Virus record (IMG/VR): IMGVR_UViG_3300009610_000041
Location: 1-45,408 of that record
DNA from: a virus
Direction: 5' to 3' (one strand)
DNA length: 45,408 nt
The position numbers and the translations under genes are program-made. The notes beneath the pieces were generated by a model that made no database searches, was not told the origin of the DNA, and saw only the letters and a program-made list of their open reading frames with translations. Shown here piece by piece: positions 1 to 45,408 of this stretch; the stretch's first letter is position 1; every line of letters begins with the position of its first letter.

Positions 1-16
1 AGCCAAGGAGCGCACA

Positions 17-304
17 ATGAAGAACCCAGCAAGCAAGACTCGCAAGACTGACAACCCATACGCATCTTGGACAGACCTGAGAACAGGTTGGCAGTACAAG
101 TTGCTGAAGTCATGGCAAGCCGATAACAATCGTCCATTCTCCAGGTGGTTTGTTGCAGTGCAGGGGTATGGTTTTGATATGGGAGATGAGTATGTCTCTG
201 GACTACAAGGCTCTTTGGCAAGAGCCGGAGACATCACTTTTGACCATTCAGTGTGGGCATCCACTAAAGAGTTTCTGACCTGGGCTGGTATTGCTGAGAG
301 ATAA
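17..304 (+). CDS. Hypothetical protein, 95 aa
   Basis: Small soluble protein that I do not recognise. It is rich in aromatic residues (several Trp and Tyr) and has no signal peptide, membrane segment or metal-binding cysteines. The start is supported by an AAGGAG ribosome site (positions 5-10) just upstream. It is the first gene of the + strand run of small genes. Its stop codon (302-304) lies inside the AT-rich hairpin that precedes the HNH gene, so its 3' end and the next gene's leader share sequence. Function unknown. Confidence 0.6.
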   Translation: MKNPASKTRKTDNPYASWTDLRTGWQYKLLKSWQADNNRPFSRWFVAVQGYGFDMGDEYVSGLQGSLARAGDITFDHSVWASTKEFLTWAGIAER

Positions 305-347
305 ATAGAATGATAGTATTTATCTACCATCAAGGAGGGTGGTAGAC
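299..347 (+). promoter_or_regulatory. Tandem-hairpin leader of the HNH gene, SD in the second loop
   Basis: Two inverted repeats lie back to back. The first is ATAAATA (301-307) with TATTTAT (317-323), extendable to 9 bp from 299 to 325. The second is TCTACCA (323-329) with TGGTAGA (340-346). Its 10-nt loop is TCAAGGAGGG, which contains the Shine-Dalgarno sequence, and the stem ends 1 nt before the ATG at 348. The stems are seen directly. A role in controlling translation is inferred. The same arrangement is found before the two other HNH genes of the window. Confidence 0.5.
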
Positions 348-803
348 ATGAAAAGAGACAGAGCAGATTACAACAAGACGTGGTATGAAAGCCTTAAGAC
401 AGACCCAGAACGATATGCAGATGCACTGAAGAGGAAACGGGAGAGGTATGCTGCTGCAATGCAAGACCCCGCCTTCGTTAAGAATCAAAGAGAAAAGGCC
501 AAAACATGGGCCAGGAACAATCCAGACAAGGTGCGCAAAACACAACGTGCTACACAAAGGAGAAGGGCGCAGTGGTACACGGAGCTAAAGCGCAGCTTGA
601 AGTGTGAGCGATGCGGTTACGATAAGCATCCTGCTGCCTTGGATTTTCATCATCGTGACCCTACTACCAAGTCGTTCGGGGTTGGAATAGCAGCAGGAGG
701 GGGTATGCCAGAAGCACTGGTACGAGCAGAGATGGAAAAGTGCGAGGTCTTGTGCAAGAACTGTCATGCAGAGTTGCATAACAATGAGCAGGGGGTGGAG
801 TGA
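348..803 (+). CDS. HNH endonuclease-like protein
   Basis: 151-residue protein with a very basic, helical N-terminal half (many Lys/Arg, about residues 1-80) and a C-terminal HNH nuclease core. The core has CERCG, then AALDFHHRDP as the catalytic His region, and CEVLCKNCHAELH as the closing zinc/HNH segment. HNH proteins of this type cut double-stranded DNA and are common in phages as free-standing homing endonucleases or packaging-associated nucleases. An upstream in-frame GTG at 339 would lie inside the ribosome site, so I chose the ATG at 348, which is 9 nt from GGAGG. The next gene starts in its stop codon. The family assignment is firm. Whether it homes or has a phage function is not known. 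Confidence 0.85.
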   Translation: MKRDRADYNKTWYESLKTDPERYADALKRKRERYAAAMQDPAFVKNQREKAKTWARNNPDKVRKTQRATQRRRAQWYTELKRSLKCERCGYDKHPAALDFHHRDPTTKSFGVGIAAGGGMPEALVRAEMEKCEVLCKNCHAELHNNEQGVE

Positions 804-994
804 TGATGACCAAAGGCTGGTACTGGGTGTTGGTGCGGGGGCTGGTCAACTACGAGTGGAGAGAAGAGTGGATAGTGGTCGAGTTTGATAAGCAGTGGAA
901 GTGGGACTGGGAGGCACTGAAACGCAAGGGTCTCTCCGACATTACAACGGCAGTCAGTGTGGTGGGGCCGATTGAAAGGGCTGAAAATGGCTAA
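803..994 (+). CDS. Small Trp-rich protein (GWYWV type)
   Basis: 63-residue protein opening with KGWYWVLV and ending with VVGPIE. This pattern occurs in many small phage proteins of unknown role that begin with a WYWV strand and end with a GPI-type motif. It is unusually rich in Trp. The ATG at 803 overlaps the preceding TGA; a GTG at 800 and an ATG at 806 are alternatives in the same frame, and GGTGGAG just upstream is the ribosome site. Translationally coupled to the HNH gene. No catalytic motif is visible. Confidence 0.6.
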   Translation: MMTKGWYWVLVRGLVNYEWREEWIVVEFDKQWKWDWEALKRKGLSDITTAVSVVGPIERAENG

Positions 995-1334
995 GATAGC
1001 AACTGTCTCTTTGGAAAGGGGAGGTGATGTGCTGTTTCTCTCTTCACCCTACCGACCTGACCTGCCACCCAGACTGAAAGCACTAGGCGGCAAGTGGCAA
1101 CCCGAAACTAAAACATGGATATTTGAACTTCACAGGTACGGTGCGCTGCGTTCACTTTGCAAGGAATTCTGGGATGTTGATGTGACAGTGGGTGATGTTC
1201 CTCACCTGGTTACACACAGCCATGCAAGTGAGGCTGTCACCTTGGCAACGAAACTGGCTGCTTTGATGGCAGGGATGGACGAAGAGAAGCGGGAGTTGAT
1301 TTTCACAATTCTATTCGAAGGGGGAGAGCAATGA
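987..1334 (+). CDS. Small protein with HARP-like GGKW motif
   Basis: 115-residue protein. Residues about 15-60 contain a strand-rich segment with PYRPDLPPRLKALGGKW followed by KTWIFEL. This resembles the short module found N-terminal to SNF2/SMARCAL1-type helicases (HARP-like, pattern P-x-L-x..GG-x-W-x..K-x-W-x-F), here as a stand-alone protein. The C-terminal half is helical. The start at 987 follows GAAAGGG and overlaps the previous gene by 8 nt; an upstream GTG at 957 would extend it into the previous gene without its own ribosome site. In helicases the module is thought to bind nucleic acid. A DNA-binding accessory role here is inference. Confidence 0.6.
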   Translation: MAKIATVSLERGGDVLFLSSPYRPDLPPRLKALGGKWQPETKTWIFELHRYGALRSLCKEFWDVDVTVGDVPHLVTHSHASEAVTLATKLAALMAGMDEEKRELIFTILFEGGEQ

Positions 1335-1579
1335 AGGCTTTAGCAGAGTTCATGGGTCACCTTGGTACTTCTGGCTCAGATGCGAAGAGGGGTGAAGTGA
1401 AGCAGGTCTTTCGCACTACTCACCGAACCATCCAGCAGTGCTTCATGCGGGAGGTTCTGCTCCCTATCTTGGAGCAGTTGAGTGAGGGTGGCAGCGACTT
1501 GCGCAACAAAGCATCTGTTGAGATGGCGAAGAAGATGCTGGCTGCTGTTGGGGACGACAAGTATTTACCCTACATCTAA
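1331..1579 (+). CDS. Hypothetical helical protein, 82 aa
   Basis: Predicted largely alpha-helical and basic near the N terminus (DAKRGEVKQVFRTTHRTIQQ). Its start overlaps the previous stop as ATGA, and the previous gene ends in GGGGGAGAGCA, which supplies the ribosome site. No family recognised. It closes the first cluster of small genes; a non-coding stretch with inverted repeats follows. Confidence 0.6.
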   Translation: MKALAEFMGHLGTSGSDAKRGEVKQVFRTTHRTIQQCFMREVLLPILEQLSEGGSDLRNKASVEMAKKMLAAVGDDKYLPYI

Positions 1580-1632
1580 CGGCACATCAGACGTGCCCTG
1601 TTTCTGCCAGAAAATCAAACGCTAAGGCACTT

Positions 1633-1684
1633 TGGGGGGTGGGTATGCCCAATTTGATTAAGGCACTATTTCACCCCCCATTTT
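1633..1684 (+). terminator. Terminator-like inverted repeat with T-run
   Basis: TGGGGGGTG (1633-1641) is perfectly complementary to CACCCCCCA (1672-1680), giving a 9-bp GC-rich stem, followed at once by TTTT (1681-1684). The loop is long (30 nt). The interval 1580-1725 also holds a short hairpin GGCAC/GTGCC (1581-1597) and two copies of TAAGGCACT (about 1623 and 1659). The placement right after a gene cluster suits an intrinsic terminator, but the long loop and short T-run make it weak. Confidence 0.4.
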
Positions 1685-1705
1685 GAGGCTTATTTTGGCT
1701 TGCAT

Positions 1706-1720
1706 GTGTCGAAAGGACAC
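1706..1720 (+). promoter_or_regulatory. Hairpin over the ribosome site of the 59-aa gene
   Basis: GTGTC (1706-1710), loop GAAAG, GACAC (1716-1720). The AAAGGA ribosome site (1712-1717) lies in the loop and first part of the 3' arm, 8 nt from the ATG at 1726. The stem is seen directly. An effect on translation is inferred. Confidence 0.3.
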
Positions 1721-1725
1721 GAAGA

Positions 1726-1905
1726 ATGAAAAGCATATACGTGGTGGTTGTGGGCGCAAGAATCTATTCCGTCTGGACTAACCTGGACGATGCCAAACGA
1801 CAGGCAATGAAACTATTTAAGGAACGGGGGTTGGTTGCGGGTGTTGAGTGGTATGAGGCTGACCCAATCAAATTCAAGAAAGAAGAGGTCTACGGCTACG
1901 CATGA
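1726..1905 (+). CDS. Hypothetical protein, 59 aa
   Basis: Reads MKSIYVVVVGARIYSVWTNL and continues without interruption to GYA and a TGA that overlaps the next ATG. The N-terminal beta-strand followed by DDAKRQAMKLF (helix) resembles the small phage proteins that display a value such as YVV..G..I..VWTNLDDAK, of unknown function. AAAGGA 8 nt upstream and the ATGA overlap with the following gene support it. Short but convincing. Confidence 0.6.
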   Translation: MKSIYVVVVGARIYSVWTNLDDAKRQAMKLFKERGLVAGVEWYEADPIKFKKEEVYGYA

Positions 1906-2138
1906 AACCCACAGAGATAGTGAAGGGTGACCTGAGATACGCAGACCTGGTTTACCGCCATGGGTTGAAGAGGTTCTTTATCCTGCATGAGCATCTAACG
2001 GATGAGTGGTGGATGGTATGCCCAAGATGCAAGAAGAAGACACAGACACCTGGGCATGGGAAGACAAGGCAGTGCAAGAACTGTGGTGTTGAGATGGAAG
2101 TTTGGGGAAACCTACTAGCAATGGAGGTATGGGAATGA
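1902..2138 (+). CDS. Zinc-ribbon protein, 78 aa
   Basis: Contains one zinc ribbon, CPRCKKKT (Cys 40/43) followed after about 17 residues by CKNCG (about 58/61), set in a small protein. Such ribbons bind one zinc through four cysteines and usually mediate nucleic-acid or protein contacts. It overlaps the preceding and following genes as ATGA, so it is part of a coupled series. The target is unknown. Confidence 0.65.
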   Translation: MKPTEIVKGDLRYADLVYRHGLKRFFILHEHLTDEWWMVCPRCKKKTQTPGHGKTRQCKNCGVEMEVWGNLLAMEVWE

Positions 2139-2323
2139 GACCGTGGCTTGAGGTGCAAGATGTGAAACCAGGTGACACTTTAGTGATAAGACTGCAATCG
2201 TTTGAAGTAACACAGGTTGCACACGATGGTAACCGGGTGACACTTACGGGTACGACTGAGGATGGGCGCACTGTGATCTACATAGGGGCCAAGGGCGAGT
2301 TGGTGCAGAGGGGGATAGAATGA
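2135..2323 (+). CDS. Hypothetical small beta-rich protein, 62 aa
   Basis: Pattern LEVQDVKPGDTLVIRL...DGNRVTLTG suggests a small beta-barrel (KOW/SH3-like or Hfq-sized), but I cannot place it in a family. The ATG at 2135 lies 7 nt after GGAGG (2123-2127); the ATG at 2129 is too close to that site and a GTG-type start at 2102 lacks one. Coupled as ATGA to both neighbours. Confidence 0.55.
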   Translation: MRPWLEVQDVKPGDTLVIRLQSFEVTQVAHDGNRVTLTGTTEDGRTVIYIGAKGELVQRGIE

Positions 2324-2526
2324 GAGGTGAAGTGGCAGGGTACCGGGTGTCTACTTCCAAGGCGATTGATGGCAACAGGTTCTTGGACATGCGCAACTTA
2401 GACGACCCCTATGATGGCATCCTCATGGTGCTGAGTAGGCAAGAGATATTGGACTTAGCGAACCTGCTTCACATAGCAGCCAAGGAAATGGAGGAAGAAT
2501 GGAAGCGTGGGGTAACGTCTACATAG
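2320..2526 (+). CDS. Hypothetical protein, 68 aa
   Basis: Starts in the ATGA overlap with the preceding gene. The N-terminal half is strand-like and the C-terminal part is a helix (SRQEILDLANLLHIAAKEMEEE). The last 28 nt overlap the next gene, whose ribosome site lies within this coding sequence. Function unknown. Confidence 0.55.
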   Translation: MRGEVAGYRVSTSKAIDGNRFLDMRNLDDPYDGILMVLSRQEILDLANLLHIAAKEMEEEWKRGVTST

Positions 2527-2699
2527 ACCAGCATGGGATGGAAGAGGTAGTGGTTACACTTCAGTGCAACCATTGTGACACCCAGTATGAGATAGAGATG
2601 GGCGACTTGTTACAAGTGGTTTCACATGGTTGCATCACTTGTGAGTGTGGTGAAGAAATTAAACCACCCTCAGATATCTATCACTGCTGGGAGGTGTAG
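2499..2699 (+). CDS. Small zinc-ribbon-like protein, 66 aa
   Basis: Carries LQCNHCDTQYEIEM and, about 20 residues on, CITCECGEEI, giving two CxxC pairs plus one further Cys; this fits a single zinc ribbon. The start is preceded by GGAGGAAGA. It is the last gene before the regulatory interval at 2700-2861. The second zinc-ribbon protein in this short cluster; partner unknown. Confidence 0.6.
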   Translation: MEAWGNVYIDQHGMEEVVVTLQCNHCDTQYEIEMGDLLQVVSHGCITCECGEEIKPPSDIYHCWEV

Positions 2700-2710
2700 G
2701 TTGCACTTGG

Positions 2711-2739
2711 TTGAACCAAGAACAACGGCTGTATATAGT
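2711..2739 (+). promoter_or_regulatory. Candidate sigma70-type promoter of the replication operon
   Basis: TTGAAC (2711-2716), a 17-nt spacer and TATAGT (2734-2739), in an AT-rich run (2731-2748). Compared with TTGACA/TATAAT this is 4/6 and 5/6 matches at ideal spacing. The expected start site is near 2746, only a few bases before the hairpin at 2749. The -35 region is inside a short palindrome (CTTGGTT-G-AACCAAG, 2706-2720) that could be an operator. Confidence 0.45.
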
Positions 2740-2748
2740 ATATATATA

Positions 2749-2790
2749 CCAAAGGGGTAAGAGTAAGAGTACACTTATCTCTTTGGTTCT
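2749..2790 (+). terminator. Terminator or attenuator hairpin
   Basis: CCAAAGGGGTAAG (2749-2761) pairs with CTTATCTCTTTGG (2774-2786) over 13 positions when G-U pairs are allowed, with a 12-nt loop and then TTCT. The two G-U pairs form only in the + strand RNA, so the structure is oriented. It lies directly downstream of a candidate promoter, so it may act as an attenuator or a 5' stabilising hairpin rather than as a plain operon end. Confidence 0.5.
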
Positions 2791-2816
2791 TTATGACTAA
2801 ACAAGTCTTTAACTAC

Positions 2817-2845
2817 TTGCATATAGTTAAAACCTATGTTATTCT
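2817..2845 (+). promoter_or_regulatory. Weaker second promoter candidate
   Basis: TTGCAT (2817-2822), 17-nt spacer, TATTCT (2840-2845). It has 3/6 and 4/6 consensus matches. It lies between the hairpin and the GGGGGGAGA ribosome site of the gene at 2862, so it could drive the replication operon past the hairpin. The sequence match is modest. Confidence 0.3.
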
Positions 2846-2861
2846 ATTTCAGGGGGGAGAT

Positions 2862-3206
2862 ATGTACGAAGTTGAAGTGATGGGAGAGGAGGGAAAGATG
2901 TACTCTTTTACTTCTCTCTCCCGTCTCTTCTCTTGGATGGAAGAAGATATCAAGGGAAGAGAACCAGTTACTAATTACTTAGTCACTCAAAAAGGGAACC
3001 AGGACATGGACAATTCAGTGGATAGCGTAGTTATCTTCAAGAAAAGGTCTCTCATAGAGAAAGACCTCTCTCTCGTTGCACCCAAGGTTTCAGTAGTGGG
3101 TAGTAGAATCTTGGAGGATGGCTGGGAACTGGTGTTAGAGGGGCCAGCTAATCAGGTTGAGGATATCATCTACTTTTGGGGAAGGGAGCAGGAGAGAAAT
3201 GGGTGA
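2862..3206 (+). CDS. Hypothetical protein, 114 aa
   Basis: First gene after the regulatory interval. I chose ATG 2862 because GGGGGGAGA (2852-2860) lies just upstream; an in-frame ATG at 2793 has no ribosome site and lies at the foot of the terminator-like hairpin. The protein is mixed alpha/beta without recognisable motifs, with a strand-rich C terminus (RILEDGWELVLEGP). Codon use here is pyrimidine-richer (repeated TCTCT) than in the flanking genes. It overlaps the AAA+ gene by 8 nt. Confidence 0.6.
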   Translation: MYEVEVMGEEGKMYSFTSLSRLFSWMEEDIKGREPVTNYLVTQKGNQDMDNSVDSVVIFKKRSLIEKDLSLVAPKVSVVGSRILEDGWELVLEGPANQVEDIIYFWGREQERNG

Positions 3207-4845
3207 TAGGGCGAAGTTGCTGAGTAAAATGAGTGACCACCTCACCACGATTGAGGAAGAGATTGTCGCAAAGGTAAGGGCGAAGTTACTGGAAGAGGAA
3301 AGGGGTATAAGGGAGGAGGCGTTAAGGGTGAAGGAGTGGACGAGTGAGGATATAAGAGTGAAAGGGTTAGAGAGGGTGTTTGTAGCAGATGAGGTTGGAG
3401 TAACAAGTCGGTCTGAATTTTGGGATGGTGTCATAGACTCGGTACACATAAAAGCAATCTCATTCAAAAAGGAACCTGAAATGGCAATCACAACGACCCT
3501 AATCAAACTGGATAATGGCTACCGGGCAATGGTTCACACAACCGACAATGACCTGATAGCAGTGGGCACCAAGGTGCAGAACAGAAAACTGCACGACTTC
3601 CCTTACGGCTCCTACATCAAGGCGGTCTTCACCCTATCGGCAGGAGGAAAGAAGATGTTGAAGAGTGCAGAGGCTGCGTCTGTGGCAGGGGCACCCACCC
3701 TCACCCCGGTGCCAAAGGCAGAGGTGTTGGAGGGGTACTACATCAACCAGGAGTCACGACTCGTCTTCAACACTGCCCTTGGCATGAGCAGGAGCAAGCC
3801 GGAACGGGCGATTAAGATCATGATGGTGGGTGGGAGTGGCTACGGTAAGACGACCACCCCCAGGAAGTTTGCTGAGGCTATCGGTTACCGTTTCATGCGT
3901 ATGAACTGCGCAACGATTCGAGACCCGGAGGAATGGTTCGGGTTCAGAGAGGCGAGACACGGCAGCACCGTCTTCATCAAGAGTGAGTTTGCCAAAGCCA
4001 TAGAGCAGGGTGACCTGGTCGTGGTGTTGGACGAGTTCAACAGGCTGGAGCCTTGGCTCCATAACACCCTGTTCCCCCTCTTGGATGATGATGGGCGCAC
4101 AGTGGTTCACGAACAGGAATTCCGCATAGGCCCAAACGTGGTGGTAGTGGGCACCATCAATACAGGCTACAAGTACACTGGCACCTTCGAGCTTGATGAG
4201 GCTCTCATGAACCGCTTCGACTTCGTGCTGGAGGTGGGGCCTATGCCAGTGGATGAGGAAATCAACGTGCTGATGCAGCGCACTCATGTGCTGAGAGCAG
4301 ACGCACGCAAGGTGGTGAAGATGGCAAACATCTTGCGAGACCGGGACGTTATCTGCTCAACCCGCTCCACTCTCCTCATCGCTAACATGGTCATGGCTGG
4401 TATGACGACGAGAGAGGCGTTTGAGTCTGTGGTGGTGCGCAGACTGCCAGTGGACAACATGGGTACGAACCTGCGTAAGACCGTGGTTGACCAGTTGAAC
4501 TCTGAGTTTGGACCATGCCTACCCCGGCAGGTTGAGGGGGATATCTTCTCTGGTGGTGTGGTGGTGGTGGAGGAGGAGCAGAAGAAGGTTGAGTTGCCAA
4601 AGGTAGAGGGTTTCCGATTCCATGTGCAGCTTCAATACCTTGGCAAGTCGAGCGAGTACCGTCTCATCAACGTGGTCAAGCTGCTGCGCACACTGCCCAC
4701 AGTGGGTGGTGAGTTGTCCCTTGCAGATGCCAAGAAGATGGCTGATGATATGAAAGAGGGCATGAACATCGGTCTGGGTCTGACTGAGCCTCTCACCACA
4801 GCACACGTTCTCTCCCTCCATGCGCTAGAAGTGGAGCCAGTCTAA
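3199..4845 (+). CDS. MoxR/CobS-like AAA+ ATPase
   Basis: 548-residue ATPase. After a coiled N-terminal region (about 1-60, rich in Glu/Lys) and a strand-rich domain (about 90-150), the AAA+ core runs from about 175 to 420. It has Walker A GGSGYGKT (211-218), Walker B LVVVLDEF (273-280), sensor-1 Asn in GTINTGY (about 321) and the arginine-finger motif ALMNRFD (about 335-341). MoxR/CobS-type AAA+ proteins form hexamers that use ATP to remodel partners or insert metals, nearly always with a VWA-domain protein, which is exactly the next gene (TAATG overlap). In phages the client is unknown. The start at 3199 follows CAGGAGAG; a further upstream in-frame start has no such site. The C-terminal 130 residues are not recognised. 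Confidence 0.9.
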   Translation: MGDRAKLLSKMSDHLTTIEEEIVAKVRAKLLEEERGIREEALRVKEWTSEDIRVKGLERVFVADEVGVTSRSEFWDGVIDSVHIKAISFKKEPEMAITTTLIKLDNGYRAMVHTTDNDLIAVGTKVQNRKLHDFPYGSYIKAVFTLSAGGKKMLKSAEAASVAGAPTLTPVPKAEVLEGYYINQESRLVFNTALGMSRSKPERAIKIMMVGGSGYGKTTTPRKFAEAIGYRFMRMNCATIRDPEEWFGFREARHGSTVFIKSEFAKAIEQGDLVVVLDEFNRLEPWLHNTLFPLLDDDGRTVVHEQEFRIGPNVVVVGTINTGYKYTGTFELDEALMNRFDFVLEVGPMPVDEEINVLMQRTHVLRADARKVVKMANILRDRDVICSTRSTLLIANMVMAGMTTREAFESVVVRRLPVDNMGTNLRKTVVDQLNSEFGPCLPRQVEGDIFSGGVVVVEEEQKKVELPKVEGFRFHVQLQYLGKSSEYRLINVVKLLRTLPTVGGELSLADAKKMADDMKEGMNIGLGLTEPLTTAHVLSLHALEVEPV

Positions 4846-6572
4846 TGGACATTCGCACATGGTACGGGTCATCAGTCTGGGTTCCCACCTACCACAGCAA
4901 CTCTCACCGCTACGCTCAGTTCGCTGCCAGTTGCATTGGCCTGGTTCGCACAGTCTTCAAGACCAAACTGGACAGAGATGTGTCTGTGCGCTTCACGGAC
5001 GGTGGCAGTGGTGCCGCTCAACAGGAAAATGGCATCATTTATCTGAACCGGGAGTACCTCAAGGGGAAGTTTCAATACTACCCTGGACTGGTGCCCTCAG
5101 ATGATGCTCTCACTGCTGTCCTTGGTGTCATCGTCCATGAGGCAGCGCACTTCGCCTACTCACCCAAGACCCTGGAACCCTACCTCTCTCGCATCGAGAA
5201 GGAGACCAAGTGGGTCTATGACCCAAACGCTGCTGCCACCCTGAGCAACGTGATTGAGGATATCTTCATCGAGTATGAGGTGTGCAAGAACATACCCTCC
5301 CTGGCCTGGATGGTGGAGACTTGTCGAGAGACTCTCTTCCGGCAGGACAGGTTGGATGAGTACGTGGGTGCGTGCGCTGGGATTGAGGGGACACCCAAGG
5401 ATGACCAGCAGATTCTCTCAGCCCTCAACCTGCTCATCTTTGCCAAAGCCAGAGAGGGGGTGGCTGGTCTCACCCCCTACATGGAGAGACTCTTCTCCCT
5501 CATTCGCACAGCAACAGAGTTAACCTCTTTGGCTGACCGTATCAAGCTGGCGGTTGTGCTGTATGAGATGCTCATGGAGAATGCGGTTTCTCCCCCGGAG
5601 GAGGAGATGGAGGAGGTGTTCGGGGAGTCAGTGGGTTCCACTGTCAACCACATGCCGGGTAGTGGTAGTGATGAGAAGCCAATGGGGATAGACAGTGATA
5701 TCCTGAACCGCTCCCTGGATAGGCTGGATGATGTGACTGTCACCATGGAGAATGTGCCGGGGGATGAGGAGAGTTCAATGTCCCTCTTTCTGGAGCAAGT
5801 TGTACCAGAGGACACCTCTCCTGTCCCTATCGACAACCGCTACGTGGCTTTGGCTGAGTGGACAAGGCAGCGCACTACTGTCAACAAACCATACGGTCTG
5901 AACCGAACAACGGGACACACCATCACCAGGTTACACCGCATTGCCACTGACCAGAAGATATTCTCTGAGCGTGTCAAGGTCAACACGTTCAAGCCCATGC
6001 AGGTCGTCATCCTGGTGGACTGCTCAGGTTCCATGCAGTGCCCCATAGGGGGCGTAAGGAGCGGCAAGACCCGGCTCACAGAGGCGACCAGTGCTGCAGC
6101 AGGAGCAGCGATGGGGTTGATGGAGGGGCACTGTGAGGTGGCTGTGTATGGGCACAGTGCAGACCTGCCAGAGGCTGGCAACGTCAACATCTATCGTTTC
6201 AAGAGTTTTGGAGACCCCATCTCCAGCCTATCGAACCGTCTGCAAACTGTGCGCAGGAGGGACTACACCAACGAGAACCGGGATGGCTACGCCATCTTCC
6301 ACATGGGCAAGAAGTTTGCCAGCACCAAGAGAAAGATGTTGATTGTGATCAGCGACGGAGACCCACGAGCAGACCACTACTCTGGGCCAAAGGCCAACAG
6401 ACACACTAAGGAGCAGGTTGATGCACTGAGAGCCAAAGGGATTGAGGTGTTGTCTATCAGTATCACTGAGGAGGCTAGGGTTGCGAACGACTACATCTAC
6501 GGCAAGGCATGGAACGTCTTCAACGAAGACCCAAACGTTATCGAGAGCATCGTTCGCTCCCTGTACGCATGA
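4845..6572 (+). CDS. VWA-domain protein with metallopeptidase-like N-terminal domain (CobT-like)
   Basis: 575 residues. The N-terminal domain has VIVHEAAHFAY (HExxH at 98-102) and, about 35 residues later, NVIEDIFIEYE, together the layout of the zinc-peptidase-like domain found fused to VWA in this family. A linker rich in Glu/Ser/Pro (about 245-330) follows. The VWA domain starts at about 384 with the MIDAS motif VDCSGS (391-396), and VISDGDPR supplies the later MIDAS Asp. VWA proteins of this class are the adaptor partners of MoxR/CobS AAA+ ATPases. Its start overlaps the ATPase stop by one base, so the two are made together. Peptidase activity is possible from the motif but not shown. Confidence 0.88.
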   Translation: MDIRTWYGSSVWVPTYHSNSHRYAQFAASCIGLVRTVFKTKLDRDVSVRFTDGGSGAAQQENGIIYLNREYLKGKFQYYPGLVPSDDALTAVLGVIVHEAAHFAYSPKTLEPYLSRIEKETKWVYDPNAAATLSNVIEDIFIEYEVCKNIPSLAWMVETCRETLFRQDRLDEYVGACAGIEGTPKDDQQILSALNLLIFAKAREGVAGLTPYMERLFSLIRTATELTSLADRIKLAVVLYEMLMENAVSPPEEEMEEVFGESVGSTVNHMPGSGSDEKPMGIDSDILNRSLDRLDDVTVTMENVPGDEESSMSLFLEQVVPEDTSPVPIDNRYVALAEWTRQRTTVNKPYGLNRTTGHTITRLHRIATDQKIFSERVKVNTFKPMQVVILVDCSGSMQCPIGGVRSGKTRLTEATSAAAGAAMGLMEGHCEVAVYGHSADLPEAGNVNIYRFKSFGDPISSLSNRLQTVRRRDYTNENRDGYAIFHMGKKFASTKRKMLIVISDGDPRADHYSGPKANRHTKEQVDALRAKGIEVLSISITEEARVANDYIYGKAWNVFNEDPNVIESIVRSLYA

Positions 6573-6949
6573 TAACCTTACCAAATGGGATTAGCATCAT
6601 CAACGCAACACCCCACTCCCTGGCCTTCCACGACAGGGAGTGGGAGACGGACACGGTCACGGTACCATCGCACTGCATCATCAGTGCTTACTCCATCAAC
6701 GAGACCATCTATGAAGGAGGAGGTGTTGAGTTTGTCACCGTGAAGTTTATCCAAAGGAATGAGGGAAGGCAGTTGATTGCGGAGTTGAAGGAGCGGTACC
6801 CAGGTGCGCTCATAGTGGGGTCCGTGATAGCTGCACAGGCTTACAGAGAGGAAGTGGTATCACCCATCCCCTGGTACAGGGGCAGGGAGTTCAAGGAAAA
6901 CAGGCTACTTCGTCCCAATCGTTTCACTATCTTCAAAAAGGAAAAGTAA
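6569..6949 (+). CDS. Hypothetical protein, 126 aa
   Basis: Begins MITLPNGISIINATPHSL in an ATGA overlap with the VWA gene. It looks like an alpha/beta protein with an N-terminal beta hairpin and a segment ALIVGSVIAAQAY that resembles a Rossmann-type strand-turn-helix. The TPHS segment and the length recall small phage proteins often found with VWA genes, but I cannot name a family. Coupled to the AAA+/VWA pair, so it may belong to the same complex. Confidence 0.6.
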   Translation: MITLPNGISIINATPHSLAFHDREWETDTVTVPSHCIISAYSINETIYEGGGVEFVTVKFIQRNEGRQLIAELKERYPGALIVGSVIAAQAYREEVVSPIPWYRGREFKENRLLRPNRFTIFKKEK

Positions 6950-6953
6950 AATC

Positions 6954-7574
6954 ATGGCTAAGTTCAATCCAGTTAAAGCAGGATACGACCCACGCAAGGA
7001 CACCAACGGTGGTGGTAGCTGGCTGACCCTCAAGGCAGGGGACTATGAGGACGTGACGGTCTTGGTGGATGCCAAAGAAATCCTGCAGTGCGAACAGTGC
7101 GCCATCTGGTTGGATGATGGTGCCAGCCCGGTCTGGGTCTACACAGGGGCAGAGGACCCCTCCCATGACCTTGGTGTTGAGAAGCGGTACCGGGCCTACC
7201 TCCCTGTCCTGACAGAGGAGGGTGAGTCCAAGGTGTGGAGCATGGGCAAGCAAGCCCATGGTCAGTTGCTGGATATCAGCGATGCGGGTGGTTCCCTCAA
7301 GGGCATGGTCATTCGCATCAAGCGCACAGGTTCGGGCCTCTCCACTCGCTACAGCATCGTGCCCAAGGGCAAGAAGAAGGACGTGAGTGATGTGCCAGAG
7401 GTGGACGTGATTGCCATGCTGGGACCCCTGGAGTCTGATGAGGTCAAGCAGATGATTGCGAAGCGTTTTGGTGCGGAAGACTACACCACCTTCCTTGGCT
7501 CCTATAAGGGCAAGGGCAGTAAGGGTGGTGCCGCCAAGAAGACGGATGAGGTTGAGGACCTGGAACTGGTCTAG
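6954..7574 (+). CDS. Putative single-stranded DNA-binding protein
   Basis: 206 residues. The centre is beta-rich, and an OB-fold-like pattern runs from about residue 60 to 150: W..KQAHGQLLDI, GMVIRIKRTGSGLSTRY, a typical strand-basic-strand of phage SSB/gp32-like proteins. A basic Gly/Lys linker (SYKGKGSKGGAAKK) then leads to an acidic tail (DEVEDLELV). An OB domain plus acidic C-terminal tail is the usual plan of phage ssDNA-binding proteins, where the tail recruits replication partners. Its location before the polymerase, helicase and primase agrees. A basic ribosome site (AAAAAGGAAAAG) precedes it. The assignment rests on layout and motif style, not on a diagnostic signature. Confidence 0.6.
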   Translation: MAKFNPVKAGYDPRKDTNGGGSWLTLKAGDYEDVTVLVDAKEILQCEQCAIWLDDGASPVWVYTGAEDPSHDLGVEKRYRAYLPVLTEEGESKVWSMGKQAHGQLLDISDAGGSLKGMVIRIKRTGSGLSTRYSIVPKGKKKDVSDVPEVDVIAMLGPLESDEVKQMIAKRFGAEDYTTFLGSYKGKGSKGGAAKKTDEVEDLELV

Positions 7575-7587
7575 GCTGAATAGAAGT

Positions 7588-7607
7588 GGGGGTGGGAGAC
7601 CACCCCC
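7588..7607 (+). promoter_or_regulatory. GC-rich hairpin with GAGA tetraloop
   Basis: GGGGGTGG (7588-7595), loop GAGA, CCACCCCC (7600-7607). This is a perfect 8-bp stem closed by a GNRA tetraloop. No T-run follows; instead TGGAGGG, the ribosome site of the next gene, begins at once. More likely an mRNA-stabilising or processing hairpin than a terminator. It would protect the upstream SSB-like message from 3' exonucleases. Confidence 0.5.
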
Positions 7608-7618
7608 TGGAGGGTTGC

Positions 7619-7846
7619 ATGAAGGAAGCAATGGAGTTGATGAACAAGCTGGATGACAATGAACACGATGCGTACATCTCCATCTACTGTGACAAGGACG
7701 GGAATTGGGCGGGGGTGATTGACGTGATTGAACTGGAGAGTGGGAGGAAGGACCTCATAGTCATATCGAAGGTGTATAAGGACGTGGTTGATGTTCTCAT
7801 CGACTTAGAGAACATGGCAAAGGAGCGAAATGGTAAACTGGGATGA
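7619..7846 (+). CDS. Hypothetical protein, 75 aa
   Basis: Acidic, mixed alpha/beta small protein (DAYISIYCDKDGNWAGVIDV). The ATG at 7619 follows GGAGGG (7609-7614); an in-frame GTG at 7586 would put the start inside the hairpin and is rejected. It overlaps the following gene by 17 nt. Unrecognised. Confidence 0.55.
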   Translation: MKEAMELMNKLDDNEHDAYISIYCDKDGNWAGVIDVIELESGRKDLIVISKVYKDVVDVLIDLENMAKERNGKLG

Positions 7847-8027
7847 TGTGAAGGTGGGTGACACGCTGTATGAGGAGCATTGGATAAGGGAGTTGGTCTA
7901 CTTCATGCCCATGAAGGTGGTGGAGAAGGATGAGGTTACGGTCGTCCTGCGTGGGCCTGATAGCACGCTGGTGATACCAAAGGTTTCTTTCCCATATGAA
8001 AGACTGCACCTTGGAGGTGAGGAATGA
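7830..8027 (+). CDS. Hypothetical small beta-rich protein, 65 aa
   Basis: Pattern WDDVKVGDTLYEE...KVVEKDEVTVVLRG suggests a small beta-barrel, similar in style to the protein at 2135-2323 (VKPGDTLVIRL), so the two may be distant relatives. It overlaps the previous gene by 17 nt and the next gene as ATGA. Function unknown. Confidence 0.55.
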   Translation: MVNWDDVKVGDTLYEEHWIRELVYFMPMKVVEKDEVTVVLRGPDSTLVIPKVSFPYERLHLGGEE

Positions 8028-8302
8028 CACACAAAGAGTTTCAGAGACTAGCCCTGAAGCATGGGGCAAACAGGTTCTTGGAGTTCAAGAACAGCCAAAG
8101 AAAAAAAATTACAAGAGTTCGCTTCACTTCAGACTACGTTGAGATGTGGGTTCACTTCAGTGAGGATAAGGTGAAGTCTGTTCTGTTCCAGGCTTCCGGC
8201 CTGACCAATGCTGCCTTCCCCTTGGATAAAGTGGTGGAGTTGAGGGACGTGTGCAATAGCGTGATTGCCCTGGTTGAGGAGGTGGGTTTTGGTGAAGCGT
8301 AG
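8024..8302 (+). CDS. Hypothetical protein, 92 aa
   Basis: Basic N-terminal half (FKNSQRKKITRVRF) followed by strand and helix. The run of eight A's near 8100-8108 (AAAAAAAAT) is within the coding sequence and is a possible slip or sequencing-error site, but the frame continues normally. ATGA overlap upstream. No family recognised. Confidence 0.55.
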   Translation: MTHKEFQRLALKHGANRFLEFKNSQRKKITRVRFTSDYVEMWVHFSEDKVKSVLFQASGLTNAAFPLDKVVELRDVCNSVIALVEEVGFGEA

Positions 8303-8546
8303 CCTGGAGTTCGAGACAGACCTGGACCTACCCTTGGCAGGGATGCCAGCACCAGACACAGATGGGTGGTGGGCGTTTGAGGGCAGGTGGAATGACAACA
8401 TGGGTGGTGATGAGTTCCGCTGTATCTACTGGGTCTTTGATGGCATCTACATCAACGTGATAGGTAACAGCGACATTACGTTAGGCACAGTCAACGACTT
8501 GACTGGCGTTTGGTGGAAGGTTGAGACACCCTGGTGGGAGGGATAA
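8292..8546 (+). CDS. Hypothetical acidic Trp-rich protein, 84 aa
   Basis: Start assigned to GTG 8292, 8 nt after GAGGAGG (8277-8283); the TTG at 8289 is the alternative. It overlaps the previous gene by 11 nt. The protein is acidic and aromatic (DGWWAFEGRW, CIYWVFDGIYI). No recognised domain. Confidence 0.5.
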   Translation: MKRSLEFETDLDLPLAGMPAPDTDGWWAFEGRWNDNMGGDEFRCIYWVFDGIYINVIGNSDITLGTVNDLTGVWWKVETPWWEG

Positions 8547-8547
8547 C

Positions 8548-8916
8548 ATGGACGGACAATGGTACCTGTTGCGCAAAGGTGGACAGATAGACATATCGCA
8601 GGACGGCAGTGAGCGGGAGGGGTGGGAGACCATCCCCATCATGGTGGGTAGACAGGAGCAGCACCAAGAGATGCTGGACCTGGTGGCTGCACAGAGTGAA
8701 GCCCTGGCTGAACAGACCTCTGCTTTCGCAGACATGAGCCTGACCCTGATACGGGTGGCAGAGGGCATCAAGCAAGCGACCCCTGACCCCTCCCTCTTGG
8801 GGTTCATGTACAACCTGGTGACAGTGCAGCACAACACAGCCAAAGCTAGTGGGGATGAGGAGGTGGTCACCCTCTGCCTTGGTGCCATGCAGTGGCTGGA
8901 CAACTTCCATGTTTAA
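8548..8916 (+). CDS. Hypothetical helical protein, 122 aa
   Basis: ATG 8548 follows GGGAGGG by 6 nt. A beta start (QWYLLRKGGQIDI) is followed by long helices with Gln/Glu/Ala heptads (about 35-75), so a coiled coil is likely. It overlaps the UDG-like gene by 8 nt. Context in the replication operon suggests an accessory protein; nothing more can be supported. Confidence 0.55.
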   Translation: MDGQWYLLRKGGQIDISQDGSEREGWETIPIMVGRQEQHQEMLDLVAAQSEALAEQTSAFADMSLTLIRVAEGIKQATPDPSLLGFMYNLVTVQHNTAKASGDEEVVTLCLGAMQWLDNFHV

Positions 8917-9382
8917 CCTATGCGCAGACTGTAACGTGTGCAGTGGCATGGTCCCTGAGCAGGAGCATTCAAGGGTATCCCACATCAACCTTGGTGAGGA
9001 GGAGACGCCAAGAGTCTTGGTTCTGGATGATGCCCAAAACGAATCGGAAGTCGTCTCCTCTATCATGAGGCTGGGGGCTATCGGTCTGGAAGATATGGCG
9101 ACCTACACCCAGACCATTCGCTGCCAGCATGAGGAGTTGGAGCATGAAGATGCGGTCTCCGCTTCCTGCGCCGTGTGGACAAAGCAACTGTTGCCTGACA
9201 GGATACTCACCCTCACCACCCGGAGGGGGTTGAAGCAGATGGGGTTGGGGGATAAGGATGAGGGCAGCACCTTTCGCAGCAAACTGTACGGTCTGGTCCT
9301 CGTCATCCCACCCCTTTGGGGCATTAACGTGCATGAGTACCGCTCCAAGGTGGAGCGCATGAAGAGGGAGGCAGGGCTATGA
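8909..9382 (+). CDS. Family-4 uracil-DNA-glycosylase-like Fe-S protein, divergent
   Basis: 157 residues. It has four cysteines placed as in family 4 UDGs: CADC at 5/8 and a later pair, C72 and C87, separated by 14 residues (RC...SASC). In family 4 enzymes these hold a 4Fe-4S cluster. Around them are VLVLDDAQNE at the position of the catalytic GEAPG motif, TIRC like the usual NxVKC strand, and RILTLTTRRGLKQMGLG like the xIVxLGxxAxxxLLG helix. The catalytic motif and the late HPS motif are not conserved, so base-excision activity is doubtful; a structural or DNA-binding role is possible. ATG 8909 overlaps the previous gene. The family assignment is inferred from spacing and motif order. Confidence 0.55.
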   Translation: MFNLCADCNVCSGMVPEQEHSRVSHINLGEEETPRVLVLDDAQNESEVVSSIMRLGAIGLEDMATYTQTIRCQHEELEHEDAVSASCAVWTKQLLPDRILTLTTRRGLKQMGLGDKDEGSTFRSKLYGLVLVIPPLWGINVHEYRSKVERMKREAGL

Positions 9383-9822
9383 TGCTGGGAATGGACCCGG
9401 CAGGGACAACGGGCTATGCGATCTACAGTGAGGAGGACAATCAGGCATACGTCTTCCAGTACCGTGGAGACCCCATACAGCAAGCCTTGGTGATGCTGGA
9501 GACTGCCAAGAAGTTCAACATCACCAAGGTAGCGTTCGAGAAGCAGCACCACTTCAGGAATGCCAAGACAGTGAGAGACTTGTTTGAGAGGTACGGTTAC
9601 TTGAAGTGGACTGCGATTAGCCAAGGGCTGGAGGTGGTAGAGGTGTCACCTAGCCCAGCCAGGAAAGCGTTGGGATGCAAGACAAAGCTGGAGGTCTTCG
9701 ACTTGTTTGTTGCTGATGGTTTAACCAACAATCACACGGATGCACTCGCAGTTGTACTCTTCATGGCAGGTGCCAAAGAGTTGCCAAAAATAGAAGTAGT
9801 AACCAAAGGAGAATTGGAATGA
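9379..9822 (+). CDS. RuvC-like Holliday junction resolvase
   Basis: 147 residues with the RNase H-like RuvC signature: MLGMDPAGTTGYAI (Asp6), KVAFEKQ (Glu54) and NNHTDALAVVLF (Asp121 with a preceding His118). Such enzymes cut four-way DNA junctions. In phages they resolve replication and recombination branches before packaging. The length is close to that of bacterial RuvC (about 170). ATGA overlap with the UDG-like gene and with the next small gene puts it in the replication operon. Confidence 0.85.
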   Translation: MMLGMDPAGTTGYAIYSEEDNQAYVFQYRGDPIQQALVMLETAKKFNITKVAFEKQHHFRNAKTVRDLFERYGYLKWTAISQGLEVVEVSPSPARKALGCKTKLEVFDLFVADGLTNNHTDALAVVLFMAGAKELPKIEVVTKGELE

Positions 9823-10019
9823 ACGATAAGAAGCAGTACCGGGTCACCATCCCAGACAGCATTTACCAAGAAGTGGAAGAGGTCGCCAAGAACAGCAACA
9901 GACCAGCCAAGGACGTGGTCAGAGCGTTCCTGCTCTTGGGTCTCTTGGCAACCAGGGAGAACCTCTATGTCTTAGAGGGAAAGAGTTTCCAGCAGGTCAT
10001 CATCCCAGAACTGAGGTAG
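9819..10019 (+). CDS. Ribbon-helix-helix-like DNA-binding protein, 66 aa
   Basis: Residues about 6-45 follow the RHH pattern: strand QYRVTIPDSIY, helix QEVEEVAKNSN, turn RPAKD, helix VVRAFLLLGLL. RHH dimers bind DNA through the paired N-terminal strands and often repress their own operon. It starts in an ATGA overlap with the resolvase gene and ends 2 nt before the polymerase start, so it could autoregulate this part of the operon. Confidence 0.55.
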   Translation: MNDKKQYRVTIPDSIYQEVEEVAKNSNRPAKDVVRAFLLLGLLATRENLYVLEGKSFQQVIIPELR

Positions 10020-10021
10020 CT

Positions 10022-12859
10022 ATGTACACTCCCCTCCATGTACACACCGATGCCAGCCTAGACGGGGCTGGCACGGTAGTCTCTTTGGTTAAGGAAGCAG
10101 CAAGGCTGCATATGTCAGCCCTTGCCATGACAGACCACGGCACCCTTGCCAACGCAGTGGCGTTTTGGTCTGCCTGTACGGAGCATGATATCAAACCCAT
10201 TCTCGGCCTAGAAGCATACCTGCTCTACCACGGTGTCAGGCACCACATCACGCTGCACGCAATGAATGAGGAAGGCTTTGGCAACCTGGTCAAGCTCAAC
10301 ACCTGGAGCCACGTAGTGAACCACAGCGGGGGTTACCCGCTCGTAACACTAGATGCCCTTGAGAAGCACAGGGAAGGGCTACACGCCCTTACAGGCTGTG
10401 CAAGCAGTGCATTGCATGCAGAGTATGGCAGAGACTACTTCCTAGACCTCTGTGATGCCATGGATGGGCCAAGGAATGTGGGGGCTGAGGTGATGTTTGT
10501 GGGCACCCACGATATCTGGTCAAAGCCGATAGAGATGGCGAAGGGCACTGATGTAAAGATAGTCGTGACCAACGACACTCACTATCCATGCAGGGACCAG
10601 TTCCATGCCCACCAGGCTATCACCAAGAGCAGGAGGGGGTTCACCTACGACTCCCAGCACCTTTGGTTGAAGAGCTATGATGAGTTGATGCATGAGGCGT
10701 TTAAGTTCACGGACCCTGATGTGGTGACATGGGGCTTGTATAACACGAACCTAATAGCGGAGCGGGTAGAGGCGTGGGACATGAAGAGGAAACCCTCTCT
10801 GCCCCACATACCCAACGTCAACGAGACCCTGACTGTGGCACTCAAGGATGCCCTGCGCAAGGACATAGCAGCCAAGGGTGGCAGTGGGCACAGGATAGGG
10901 AGGCTCAAGTACGAGTTCCATATCCTCAACGAGAAGGACTTCTTGGCCTACATTTATATCCTTTGGGATATCGTGAAGTGGGCCAAGGACAACAACGTCT
11001 ATGTGGGGCCAGGGAGAGGGAGCGGGGGTGGCAGCTACCTACTGTACCTGCTGGGCATCACAGGCATAGACCCCTTGGAGCATAACCTGCTTTTTGAGCG
11101 GTTTCTCAATCCGGCAAGAATGGACTATCCTGACATAGACGTGGACTTTGAGGCTGATAGGAGGGAGATGGTGCTGAACTATGCCCAAGAGAAGTGGGGC
11201 ACAGTGCCGATAGCAACCTACTCCTGTTACTCGCACAAGTCTGCTGTGCATGACATAGCCAGGGTACTTACCATACCCAAGAGCCTGGAGATAGAGGCGG
11301 CAGATTCCACGGCAGACTCAGAGGTCTTTGAGAAGTTCATCAACGCTCACCCAGATGCCCTCTCCACTTACAACACCATGATGGGGCAGATACGCCATAG
11401 AGGGAAGCACGCAGCAGGGGTTATCGTCACAGACAGACCCATCCCCATTGAGAGAGCAGGGGACCAGCTTGTAGCAGCCTGGGCTGAGGGTATGAACACC
11501 AAGGACCTGAGCAAGGTGGGCATTGTGAAGTACGACCTGCTCAGTCTATCCGCTCTCTCCCAACTGCACTGGTTAGAGGAGAGGACGGGGGATGCCTGTC
11601 CCCACTATGATGACCCACAGGTCTACCGCCTCTTCTGCGAAGGTGACGTGGCAGGTATCTTCCAGTGGACAGGGAGTGATGGCATCAGGGACCTGACCAT
11701 GAGGGTGGCACCCCGCAACTTCAATGACCTTGCCACCATCAACGCACTGTATAGGCCAGGTGCCCTGGATGCTGGCACTGCCACCATGTACCCGGAGTTC
11801 ATGAAGAACCCAAGGAAGCTGCACCCAAAGTTAGATCATCTTCTCGAAGACACTTACGGGGTTATCTGTTTCCAAGAACAGGTGATGGCTGTGTATGCAG
11901 AGGTGACAGGCACCACCTTTGGTGAAGCAGACTTGGCACGAAGACTCCTCTCCAAGGCAGCAGTGGGTGACCCGAAGTGGGAGGCTGAGATGAACGAGTT
12001 GAGGAGCAAGTTCTTCTGGAAGGGGGTGGAGAGTTTCTATGATGAGGAGTTCCTGACTGAGCTTTGGCATGAGATATACACCCACAGCAGGTACAGCTTT
12101 AACAAGTCACACGCCTTTGCTTACACCATGATTAGTTACCAGTTGGCCTACTTCAAGGCTTACTACAGACCAGAGTTCACAGTGGCTATGCTCAGGTACG
12201 ACAAGGGCAACGCCCAGACCTACATCATGGACGCTGTTCAGAACGGTCTTTACATCAACATGCCAGCCATCAACATCTCCAGTGAAGAGTATGAACTGTC
12301 GGGTGACACCATCTACCTGCCTCTCTCAGACGTAGCGTTCCTGGGGGAGGAGGCAGTCAAGACCATCGTGGAGGAGCGCAGGAGCAATGGTCACTTCCTG
12401 AGCTATGAGGAGTTCGACAAGAGGGTTCCCAAGAAGAAGTGCAACAGTAGGGCCAAGACTCAACTGGAGCGCATAGGTGCGTTCAAGACCCTGACGGGTG
12501 ACCCAAAGAGCATGATGCCTAAGTACGATGAGATACCCGTTGAGCATAGCTTTGCTGTGCAGTTAGATGTGCTGGGCTACGTGGTGCCCACACAGAGCCT
12601 TATCAGGGTGATGGAGAAGCTGCTGGCTGTGCCCTGCAAGAAAGAATATGAGAGGTTCGCTGGCTTTGTCACTGAGATGGTGGACAAGAAGAGTGCCAAG
12701 GGCGAGTACCGGGTCTACCATCTGTCACCCCATGGCTCTTTTTGGTGCAGACCTGCGAGTAGTGTGATAGGGGTGGGAAGTTTCGTTTCAGGTTCCAAGA
12801 GTTTCTATGGCAGTACGAACGATGTGAAGGTCTACAGGCTGAAGGATGCAGAAGAATGA
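10022..12859 (+). CDS. dnaE: DnaE-type DNA polymerase III alpha subunit
   Basis: 945 residues, replicative C-family polymerase. The N-terminal PHP domain has LHVHTDAS (His6, His8, Asp10), MTDHGT (Asp38, His39), GLEAY (Glu64) and TNDTHY (Asp185, His187), so its metal-binding set looks intact. The polymerase core has GPGRGSGGGSY (about 340-350) and the catalytic PDIDVDFE (Asp371/373/375), then HKSAVHDIARV and KYDLLSLSALSQ. Bacterial DnaE is about 1160 aa. This one is short at the C terminus, so the tau-binding end is missing and the clamp-binding and OB parts are reduced. No separate proofreading exonuclease is seen nearby, so the PHP domain may proofread. It starts 2 nt after the RHH-like gene. 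Confidence 0.93.
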   Translation: MYTPLHVHTDASLDGAGTVVSLVKEAARLHMSALAMTDHGTLANAVAFWSACTEHDIKPILGLEAYLLYHGVRHHITLHAMNEEGFGNLVKLNTWSHVVNHSGGYPLVTLDALEKHREGLHALTGCASSALHAEYGRDYFLDLCDAMDGPRNVGAEVMFVGTHDIWSKPIEMAKGTDVKIVVTNDTHYPCRDQFHAHQAITKSRRGFTYDSQHLWLKSYDELMHEAFKFTDPDVVTWGLYNTNLIAERVEAWDMKRKPSLPHIPNVNETLTVALKDALRKDIAAKGGSGHRIGRLKYEFHILNEKDFLAYIYILWDIVKWAKDNNVYVGPGRGSGGGSYLLYLLGITGIDPLEHNLLFERFLNPARMDYPDIDVDFEADRREMVLNYAQEKWGTVPIATYSCYSHKSAVHDIARVLTIPKSLEIEAADSTADSEVFEKFINAHPDALSTYNTMMGQIRHRGKHAAGVIVTDRPIPIERAGDQLVAAWAEGMNTKDLSKVGIVKYDLLSLSALSQLHWLEERTGDACPHYDDPQVYRLFCEGDVAGIFQWTGSDGIRDLTMRVAPRNFNDLATINALYRPGALDAGTATMYPEFMKNPRKLHPKLDHLLEDTYGVICFQEQVMAVYAEVTGTTFGEADLARRLLSKAAVGDPKWEAEMNELRSKFFWKGVESFYDEEFLTELWHEIYTHSRYSFNKSHAFAYTMISYQLAYFKAYYRPEFTVAMLRYDKGNAQTYIMDAVQNGLYINMPAINISSEEYELSGDTIYLPLSDVAFLGEEAVKTIVEERRSNGHFLSYEEFDKRVPKKKCNSRAKTQLERIGAFKTLTGDPKSMMPKYDEIPVEHSFAVQLDVLGYVVPTQSLIRVMEKLLAVPCKKEYERFAGFVTEMVDKKSAKGEYRVYHLSPHGSFWCRPASSVIGVGSFVSGSKSFYGSTNDVKVYRLKDAEE

Positions 12860-14019
12860 ATTCGCTCATCACAAAGTCACTCGTCAACAAGGACGTAACC
12901 CTGCTCTTTGGTATGCCTGAGCAGTTCCTCTCTTCGTTCGAGAAGAAGATGGTGGGGTGGATAAAGGAGTACGTCCTGAAGTACAGCACCACACCCACCG
13001 TGGACAGGTTGGGGGAGCAGTTCGAGTTGTTCGTGCCCGTCTCATCAGAGGACCCCCTTGGGGATATCTACGATAGAGAGTTGCAGCAGAAGAGGAACCA
13101 CTACGCCAGAGAGTACATCACCTCTATCCAAGAGGAGTTGAAGAAGGGAGCAGACCCGCTCCCCTTTGTCAGGCAGTTGAACCAAAACCTCCAGGGGGGA
13201 GATGGGGGTGTCACTTTCTTTACCAAGTTTGATAGGAGTCTTTACACGAGAAGGGCGACCTCTCATCCCTACGATATACCACAGATTGACAGGTACACAG
13301 GGGGCATATCGCAGGGGGACCTCATCTACCTGATAGGTAGGCTAGGGACAGGTAAGACCACGTTTGCTATCTGGCTGCTCACCAAGTGGTTACAGAGGGG
13401 GAGGAAGGTGCTGATGGTGAGTAACGAGAACAGGGCAGACGATGTGATAGGCAAGATAGACTCCTTTATTGGGGGATGGAACCCCATGAAGAAGAGGCTG
13501 ATGGACTGGACAGAGGATGATAAGAGGAGAATACAGACCGTCTCCTACATCGCCTCTCACATGGACGGGGAGGTGGTGGTGCCCAACAAACCAGTCAAGG
13601 GGATTGAGGAGTTGAACAACCTGATTTACACCTATATCCCAGACATGGTGATTGTGGATGGTATCTACCTGATGAACGGGGTAAGCGGGGACTCGCACTG
13701 GGAGAAGATAACGGACATAAGTCGCAACCTGAAACGACTCGCAGATACGAATGGGGCACCCATCCTGGGGCTGCACCAAGCAAACAGAGGGGCAGTGGGT
13801 AAGAGAATCGAAATAGAGAACATCGCTTATGCAGATGCACTAGGACAAGACGCAGACCTGGTCTTGGCGATTAACAAGGAAAAGGATACGGATGATGACC
13901 TGTTCGTGGAGTGCATCAAGAACAGGTGGGGCAGTGGCTCTTGGGGTTTCTTCATGAAGTTCTACTTTGATAGCATGTTCGTGAAAGTCTACGATACCAA
14001 AACCGCCTTGGAGGAGTGA
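12856..14019 (+). CDS. DnaB-like replicative helicase
   Basis: 387 residues. A helical N-terminal region (about 1-130) is followed by a RecA-fold core with Walker A GRLGTGKTT (161-169), Walker B MVIVDG (264-269) and the sensor LHQANR (306-311), all as in DnaB/gp4-type helicases (the usual GG-x-x-x-GD-LI-x-I-G lead-in is present as TGGISQGDLIYLIG). It unwinds DNA at the fork as a hexamer. Start overlaps the polymerase stop as ATGA. Shorter than bacterial DnaB (about 470), with a reduced N-terminal domain. The primase follows after three small genes. Confidence 0.9.
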   Translation: MNSLITKSLVNKDVTLLFGMPEQFLSSFEKKMVGWIKEYVLKYSTTPTVDRLGEQFELFVPVSSEDPLGDIYDRELQQKRNHYAREYITSIQEELKKGADPLPFVRQLNQNLQGGDGGVTFFTKFDRSLYTRRATSHPYDIPQIDRYTGGISQGDLIYLIGRLGTGKTTFAIWLLTKWLQRGRKVLMVSNENRADDVIGKIDSFIGGWNPMKKRLMDWTEDDKRRIQTVSYIASHMDGEVVVPNKPVKGIEELNNLIYTYIPDMVIVDGIYLMNGVSGDSHWEKITDISRNLKRLADTNGAPILGLHQANRGAVGKRIEIENIAYADALGQDADLVLAINKEKDTDDDLFVECIKNRWGSGSWGFFMKFYFDSMFVKVYDTKTALEE

Positions 14020-14198
14020 TGGATAGGAAAACTGAGAAAAGAGTGGTCGTGTACGTGCTTAAGGAAACTTATGAGATGATGAGGAACGATAGTCGAGCTT
14101 TGCGGATTCTATCCCCCGAAGAAGTGGGTGCTGAGATTATCGAGAAGCATTATCGGGAACTGCTGGAGAAGTGGAGGAGTGATGGACAGAGTACTTAA
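14019..14198 (+). CDS. Small basic protein, possible ribbon-helix-helix, 59 aa
   Basis: Pattern KRVVVYVLKETYEMMRNDS...SPEEVGAEIIEKHYRELLEKW fits a short strand followed by two helices. The ATG at 14019 overlaps the helicase TGA and GGAGG lies just upstream; a GTG at 14016 is also possible. It overlaps the next gene by 17 nt. The RHH call is tentative. Confidence 0.5.
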   Translation: MDRKTEKRVVVYVLKETYEMMRNDSRALRILSPEEVGAEIIEKHYRELLEKWRSDGQST

Positions 14199-14361
14199 AG
14201 TGACTGACGAGAATGGAACATGGACTGTTGCCAGGAGGGATTCTCGTGAACTGTCCTGGTATAAGAGCATCGGTTGGAAGATAGAGGAGTGTGTACTCTT
14301 CACAGCAGAGGAGTGGGAAGAGAAGGTTGAAGAGACTAAGAGGAGACACTACAACCCATGA
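14182..14361 (+). CDS. Hypothetical protein, 59 aa
   Basis: ATG 14182 follows GGAGGAG by 5 nt. N-terminal strands (MDRVLKVTDENGTWTVARRD) and a C-terminal helix ending in charged residues (EEWEEKVEETKRR). Starts inside the previous gene and ends in an ATGA overlap. Unrecognised. Confidence 0.5.
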   Translation: MDRVLKVTDENGTWTVARRDSRELSWYKSIGWKIEECVLFTAEEWEEKVEETKRRHYNP

Positions 14362-14645
14362 AGGCCACTGCTGAACTGATTATGTTAGCCAAGATTAAGA
14401 ACGAGTTGAGCAAGGTGCATGATACGGTCTACCGCTCTTGGCAAGGGGGCAGGATACCCGTCAAGGTAGACCAAAGGCTGAAGGAGTTGGAGAGGATGAT
14501 GGGCTTCCTGAACGAAGAGATTAACTTCATATCAAGGTCCAGGTGGAAGGAGGAGGATGATGGGGACGAGCGCACGAGACTTGGGGTTGGAGGTCCACAA
14601 GACTTCAGCGGGGGAGGAGATAGTGAGGTGCCCTTTCCACCATGA
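14358..14645 (+). CDS. Hypothetical helical protein, 95 aa, overlapping the primase gene
   Basis: The first 65 residues form helices (LAKIKNELSKVHDTVYRSW, RLKELERMMGFLNEEINF). The last 30 residues are low-complexity, rich in Gly/Asp/Arg, and are read from the same bases as the primase N terminus in another frame (overlap 89 nt, 14557-14645). The start is coupled as ATGA to the previous gene. The helical part is convincing; the tail may be a by-product of a lost stop codon. Confidence 0.5.
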   Translation: MKATAELIMLAKIKNELSKVHDTVYRSWQGGRIPVKVDQRLKELERMMGFLNEEINFISRSRWKEEDDGDERTRLGVGGPQDFSGGGDSEVPFPP

Positions 14646-15399
14646 CAAGACTCCCTCTGCCTGGTGGAACCCCAAGAAGGAGTTGTTCTATTGCCCGGTG
14701 TGTAACCTGGGGTTGAACTTGCACCAAATGCAGAGCAGGTTGCACCTGGAGATGGATGAAGTTGCACCTAGTGAAAGAGAGGTACCTGACTTCGACCTCA
14801 CCATGGAGGTGCTTGCTATGCCAAGGGGGGTGATGCTGTATCACCCCTACTATGCGGAGAGGGGAATCTCTGCTGAGACGATTGAGTTCTACGGTGTGCA
14901 GTGGACGATGTACCCCTTACAAGGGACCTTGTTCCCCTTCGTTAATCTGAGGGGTAAAACGCAGGGCTGCATGGTGCGCTACCTGAACCCGGAGGAGGCT
15001 GGGACCCGCTATAACATACACGGCAAACCCACCCCCCTCTGGCCTTTGGTGCAGTTGAAGGGGTGCAGGGAGGGCAAGGTGGTTCTCATCACAGAGGGTC
15101 CTTGGAGTGCCATGCGCTTGCACCAGTTCATCAAAACCCGCTTTGATGTGCAAGCCTACATCTTCTCCACGATGGGGGCTAAAGCGAATGAGGGGCTGCT
15201 TGATGTGACCCGGCACCTGAGACCAGTGTTCTTGTACGATGGTGACACAGCGGGGCAGAACGCTTGCAGGAAGATGAAGAGTCTTGGCGCAGAGCATGCC
15301 TTTACCCTGTCCGTGTCACCTGACGATATGAGTGAAATCCATATGTACCAGCTATTTGAAAGGTTAATGGAGAAATGTCCAGAATTGACGGATATATGA
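14557..15399 (+). CDS. DNA primase, CHC2 zinc finger plus TOPRIM
   Basis: 280 residues. A CHC2-type zinc site, CPFHHDKTPS (Cys25, His28) and FYCPVCN (Cys46, Cys49), recognises the template. The TOPRIM catalytic part has VVLITEGPWSAM (Glu180) and VFLYDGDTAGQNA (Asp228, Asp230). This is the compact phage plan; bacterial DnaG is about 580 aa and carries a helicase-binding C-terminal domain that is absent here. It makes RNA primers for the DnaE-type polymerase. AAGGAGGAGG directly precedes two adjacent ATGs (14557 and 14560). The next gene overlaps its end by 25 nt. Confidence 0.88.
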   Translation: MMGTSARDLGLEVHKTSAGEEIVRCPFHHDKTPSAWWNPKKELFYCPVCNLGLNLHQMQSRLHLEMDEVAPSEREVPDFDLTMEVLAMPRGVMLYHPYYAERGISAETIEFYGVQWTMYPLQGTLFPFVNLRGKTQGCMVRYLNPEEAGTRYNIHGKPTPLWPLVQLKGCREGKVVLITEGPWSAMRLHQFIKTRFDVQAYIFSTMGAKANEGLLDVTRHLRPVFLYDGDTAGQNACRKMKSLGAEHAFTLSVSPDDMSEIHMYQLFERLMEKCPELTDI

Positions 15400-15593
15400 T
15401 TGCGGTGGGTACGTGCTGGGGTCCAGAGGGTGATGATGCTTTGCTGAACCTGGCTCAGAACGTGATGAAGCTGGCGAATGAGCAGGGGATGGTGCCCCAA
15501 GGTGGGGTTCAAGCTGGCGTGTATCTGAACAGTGATGACCAGATTAGGTGGATTGTGTTGCAAGCGATGGTGTTGCCAAAGGAGGGTGAGTGA
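15375..15593 (+). CDS. Hypothetical protein, 72 aa
   Basis: Alpha/beta small protein (YMIAVGTCWGPEGDDALLNL, then GVYLNSDDQIRWIVLQAM). The start lies within the end of the primase gene with GGAG upstream. No recognised family. Confidence 0.5.
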   Translation: MSRIDGYMIAVGTCWGPEGDDALLNLAQNVMKLANEQGMVPQGGVQAGVYLNSDDQIRWIVLQAMVLPKEGE

Positions 15594-15781
15594 TTACGGA
15601 TGGGTGGTACAAGGTGAGGCATAAGGATGAGACGGAGTTGGACCCTGCTGTTCTTAGGGTTGTGAAAGGGAAGCATGCTGCGGGGGGAGTCAGTGTCTCC
15701 CTCAACATGGAACTGGGATTCACTTACGAGAAAGTGTTCGTCATCACTGAGGCTCAGTTAAGGGCGTTAGTAGGAGGGTGA
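15590..15781 (+). CDS. Small protein of the GWY...FVIT type, 63 aa
   Basis: Starts at GTG in a GTGA overlap. It has ITDGWYKVRHKD at the N terminus and FTYEKVFVITEAQLRAL at the C terminus. The same two landmarks (NNGWHMITQIDG and CLFEEVFVLTKKEMEGL) occur in the gene at 15979, so the two are likely diverged paralogues. Function unknown. Confidence 0.5.
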   Translation: MITDGWYKVRHKDETELDPAVLRVVKGKHAAGGVSVSLNMELGFTYEKVFVITEAQLRALVGG

Positions 15782-15782
15782 G

Positions 15783-16013
15783 ATGCTACTGCCATGTCCG
15801 TTCTGTGGGGAGACCCCAGATGAGAATGAACCAACAACGTTTTGGCATGAGACGGGGAGTAGGTGGGCCGCAGTGGTGTGCTGCATTAGGGGGCCTGAGA
15901 TAAGGGCTGGAATCTACGCCCCCTTGGAGGAGTGGAAAGAGGAAGCGATAGCAGCATGGAACGAAAGGAAGAGTCCAGGTGAACAACGGCTGGCACATGA
16001 TAACTCAGATTGA
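15783..16013 (+). CDS. Lar-like restriction-alleviation zinc protein, 76 aa
   Basis: Opens with LLPCPFCGETPDEN and ends its domain with EAIAAWNERK. The pattern CPFCG near the N terminus and A-x-x-x-WN-x-R near the C terminus is the hallmark of the Lar family, phage/prophage proteins known from Rac Lar to modulate type I restriction-modification. A Cys pair (VVCCI) at the middle fits the second half of the ribbon. Family call likely; an actual anti-restriction role is inferred. Confidence 0.65.
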   Translation: MLLPCPFCGETPDENEPTTFWHETGSRWAAVVCCIRGPEIRAGIYAPLEEWKEEAIAAWNERKSPGEQRLAHDNSD

Positions 16014-16320
16014 TGGCAGGAGAATGGTGCGTTTCGTCTTCAGGAACTGGGCTGAGGGTGAGAGTGTGCAGAGGTTGTTAGCGGAAGGGTGCCTCTTTGA
16101 GGAGGTCTTCGTTCTGACCAAGAAGGAGATGGAGGGGCTGAGGGTAGGTGAGCAGGAAGACAGTGTTAGCGAAGCGGGTGACCCCGTTGTAGGGGCGGCA
16201 GGGGGAACCCAGCAGGGGGACCTCCTCCCAGAGGTGATTGTCGGGGAACGTCTTATCCAGCCTGGTTACGTGCATCTCCAGAGAGCCAGAGAGGACCAGG
16301 TCATCAAGCCAGGGGCCTGA
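15979..16320 (+). CDS. Paralogue of the GWY...FVIT protein with an antisense C-terminal tail
   Basis: GTG start at 15979, in an overlap of 35 nt with the Lar-like gene. Residues 1-55 match the plan of the 15590 gene (GW near the start, FEEVFVLTKKEMEGL near 43-57). The remaining 55-60 residues are low-complexity and are read antisense to the methyltransferase C terminus, with which the gene overlaps tail to tail for 243 bp (16078-16320). The front half is probably real. The tail probably arose by loss of the original stop near 16150. Confidence 0.45.
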   Translation: MNNGWHMITQIDGRRMVRFVFRNWAEGESVQRLLAEGCLFEEVFVLTKKEMEGLRVGEQEDSVSEAGDPVVGAAGGTQQGDLLPEVIVGERLIQPGYVHLQRAREDQVIKPGA

Positions 16321-16707
16321 CCCTGCCCACTCAGGTTGACCAAAGGGGAGGGTGATGAAGAGGTGCTTACCCCACCCCTTCATCCTCTCCACTGCCTTCA
16401 TAACGTTCTCCCTACTAAAGAGGTGGTCTAGCGTGGAAATGCTGAGGACGAGGTCAACGGGAACATTGAACGGCTCATAGGTGAGAACGTCCTGGTTGGT
16501 CACACCAGGGAAGACTTCGTATAAGTCTACAACGGGATGGTTTAATTTGTACAAATAGTGCGGGGTGACAGCACCTATCTCCAAGACCTTGGGGTACCTG
16601 TACATTAGCTCCAAAGCGACAGGAACCTCTACAGTGCGCTCGTTAATGCGAGTGTTGTTGTAGGGGTGGTCAAAGTAGTTGAAGTGGGTGCTGCCAGCCT
16701 CAAACAT
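16078..16707 (-). CDS. Class I SAM-dependent methyltransferase-like protein
   Basis: 209 residues. Residues about 8-30 (YFDHPYNNTRINERTVEVP) and the SAM-binding strand VLEIGAVTPHYLY (about 42-54) are typical of methyltransferases usually found beside glycosyltransferases. VDLYEVFPGV matches their next conserved strand, and VDLVLSISTLDH (about 83-94) is the strand-4 motif. The glycine-rich motif I is altered (EIGAVTPHY), as is usual in this subfamily. Last gene of the - strand block, with a TAATG overlap with the gene at 16707. With the glycosyltransferase at 32436-33548 it suggests glycan modification. Substrate unknown. Confidence 0.7.
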   Translation of the reverse strand: MFEAGSTHFNYFDHPYNNTRINERTVEVPVALELMYRYPKVLEIGAVTPHYLYKLNHPVVDLYEVFPGVTNQDVLTYEPFNVPVDLVLSISTLDHLFSRENVMKAVERMKGWGKHLFITLPFGQPEWAGSGPWLDDLVLSGSLEMHVTRLDKTFPDNHLWEEVPLLGSPCRPYNGVTRFANTVFLLTYPQPLHLLLGQNEDLLKEAPFR

Positions 16708-16931
16708 TACAACTCCTCAGCAGGTACGGAGTTCTTGGGGAGGTCAGCGATAACGGGTACCGCCTTCTTCTCTTCCTCGCCCTTGTCCATACGCTCCAAA
16801 ATCAAGCGAGCGTACTGAATGGCACCAGACTGTTGCTCTCTGGCTCGTGTGAGGTTCTCTAACTGCACTGTCTGTTGACGGAAGACCTCTTCCATCTGGG
16901 ACAACTCCTTAACCAAGTCTTCACGATTCAT
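16707..16931 (-). CDS. Short coiled-coil protein, 74 aa
   Basis: Helix with heptad character (LVKELSQMEEVFRQQTVQLE) followed by a Lys/Glu-rich stretch and a Pro-rich end. AGGAGG lies just upstream. It follows a perfect extended -10 promoter element, so it may be expressed apart from the tail genes. Function unknown; the size resembles small tail or chaperone proteins. Confidence 0.55.
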   Translation of the reverse strand: MNREDLVKELSQMEEVFRQQTVQLENLTRAREQQSGAIQYARLILERMDKGEEEKKAVPVIADLPKNSVPAEEL

Positions 16932-16970
16932 TGAAATGCCTCCTGTGGCTATCTAGTTGATGATAGTTAA

Positions 16971-16979
16971 ATTATATCA
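16971..16979 (-). promoter_or_regulatory. Extended -10 promoter element
   Basis: On the - strand the sequence reads TGATATAAT, a perfect extended -10 (TGn plus TATAAT). The -35 position at 17 nt holds CTGTAA, a weak match, which extended -10 promoters tolerate. It overlaps the TGA of the upstream gene (16979-16977) and lies about 40 bp before the 16931 start. It would drive the coiled-coil protein and the methyltransferase. A small inverted repeat (CTATC/GATAG) lies in the leader. Confidence 0.45.
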
Positions 16980-17252
16980 CAACTCCCCTTCAGTTACAGC
17001 TTGTGCAAGTAAATCCTGTTGCTGTTGGGCTGTTAACTCCCTTAGCTTCTGCTGCTTGGCATGGTGTGACACCAGGTTGACGATGGCATCACCCACGATA
17101 TTCAACTGTTCCAAAGGGGTGGAACCTTCTGGGAAAGTGATACCCTGGCTCCTGGCGAAAAGGGAGAGTTTGTTCCTTACCTCTGCGTCTGTCCCCTTTA
17201 GCACCTTGCTGTAGGTGCCGTTACCCACCGTGACATTAAGACTGCTTGCCAT
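16977..17252 (-). CDS. Hypothetical tail-associated protein, 91 aa
   Basis: Starts MASSLNVTVGNGTYSKVLKG. Helical Gln-rich C terminus (LRELTAQQQQDLLAQ). GAGGAGGG precedes the ATG. It overlaps the 3' end of the large fibre gene by 17 nt, and small proteins at this place often assist fibre assembly or attach to it. Unrecognised by sequence. Confidence 0.55.
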   Translation of the reverse strand: MASSLNVTVGNGTYSKVLKGTDAEVRNKLSLFARSQGITFPEGSTPLEQLNIVGDAIVNLVSHHAKQQKLRELTAQQQQDLLAQAVTEGEL

Positions 17253-20200
17253 GTACCCTCCTCTTTAACACCATCAACTCCATTAGAAGTGCAACCACCA
17301 AACGGTCATAGTAGATTGCATCAGGTCGCCCCTCTTCATCATACTGGATGAAGTCTTCCCCACCAGGCAGGTCATTCAACTGCTCTGCTATAAAGCCCAC
17401 CCTCCTTTTGGCCTCCACATCATCTTTGAGAGTGTAGGAGACTGGCACTAGCCCCTCCAACATCTTTGAGTAGGGTGTCCCCCTTATTTCCTCTACGTTG
17501 TCCTTGTAGCGCAAAGAACTGTTAGCGTGAGTGGTTCTGGTTATCTTACCATCGTTGGCGATTGCCATGTTGGGTACAACAGCGACTGTGGCTGAATATG
17601 TAGACAGGCTATACAGCAACGCATTCCAGTCCAGGGTGAGGCCAAGGTTCTGAGAGTTGGTGGCGTTGGAGGTTGTGTAGAATTCAATCCTAGAACCCCT
17701 GGCTGTGCTGCTGTGCGCCTCAGTAGCTACGAACTGCATGTAGGCAGAGTAGCTGCCGTAAGATGGCGCACCAGAAGAGTGTCTTGCTCTCGCCCCAATC
17801 AGAAGCATCGTTTCGTTTGCTCCTATCCCAGATGGGGAACTGGGAGAGCCATTGGCTCGGTAGCCTACAAATGTGGGAGGGTCTGCGTGGGCAGTTAATT
17901 TAATGCCATCCTCAGTCTTGGGGTTTGACTCTACAACATCTAACCTTGCAGCAGGGGATGCGTTGTTAACACCAACAAGACCTGTGTTGAGGATGGTTAG
18001 GGGATTGTCCCAGGAGATGCTGCTATCAGCAGTGCCTAGACCCGTTACCCACCAGTTGTGCTGTCCATCTGACATGGAGTAGGCTGATGCTTGCGTACTA
18101 GCTGCAAGCCGTCTTTTCCAAGTACCATCATAGTAGGCGTTAGACATAACCCAGGTGTTCTCAACCGTGGTATGTGCCATGATAGCACCAGCAGCAGAGA
18201 TTTGCAGGGCAGTCCAGCCAGAGTCCCATGCCTTTATATCAGTCGTTCCAAAGCCAAAGTTACCCTTATTGTTAATTCTCATCCTCTCAAGGGAGGAGGA
18301 TTCACCATCTGGCGTGGTGTAGAGAGCAATGCGACCTGGCATGTCTGTACTGTCATTGTCTGGTGTACCATCAATGAACACGCCAATTGCCGCTGCCTGA
18401 CGGAATGCCACCCCTGAAGCACTGTAGCCATTGAACAGGAACACGCCAACACGGTCACCACTTTGGGAAACAGTGGGGGTCCCTTCACTGCCTCTTGCCG
18501 TGGAGAAAGTGTAGCTGCCACCGTTAACGGCGTCGACATAGCTAACAGACTGGAAGGCTGCTGCACCACCATCAGCTATGGTTCGGGTCAAGTTATTGCC
18601 ACCAGAGCGTTTGTAGTCCGTACCTACAGCAGGGTCGAAAATTACGAATGGAGTCCCAAGACCTGTAGGGCTGAGGATGAGACTGGTCCCCGAAGAGGTC
18701 ATGCCCATATACCAACTGGCACTACCTGCTACATTAGAGACACTGTACAGGGCATCTCCAGATGTAGACTGGGCAAGAAAGTCAAGTGCTTTAACTTCCC
18801 TGGCGAAAATGGCCTGGGTTGTGGTTATGGTCAAGATATCTGTAGTGCCAAGGGAGTTGGAGCCTGAAATCTTGAATCTGTCACTATCGCTATTGTCAAT
18901 ACCTATTGTGTAGGTTTGACCAATTACGCCAAGGGGTGTTGACAAGAAGAAACGTAGGGCTGCATCTCCTGTAGAGTTCTGACTGATATCTACGCCACTA
19001 TCAGTTGAAGCGTTATTTTCGACAAAACGAAAAGAGCCTTCTCCATGCGCCCCTCCGTTATCAACACCGAAGACAATGTATCTATCTGTATTTCCACCAA
19101 TTATGGAAAGGTAGGATGCAGTGCTAACATTTCCACTTTCCATTGCAACAAAACGGATATTGCCGTATTCAGTGGCTGGTCCAGCTACATCAACCTCAAA
19201 AGAGACACGACTAGCAGGGTATTTTATACCTTTCAACGAAACGCCAACAGGAATGTCTGTGTAGTCAACAAACGCATCAACATCTTCCATCCACAAAACT
19301 CTACGTGCAATTGAAGCAACTGAGTAGTCTGGTAACTTCATCCTCAATCCCGTTTCGGGGGCTAGAGAGACTATTTTGGTGGTGTCGTCATACATGATGA
19401 TTTCACCATTATAGAAGCGTGCCCCGTTGACGTTATCAACGATAAAGCCCCTATAGTCCCCCGTATCCACATCTACGCTTATGTCTTCAGCAGCAGCAAT
19501 ACCCCACACATTACCAGATACCCCACCCACACCATTCAAGTTGCCAAAGCGTGCATTGTTGATGTGAACTGGAACAGCGTTGCTATCCAAATGGTCAAAG
19601 AGACCCACCTGAATGAAAGGACCTCCAGTATCCTGCAGTGCGCTCAGATGCACCCATCCTTGGCCCGCTACGCCCACGTCAAGGGCCACGTTACCACGTT
19701 TGATAATCTGACCTGTCACGCCCCCAAACTTCCTCTTCAAACGCCACTGCTGTCTGGATACGTGTGCAGGGGGGCCATCTGTGGCAGCTTGCCTTTGGAC
19801 CCAATCATTCGTACCAGCAGCATCCCCATCTATCACCTCAAACCAGATAGCAGAGAGAACCAGACCAGAGGTACGGTCCACTACACGTATCATGATGTAG
19901 TTGCCAGCGTCAAAGAGGGGGGCATCCTCCAAGGCAGGGGCATCCTCAAACCAAACGTCGAAGGTTCCCTCATCTGCAGGGAGGGCAGGAGAGTCTTCCT
20001 CCACGATACCAAAAGACCTGCTCCAGTACTCTTCCCCTCTACTCAGGCGAGTCTCATCAGCAGCGAAGACCCGCACCAGTAGTTCATCAGCCTTGATTGC
20101 ACTGACCGTTAACTGCACATAGTTGCTACCCCTGTCCCAAAACCTGAGACCCCTGATACCAGTGGGTATATCCTGTATAGCAGAGGTCTTGGCTAGGTCA

Positions 20201-23200
20201 CCCACTGCAGCCAGGATTAGGTTGCCACCTGGAGCCAAGGTGAGGGAGTTGGTGGAGTTGGTGGTGATGGAGCGTCCTGCTCCAAGAAAGTCCAGGTTAG
20301 CGTTTATCTGGGGGTCCAGGTTGAACGTGTGGGTCCCTGTCCAGGTTGGAGAGAATGCCTGGTCAACTCGCACCTGATTAGAGGCCAGGATGATGCCAGT
20401 GCCAGGGGTCACTGCCAGGGCTGCACCAGAAGTTGTGTTGAGACCAGAGACGGTAGCAAGTTTCACAGAGAGGGTCAAGTCTGTTGCCAGTGCCCCTCCC
20501 CCTTGGAGACCTGCGCCAGTGGAGACCAGGCGAGTGATACGAACCACAGTGCTGTCCACAGCCACATCATTGCCAACAACAGTGATACCGTCCCCTGGTG
20601 TGACCTGCAACCCTCCTACCAAGGAGAGGGCAGAGTTAGTGGTTTTGAGAAGGACAGCAACCCCCGTCCCGGTTAGGGTTAGTCCAGGGTTGGTATCTGC
20701 CAGGTTCACAACCAGGGCAAGGTCGCTGCCCAGGTTCCCTCCCCCAGAGAGACCAGAAGAGGATGCGGTGCCCACAATCCTGCTGGTTCTGACCACAGTG
20801 GAATCCACCTGGATACCAGTTGGTGTTAGTTGTAAGCCGGGGTCCGTGTCAGCTATGTCAATCGTTAGGCCCGTTGCCACGAAAGCAAGACCTGGGTTCG
20901 TGGCTAGGTCAATAGCCAAACCTGTACCTGTAACCACTAAGCCTGAGTTGGTATCTGCCAGGTCAATGGAGAGGGTCAGGTCCCCACTCAGTGCGCCACC
21001 CCCTGAGAGACCAGAACCAGTAGAAACCAAACGAGTGGTGCGAACCACGGAACTGTCAACAGAGATGCCTGTTGCTTGCAGTTCCAGGCCGGGGTTCGTG
21101 TCTGCCAGGTTAATAGAGAGGGACCTGTTCGCATCCAGTGTACCTCCCCCTTGGAGGCCAGAGGCAGATGCTGTGGTGATGGAGCGGGTTGTTCTCACTA
21201 CGGTGGCATCTACCCCAATACCAGTGGAGGTGAGTTGCAAGCCGGGGTCTGCGTCCATGAGATTGATGGTGAGGGAGAGGTTTCCACTGAGTGCCCCACC
21301 CCCAGACAAGCCGCTCGATGTGCCAGTGCTGATGGTCCTGTCAGTGCGAACCACTGTACTGTCCACCCCAACACCAGTTGCAGTGAGTTGTAGGCCAGGA
21401 CTGGTGTCCATGAGGTTGATGGTGAGGGAGAGGTCTCCTCCTAAGGTGCCACCCCCAGAGAGACCACTACTGGACCCGGTTGTAATGGTGCGACTCGTTC
21501 TCACTACTGAGGCATCTACGCTAATCTTTTGGGGTGCCACTACGATGATGCCGTCATCTCCTGTAGCTTCTGGATGGACTGAACCCTCTTCGCTCTCTAT
21601 GGTGAGACCGTAAATGGTCACGTTGCCTGTAGCAGGGTTGATAGAGATGCACTCAAAGCCACCATCTAAACTGCTACCCACCACCAACTTCCACCTGTCA
21701 TCATCCACGTCAATGCCCATGGTGTAGGTGATGGTGGAAGTGAGTTGCTTGTACTGCATGGCAACGTCACCATTGGTGGATTCCAAGAGCAGGTTGAGGG
21801 GTTGCCCTGATGACTGTGAGCCACGAGTCTTGATGTGGAGACCCGTTTCATCGACAGTGGCGAGACCTGTGCCAGAGGGGTTTGTCTCAATGTAAAGACC
21901 CGTATATTCACGAGCAGTGCTAGTGACACCACCAGCCAAGATGATGGTCGCCCCTCGCTCATTTGAAGAACCAGCAAGGACATTCTTGTTGACGTAAAAC
22001 TTGGAGGGGGGTGTGGTATCGGTTGTGATGCCAACACGAAGCGCATCACCCACGATAGAAACCACACTATCCGTTGTAATGCGAATAGCAGGGGTGGTGG
22101 CTAGGTCGGCAGAGGCTGAGATGTAGAATGGGTCACCAGTAAGGGAATTGTCTATGCCAAGGGAGTAGGTCACTACACCAGGCAAAGTGAAGTGCTGAAC
22201 AGAGTCACCAGTGCCAAGTTGCTCAATAGTGACACCCGCATTCACACCTGTTTCGCTATTGTTGTAGACGACATGGAAAGTTGACTCCAGAGTATCTGGG
22301 TCAGTAACGCCAAGACCCACAGCGGTTTTTGTTGCGCCAAGGATAATGAAGCCGGAATCCATACGGGCAAGCCTGTGTGCCCCAAGAACGTTGGTTCCAG
22401 AAACCAAGGTCAGGGAAGAGTTTCCTACTGAAGATTCTGAGGAAAGTGTTAGTTCCCCATAGGATGCCCCAGACTCCAAAGTCATATTCAGCCAGTGATG
22501 ACCGTCCAAGTCATAAGAAGAAATCCCAGACCTGAAAACATCTGAATCGTTGTACCAGCCAATGAATCTTGTCTCTTCTGAGAATGCTCCTTCATCTTGA
22601 AGAAGGCGAAGACCGTGTGCCCTGGTGAGAGAAACGGCAATCTCTGTGCCATCGTAGATGTAAATGTCCGTGTTCCAAAGGCGCAGTCCAAGGTCATCGT
22701 CTAGGGCGAAACCAGTGAACCCACCAAGGCTGGGGGCTATGGAGAGGTCGTTACCACCAGCAAAACCAAAGGTGTCCTCATCGTAGTCGAGAAGGTCTCG
22801 CAGGTTGCCCATGCGAACCTTGTTGAGGAATTGAGGCACATCGTCAAGGACACTATCAAAGACCTGTATCTGAATGAAGGGGCCTCCATCCTCCTGCAGT
22901 GCGGAGAGATGCACCACGCCTTGCCCAGAGGCTCCACCCATCTCTGTCCTTGGCTTACCAAACTCAACACCTACGCTGCCCTTCTTAATTACAGTCCCTG
23001 TAACGCCACCACTCTTCCTCTTTATTCGCCACTGTTGGCGAGAGACATGAGGGGGTTCTACCGCTGGTCCAGTAGCATCTTCCCTGGCTGCATAGTCATC
23101 AACCCCAGAGTCCATAACCTGGAACCAAACGGCTTGAGTGATTAGACCTGTTGACTGGTCAATCGTTCTGAAAAGAATCCAGTTATCTGGCAGGAACAAC

Positions 23201-24567
23201 TTGAAGCTACCCAAGTCTGGTGCCTCTTCAAACCAAACGTAGAGGTTCCCTTCATCTGCAGGAACCGTGAAGTCGGTCTCTACGATACCAAAGCTCCTGC
23301 TCCAAAACTCTGCTGCACGAGAGACCCGCTGCTCATCTGCTGAGAAGACCCTGACGTGTAGCTCATCAGCCTTAATCTTCCCAATCGTCAACTGCCTAAC
23401 GTTGCCACCACTGTCTTTGTGCTGGAGTCCCTTGATGCCAGCTACAAAGTCGTTATAGGTGGCGGTCTTTAGCTCCTGTGCGTTTGGCAGAAGAATGAGT
23501 CCAGTAGGGTCCAAGAACAGGTCAGTGGTAGGGGAGAGGGTGAGGTTGCCTGTGGGGGAAACAACCAAGGTATTGGCAGCGGTTATCGTTCTGCTCACCC
23601 CAGAGAAGTTTATATTGTTGTTGAAGGTAGCGATGCTGTTGAAGGTGGCGACCCCTGTTGTCCAGGAGTGGGCACCAGTCCAGGCGAAAGCGTAACCCTC
23701 ATCCACTCGCACAGCTTCTGCAGCAAACTCTAACCCTGTGCCAAGGTCAACGCTCAGTTCACCAGAGGCGTAGTCCAGTCCATCCCCTGCGATATCAGGG
23801 TCTATCTGAATACCTGCGCTACTGCGCAAAAGACCAGAGTTGCTAGGCAACTTGACCCTAGCAGCACCAAAGATTTCAAGACCACCATCTGAGGCCAAGT
23901 TGAGGGAGATTGCTTGACCAGAGACTGTGATGCCCACGTTGCCAGCAGTGGCTGCGTCATGGTGGGCATTGGGGTCAGCTACGTGACCACTGATACTATG
24001 ACCATCAATGGTGATACCTGGTGCAACCGTGAGGTTCCCGGTCAGGCTCCTGGTTCCATCCCTCAGCAACGCTTCTGGAAACTGGTCTGGGTCCAATTCC
24101 CCTGTATGATAGGTTGGGTCATCGAGCGCATGTAGGCCAATCACCCCTCCCAGGTCAGGTGTGTATGGATACCAAGAGCTAGTAGAGCCATCATAGGCAA
24201 GAAAGTCTCCCCCAGACACGCCAGCAGTGCTAACATCTATCAGACCATCCAGTGTGGTGGGACTACCCCCACCACTCCCCAAAACGTACTGAGCTTCCCG
24301 TATAACAAGCTCCCCTCCCTCCCTCCTCACTGCCAGCCTTTGGTTAGGGATAGAGGGGTCAATGCCAATAGCGTCCCTGGCAATCACCTCGCCGTTACCC
24401 CCGTCACTGCCAAGGCTAACGAAGTAGTAGCCCAGTCTGTCAGGGTGGTCAATCTTGTAGGTGGAGGGTCCAATGAGAATTCCCAGTCTAGCTGGGATGA
24501 GGGTCCTCTTGGCAGAGGCGAGAAAGAGTTGGTCGAATGCCTTGGTCAGTTCATCTTGTGTACTCAT
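17236..24567 (-). CDS. Large tail fibre with internal duplications and C-terminal S74 chaperone domain
   Basis: 2443 residues after choosing ATG 24567 (TAATG overlap with the upstream gene). It is rich in Gly, Ser, Thr and Asp, with beta-solenoid-like composition throughout. The start (DELTKAFDQLFLASAKRTL) is a tail-attachment-type region. A module of about 350 residues occurs twice, and between the copies a series of about 51-residue repeats runs (VDSTVVRT...GLSGGG). The C-terminal about 100 residues match the intramolecular chaperone/peptidase S74 domain: SSLRYKDNVEEI with the Ser/Lys dyad, RRVGFIAEQL and YYDRLVVALLMEL. This domain trimerises the fibre and then cuts itself off. It probably binds the host surface. 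Receptor unknown. Confidence 0.85.
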   Translation of the reverse strand: MSTQDELTKAFDQLFLASAKRTLIPARLGILIGPSTYKIDHPDRLGYYFVSLGSDGGNGEVIARDAIGIDPSIPNQRLAVRREGGELVIREAQYVLGSGGGSPTTLDGLIDVSTAGVSGGDFLAYDGSTSSWYPYTPDLGGVIGLHALDDPTYHTGELDPDQFPEALLRDGTRSLTGNLTVAPGITIDGHSISGHVADPNAHHDAATAGNVGITVSGQAISLNLASDGGLEIFGAARVKLPSNSGLLRSSAGIQIDPDIAGDGLDYASGELSVDLGTGLEFAAEAVRVDEGYAFAWTGAHSWTTGVATFNSIATFNNNINFSGVSRTITAANTLVVSPTGNLTLSPTTDLFLDPTGLILLPNAQELKTATYNDFVAGIKGLQHKDSGGNVRQLTIGKIKADELHVRVFSADEQRVSRAAEFWSRSFGIVETDFTVPADEGNLYVWFEEAPDLGSFKLFLPDNWILFRTIDQSTGLITQAVWFQVMDSGVDDYAAREDATGPAVEPPHVSRQQWRIKRKSGGVTGTVIKKGSVGVEFGKPRTEMGGASGQGVVHLSALQEDGGPFIQIQVFDSVLDDVPQFLNKVRMGNLRDLLDYDEDTFGFAGGNDLSIAPSLGGFTGFALDDDLGLRLWNTDIYIYDGTEIAVSLTRAHGLRLLQDEGAFSEETRFIGWYNDSDVFRSGISSYDLDGHHWLNMTLESGASYGELTLSSESSVGNSSLTLVSGTNVLGAHRLARMDSGFIILGATKTAVGLGVTDPDTLESTFHVVYNNSETGVNAGVTIEQLGTGDSVQHFTLPGVVTYSLGIDNSLTGDPFYISASADLATTPAIRITTDSVVSIVGDALRVGITTDTTPPSKFYVNKNVLAGSSNERGATIILAGGVTSTAREYTGLYIETNPSGTGLATVDETGLHIKTRGSQSSGQPLNLLLESTNGDVAMQYKQLTSTITYTMGIDVDDDRWKLVVGSSLDGGFECISINPATGNVTIYGLTIESEEGSVHPEATGDDGIIVVAPQKISVDASVVRTSRTITTGSSSGLSGGGTLGGDLSLTINLMDTSPGLQLTATGVGVDSTVVRTDRTISTGTSSGLSGGGALSGNLSLTINLMDADPGLQLTSTGIGVDATVVRTTRSITTASASGLQGGGTLDANRSLSINLADTNPGLELQATGISVDSSVVRTTRLVSTGSGLSGGGALSGDLTLSIDLADTNSGLVVTGTGLAIDLATNPGLAFVATGLTIDIADTDPGLQLTPTGIQVDSTVVRTSRIVGTASSSGLSGGGNLGSDLALVVNLADTNPGLTLTGTGVAVLLKTTNSALSLVGGLQVTPGDGITVVGNDVAVDSTVVRITRLVSTGAGLQGGGALATDLTLSVKLATVSGLNTTSGAALAVTPGTGIILASNQVRVDQAFSPTWTGTHTFNLDPQINANLDFLGAGRSITTNSTNSLTLAPGGNLILAAVGDLAKTSAIQDIPTGIRGLRFWDRGSNYVQLTVSAIKADELLVRVFAADETRLSRGEEYWSRSFGIVEEDSPALPADEGTFDVWFEDAPALEDAPLFDAGNYIMIRVVDRTSGLVLSAIWFEVIDGDAAGTNDWVQRQAATDGPPAHVSRQQWRLKRKFGGVTGQIIKRGNVALDVGVAGQGWVHLSALQDTGGPFIQVGLFDHLDSNAVPVHINNARFGNLNGVGGVSGNVWGIAAAEDISVDVDTGDYRGFIVDNVNGARFYNGEIIMYDDTTKIVSLAPETGLRMKLPDYSVASIARRVLWMEDVDAFVDYTDIPVGVSLKGIKYPASRVSFEVDVAGPATEYGNIRFVAMESGNVSTASYLSIIGGNTDRYIVFGVDNGGAHGEGSFRFVENNASTDSGVDISQNSTGDAALRFFLSTPLGVIGQTYTIGIDNSDSDRFKISGSNSLGTTDILTITTTQAIFAREVKALDFLAQSTSGDALYSVSNVAGSASWYMGMTSSGTSLILSPTGLGTPFVIFDPAVGTDYKRSGGNNLTRTIADGGAAAFQSVSYVDAVNGGSYTFSTARGSEGTPTVSQSGDRVGVFLFNGYSASGVAFRQAAAIGVFIDGTPDNDSTDMPGRIALYTTPDGESSSLERMRINNKGNFGFGTTDIKAWDSGWTALQISAAGAIMAHTTVENTWVMSNAYYDGTWKRRLAASTQASAYSMSDGQHNWWVTGLGTADSSISWDNPLTILNTGLVGVNNASPAARLDVVESNPKTEDGIKLTAHADPPTFVGYRANGSPSSPSGIGANETMLLIGARARHSSGAPSYGSYSAYMQFVATEAHSSTARGSRIEFYTTSNATNSQNLGLTLDWNALLYSLSTYSATVAVVPNMAIANDGKITRTTHANSSLRYKDNVEEIRGTPYSKMLEGLVPVSYTLKDDVEAKRRVGFIAEQLNDLPGGEDFIQYDEEGRPDAIYYDRLVVALLMELMVLKRRVHGKQS
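17239..17525 (-). other. S74 intramolecular chaperone domain of the fibre
   Basis: C-terminal segment of the fibre. SSLRYKDNV provides the Ser and Lys expected for self-cleavage, followed by LVPVSYTLKDD and GFIAEQLNDLP, a family pattern known from endosialidases and other fibres. Release of this piece after trimer folding is inferred from the family. Confidence 0.8.
19330..20375 (-). repeat. Duplicated fibre module, copy 2
   Basis: Encodes a segment that begins VRVDQAFSPTWTGTHTF and contains IKADELLVRVFAADE, EEYWSRSFGIVEED and HVSRQQWRLKRKFGGVTG. Copy 1 (about 22590-23715) has the matching IKADELHVRVFSADE, AEFWSRSFGIVETD and HVSRQQWRIKRKSGGVTG. The coordinates are approximate. Confidence 0.75.
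20540..21525 (-). repeat. Tandem 51-residue repeats in the fibre
   Basis: The motif VDSTVVRT-R (also VDATVVRT, VDSSVVRT) recurs six times, at + strand positions near 20543, 20797, 21044, 21197, 21351 and 21503. The last four are spaced 152-154 bp, that is 51 codons; the first gaps are about 250 bp and carry an extra PGL...TGL block. Each unit reads roughly VVRT..I.T.S.GLSGGG.L.G.LSL.INL.D..PGL.LT.TG. The repeats are degenerate in DNA sequence, so old or selected. Confidence 0.8.
22590..23715 (-). repeat. Duplicated fibre module, copy 1
   Basis: N-terminal copy of the long duplicated module, from VRVDEGYAFAWTGAHSW to about TRAHGLRLLQDE. It shares the order of motifs with the copy at 19330-20375 but has diverged substantially in sequence. 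Approximate ends. Confidence 0.75.
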
Positions 24568-26414
24568 TAGTCCTCTGGCAGTTCGTAGAATACACCGGGG
24601 AAGCCCTGCACCTCCATCTCCCATTGAATGGTGATTTGGATGGTGGTCCCCGCTGGGTCGTTGCGGTAATTATAGTCTACCTGATGCACAACCCCCTTCT
24701 CAAAGTAGAACTCACGGTCTCGATAGGGGAGGTCAAAGCCAGCAAGGGACAGAACGTACCATCCCAAACGGGCCGGGTCTATTTCCTTGGTTGCAGAGTT
24801 GTACTTCAGCCCTATGGTAAACATACCAAAGGGGGCATTCATTCTCGCAAAGCGATGACCCTCACACCCATAGAGACCAAAGGTGTTCCAGGCTTTCCTA
24901 CCGTCTATGTTCATCTCCTGCGCCCCCTGTCCCCAGGAAATGTCATCCCCTGGCACCTGAGTGAACTGGGCGGTTTCCCCATAGCGGTCACCTATCATGG
25001 CACCCGTTACCAAACGCCCCACTCTGGGGGTGGGGTTGTAGGAGAAGTCCAGGGAGGTGATATCACCCTCACTGAACGTGCCCCATAAAACGGGTGGGGC
25101 CAAATCCTCACTCAGTTCCAAGAAGTAAAAGGGGTCAAAGGCTATTACCATCTGCCCGTTCTTGGAGCAGTTGAAGTAGTGGTCTGGAGTCATGGCATTC
25201 GCCATGCTGTGAACCTGGTTATAGAGGTCCATGGCATCAGAAGTGAGGTTCTTGAACTCCAAAGAAATCATGGAGTAGGGTGAGGTCCAGAGCAGGTCTG
25301 CAACGTCAAGTGCCGTACTGTGCCAGTGCAGGAGGTACCAGATATAGTACATCATGTGGGGGACTTTTGTGTGTGTCCAAAGGGTGGGAGTAGCCACGTA
25401 CTCCTGGGACTGAGAGAAGGAGGGGAGTTGCTTTAACCTGCCGCATACATCAACCAGTTCAATCGTGGTCTTCTTGTCAAGCCCCCTCTCCTCCCCAGAG
25501 AAAGAGTTATCCTCTGTGTTCATCCAGCCATAGAAAAGGATGTTGTTCCTGTCCGTTAGTCCAGAGGCGTCACCATCAAAGACCAAGACCATTGACCCAT
25601 CATAGTATTCCCCTATCGGCATGTCATCATGCAACTCCACCGTCATCGAAGAGCCACCCTGCTGAACGCTATGAGAGGTGATTGTGAAGTTGCTGAAAGA
25701 CTCGTCATCAGCCGGGTCACGAGCGAAGACGGGAATGTGGTGGGTGTGAGACTTCAACCCGCTATAGCTGGATACGGTCAGGTCAACCCAACGGAAGCCA
25801 GGGGGGAACTGGACAGTAATGTCCACATCGGTGGGAAGTCCACCAATAATGCTGCCGTCCTTCACGTCCCAAAGAAAGGCAGAGGGGAGTGTCATGGCAG
25901 TGTCTACAGAGAAGTCGAAGCTGTTCTCTCCAGAGAGGACTGTGGTAAGAACGCCAGCACTAATCGTACCCACAACAGGGGCACCCCCATTCGCTTTGGG
26001 GGGAGGGAAGGCAACGTTGTTGCCAACTCCTATGTAACCGTCCTTGAGCCAGATACCAAGAACCCTGTTGACCCAAGGAATCTTGGCCCACACCCGATAG
26101 TCGTCCAAAACGGTTATGTAGGAATTGTCTATCAGGTCTATCTGCCCATCCGTCCTGCCACGAGGGGTTCTGCCTACATGGAGGGTGCCATTTATCTCAA
26201 CAGCAAACCTGACGAACGTCCTACCCAAGTCGCCAAGACCAGGAGCAGTGCCAAGCATAATCGTCATCCCTGGTTTGATGTTGCCAAAGTCACCAGAGAT
26301 GGTGCCATCGCTATCAAAATCTTCCACAGGGTAGACGATAGGGTCTGGCTCGTTCACTAGCCCAGACCACACCACAGCGGGTCTATGCACGAACATGCGA
26401 ATATCATGACTCAT
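24567..26414 (-). CDS. Tail tip / baseplate hub-like protein, 615 aa
   Basis: A large beta-rich protein lying between the tape measure and the fibre. That is where siphoviruses keep the distal tail and tail-hub (Tal-like) genes. It has Trp- and Gly-rich beta strands (VDLTVSSYSGLKSH, FYGWMNTEDN) and a late segment on reading a conductivity of strands (VHQVDYNYRNDPAGTTIQIT). No lysozyme or peptidase motif is visible. The function is inferred mainly from position. Start ATGA-coupled to the gene at 26411. Confidence 0.6.
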   Translation of the reverse strand: MSHDIRMFVHRPAVVWSGLVNEPDPIVYPVEDFDSDGTISGDFGNIKPGMTIMLGTAPGLGDLGRTFVRFAVEINGTLHVGRTPRGRTDGQIDLIDNSYITVLDDYRVWAKIPWVNRVLGIWLKDGYIGVGNNVAFPPPKANGGAPVVGTISAGVLTTVLSGENSFDFSVDTAMTLPSAFLWDVKDGSIIGGLPTDVDITVQFPPGFRWVDLTVSSYSGLKSHTHHIPVFARDPADDESFSNFTITSHSVQQGGSSMTVELHDDMPIGEYYDGSMVLVFDGDASGLTDRNNILFYGWMNTEDNSFSGEERGLDKKTTIELVDVCGRLKQLPSFSQSQEYVATPTLWTHTKVPHMMYYIWYLLHWHSTALDVADLLWTSPYSMISLEFKNLTSDAMDLYNQVHSMANAMTPDHYFNCSKNGQMVIAFDPFYFLELSEDLAPPVLWGTFSEGDITSLDFSYNPTPRVGRLVTGAMIGDRYGETAQFTQVPGDDISWGQGAQEMNIDGRKAWNTFGLYGCEGHRFARMNAPFGMFTIGLKYNSATKEIDPARLGWYVLSLAGFDLPYRDREFYFEKGVVHQVDYNYRNDPAGTTIQITIQWEMEVQGFPGVFYELPED

Positions 26415-26779
26415 AACAGCACCAAGTCCCTTACTAGAATCGCAACGTTCCTTGGGAAGAAGTTGGTGTGGGTAGGCTGGGGTCTGATTGCCCTGCCGTT
26501 ATAACGTTCATAGCTGTAGTCGAAGCTGGGAACGTGAATAGTGACCAGGGGGGAGGGTGACCCGTAGAAGCCAAAGAGAAGGTAAAGAGCCTGTGCCTGT
26601 GCGGGAGTTTCCAAGAAGTCCCAGACCAGTTCAATAAAGAGACCGTACTCTGTCATCTCCCCATTCAAGGAGAAGAGTCTTTCCATAGCCTGCACACCCG
26701 CAGAGCGTGGCTGTGGGTTGAGTACGGTCAGTGAACCCAGTGCAATGCCATGTCCCAGCTTGGCTCGATAATCACTCAT
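26411..26779 (-). CDS. Small tail protein, distal-tail-like, 122 aa
   Basis: Beta-rich protein of 122 residues between the tape measure and the hub-like gene, coupled to both by ATGA overlaps. It carries TEYGLFIELVWDFLETPAQAQALYLL and a late aromatic strand (VPSFDYSYERYNGRAIRPQP). Position and size fit a distal tail or tail-tip component, but there is no diagnostic motif. Confidence 0.55.
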   Translation of the reverse strand: MSDYRAKLGHGIALGSLTVLNPQPRSAGVQAMERLFSLNGEMTEYGLFIELVWDFLETPAQAQALYLLFGFYGSPSPLVTIHVPSFDYSYERYNGRAIRPQPTHTNFFPRNVAILVRDLVLL

Positions 26780-29700
26780 ATCACTCTACTCGCCTTCTGT
26801 ATCACGGAGAGGAGTCTCCTCTCAAATTCATCACCAAGGGCTGAGGGGGATTGGCCGGGGAGGGCTGTGATTTGGATAGCACCTGACTGGATGACGATGG
26901 AGGAGTTGCTGCCCCCCACACTGTTCGTATTGGCGATAGTCGCCACACCACCCATCATCGCAGCAGCTGCGCTTGCTGATGGGGCGGCACCCTGTTCCAA
27001 CAGTTGAATCTCCCTATCCAAACGATTGATATTACCAACAGCAAACTGGTAAGCCTCTGAGGTCTTGTCACCAGCATTCGCATCTGCCTGTTCTTGCCAT
27101 CCAGCCCTCTCTATCTTCTTCTCATCAATCTGGGCCTGGTTGGGGTTGGCAGGAGCTTTCTGCCCAGTTCTTTCCTCATACAGCTTCTTGGCTGCATGAA
27201 TCATGAACTGGTCGAACTGACCAGTAGCAATGTTTTTTAGTTTCTCATATTCTTGGGCATATCCAGCAACCTCGATTCCAAGAGCAGCCATTCTCGTCTC
27301 GAACTCAGTGTCAAGCTGGGTTCTCTCTTCTATGGCATGGTCCTTAATCTGCTGGATTCTCTCCCCATGCGCCCTACCCAGTTCTTGCATCTGAGCAGTG
27401 TGGTCACTCTTCATTCGCTCTAGGCGAATACCCCTGTCAGTCTCTTCCTCTTCCCGTTGCAGTTCGTGAGCCGCTTGCATGTCACTGAGGCGCAGAGCGT
27501 CAGCCGCATCGTTCTCAGCCTTCTGTGCAGCATGGGCATCAATCAGGTCCTGTTTTTGTAATGCCAAAGCGTCCTTGGCATCCTGCCTACGAATGGCGAG
27601 AGACTCAGCTTCTTGCTGTTCCCTTAGGGCTAGAGCCTCACCCTCCTGGGTCAGTCTCCTTTGGTGAGACTCGTTCGCTTCCTGCTCAAACTCAGCTAAC
27701 CTCTCCTGCTCTTTGGTGATTGCCTTCTGGTGGTCCTCGTCAGCTTCAGTCTCGAAATCCTTGAGACGGTCAGCCTCCTCCTGAATCTGCTCCTGATGAG
27801 CCTCTTCAGCTTGCTCCAACTCCTTGGCGTAACGCCTTTCCTCTCGCACCCAGCCACGAGCATCAAGTTCCTCAGCAGCTTCCAAGAGAGAAAGGGCATG
27901 GTCCTCAGCAGCCTTCTCTTTTTCCTTGTTGTAGTCCGTCTCCATTTCAGTGAGACGGTCTGTGCTTTCCTCCCTGGCTTCCGCTATTCGGTCATCATAA
28001 TCGACCTGCATTTCACCAAGGCGTTTGAGGCTATCATCCCTAGCGTCTTGGATGCGGAGGGAATGTTCCTCCTCTATATCCGCTATCTTCCGGGCATGGT
28101 CAGCACGCATTGCCTCCAGGTTACGCTGCTGGTCCCTCTCCCACATTGCCTCTTGGCGACCAGCATCCCGGTCCATGCGTGCTAACTGGTCAGCAAGTTG
28201 CTTGGCTTCATTAGCCTCTCTCCTGGCAGAGTCCTGCTGAACCTTGGACATTTCCCTAGAGAAGTTGGCTTCCTGCTTCTCTCGGTTGCGATTGTAGTCT
28301 TCCTCTTCACGAAGAATGGTCTGTTGAAAGTCGGCCTGAAGTCTACGATATTGCTGAGTGTAACTGCGATGCTCCTCCAAGAGGGCAGTGTCAGCATTGC
28401 GCTGAATCTGTGCCCTAGCAGCACTCCAGTCCATAGCGGCAGCAAGTTGGTCTTCATCCAGTCCAGTATCTTTGCGTGGACTGGAACCAAGACTGCGGCT
28501 ACGCTCACCCCTATCCCCAGGTTGAGACCACATCTCCCGTTCTGTACTGGTCGTTAAGCGATTGCCAAGTCCCTCAAGCCCTGGAACGTTTCTGGCAACG
28601 TAAACCATCACGTTGCCCAAGGCTTCTATGCCAGCAGTTAACTCTTCAACCCTCTTTCGGATACCCTCCAACATGAGGGATGCGAGTGTGCCAAAGGCAG
28701 TGACTGGACCTTGAGCCAGTTGACCAAAGGCCAGGTTCAAGTCGTCTACGGATTTGGTTAGCTTCTCACTGCCGCTTGCTTGACCTTCAACAGTGTCTGA
28801 AAGGGAACCGTACTTCTCATTCAGTAACCCAATCACAGCTTCCTGAAAAGCCATCTCTTGGGTCAAGCCCTTATTCTCTTCCCTCAACTCTGCAATGCGG
28901 TCTGTAACTTCCCCAATGCCTAGGCCAATCTGGTCCAGTCTCTTGAATGAGGTGTTGCTAACAGCGAGTTGAGTCTCTTGGACAATGAAGTCTTGGGGTT
29001 TGCCAAGGGAGAGGGCAGCACCTCTCGCACCTCTTACGAAGCGTTCAACCTGGTCAGCACTCTCAGCAAAGCCTGTGGCCTGTAATCGAGTAACTTGTTC
29101 CAAGGCAGTGACTTGACTGATTGCGTCACCAGAAGCCTCATTGTAGGCTTCAAGCAGTGCATTCAGTTCTGCTTGGGAACCTGCCAGTTTCCTGGCTGAG
29201 ACTTCCATGCGGTCATAAGCGGTTGCCTGGTCAGCGGATTGCTTAATCGCCCCCACTGCTTGGGTGACACCATAGGCACCAGCCCCAATACCAAGACCAC
29301 CCATGGCGTTTCTGAGGATGCTGCCCATAGCACCCCCACCACCACCAAAGCCCAGCATGCCCAGCATGTTGTTGAAACCACCACCACCACCTCCAGGGGG
29401 TAAGAATCCTGGGGGAGGTCGTCTCCCCCCTGCTACCAAGTAGTTGGCTGTGGGGGCACCGATACCACCACCAATCAACTGCTGTTGCAGTGCTTGGTGG
29501 GGGGTCATACCCCCTGCTACCATCTGTGCCCTTTTCTGGGCAGCAATGGTGCCACCAATGGCGGCAGTTACTTGCTGTTGGAGTTGAGCCTGTCCACGAA
29601 GGGAGCGTTGGACAACGGCATTATAGGCAGAGGTAAGACGCTGCTGTTCCCTTAGTTGCGACTTGAACTCAGCAGTCTCCCTTCGTCGCAACTCGTTCCT

Positions 29701-30228
29701 TGCGACAGAGGCTTCCCTCTCCAAGATGAGCCTCTTTGAAATGTTCTCCTCAGCTAGTTTAAGTTCCTTCTGACCCTCCTGCCGCTTGAGAATCTCCTCT
29801 GTCACCACCCTTGGCTTTTGGAGAGTGACAGAGTCTTTCTTCTTAGTGGCAGCAACGGTTGTTGCCTGGGCAGTAGTTTCTGCTTCCTTCTTGAGGGTTT
29901 GCGCCCTTTTATTGGACTCTTCGTTCGTGGTCTTGGTTAACTGCTTCTGGTCATCTGCCACCTTCTTGATGGCACTAGACATTTGCCTCCACTGTTCGTT
30001 AGTAGCAGCAGTGCCAGCTTTAATCTGTTCAAAGGTGTCACGAGCAAGCCCCAACTTCTCAATGGCATCACGAACCGCATTGAGATTCTTCTCACTCTTA
30101 CTGAGAGACTCGTCAATCTTCTTGTTCTGTTCCTGCCAGTCCTTGCTGAATTTGCCAAGGGCTTTGATGGCTGGGTCAGCGTTGAAGTCAACTGTTACTG
30201 TTGTTGTGGGGTTGCCCATATCGGACAT
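26776..30228 (-). CDS. Tape measure protein, 1150 aa
   Basis: Very long helical protein, the usual hallmark of the siphovirus tape measure, directly after the tail chaperone genes. An N-terminal coiled coil (about 15-110) leads to a Gly-rich hydrophobic patch (about 280-320, GGGGG...GMLGFGGGGG, a possible membrane-interacting segment). Then follow helices, and from about residue 705 to 965 a strict 11/22-residue repeat. By the common rule of about 1.5 angstrom per residue the tail would be near 170 nm; this is an estimate. It ends in Ala/Gln-rich and Val/Ile-rich segments. Confidence 0.9.
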   Translation of the reverse strand: MSDMGNPTTTVTVDFNADPAIKALGKFSKDWQEQNKKIDESLSKSEKNLNAVRDAIEKLGLARDTFEQIKAGTAATNEQWRQMSSAIKKVADDQKQLTKTTNEESNKRAQTLKKEAETTAQATTVAATKKKDSVTLQKPRVVTEEILKRQEGQKELKLAEENISKRLILEREASVARNELRRRETAEFKSQLREQQRLTSAYNAVVQRSLRGQAQLQQQVTAAIGGTIAAQKRAQMVAGGMTPHQALQQQLIGGGIGAPTANYLVAGGRRPPPGFLPPGGGGGGFNNMLGMLGFGGGGGAMGSILRNAMGGLGIGAGAYGVTQAVGAIKQSADQATAYDRMEVSARKLAGSQAELNALLEAYNEASGDAISQVTALEQVTRLQATGFAESADQVERFVRGARGAALSLGKPQDFIVQETQLAVSNTSFKRLDQIGLGIGEVTDRIAELREENKGLTQEMAFQEAVIGLLNEKYGSLSDTVEGQASGSEKLTKSVDDLNLAFGQLAQGPVTAFGTLASLMLEGIRKRVEELTAGIEALGNVMVYVARNVPGLEGLGNRLTTSTEREMWSQPGDRGERSRSLGSSPRKDTGLDEDQLAAAMDWSAARAQIQRNADTALLEEHRSYTQQYRRLQADFQQTILREEEDYNRNREKQEANFSREMSKVQQDSARREANEAKQLADQLARMDRDAGRQEAMWERDQQRNLEAMRADHARKIADIEEEHSLRIQDARDDSLKRLGEMQVDYDDRIAEAREESTDRLTEMETDYNKEKEKAAEDHALSLLEAAEELDARGWVREERRYAKELEQAEEAHQEQIQEEADRLKDFETEADEDHQKAITKEQERLAEFEQEANESHQRRLTQEGEALALREQQEAESLAIRRQDAKDALALQKQDLIDAHAAQKAENDAADALRLSDMQAAHELQREEEETDRGIRLERMKSDHTAQMQELGRAHGERIQQIKDHAIEERTQLDTEFETRMAALGIEVAGYAQEYEKLKNIATGQFDQFMIHAAKKLYEERTGQKAPANPNQAQIDEKKIERAGWQEQADANAGDKTSEAYQFAVGNINRLDREIQLLEQGAAPSASAAAAMMGGVATIANTNSVGGSNSSIVIQSGAIQITALPGQSPSALGDEFERRLLSVIQKASRVI
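27335..28105 (-). repeat. Strict hendecad (11/22-residue) repeats in the tape measure
   Basis: From about residue 705 a pattern H/Y/S-x-x-R-I/L-x-D/E-I/A/M-x-x-D/E recurs exactly every 11 residues for at least six units (DHARKIADIEEEH, SLRIQDARDDS, LKRLGEMQVDY, and so on). It continues as 22-residue units marked by His: AHQEQIQEEADRL, DHQKAITKEQERL, SHQRRLTQEG, AHAAQKAENDAA, AHELQREEEE, DHTAQMQELG. I counted exactly 22 residues for six successive units. An 11-residue period predicts a slightly right-handed coiled coil. Confidence 0.8.
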
Positions 30229-30229
30229 G

Positions 30230-30598
30230 CTACTGTTCCTTCTCTACGGGTGGAGGCACGTAGACCCAACGGTGTACGCCTGACCCAGGCTTCCCTGCCC
30301 AAGTGAGGAAGGGTGCCCAAGGATTCTCTGCCAACTTCACCTCCTCTGGTGTCTCTCTTGGAGGAGGAGGTATCTTAAACCCTGGCGAAAGTAAGCGTGC
30401 CAAGGAGTACTTAGGCTGATATTCTGCCCCTACCTTGACACGCTCTTCTAACGCATTTTCGATTGTAATGCCAAACCACGTCACAGCGTTATCAAGCATC
30501 CATGCTGCGAACCCGTCAGTCTCCCCAAGAACTGTGCTGGGTAGTTGACTATACGTTTTCGCCTTCTGCCACAGCCTCCACATCAGGGTCTTGTTCAA
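30230..30598 (-). CDS. Tail assembly chaperone, downstream frame (T-like), reached by frameshift
   Basis: 122 codons counted from TTG 30598, but no ribosome site precedes that TTG, and the frame is open upstream to 30706, so it is best read as the extension of the gene at 30549-30986. In siphoviruses the two chaperones before the tape measure are G and a G-T fusion made by programmed frameshift. Sequence: helical start (TLMWRLWQKAKTY), then a Pro-rich end (IPPPPRETPEE). It ends 1 nt before the tape measure start. The relative frame is +1 (equally -2). The slip site is not proven. Confidence 0.65.
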   Translation of the reverse strand: MNKTLMWRLWQKAKTYSQLPSTVLGETDGFAAWMLDNAVTWFGITIENALEERVKVGAEYQPKYSLARLLSPGFKIPPPPRETPEEVKLAENPWAPFLTWAGKPGSGVHRWVYVPPPVEKEQ

Positions 30599-30706
30599 GA
30601 CGAAAGTTGGTGAGGATTTCAGCAGGTCCCAAGACCAACTGAAATATCCATCTCTTTTCTGCCATGGTGAGGTCTTCCACCTTAGTGTCGTCTGCCAGAG
30701 CCTTCT
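30549..30706 (-). other. Overlap zone for a +1 (or -2) programmed frameshift
   Basis: Both the G-like frame and the T-like frame are open from 30706 (after TGA at 30707-30709 in the second frame) to the G-like stop at 30549. The codon starts differ by one base downstream, i.e. +1 or -2, not the -1 shift of lambda. Two UUU codons followed by C (TTT at 30642-30644 and 30603-30605) are possible +1 slip sites. A GAAAAGAG stretch is also present. No classical -1 heptamer would give this frame. Confidence 0.5.
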
Positions 30707-30986
30707 TCACAATAAAGTCGATTGAGTCTGCCATTGCGAGTGCAGCTTCAACCGTGCCCCTGTCTGCTTGGAGATACTGGTTGAGGTGACCAGTGGTGGG
30801 TTCCTGGTAGATTGCGCTTACCAAGAGCGGGGTGAGGGTGTCGGGCATCTTGCCCTCACGCAGCACCACAGTGGGGTCCACGCTCTTCAAGCGCACCACA
30901 CGACCCGTACCGGGCATCGTCTGCTCCACCCCTTTGGTACGCATATCACGCAGACGTTCAGCAGTCTTGACAGTTGGCTTTGCCAT
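30549..30986 (-). CDS. Tail assembly chaperone (G-like), 145 aa
   Basis: Directly after the tail tube gene and before the tape measure. The sequence has RLKSVDPTVVLREGKMPDTLTPLL, then a helical, acidic C-terminal half (VEAALAMADSIDFIVKKAL), which matches the style of gpG-type chaperones; these coat the tape measure until the tail tube forms. AAGGAGA precedes the ATG. The end overlaps the downstream frame by 50 nt in annotated form. Confidence 0.7.
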   Translation of the reverse strand: MAKPTVKTAERLRDMRTKGVEQTMPGTGRVVRLKSVDPTVVLREGKMPDTLTPLLVSAIYQEPTTGHLNQYLQADRGTVEAALAMADSIDFIVKKALADDTKVEDLTMAEKRWIFQLVLGPAEILTNFRLEQDPDVEAVAEGENV

Positions 30987-30999
30987 CTTCTAGTCTCCT

Positions 31000-31548
31000 T
31001 TAAGGAATGGAACTGATGCCAGCGGGTGGCATGGCTGTGATTGGAACGTTCGATGGGTGGGTAATGAAGTTGGCGATACCGTAAAGCGTATCTGACACTG
31101 CTTGAACGGTTAACTCAGGTGTTGAGAAGGCACCGTACTCCCCTTGGAAGAGAGTGAAGTCGCTCATGATTTTGCACTTAGGCAAGAAGACCCAAGTGTC
31201 ACCAACCTCCTCAGAGAGAGCCTTCACAATCACCCCAAAGTAGGGCATGCGCTCCCCACCCCTAAACATCCAGTTGCTAGTGCTGCCACTAACCCCTGGT
31301 GTAATTCCAGCCAAAACCGTCAGGGCTGGCAGGTTCATGCCCACGAAGCGCATCTGCAACTGTGCCCCGGTAAGACGGGCAGCAGCGGCTACGACAGTGT
31401 CATCACCGTTAGCAATGGCACTAATCACTTGCATAGTGGTGGATGCCATCTGGATGCCCATAATGTCAATCGGGCCAGTCCATGCGGGCCATGCAGCCAC
31501 TTTCGCATCACTGATACCAAACGTTGGTTGTCCTTGTTCAAACGCCAT
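31000..31548 (-). CDS. Major tail tube protein
   Basis: 182 residues between the tail completion genes and the G/T chaperone pair, where siphoviruses encode the tail tube. It is beta-rich, with segments WPAWTGPIDIMGIQMAST, QLQMRFVGMNLPALTVLAG and YFGVIVKALSEEVGDTWVF that fit the tail-tube beta sandwich. TAATG overlap with the preceding gene. Confidence 0.75.
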   Translation of the reverse strand: MAFEQGQPTFGISDAKVAAWPAWTGPIDIMGIQMASTTMQVISAIANGDDTVVAAAARLTGAQLQMRFVGMNLPALTVLAGITPGVSGSTSNWMFRGGERMPYFGVIVKALSEEVGDTWVFLPKCKIMSDFTLFQGEYGAFSTPELTVQAVSDTLYGIANFITHPSNVPITAMPPAGISSIP

Positions 31549-31772
31549 TACGAATTCTCCTCTTCTTCTTCCTCTTGCGGTTCCCAGGTATGCTCTTCCA
31601 AGAAGTACCTGAGTGTCTCTGAATCCGTTTCGTTTAGGTAGATTGGCTTGTCTTTGCCATCCAACCCTATCACGTACATCAACTCGTTCTGCCTACTCGT
31701 CTCCACCCACAGAACTGCGTGGGGGCTAATCCACCCACCCTTTATCTTCAGGAACCAAAGTTCAGGGAGCAT
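31548..31772 (-). CDS. Hypothetical acidic protein, 74 aa
   Basis: Strand-rich first half (ELWFLKIKGGWISPHAVLWVE) and a very acidic C terminus (a run of Glu). It lies between the tail completion gene (overlap 11 nt) and the tail tube gene (1-nt overlap). Possibly a minor tail component. Not recognised. Confidence 0.5.
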   Translation of the reverse strand: MLPELWFLKIKGGWISPHAVLWVETSRQNELMYVIGLDGKDKPIYLNETDSETLRYFLEEHTWEPQEEEEEENS

Positions 31773-32526
31773 ACCTCTTCTGACCCTTTCCCCCTTCTGG
31801 TGCAGGAAGGGGAGTGAAAGGTCTCCCTCTCCTTATAGTTCGTCTTGGCCCACGAGAACTCTTCTTCTGGGGCTTGAAGAGTTCACCCTTCTTTCTGGGG
31901 TCTATCCCAAACTCCACCCCAGGAACTCCCTTGTTGATAGCCAGTTGTATACCTGCCCTAATCCTTGGCACCCAGTAGTCCCTGGCTGGAGCAACGATAG
32001 CATATTGTCCCCCATTCGCCAGTTCCAGATAGACTCCGTAAGGAACGTACTCAGGGTCCCCATGGCCGAATCGGATATTCACAGTAGGCTGACCATACAA
32101 CTCAGCCAAAGTAGGAACCTTCATCCTCATGTTCACAGGCAGTCTCTTCAGGGGCTTCTTCTCAGCCTTCCTTCTCTGCTTGTTCAGGTCCTTCAAAGCC
32201 TTCTCGTTAGCCCTAACAGCATCATCAATCGTCATCTTATTGATGTACCTATCAGGACCAGAGTTGAGAAAGGCGATAGCGTAGAGACGCTTTCTAGCAT
32301 TGCCAGCTTGCTTGTAGTAGTAGCCACCCTTTTGGCTGGGCATCCACATGGCAGGTCCATCTTGCCAAGGGGCATTGTCCTTCATCCAGGTTTCTATCTT
32401 AGCAGCCATTTTCTCAGCAGTGCCAGCTATCGCCATCACCTCAAAGGCTGTTCGCTCAATTCTAAGGTCTTCGAGAAAGAATTCACCATTGGGTATGTTG
32501 TGTTCAATCTTGCTCTTTTTTGCCAT
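31762..32526 (-). CDS. HK97 gp10-like tail completion protein
   Basis: 254 residues when started at ATG 32526, which follows GCGGAGGTTCT; a longer reading from 32586 lacks a ribosome site. Residues about 40-100 give AFEVMAIAGTAEKMAAKIETWM followed by NARKRLYAIAFLNSG, and later YVPYGVYLELANGGQYAIVAP, the sort of strand-turn found in HK97 gp10-type proteins that complete the head-proximal tail end. The C terminus is basic. It overlaps the glycosyltransferase gene end by 91 nt. Confidence 0.6.
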   Translation of the reverse strand: MAKKSKIEHNIPNGEFFLEDLRIERTAFEVMAIAGTAEKMAAKIETWMKDNAPWQDGPAMWMPSQKGGYYYKQAGNARKRLYAIAFLNSGPDRYINKMTIDDAVRANEKALKDLNKQRRKAEKKPLKRLPVNMRMKVPTLAELYGQPTVNIRFGHGDPEYVPYGVYLELANGGQYAIVAPARDYWVPRIRAGIQLAINKGVPGVEFGIDPRKKGELFKPQKKSSRGPRRTIRRGRPFTPLPAPEGGKGQKRYAP

Positions 32527-33548
32527 AGAACCTCCGCTAGAATCCCCTCCACCGCATGCTCCCAAGTCTGATTCTCTCGAATCCATCGAGCCGCTTTCTG
32601 TCCAAAAGCGAATGCAGTCTCAGGGCTATAATACGCCCACTTCATCACTTGCGCAAGAGCAGGAATATCGACCATGGAGTGGTTGCCATAGCTGGGTCCT
32701 GACGCTTCCTGAACGCTGCCAGGAACGACCAGTGCCCACTGCTCAGTGAAGCCATCATCCATGCCGCTATACTTCTGGGTCACTACAGGAATGCCCATAC
32801 AAGCCGCCTCCCTGTGAGGCATGCCCCACCCCTCATAGCGGGAGGGTAGCAGTACACAATCAGCCTGAGCATAGACAGAGGGCATGTCCTTCGCTATCTC
32901 TGTTTGGTAGACAATTCGCTTATCGGCCCCATTAGCCTCGCTCATGTTGTCAGTTAAGATAGCTTCAGTCCCTCTTGGAATCGTCTTCACGATGAGACGC
33001 ACGTCCTGGTTCCCGGTAGTCTTTCCACCAAAGGCTTGATAGAACGCTTCCCAGACCTCGTTGAATCCTTTGCGAAAGCCCCTGTCTCCAAAGACCAAAA
33101 AGGTGTAGGGGTGACTCTTGCCTTCCCAGTGCTTCTTCAAGACAGGGAACTCATCAGGGTCTGTGCCAGCAGCCACCACGCTAATGGGAACGGTCACTCC
33201 CCCCTGCATGTAGCCCTCTTTCACGTTCTCGCAGGGGACAATCACCTTCTCGTAGCCAAGGGAGTTGATGATATCAGCGTACTTCTGTTCCAAGAGAGAG
33301 GTCTCCATCATGCTGTAGAGGACACTCCTCCCTGGTATGGGCATCAGGTCAAAGGCGGGGAGACAGGTGATGGTCAAGTCGTTCCAGTCAATCCCCATCT
33401 GCTTCTGCATCCAAAGGGGCTTGTTGATATCGTCCCTGGTAATGGCAGTAACAGAGACCCCTAACTTCTGCAGGGTCTGAACAAAGCGCACACTCATCCT
33501 GCCATAACTGTAGACTTCACCGTAGTGTCCCAGCCACTGAATGTGCAT
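32436..33548 (-). CDS. GT4-family glycosyltransferase
   Basis: 370 residues of GT-B fold. The C-terminal Rossmann domain holds the GT4 marks: FGDRGFRKGFNEVWEAF (about 153-169, the strand and helix near the donor site), ADCVLLPSRYEGWGMPHREA with the E-x7-E motif (Glu239, Glu247) and GIPVVT. The N-terminal domain (HIQWLGHYGEVYSYGRMS) would bind the acceptor. GT4 enzymes move sugars from NDP-sugars to other sugars or proteins with retention. Its place inside the head-tail operon (TAATG overlap upstream) suggests that virion proteins or a host surface glycan are the target. No membrane segment. Confidence 0.85.
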   Translation of the reverse strand: MHIQWLGHYGEVYSYGRMSVRFVQTLQKLGVSVTAITRDDINKPLWMQKQMGIDWNDLTITCLPAFDLMPIPGRSVLYSMMETSLLEQKYADIINSLGYEKVIVPCENVKEGYMQGGVTVPISVVAAGTDPDEFPVLKKHWEGKSHPYTFLVFGDRGFRKGFNEVWEAFYQAFGGKTTGNQDVRLIVKTIPRGTEAILTDNMSEANGADKRIVYQTEIAKDMPSVYAQADCVLLPSRYEGWGMPHREAACMGIPVVTQKYSGMDDGFTEQWALVVPGSVQEASGPSYGNHSMVDIPALAQVMKWAYYSPETAFAFGQKAARWIRENQTWEHAVEGILAEVLWQKRARLNTTYPMVNSFSKTLELSEQPLR

Positions 33549-34009
33549 CAGGGTTTCCTAATCGAATTGATTCGCCAGTCTTGGCGAAGGGTGGTTGAGT
33601 TGGCAACAGGTCCCACATCAGGAAAGAAACCCGTCTCAAAGTCCCATTGCAGAGGGTAGGCTTGAGCAATCGTCTCGCCTTGCAGCACCACATAGCTCCT
33701 CTGTTTGGCTGCTTCAATCGCAGCATGGCCCCGGAACTCGTAGAAGAAAATCTGCACAATCTGCTGTGTGGAGACCATCTTCTCTTCCAGGTCCCAAAAC
33801 TGTTCATCAGGCACCAGACCCCTCTGTATCACCCAAGCACAGGGGAGGAGTCTTCCCTCAGAGTCAAAGGCTTGCGCTGTAGGGGAGCCATCCCCTCTGC
33901 GAATCCCCTCCACACCCACCTCTTGGTAGGTGTAGATACCACCGGGGAGAATCCCCAAAAGGGTTGTGTCAGCAAGCAGTAGCTCTGCAACCTGTTCTTC
34001 CCTAGTCAC
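33548..34009 (-). CDS. Probable tail terminator, 153 aa
   Basis: Position between head-tail connector genes and the tail tube, size and mixed alpha/beta content (REEQVAELLLADTTLLGILPGGIY; IVQIFFYEFRGHAAIEAAKQR) fit the tail terminator family of siphoviruses, which caps the tail tube. It is coupled at both ends. No signature motif was found, so the call leans on synteny. Confidence 0.55.
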   Translation of the reverse strand: MTREEQVAELLLADTTLLGILPGGIYTYQEVGVEGIRRGDGSPTAQAFDSEGRLLPCAWVIQRGLVPDEQFWDLEEKMVSTQQIVQIFFYEFRGHAAIEAAKQRSYVVLQGETIAQAYPLQWDFETGFFPDVGPVANSTTLRQDWRINSIRKP

Positions 34010-34010
34010 G

Positions 34011-34385
34011 TCAACTCCCCGATGCTGTACAGTTGGCCTGAACCTGGCCGATGAGATGCCTGTTGACGCTGTTCACAGTGAACTCCATGTTGTCGAAGAT
34101 GAAGGTGTCCCACTCCTCGATATCCGTGTCGTCCAGTTCCGGGTGACCATGGATGCCAAAGACAACTGCGCCCCTCGTGAAGCCACCACTTATCTCGCCC
34201 ATTGAAGTGGAGTCGGAGTCATCCATTTCTATTCGCACAGACTGGGGTGGCAGGTAGGTGCCATTGCGTAACAAGGAGATTTCACTCTCCTTGTCCAGTA
34301 TGCGGGACCTCTGCACAGAGGCACGAAGACCCGTCTGGGTTCTAGCAATACCGCCCCCTTGGGACAACCAGCTTTCAAACACCAC
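34011..34385 (-). CDS. Probable head closure protein, 124 aa
   Basis: Beta-rich small protein (SLLRNGTYLPPQSVRIEM; DTFIFDNMEFTVNSVNRH) in the place of the head closure/stopper protein of SPP1/HK97-like phages. It overlaps the upstream gene by 11 nt. The role is from position. Confidence 0.55.
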   Translation of the reverse strand: MVFESWLSQGGGIARTQTGLRASVQRSRILDKESEISLLRNGTYLPPQSVRIEMDDSDSTSMGEISGGFTRGAVVFGIHGHPELDDTDIEEWDTFIFDNMEFTVNSVNRHLIGQVQANCTASGS

Positions 34386-34737
34386 GCCTCCCTGGAGCTA
34401 GTCCAAAGAAGAAGGCTGACCCAGTCTCCGTAACAGCATCAGAGACGGAGGCAACCTTCTCTTCCTCTTCCTTTAGCATGACAGAGAGATTGTCAAAGAC
34501 CTTGGTGAGGTCCTCCTGGCTTTGGTTCTGGGCGTACTTGCCAAGCATGGCAGCACTTGCCCGAATCCCCTTGATGGCAATGACACGAGTGTAAGCCTTC
34601 ATCTTGGCTGCGTTGTTGGGGTAAATCTCCGTTGCCTCGACAAAGTATTCCTCTGCCATGGGGTCGGTCATTACATCTTCACTTGCCCCAACATCTCGCC
34701 TAAGACGATTGTACTCTGTAGTATTGCCAATAGCCAT
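34375..34737 (-). CDS. Probable head-tail connector (adaptor), 120 aa
   Basis: Helical protein (AEEYFVEATEIYPNNAAKMKAYTRVIAIKGIRASAA) consistent with the helical gp15/gp6-type adaptor that docks onto the portal ring. It lies between the capsid-proximal genes and the closure protein. The motif is not diagnostic. Confidence 0.55.
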   Translation of the reverse strand: MAIGNTTEYNRLRRDVGASEDVMTDPMAEEYFVEATEIYPNNAAKMKAYTRVIAIKGIRASAAMLGKYAQNQSQEDLTKVFDNLSVMLKEEEEKVASVSDAVTETGSAFFFGLAPGRRGV

Positions 34738-34740
34738 GAG

Positions 34741-35004
34741 TTACTCCCGCCCCTTCACAAAGGCTTTGGGTGCAACAGCCACGGTCTCAGGGGGCGTCTC
34801 CTCCTTGGCTGCTCCACCCTTGATAAGGGTACCGTCTGCAAGCAGACGCTTTACCTCAGCAGTGGTGGCAACCTCAACCCCCTTGTCCTCATTTACCACG
34901 AAAGCCTCCCCTTCAGGGTGCGCTTCGTGCTTCTCCCAAAGAACTACCTTGTGGTCATCCCCGGCACCACGAACGGTTACCAAGGGCAGTTTATCGTCAG
35001 CCAT
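34741..35004 (-). CDS. Hypothetical protein, 87 aa, downstream of capsid gene
   Basis: Acidic N-terminal beta part (LPLVTVRGAGDDHKVVLWEK), then a helix and a low-complexity Ala/Pro/Glu tail. In many phages a small protein of this sort follows the capsid gene. No function visible. Confidence 0.5.
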   Translation of the reverse strand: MADDKLPLVTVRGAGDDHKVVLWEKHEAHPEGEAFVVNEDKGVEVATTAEVKRLLADGTLIKGGAAKEETPPETVAVAPKAFVKGRE

Positions 35005-35013
35005 AGTCTCCTC

Positions 35014-36225
35014 CTATTCAGAGATGTCTAAAACCTTTGTGGCAGCAGGGTCTAGGATGGCGAAGGCGTTGTTCTCCGTCATCACGATAACCTGGGTTTG
35101 GTTGGTAATGAAGCGTTCCGTTTCGGTAATCTCACTACCGATTTCCACAACCTGCTCCAAGGCGGCACGTCGGTCGAAGCCAACGTACTTGTTGTTGGGT
35201 GCCCCTTCCAACCAGCCGTAACGAACACCGTCTGCGGTGCTGTTAATTGGAGTCAGGCTGTTGCCAATTCCACCAAGGTTCTGACCCTGGAGGGGGATGT
35301 TGGCGGTTCCCATGTTGAGCAGGACCATCTGCACAGCCTCATCAATCTGGCTGAGGGAGGTGGTCATGACATAGGGGGGAGCGAAGAGCATGCGGAACTT
35401 GAGCCAGCCAACCATGCTCAGTTCACCAGCAATCGCTAAGGGGTCCAAGGTGAGGAGGTTGTACTCGGTAGCAGCAGTTCCAGCGTTGCCGTCACCAGAG
35501 ACCAAAACGGTGAGGGCTGCTTCCAGCTTGTCCACCTCTGATTGTACTGCCATCCAGCGAATCCACCACGCCAGCTTGTCCACACGCACACGACGCATCT
35601 GCTCGTAGGTGGCTCGGAGACCTCGCCCATACTTGCGCAGACGAATCGAACGCTCACTGGACTCCAGGTTAGCCATGGGGATTTCAGCAGACTCGCCAAC
35701 ACGGAAGAGGCGAAGCTGGTTGGCATCATAGGTCATGTAGAGGGAACGGTAGTCCTCTCCACGAATGGGGCTGGTCATGGCGACCACTTCACTCAGGGGG
35801 ATGGCTGGCTCGAACTGGTTGTTCCAACGGGGTCCACCCACATCGTTATAGGGTCGCTCAAACGTGCCAAGAACAGAGTCGCTGGAGAGGAGAATGGCTC
35901 TCTCCTTGGGGGAAGCGAATGACACCTTGCGCCACTCACGAGCAAAGAACTCAGGGTAGAGTGCCCGTCCTGCTGTGGTGTCAAAGAACATAGAAGCCTC
36001 GCTGGACCAGTAACCTGCCTCTGGATTGGAGCGAGTGCGAATCCCTGCCTGTCGCAGTTGACGTTGGAAAGCGTCAGTTCTGCTGCCCTTCTCTGAAGGG
36101 TCCAGTGTTTCCAAGAAGACGGAGAGAGGGACACCAGCCTCAATTGCTTGGCGATGCACCTCAATTGCCCCATCTGGCTTGCTCAATCGACTGTGAATTT
36201 CAGTCGGGGTTAGTTTTTCTGCCAT
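35014..36225 (-). CDS. Major capsid protein
   Basis: 403 residues, the largest gene between protease/decoration and connector genes, which is where the capsid gene lies in HK97-type modules. An N-terminal helical region (LTPTEIHSRLSKPDGAIEVH) may act as the delta/scaffold part. A strand-rich P-loop type region and an ESSERSIRLRKYGRGLRATYEQMR segment follow; the arginine-rich stretch is a common E-loop/spine feature of HK97-fold capsid proteins. It ends near a segment with AIGNSLTPINST-like loops. A good synteny call; fold not directly visible. Confidence 0.8.
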   Translation of the reverse strand: MAEKLTPTEIHSRLSKPDGAIEVHRQAIEAGVPLSVFLETLDPSEKGSRTDAFQRQLRQAGIRTRSNPEAGYWSSEASMFFDTTAGRALYPEFFAREWRKVSFASPKERAILLSSDSVLGTFERPYNDVGGPRWNNQFEPAIPLSEVVAMTSPIRGEDYRSLYMTYDANQLRLFRVGESAEIPMANLESSERSIRLRKYGRGLRATYEQMRRVRVDKLAWWIRWMAVQSEVDKLEAALTVLVSGDGNAGTAATEYNLLTLDPLAIAGELSMVGWLKFRMLFAPPYVMTTSLSQIDEAVQMVLLNMGTANIPLQGQNLGGIGNSLTPINSTADGVRYGWLEGAPNNKYVGFDRRAALEQVVEIGSEITETERFITNQTQVIVMTENNAFAILDPAATKVLDISE

Positions 36226-36241
36226 CGTTCCTCATCCTCCC

Positions 36242-36667
36242 TTAGTGTGCCGATTCCATACGGACCTGAACAGCAGTAGCGACTGAAGAGTCTTCAATAA
36301 TCCCACGACTCACTGTGTCTTGGGTAGCGACAGCCTGGATATAGCCCTCAGCACTAGCAGCACCCAAGTCGCCCACAATCTTCAGACCCGCAGTTAATGT
36401 GGCACCTGCCCCACCAGGGAGGGTCATGATACCGCCAGTTTGAATCACGCAGATTCCACCTGGTTCCACCTTGATGAGCTTGCCCAAAACGTTTTCACCA
36501 TCACCAACAAGGCTTGCAACGCTTGAACTCTCAACCGTCATTGCGAGACCAACCTGTGCGCTCCCCCCTTCAAGCAGGGGATTGTAGACAACTGTGTTGT
36601 CATGCACCCAGGTTTCTGCAAAATAGCCGATGCCAACTCTGTTGGCAACTTCACGAGGGTCTGCCAT
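36242..36667 (-). CDS. Probable capsid decoration protein, 141 aa
   Basis: Beta-rich, Gly/Ala/Val-rich protein (GLKIVGDLGAASAEGYIQAV, RGIIEDSSVATAVQVRM), immediately before the capsid gene in transcription order. Its pattern is that of small capsid-associated proteins with repeated GxxVxG turns (DUF2190-like style). GGAGGAAC precedes the start. Decoration role inferred from place and composition. Confidence 0.6.
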   Translation of the reverse strand: MADPREVANRVGIGYFAETWVHDNTVVYNPLLEGGSAQVGLAMTVESSSVASLVGDGENVLGKLIKVEPGGICVIQTGGIMTLPGGAGATLTAGLKIVGDLGAASAEGYIQAVATQDTVSRGIIEDSSVATAVQVRMESAH

Positions 36668-36675
36668 AGTTCCTC

Positions 36676-37080
36676 CTAGTTATTACTTGCTGAAATCTGT
36701 GTCCAGGCAGTGCCATTACTCACTAGCACAGCACTGTCAGTTGCGCCCAAAACGATATTCCCTGCACTAATCAAGGTAGCTGTCTCTGTGAAGGTGATGG
36801 TTTGCGCACCCACATTGACCAGGATTAGAACAGACCCAGCAGGTTCAACCACTAGACCTGCTCCTACTGCACCCGCTGCCGTTAAAGGCTGGTAGGTACC
36901 TGTTGCATCCACCACGCTGCCATTGGCTACTGTCAGAGCAGGTCGTGGTTGTGCCCGATAGAAGTTTGTAACACGGACGTTACTGAACCCGGTCACCCCA
37001 CCCTGAGCCTGAACCATCTGCCCCAAGGGGGCGATGAGTAGGCCAAGGAGGAGGAAGACTACGAAGAGTATCTTTTTCAT
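36676..37080 (-). CDS. Secreted-type small protein with signal peptide
   Basis: 134 residues. The start is a textbook Sec signal: MKKILFVVFLLLGLLIAPLG followed by QMVQAQGG, with a likely cleavage after VQA. The mature part is beta-rich with repeated turns (SVLILVNVGAQTITFTETAT, GNIVLGATDSAVLVSNGT), which resembles phage head-fibre or carbohydrate-binding modules. It is coupled to the prohead protease gene by an ATGA overlap. A signal peptide is unexpected in a virion gene cluster. Whether the product goes to the cell surface or the signal is decayed cannot be seen. Confidence 0.7.
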   Translation of the reverse strand: MKKILFVVFLLLGLLIAPLGQMVQAQGGVTGFSNVRVTNFYRAQPRPALTVANGSVVDATGTYQPLTAAGAVGAGLVVEPAGSVLILVNVGAQTITFTETATLISAGNIVLGATDSAVLVSNGTAWTQISASNN

Positions 37081-38222
37081 GCGTATGCCTCATCCGGGGT
37101 GAAATCCTCAACCATTTTCTTGACTGGGGTTTGGTCCGTTTCCACACTGCTGCGACCTGCTGAGAGTGCGGCGTTAGCCACCTTCTGCCAGTCCCTTGCC
37201 ATGCGCTGGATGGTGGCGAGTGGGGCTAAGTTGAGAAGAGCGGTGTAGTCTTCCACCTCAAACTCATTGCCGTGTGCCCGGACACCCTCTGCGATGGCTC
37301 GTGCAATCTCGTCCTTGCGGTACTGGCGACCCTCTGCTGCCTGGGGTTCCAGCGTTTTAGCCCAAGCGACCACAGCCTCAATCGCCTTGGGAATTTGTTC
37401 CTCAGTTAAGCCCCTAGTGTACTCTTCACTAAGAGGACCTGCCAAGGTAGTGCGAATTTGCTCCAAAACCTTGTCTTCCATTTTCACTTCCTCCTTAACA
37501 CTGAAACTCTTCCTTGCGGGTAGCCTTGTTCGATAGGTTCTTTCCAGTAGGTCAACCTGCTTCTCTTCTAACAAGCCCATGGAGGCATGTCGTTGAGCCT
37601 TGATAATCATTGCTTCTGGGGTGGAACCGTCAAAAACACCAGAAGTCTCGCTTAATCTGGCATCATCTATCGTGTAGGTAGCAATCACATTGCGTGTGAC
37701 TCCACCTTCTTTCAACTCGTACTTCAGGCCAGGAAAATGCCTACATTGCCAAAAGTCCTCATGGCAAATATCACAACTCATCTCCCCACCATGAAACCCT
37801 ACACTAACATCTCTTACCAAACCAGTCTTCATGCGTGCAATGAGGTCATCAGTATCTTGAAGACCAGCGATGGTATAAAAATCAGCCACCACCCTTTTCC
37901 TACCATCCTCCTCAATGAAATCTCCACTCAGAGAATAGCCAACTGGCAACTCGTGCCAGTTATGTGAGCGCAAGAACGCTACCCCACGACCAGCATCCTC
38001 TGCATAGTTTCTCAGTGTTTTTTCACTCATTCTAGTGAAGTGAGAATCTAAGAGGTTGTTGCTAATCTCTGCCCTCCAAAGGTAGGGAGGGTGCGTATCA
38101 AGAAAGTCTTCGCTCAAATTACTTCTTTCTTGAACAAGTTTCTTCAACTCTGATTGACGCTCTTCCGTCAAAAACCCCATTCTTGCAGGGTGGGAGAGTT
38201 TTGGGGATTCGTTTCTGTCCAT
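37077..38222 (-). CDS. HK97-type prohead protease fused to a scaffold-like region
   Basis: 381 residues. The protease half (about 45-215) has GRGVAFLRSHNWHELPVGY with the His of the dyad (His87) and GLVRDVSVGF with the Ser (Ser140), as in the HK97 prohead protease family. Next to it is SCDICHEDFWQCRHFPGL, a zinc-binding insert known in relatives of this enzyme. After about residue 220 come helices (EEKQVDLLERTYRTRL, VEMEDK...), a scaffold-like delta part, up to about 381. It matures capsid subunits after assembly. GAGGTAA precedes the start. Confidence 0.82.
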   Translation of the reverse strand: MDRNESPKLSHPARMGFLTEERQSELKKLVQERSNLSEDFLDTHPPYLWRAEISNNLLDSHFTRMSEKTLRNYAEDAGRGVAFLRSHNWHELPVGYSLSGDFIEEDGRKRVVADFYTIAGLQDTDDLIARMKTGLVRDVSVGFHGGEMSCDICHEDFWQCRHFPGLKYELKEGGVTRNVIATYTIDDARLSETSGVFDGSTPEAMIIKAQRHASMGLLEEKQVDLLERTYRTRLPARKSFSVKEEVKMEDKVLEQIRTTLAGPLSEEYTRGLTEEQIPKAIEAVVAWAKTLEPQAAEGRQYRKDEIARAIAEGVRAHGNEFEVEDYTALLNLAPLATIQRMARDWQKVANAALSAGRSSVETDQTPVKKMVEDFTPDEAYA

Positions 38223-38247
38223 GTTAAAATTACCTCATTTCAAAGTA

Positions 38248-38301
38248 CCCAGGCAGTGACTGGAATCACTCCTGGGATTAGACACAGGAAAGGAAGTTCC
38301 T
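38248..38301 (+). promoter_or_regulatory. Two-hairpin leader of HNH gene 38302
   Basis: Hairpin 1: CCCAGG (38248-38253), bulged C, AGTGA, loop CTGGAA, TCACT, CCTGGG (38271-38276); 11 bp in all. Linker ATTAGACAC. Hairpin 2: AGGAA (38286-38290), loop AGGAAG, TTCCT (38297-38301), ending at the ATG at 38302, with the SD in the loop. On the - strand, the same hairpin 1 lies in the leader of the protease gene. Confidence 0.5.
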
Positions 38302-38817
38302 ATGTGCCCCAAGCATATCACACAACCTCGCCCAACCCTCATAGACCGTGTAGGTCAACGTTTCGGAAGACTCGTTGTAACACAACTCGACAAGCCTCAA
38401 AAGGGTCTCACCTACTGGATTTGCCAGTGTGACTGCGGGAACACGACAAGTGTTCGAGTCGATAGTTTGCGCACTGGCTACACCCAATCCTGCGGGTGTT
38501 TGCAGAGGGAGGCTGCAAAAGCCAATAAGGTGCATGGCATGTGGCAAGCCCCCATCTACAAGAGATACTACGCCATGATTCAACGTTGCAAGGATTCCAG
38601 GCAACCTGGCTATAAAAACTATGGGGGGAGAGGTATTAGGGTTTGCGAAGAGTGGATTCACTCTTTTCAAGAATTCTACAAACACGTTTCTTCCTTACCC
38701 AACTTTGGTGTTAGTGGCTATTCACTAGACAGAATTGACAATGATGGAAACTATGAGCCAGGTAATGTTCGCTGGGCCACAAGAATGGAACAAAAGGAAA
38801 ACATGAGAAAGAAATAG
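38302..38817 (+). CDS. HNH homing endonuclease-like protein, in antisense orientation to the late genes
   Basis: 171 residues. It has a zinc-ribbon-like N-terminal part (RFGRLVVTQLDK, CQCDCGNTTS, SCGCL) and a C-terminal part SLDRIDNDGNYEPGNVRWAT, the GxSxDRIDNDGxYxPxNxRWAT motif of phage HNH homing enzymes, with NYGGRGIRVCEEW between. It is on the + strand although all flanking genes are on the - strand. It ends flush against the two-helix membrane gene (38818), convergent with it. This orientation and the gene-boundary insertion fit a selfish homing gene. Confidence 0.88.
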   Translation: MCPKHITQPRPTLIDRVGQRFGRLVVTQLDKPQKGLTYWICQCDCGNTTSVRVDSLRTGYTQSCGCLQREAAKANKVHGMWQAPIYKRYYAMIQRCKDSRQPGYKNYGGRGIRVCEEWIHSFQEFYKHVSSLPNFGVSGYSLDRIDNDGNYEPGNVRWATRMEQKENMRKK

Positions 38818-38964
38818 CTATGTACCTGTTAGTGAGCCGACACCCACCAGAATGACTGAGACTGCCAAGAAGAGCAGGAGTGACTCAGACATGATTCCCG
38901 CAACAGAGAAGGCGGCTGCAAGGAATGCTAAAAGAACTGCAAGAAGTGTAACATATCTGTTCAT
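38818..38964 (-). CDS. Small two-helix membrane protein, holin-like candidate, 48 aa
   Basis: Reads MNRYVTLLAVLLAFLAAAFS then VAGIMSESLLLFLAV up to GVGSLTGT. There are two hydrophobic segments (about 4-24 and 28-44) separated by a short polar turn (SES). The ATG overlaps the TGA of the sialidase-like gene as ATGA, so translational coupling supports it. The size and two spans fit small holins or membrane anchors, but no endolysin or spanin gene is near. The exact role cannot be given. It is followed by the HNH gene's stop with no gap. Confidence 0.6.
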   Translation of the reverse strand: MNRYVTLLAVLLAFLAAAFSVAGIMSESLLLFLAVSVILVGVGSLTGT

Positions 38965-40628
38965 CTATCAACCTCCACTACGTATTGAACAACAGCGGCT
39001 GCAGTTGTCGTACCCTCATAGGTTTGGACAACCAGGTCCCCATTGGCACGAGGCAGCAAGTCACAGTAGGCAGCATCAGATACAACGGGTCCAATATAGT
39101 AGGGTCCATACCAGGTGCTGCCATGGTCGTCACTGTACCAAACGGTTGTGCGATGAGAGCCTGAGACCCTGAAGGTGCGCCCACACACGTATAGACGATT
39201 GCCCACGTATCTGAAGCGGGGACGTTGAAAGATGCTGAAGATATCCGTTACAGTGATGAGTGGACCCCACGTTAGCCCCATGTCCTCACTGTAGCGAATG
39301 TAGGTATTGACCGCATTATCGTCACGCATCATGCAGAGTAGGCGTGTACCCCCAATGTGGGCAATAGCAGACTCGTTCGTCTGTTCAGCAAGGCTCGATA
39401 CATCACTGACCTTTTCCCAGGTTAGACCGTTATCTGACGACTTATGAAGAGTTGTTTGCAGGGGAACGCTGTTACTGCCAGGGTCCCGCCAAGTAGCCAG
39501 GTAGATATCGGAACCTACAATTTTGTAGTCCTGCCCATTAAAGAGTTCCAAATCGCCCATGATGGGACCCTCATCCACCCAGGCTCCACCATCATTCACA
39601 CTCCTCCACTGGTAAACACCCACAGCCCCATCTAAACTATTCACTTCACCAACATGGAGCAACAGGTCGCCATTAGGCGCACGCATCAAGTCCACACCAT
39701 GAGCAGAGCTAGTTGGCCCATGCCCTGCAAAGGGTGCACCCGTAATGGCTCCACCACCCACTAGGGTATCCTCTGCACTCCAAGTCACACCCTCATCTGC
39801 ACTGAAGCGAAGATGGATGCGAGCAGTGGTACCGTCATAGGCGTGCTTTGTAGCAGAGCGATAGGCTGAGACCCAGGTTCCGTCATTGTTGATGAGAACG
39901 GGTCTGCCTAGCCAGTCATGCGCTCCACTGGTAGACCAAAGTGTTGCACCAGAGGCGACTTTCAAGCCATCAAAGAAGGTTTGGCCCATGAGTGCGTTAT
40001 AGACCTGGGTAACCTGCCCAGCAGAGAGCGTCTGATTCCAAAGCATAACGGCTAGAACATCACCCTTGAAGGGGGAAGTAAGCGCACCCGCTACAGAGTA
40101 GCCACCTATCCAAATGCTGTTGGTTGCTGTACCACTCCATGCTGAAATGGCTCCACCATCAGCCACACCGTTACGATAACCCTGCTGCCCTGCCACCGCT
40201 AAACAACCGTCCACCAAGTACGGGGCTACAGTCAGCAAACCACCATTGGCATAAACAACACCTGTTGCAGGGTCATTGATGATACGTATCTGTACTGTGG
40301 TTGAGTTACGGGAACCCGCTATGACTGCAACCTGTTGGTTGCTGCGAAAGAGAAGGAGCATGGTCCAACCAGCAGCAGGAACGATTCCCGTATCCAGGTA
40401 CTGAGTTGTGCCATTGAAAATCCAGCCCCTGCGTGAGTGCCAAGTGGGAGCGACACCAGGACTGGCGTTATTGACACCAGGGTTAACCAGGTTCACATAA
40501 CTGTCGGATAGGCTTGGGGCACGCCAAGGCATGTAGAATGCAGTGGGAGCGACTCCTGCCGCCATCCACCAAAGAGGTCCACCCCCTATAGCCCTTACGT
40601 TAATCGACAGGTTTATGCCCAGATTCAT
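38961..40628 (-). CDS. LamG-like lectin plus sialidase-like (BNR) beta-propeller protein
   Basis: 555 residues. Residues about 60-215 form a concanavalin/LamG-type domain (RGWIFNGTTQYLDTGI; TNSIWIGGY). The rest has Asp-box (BNR) repeats S-x-D-x-G-x-T-W: SADEGVTW (276-283), a weak VNDGGAW (344-350), SDNGLTW (398-404), SEDMGLTW (447-454) and SDDHGSTW (499-506). The LGRPVLINNDGTWVSAYR segment (240-257) recalls the sialidase RIP region. Such domains bind or hydrolyse sialic-acid-type or other surface glycans. The propeller is degenerate and the catalytic set is not fully identifiable, so activity is uncertain. It overlaps the spike-base gene by 1 nt. Confidence 0.8.
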   Translation of the reverse strand: MNLGINLSINVRAIGGGPLWWMAAGVAPTAFYMPWRAPSLSDSYVNLVNPGVNNASPGVAPTWHSRRGWIFNGTTQYLDTGIVPAAGWTMLLLFRSNQQVAVIAGSRNSTTVQIRIINDPATGVVYANGGLLTVAPYLVDGCLAVAGQQGYRNGVADGGAISAWSGTATNSIWIGGYSVAGALTSPFKGDVLAVMLWNQTLSAGQVTQVYNALMGQTFFDGLKVASGATLWSTSGAHDWLGRPVLINNDGTWVSAYRSATKHAYDGTTARIHLRFSADEGVTWSAEDTLVGGGAITGAPFAGHGPTSSAHGVDLMRAPNGDLLLHVGEVNSLDGAVGVYQWRSVNDGGAWVDEGPIMGDLELFNGQDYKIVGSDIYLATWRDPGSNSVPLQTTLHKSSDNGLTWEKVSDVSSLAEQTNESAIAHIGGTRLLCMMRDDNAVNTYIRYSEDMGLTWGPLITVTDIFSIFQRPRFRYVGNRLYVCGRTFRVSGSHRTTVWYSDDHGSTWYGPYYIGPVVSDAAYCDLLPRANGDLVVQTYEGTTTAAAVVQYVVEVDR

Positions 40629-40870
40629 TAATAGAGGCCCACTATGTTGGTTGCTGTAGTTCCTGCAAACCAGACGATTTTGGCTCGAATAGTTAGAACA
40701 CTCCCTGCTGAAACCCCTACAAAAGTCACTACATCACCATTATGCATTGTCACTTTCAGATTACCAGCCCCTCCAATAAAGAGCGCACGAGTCACCTTAG
40801 TGAGAGGGTTCGTATCATGGGGGGTGACTGCGAAAGCCCCAGAAGCAGGGTACAGTGTAGTTAGACTCAT
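40628..40870 (-). CDS. Spike-base-type protein, 80 aa
   Basis: Small beta protein with FAVTPHDTNPLTKVTRALFI, GGAGNLKVTMHNGDVVTFVGV and a GTTATNIVGLY end. This is the well-marked family of phage spike base proteins found next to capsid or spike genes. It directly precedes the sialidase-like gene (overlap 1 nt), which suggests it anchors that protein on the virion. Confidence 0.75.
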   Translation of the reverse strand: MSLTTLYPASGAFAVTPHDTNPLTKVTRALFIGGAGNLKVTMHNGDVVTFVGVSAGSVLTIRAKIVWFAGTTATNIVGLY

Positions 40871-41064
40871 ATCGGTTCTTGTCTCCTTGGGTCTCGCAGC
40901 ACTTTAAGGGCTTTAGCCCTTTCCTTTTTCACAACAAGTTTGTTGAAGCGTTCCTGCCATTCCAGGTCCAACACGTCAGGTCGCCTCGCCCACATCTCAA
41001 ATATGTCTTCCAACAACTGTTCCAGTGAGTCCGTTTGTGTAGATGATTCTTTTTGCATCGTCAT
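40867..41064 (-). CDS. Hypothetical helical protein, 65 aa
   Basis: Basic helical protein (TDSLEQLLEDIFEMW; ERFNKLVVKKERAKALKVL). It overlaps the end of the portal gene by 68 nt and starts in a different frame. An ATGA overlap with the spike-base gene supports it. Unrecognised. Confidence 0.5.
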   Translation of the reverse strand: MTMQKESSTQTDSLEQLLEDIFEMWARRPDVLDLEWQERFNKLVVKKERAKALKVLRDPRRQEPI

Positions 41065-42505
41065 CCCTGTTCCTATCTAGGGCTTCCTCCCCATCCTGGG
41101 AGTCCTGAGCATTGTCTTCCATGGGCTGGGCTGATGGTGCAGGTCCAAAGGCGTCATGGTTGACAGCATTGTTGCTGGCCTCATCCTGGGAAATGAATCC
41201 TGCATCACGTTCCGCAACAGCGTTTTGAATCTTCAACTGGCGAGTCTGTTCGTCACGTAACATTTCAGAAGCACGTAGCTCTGCAAAGCGAAACGTAACC
41301 CTAGCCTGAATCCCCTTGGCTCTCAAAGAGACCTGTAAGAGCGACTCCAGCATGTTTTCGCAATGGTGTTGTAGTGACTTCACACCAGCCGCATGAATCT
41401 CCCAACGCCTATTACTGTCCGTCTCAGAAGGACTATTTCCAGATTCGAGAAGAAGGCTGGTGGATTTGAGTGCCCTGGTAACCATCTTCTCTAATCGGTC
41501 CAGTATGGAGCCAATAGCTCCAATGCTGTCGGAGTCAAGTGTACCAGTAGGAGGGTTCAGTGTAAAAGCACTCGTATGCACGAAAGCGTCATCAGGCTGG
41601 AGTCTTGCGTAGGCGTCTTTAATCTGCCCAATGGCAGCAGTCATGTAGGAGTGGAAGTTGGCATGCCCCTGTGGTTCGTAGGCGAAAGAGTCCTGGGCTG
41701 CTTCAAGGTCCAAAACGATATCCATGCGCTTGTAGCCCTGCTGCATAACAACCCGCTTCACATCGTGCAGGAGTCCAAGGATGAAGATGGAGGTGAAGAG
41801 TGCGGGTGCTGCAAGGGGGCGACCGTAGGGGTTGGCTGGGGCAGGGTCCACTGGCAGGTACTTGAAGGTGGGAATGTCCAAGGAGATGAAGTCGCCACCC
41901 TGCCACTGCCCTGGTTCCCAAACCTCTTTCCTGACCGGGTCTATCCGCTTGCGGAAACGAACAGAGTAAGGGTCGGGTGCCACAATGTCAATAGATTCCA
42001 CAGCACTATCATCAAGAACCAGTTCCCCACAGAAGGCACCCCTAAGATAAGCACCAATGAAAAACCGCCCAAGTAGTATATCGACAGAACCGTATTGATT
42101 GCGGAGTCTATCGAAGAACTCGTCCAGGTGCGCTTTGGCTTGAGCATTCTCTGCATCCTCTGAACCAAGATTGTAGGCTTTGTACTCCCAGCCTGGGTTG
42201 CATAGGCGTTGAAAGTCCCACACTGCTTTGGCTATCTCAGGGCTGAGGTCCAAGAGCATGTCCAGTAGCTCTTTGGGACTGTGCTTGTCGAGTTGGTGAA
42301 CGTCTAGGTTGAGCATCCTCCAGTGTGATTCATAGTCCTGGGGAGGTTGCACTATCCAGCTTTTGTTGAGGAAGGTGTTCTCTGTATCGAATGAGGTTCG
42401 ACCAGCGGGGAGAGAGGTGGGTTCCGTAAAGGCAACCTTGCCCACAGCCACACGAGTGGGAGCAGGGGGGTTAAAGACAGCCGACAGCCACTCAAATAGG
42501 TTCAT
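40997..42505 (-). CDS. Portal protein
   Basis: 502 residues from ATG 42505 (TAATG overlap with the terminase stop). The order terminase-portal is standard. It has an N-terminal beta/helix part, a central crown region with FFIGAYLRGAFCGELVLDDSAV and a long C-terminal helical part (SILDRLEKMVTRALKSTSLL), matching the HK97/SPP1-type portal plan, where a dodecameric ring forms the DNA channel. The acidic Gln/Asp-rich end is low-complexity. Confidence 0.85.
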   Translation of the reverse strand: MNLFEWLSAVFNPPAPTRVAVGKVAFTEPTSLPAGRTSFDTENTFLNKSWIVQPPQDYESHWRMLNLDVHQLDKHSPKELLDMLLDLSPEIAKAVWDFQRLCNPGWEYKAYNLGSEDAENAQAKAHLDEFFDRLRNQYGSVDILLGRFFIGAYLRGAFCGELVLDDSAVESIDIVAPDPYSVRFRKRIDPVRKEVWEPGQWQGGDFISLDIPTFKYLPVDPAPANPYGRPLAAPALFTSIFILGLLHDVKRVVMQQGYKRMDIVLDLEAAQDSFAYEPQGHANFHSYMTAAIGQIKDAYARLQPDDAFVHTSAFTLNPPTGTLDSDSIGAIGSILDRLEKMVTRALKSTSLLLESGNSPSETDSNRRWEIHAAGVKSLQHHCENMLESLLQVSLRAKGIQARVTFRFAELRASEMLRDEQTRQLKIQNAVAERDAGFISQDEASNNAVNHDAFGPAPSAQPMEDNAQDSQDGEEALDRNRDDDAKRIIYTNGLTGTVVGRHI

Positions 42506-44079
42506 TACCAGCCCCAACCCTTAGTCGATTCCATCAAAATCACTCCCCCCGCTCCAGAAGATATCATCTGTGCCCGTCCTGCCTGTGCCAAAGCGAAGGA
42601 GTCTGCTCTGTCATCGTTGAGACCCTCTGGGGCACGAAGGCTTGCGCCTTCGATGCTCACCAGTTGGTTAAAGGTGGCGAAATTGTGCAGCACCTTGACA
42701 CCCTCATCAGACTTCTGCCTAAAGAACTCAGCCGTTACCGTGTAGAGAATCGCCTTGCCCAAAGTGCTGGATAGCCACCCAGCTTTCTTTCTCTTCCTCT
42801 TGGCCCTTTGCGCCTTGCCCGTCTTGTGGGCGTCTGCATCATGACCGGGGAGGAGACGCACCCTTCTGCCGTGTTCTTCAAGCCACTGGATGACAGCATG
42901 ACCGTGATTGTTTCGCTCTACCATCGTAGGACAGAGGTTGTAGTACCCACTAACTTGTGTGATGTAAGATGCGAAAATAGCAGGTTCGTACTTGCCAGAT
43001 AGAGTGGCTACCTCTTCCCCCGTTAAAAACTCTACCACGGTCAGGCTGCTGTCATCAGAAGTAGGATTCCCTTCAGCAGGGTCTGCTCCTAGCACATAGC
43101 GTACACCAGGTTGGGGTAGTTTGTAAATAGTGAAGTTTGGTAGAGCGGGTCCCTGACTGGTTCTGAGGGGTTTTAGCTCCTCAAAACAGGTCTCTATCCA
43201 GATGGGAGGGATTCTTTTGTCCAGGGTTCTGGCTGATAGTGCCTCCGTGTCCGTTGCTGGATACTGCTCGTAGAGGTCATCCAGACTGCTTGTGCGACTC
43301 TGAATGTCCCTCTTCTGCCTCTCATACCACTCCTGGTCCCTCTCAGGGTGTGTACTCCAAGGCAGGAATATGGGCATCCAGCCGTTCTCTCCCGCTTTGG
43401 CACCCCTGTAGATGTTCTTAAACTCAGACTCTGGTGTGGACTTGTCCACCCTACTGAGCAGAATCATCTTACCGCCATTGTCGATGGTGGGTTTCACAGA
43501 GCGCAGCAGCTTGTTGAGGTCTGGTGTCAGGTCTGCTTCATCCACGATAGCCAAGGTGGAGACGTAGCCATCCCCTGCTGAGGTGGGGAAGGCACGAATG
43601 ACTGAGCCGTTTGATAAGGCCCACTCCTTGCCGTTGTCCACTGTGGTCATGTGCCCCACCCGCATCCACTCAGGTAGCTGCATGAACATGCCCCGCAGTC
43701 TTTCGTTTCCCAGCATGTAAATCGCTTCCGGCTCCCTTCTGGAAAAGATAGAGACGGAAGCGATGGGGCGAAAGAGTGCTTGCCAAAGGGCGTAGGAGAG
43801 GGATATCCATGAGATGCCAAGCTGCCTTGCCTTGAGAATCACCGTGAGTTGCTGTTGGTCTATGATTTGAACGAGCCGCTCCTGCTTCTTCCACAGCTTG
43901 AAAGGAATCCAGTCCTTGGAGACGGAGTCATAGATTTTACAGAACTCGTTGATGAAGTAGACCGGGGATGCAAAGCACTTGCCTAGCTCCTCTGCCCGGT
44001 ACTTATCAATTTGTACAGGGTCCCAGGCTCTAAACTTCCCTGCTTGCATGGACCTCGATTTCCAAGTACTCATCTTCAT
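42505..44079 (-). CDS. Terminase large subunit
   Basis: 524 residues. ATPase: a Walker A-like KARQLGIS (83-90), Walker B LAIVDEAD (176-183) and coupling motif. Nuclease (RNase H fold): GADPAEG (Asp333), MVERNNHG (Glu388) and DDRADSFALA (Asp489-493), which cuts concatemers. Packs DNA into the prohead through the portal. Candidate starts are 44079, 44073 (better spaced to GGAAG) and 44049. It overlaps the end of the small-subunit gene. Confidence 0.93.
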   Translation of the reverse strand: MKMSTWKSRSMQAGKFRAWDPVQIDKYRAEELGKCFASPVYFINEFCKIYDSVSKDWIPFKLWKKQERLVQIIDQQQLTVILKARQLGISWISLSYALWQALFRPIASVSIFSRREPEAIYMLGNERLRGMFMQLPEWMRVGHMTTVDNGKEWALSNGSVIRAFPTSAGDGYVSTLAIVDEADLTPDLNKLLRSVKPTIDNGGKMILLSRVDKSTPESEFKNIYRGAKAGENGWMPIFLPWSTHPERDQEWYERQKRDIQSRTSSLDDLYEQYPATDTEALSARTLDKRIPPIWIETCFEELKPLRTSQGPALPNFTIYKLPQPGVRYVLGADPAEGNPTSDDSSLTVVEFLTGEEVATLSGKYEPAIFASYITQVSGYYNLCPTMVERNNHGHAVIQWLEEHGRRVRLLPGHDADAHKTGKAQRAKRKRKKAGWLSSTLGKAILYTVTAEFFRQKSDEGVKVLHNFATFNQLVSIEGASLRAPEGLNDDRADSFALAQAGRAQMISSGAGGVILMESTKGWGW

Positions 44080-44536
44080 CTTCCATGGTTAGGAGCTTGG
44101 GGGGAGGCTGTGCCTCTGCCCCTCGTCTCATCGCTTCGATTAGGGAGGCTGCGTTCTTGGCAGCGTAGGGTCCTAGCTCATGCTCCACAGTGCTTTTCTC
44201 TGTGTAGCCTCTGTTCTTGCCAAGGGTCTTCAGGACGAAGATGATAGCGGAAGGGTTACCGCTCTTGACCAGTCTCTTCAACTCGGACTCGGTTGTATCA
44301 AGAAACTCGTCAATAATCTCCTGCCTGATTTTTTGCAGATGGGGACTGTTGAGAACCCTGATATTAATGCTGGACTGGTGCATTCCCAAGAAGTCTGCCA
44401 CATGGCTCATGTTACCATCAAAGCGGCGAAGAGCTATCTCTATGTCGTTGTTGGTGATGCCAGTGGGGGTCTTCTTGCCCTTCTTCTTCTTTTCCTCGAA
44501 GTATTTGACCCTGGCAGCAATTGCCTCTGGACTCAT
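44030..44536 (-). CDS. Terminase small subunit
   Basis: 168 residues if started at ATG 44536. A Lys-rich stretch (EEKKKKGKKTP) leads to a helix-turn-helix-like part (NDIEIALRRFDGNMSHVADFLGMHQSSINIRV), which should bind the packaging site, and a helical oligomerisation part. It precedes the large subunit and overlaps it by about 50 nt. The start is uncertain: no clear ribosome site lies before 44536, and a TTG-initiated form from 44635 is possible. Confidence 0.75.
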   Translation of the reverse strand: MSPEAIAARVKYFEEKKKKGKKTPTGITNNDIEIALRRFDGNMSHVADFLGMHQSSINIRVLNSPHLQKIRQEIIDEFLDTTESELKRLVKSGNPSAIIFVLKTLGKNRGYTEKSTVEHELGPYAAKNAASLIEAMRRGAEAQPPPKLLTMEDEDEYLEIEVHASREV

Positions 44537-44598
44537 GTTCGTATTGACAGCCCATCCTTTCTCACTTACACTACCTATGTAGCATCTGCCATAAAGAT

Positions 44599-44651
44599 TC
44601 CTGGCAACGTTGTGAGCGTCCCAGGATTGACACAAGAAAGGTTGATTTCTT
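44599..44651 (+). promoter_or_regulatory. Two-hairpin leader of HNH gene 44652
   Basis: Hairpin 1: TCCTGG (44599-44604) with CCAGGA (44621-44626). Linker TTGACAC. Hairpin 2: AAGAAA (44634-44639), loop GGTTGA, TTTCTT (44646-44651), ending directly at the ATG. The plan, the linker (ATT(A)GACAC) and the 53-54 nt distance from stem 1 to the ATG match the leader at 38248-38301. The G:C pair in stem 2 of that leader is an A:T pair here. Confidence 0.5.
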
Positions 44652-45149
44652 ATGTATCCTCATGATACCACTCGCCGTAAATACTCCACAATTGCAGACT
44701 GTTTTTGGACACATTGCCTTAAAGGAAACCCAGATGAGTGCTGGAGTTGGAAAGCCGCCATTCATAAAGGTGGCTATGGACAACTAACATACAGCAAAAG
44801 AAGTCAACTGGCCCATAGAGTCTCCTGGCAAATCCATAATGGGCCAATCCCAAGAGGATTGTTCGTACTGCACAGGTGCGACAATCCAATTTGCACGAAC
44901 CCCAACCACCTTTTCTTAGGTACTCAAGCCGATAACATGGCCGATATGCACAGAAAAGGTCGTGATAGGCAAGGAGTTCTTCGTGGCGAACTCAACTCCA
45001 AATCAAAATTAACAGAAGAACAAGTCGTCGCCATACGACAAGAATATACCAAGGGGAAGCGTGTTAAGGACCTGATGAGAGAGTACAATCTCTCTAAATC
45101 TGCCATCGAACACGTTGTGGCTAGAAGAAGCTGGAGCCACGTCCCCTAA
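44652..45149 (+). CDS. HNH homing endonuclease-like protein with HTH C terminus
   Basis: 165 residues. HNH core: GLFVLHRCDNPICTNPNHLF and LGTQADNMADMHRKGR, the HNH_3-type motif of phage homing endonucleases. The C-terminal part (SKLTEEQVVAIRQEY, LMREYNLSKSAIEHVV) is a helix-turn-helix/NUMOD-like DNA-binding segment. It is on the + strand in front of the divergent terminase small subunit gene and ends in a convergent 4-nt overlap with the gene at 45146. Placement at a gene boundary next to terminase is typical for homing genes. Confidence 0.88.
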   Translation: MYPHDTTRRKYSTIADCFWTHCLKGNPDECWSWKAAIHKGGYGQLTYSKRSQLAHRVSWQIHNGPIPRGLFVLHRCDNPICTNPNHLFLGTQADNMADMHRKGRDRQGVLRGELNSKSKLTEEQVVAIRQEYTKGKRVKDLMREYNLSKSAIEHVVARRSWSHVP

Positions 45150-45391
45150 TTCTTAGCCATTCTCCAACCTGCTGCCTCTGCATCCTCAACTGAACAGAAC
45201 CACTGCTCTCCCTCCTGGTCGATAAGAACTTGACTGTAGTTCCTCTGACCAGGAGCGTGAGCTATTTTCTCTCCCTGTGCATTGATGTTCCCAGCTATAT
45301 CCAAGCACTGCTCCTCAATGGGCAGTTCAGGTATGGGAAGGATAACTTCCCCCATACGAGAGCGAAGCTCCGGCGTATCTTGCACTACCAT
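45146..45391 (-). CDS. Hypothetical protein, 81 aa
   Basis: Beta-type N terminus (LRSRMGEVILPIPELPIEEQ), then LDIAGNINAQGEKI and a late WFCSVEDAEAAGWRM helix. The start near 45391 has no strong ribosome site and is close to the end of the window; a start at the internal Met of RMGEVILP is possible. Unrecognised. If the window ends are genome ends, it starts only about 33 bp from the first + strand gene. Confidence 0.45.
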   Translation of the reverse strand: MVVQDTPELRSRMGEVILPIPELPIEEQCLDIAGNINAQGEKIAHAPGQRNYSQVLIDQEGEQWFCSVEDAEAAGWRMAKN

Positions 45392-45408
45392 GTTGCACCC
45401 AGACAGTA

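What the first reader, a model, noticed from the sequence alone, without database searches (positions are those of the whole stretch)
38248..38301. Two HNH genes share a covarying two-hairpin leader that ends at the start codon
The leaders of the HNH genes at 38302 and 44652 show the same plan although the proteins differ: an outer CCWGG stem (CCCAGG/CCTGGG here; TCCTGG/CCAGGA at 44599-44626), linker ATT(A)GACAC, then a short stem ending at the ATG with the SD in the loop (AGGAA-AGGAAG-TTCCT here; AAGAAA-GGTTGA-TTTCTT at 44634-44651). Distance from stem 1 to ATG is 54 and 53 nt. Stem 2 shows a G:C to A:T exchange that keeps pairing. Shared sequence plus compensatory change suggests a conserved RNA element tied to these endonuclease genes, perhaps a translational switch or part of the mobile unit.
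Basis: partly seen in the sequence, partly recalled or inferred. Interest (0 to 1): 0.75.

Follow-up and report, generated by a model that had tools for sequence, protein, structure and literature searches.

The report
Mobile two-hairpin RNA leader of nuclease genes
Two phage DNA-cutting genes start with the same folded RNA leader, and that leader turns out to be an undescribed RNA family that travels with such genes between phages and also occurs alone as a small RNA in mobile elements of bacteria.

Summary
Both HNH leaders in the window fold into P1 (a 6-bp stem, a bulged C and an inner stem), a linker, and P2 with the Shine-Dalgarno (SD) sequence in its loop. P2 also pairs linker CA with the UG of the start codon. 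Covariance models built from window and viral leaders found 17 copies before HNH-type genes in other viral contigs, then copies in cultured Gordonia phages. On 26 sequences, 14 of 18 pairs show changes on both sides, and 95% of cells are paired (33-41% when slid). No Rfam family matches. In Gordonia phage Vivi2 the leader lies inside a 606-bp insert that phage Fitzgerald lacks. In Keitabear it is 100% identical while the HNH ORF is only 58% identical. The same core without an ORF, followed by a terminator-like third hairpin, occurs in Chloroflexota genomes, often beside tRNA genes. In genomes it also precedes cas1, repA and ardC genes. Likely role: a transferable promoter/leader that gates translation of mobile-element genes. 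Structure and mobility are shown by comparison. Translational gating and its trans-acting factor are inferred; predicted start-codon occlusion is no stronger than in other genes.

The parts
38225..38230 (+). putative extended -10 (TG-T-TAAAAT) upstream of the HNH1 leader
   Evidence: consensus match only; most other copies have TATAAT or TATACT at a similar place
38248..38276 (+). P1 hairpin of the HNH1 leader: CCCAGG / CCTGGG, bulged C, inner AGTGA / TCACT
   Evidence: sequence; fold; covariation
38277..38281 (+). linker ATTA-G before P2 (consensus MTT-G)
   Evidence: sequence, alignment A5
38282..38305 (+). P2 hairpin with SD in 5' arm and loop; base pairs ACA (38282-38284) with TGT (38303-38305), i.e. 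the UG of the start codon
   Evidence: fold; covariation
38302..38817 (+). HNH1 gene, 171 aa, phrog_374-type HNH endonuclease
   Evidence: PHROG E 2.6e-61; no Pfam match
38311..38321 (+). codons 4-7 (AAGCATATCAC) corresponding to the AGTATANC box that follows P2 in the stand-alone RNA
   Evidence: comparison
44544..44572 (+). putative sigma-70 promoter TTGACA-17-TACACT upstream of the HNH2 leader
   Evidence: consensus scan, 10 of 12 matches
44599..44626 (+). P1 hairpin of the HNH2 leader: TCCTGG / CCAGGA, inner ACG / CGT
   Evidence: sequence; fold; covariation
44630..44655 (+). P2 hairpin: AAGAAA / TTTCTT with base ACA (44630-44632) / TGT (44653-44655); SD in loop
   Evidence: fold; covariation
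44652..45149 (+). HNH2 gene, 165 aa, HNH_3 (PF13392)
   Evidence: Pfam E 9.8e-14

Best explanation
The leader is a mobile, promoter-proximal structured RNA of about 75 nt. It consists of a short 5' tail, P1 with a bulged C, a linker (MTT-GRCA), P2 with the SD in its loop and the UG of the start codon paired at its base, then an RNA box (AGTATANC) that lies inside codons 4-7. It moves together with HNH homing-type endonuclease genes, and unrelated HNH ORFs sit behind it. Most likely it gates translation initiation of nuclease genes whose expression must be limited: P1 is the recognition part, P2 presents the SD while holding the start codon, and a trans-acting factor of the phage, element or host stabilises or opens P2. 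Shown by comparison: the fold, its covariation, the sharing between families, and the mobility. Inferred: transcription, translational gating, and the factor.
For: Covariation: 8/18 pairs on 8 leaders, 13/18 on 12 sequences and 14/18 on 26 carry double-sided changes; 95-98% of cells are paired, against 27-47% when partners are slid. The start-codon pair changes A-U to C-G in copies that need no AUG, and linker R covaries with the base after AUG. Models found leaders that were not used to build them, all before HNH genes: L039 twice and L051, further copies in G010 and G011, Gordonia phage Vivi2 gp38. ORFs behind it have HNH, HNH_3, HNH_3+AP2 and NUMOD4+HNH_3 architectures, or phrog_374 type without a Pfam match. 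Mobility: the 606-bp Vivi2 insert absent from Fitzgerald contains the leader; leader 100% identical with the ORF at 58% and flanks at 93-98% in Keitabear. Controls: 0/185 Gammaproteobacteria genomes; HNH1 and HNH2 relatives in other viruses mostly lack it.
Against: Computed start-codon accessibility is not lower than for other window ORFs (0.41 against 0.47, p = 0.16) and the SD region is not hidden, so P2 alone is a weak lock. The stand-alone form has no start codon, so the RNA has a role beyond translation. No expression data. The seed alignment was registered by hand with N padding, and later alignments are fitted to the model, which favours the proposed pairs.
Confidence: 0.55

Rival explanations
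1. The RNA acts on transcription rather than translation: a promoter-proximal, put/nut-like element that changes RNA polymerase so that mobile-element genes are read through, or an attenuator whose full form ends in the third hairpin.
For: It sits just downstream of a promoter-like -10 in most copies, heads several kinds of mobile-element genes, and the stand-alone form ends in a terminator-like hairpin.
Against: P2 is fixed to the start codon and its loop carries the SD in coding copies, which a purely transcriptional element would not need.
Confidence: 0.2
2. The leader is the 5' part of a small-RNA gene of integrative elements that HNH ORFs have repeatedly been captured by. Its conserved function is that of the small RNA (binding a shared factor or acting in trans), and HNH expression is a by-product.
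For: Stand-alone copies with promoter, P1, P2, box and terminator in Chloroflexota genomes, several next to tRNA genes and integrase or primase genes; L359 has a complete small RNA followed by an HNH ORF; the box recurs in HNH codons 4-7.
Against: SD and start codon are fitted into P2 in the coding copies, which suggests the structure has a role there. Direction of descent is not resolved.
Confidence: 0.2
3. The conserved leader is mainly a recombination handle: shared DNA at the 5' edge that lets HNH ORFs be exchanged, with pairing only a relic.
For: Leader identical and ORF swapped in Keitabear and Geodirt; L326 and L328 share a leader before different ORFs.
Against: A DNA handle needs sequence identity, not compensatory change; the stems covary widely while pairing stays at 95%.
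Confidence: 0.04
4. Coincidence: an ordinary SD plus chance inverted repeats in two leaders.
For: With two sequences the folding z-scores are modest and the string is near chance at 2 mismatches.
Against: Model hits on sequences not used for building, and 14/18 double-changed pairs.
Confidence: 0.01

Closest known systems
Translational hairpins of T4-type homing endonuclease genes (I-TevI, I-TevII, I-TevIII, segB; mobE of Aeh1; seg43 of phage 25) (PMC2988022)
   Same: An RNA hairpin at the ribosome-binding site of a phage homing endonuclease gene, thought to restrain its translation.
   Different: As described there they are individual hairpins of single genes that sequester the RBS (seg43's lies just upstream of it). 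Here one covarying two-hairpin RNA is shared by several HNH families, the SD lies in a loop, the start codon is in the stem, and a stand-alone RNA form exists.
Start-Associated Sequences (SAS/ESAS) of Cluster K mycobacteriophages (PMC3203893)
   Same: A repeated element next to start codons of genes of different families, with the SD in the middle of GGG...CCC, and upstream inverted repeats in about half.
   Different: The SAS sequence is nearly invariant and its authors found little support for hairpin pairing of the ESAS. The model finds nothing convincing in TM4 or Adephagia, and the SAS consensus occurs in the window no more than by chance.
RNA-phage coat-protein operator hairpin (MS2 type; from general knowledge)
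   Same: A hairpin with the SD in the upper part and the AUG at the base of the 3' arm, closed by a bound protein.
   Different: No homology; the binding protein here is unknown and there is a second conserved hairpin.
HEARO / omega RNA of IscB (from general knowledge)
   Same: A structured RNA upstream of a gene with an HNH domain.
   Different: No Rfam match at any stage; these are small free-standing HNH proteins, and no guide-like part was seen.

Membership tests
T4-type homing-endonuclease RBS hairpin | hairpin at the translation start of a phage homing-type endonuclease gene | tested here: met
T4-type homing-endonuclease RBS hairpin | RBS or start codon made inaccessible by the structure | tested here: inconclusive
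   UG of AUG is paired in most, but mean accessibility equals background
T4-type homing-endonuclease RBS hairpin | translation shown to be reduced by the hairpin | not testable with these tools
   needs reporter assays
SAS/ESAS of Cluster K mycobacteriophages | 13-bp consensus GGGATAGGAGCCC next to starts | tested here: not met
   one off-target match with 2 mismatches, chance level
SAS/ESAS of Cluster K mycobacteriophages | Cluster K genomes should match the model if it is the same family | tested here: not met
   TM4 none; Adephagia E 0.18, partial
Rfam families, including HEARO and group I introns | match to a covariance model | tested here: not met
   only tRNA hits and weak, sub-threshold chance matches
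HNH homing endonuclease mobile unit | insert present or absent at an otherwise intact site in close relatives | tested here: met
   Vivi2 against Fitzgerald. For HNH1 the L181 homologue of the 37077-38222 gene directly abuts its upstream gene, with no HNH
HNH homing endonuclease mobile unit | cleavage of the insert-free site by the encoded enzyme | not testable with these tools
   needs a cleavage assay

The most novel reading that the evidence does not exclude
The coding leader and the stand-alone small RNA are two forms of one RNA recognised by the same factor, so that satellites and phages sharing a host influence each other's nuclease expression through a common RNA module, and HNH ORFs spread by capturing this module.
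Probability: 0.25. Interest if true: 0.9.

Novelty: new variant of a known kind. Interest (0 to 1): 0.77.

Why it matters
Phage homing endonucleases must avoid harming their own genome, and how free-standing ones are controlled is known in only a few T4-like cases. A single structured leader shared by several HNH architectures, carried inside the mobile insert and found in cultured Gordonia phages, makes that control testable. The stand-alone form in integrative elements points to an undescribed RNA family with a function of its own.

Tried and rejected
Chance or generic SD: rejected by covariation and by model hits on new loci. Known RNA family: five Rfam searches, no real match. The patterns GGATT(A)GACACARGAAAGG and CACARGAAAG..TTYYTATG returned mostly unrelated DNA; the second recovered the L034 leader, already seen. 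blastn of leaders against phages and plasmids gave only chance matches. sigma-70 promoter inside the linker (TTGACA in HNH2): the other copies do not keep it. CsrA-type GGA loop: not conserved (loops GGTAAA, GGTTGA, AGAGAAC). Strong thermodynamic occlusion of the start codon: not supported. L176 (model hit, no HNH ORF) is left unexplained. Paper searches found no description of this RNA.

Full report
Observation. Folding of both gives the two hairpins plus three further pairs at the base of P2, where linker ACA pairs with UGU, i.e. the UG of the start codon and the next base. HNH1 is a phrog_374-type HNH protein and HNH2 an HNH_3 protein. Both genes lie on the + strand among - strand genes. 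On two sequences the case is weak: folding z-scores are modest and the shared string is near chance at two mismatches.

Finding relatives. HNH homologues at 30-50% identity mostly lack the leader, but one HNH_3 homologue (L034) has GCCTGG...CCAGGC, linker TTGGCA and AAGAA...TTCTT-ATG. Patterns built on P1 and the linker then found copies in L175 (two), L194, L200, L205, L326 and L328, all before HNH-type ORFs; L328's ORF is frameshifted. ORFs behind the leader have HNH (PF01844), HNH_3, HNH_3+AP2 and, in Gordonia phages, NUMOD4+HNH_3 architectures, or are phrog_374 type with no Pfam match.

Covariation. On eight leaders, registered by hand with N padding, 8 of 18 pairs change on both sides and none on one side only; 98.5% of cells pair, against at most 47% when partners are slid. 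A model from these (R1) found copies not used to build it, at L039 (two, E 1e-6 and 2e-4) and L051 (E 0.0016), each ending at the start codon of an HNH gene. Adding them and the second L175 copy gives 13 of 18. With genomic copies (26 sequences) it is 14 of 18, 116 double-changed cells against 35 in shuffles, 95.4% paired. The linker base R follows the base after AUG (A with U, G with C), and the A-U pair at the start codon becomes C-G in copies without an ORF. Later alignments are fitted to the model, so the exact percentages lean towards the structure.

Whole viral records. Model R2 on 12 viral records gave 19 hits in 11 of them at E<=0.01; 17 precede HNH-type ORFs, one of them frameshifted. 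One (in G008) is followed by a short ORF and a terminator-like hairpin, and one (G013/L176) by no evident gene. Some contigs hold several copies, each with its own gene: four in G011, three in G010. Most copies have an extended or plain -10 sequence 3-20 nt upstream of the model start, i.e. within about 30 nt of P1.

Stand-alone form. In whole genomes of the class of G001 (a MAG labelled Anaerolineales) R3 hits 32 of 396, and 15 of 301 in its phylum. In 31 loci examined, two (L356, L359) have an HNH ORF next to the RNA; most of the others have no ORF in P2 but a box AGTATAGCACA and a third hairpin, often with a T-rich tail. Many sit near tRNA genes and near integrase, primase or terminase-like ORFs, as at the end of integrative elements; these gene names are from reading the translations and were not profile-tested. 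L359 has the full RNA and then an HNH_3 ORF. The box matches codons 4-7 of the HNH genes (CAGTATAYC), where codon 5 in nearly all copies reads NAT, so the conserved N-terminal peptide is probably an RNA constraint. Other coding copies in bacterial genomes precede cas1, repA, ardC and HTH genes. Controls: 0 of 185 genomes in the Gammaproteobacteria set, 12 of 198 in the Actinomycetes set, 1 of 199 in the Planctomycetota set.

Mobility in cultured phages. Gordonia phage Vivi2, picked for another HNH gene, has a hit (E 2.8e-6) directly before its annotated HNH gp38, which runs against its neighbours. Gordonia phage Fitzgerald lacks a 606-bp stretch (Vivi2 33244-33849) that holds the HNH gene, the leader and about 45 nt upstream. 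Keitabear and Geodirt carry the same leader (100%) at the same site with an HNH ORF only 58% identical in DNA, while flanks are 93-99% identical. Asapag gp99, a classical HNH protein, has the leader at 89%. In the window, the homologue of the gene beside HNH1 directly abuts its neighbour in the related contig L181, with no HNH.

Function. The fixed position of SD and start codon in P2 argues for control of translation initiation. But start-codon accessibility is 0.41 against 0.47 for other window ORFs (p = 0.16) and the SD region is not less accessible. P2 alone is thus a weak lock, and a bound factor is assumed. A transcriptional role remains open because the element is promoter-proximal and has a terminator-ended form.

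Known relatives. T4-type endonuclease genes have RBS hairpins (PMC2988022), and Cluster K mycobacteriophages have SAS/ESAS elements near starts (PMC3203893). This element works in a similar place but is in neither set by sequence, and Rfam has no match.

Limits. E-values are rough (short calibration). The window phage's host is unknown; its terminase is only about 28% identical to known phages. Nothing here shows transcription or translation.

Noticed in passing
L420 (genome G625 contig 343): A Cas1 gene (PF01867, E 1.6e-38) is preceded by this leader, with the start codon at the P2 base; its further surroundings were not examined.
   Followed up: partly
L404 (G086 contig 78, 40000-48000): Two tRNA-Cys genes about 4.3 kb apart flank the stretch with the stand-alone RNA, like the ends of a small integrative element.
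   Followed up: no
L351 / L176 (G013): A good model hit (31 bits) in a 101-kb viral contig with no HNH or other clear ORF behind it.
   Followed up: partly
window 44030-44651: HNH2 lies just upstream of a probable terminase small subunit gene on the other strand; a TTG start for that gene at 44635 would overlap the leader.
   Followed up: no
stand-alone copies in G031, G027, G271, G074, G198, G389: Many stand-alone copies lie within a few hundred bases of a contig end, as repeats that break assemblies do.
   Followed up: no
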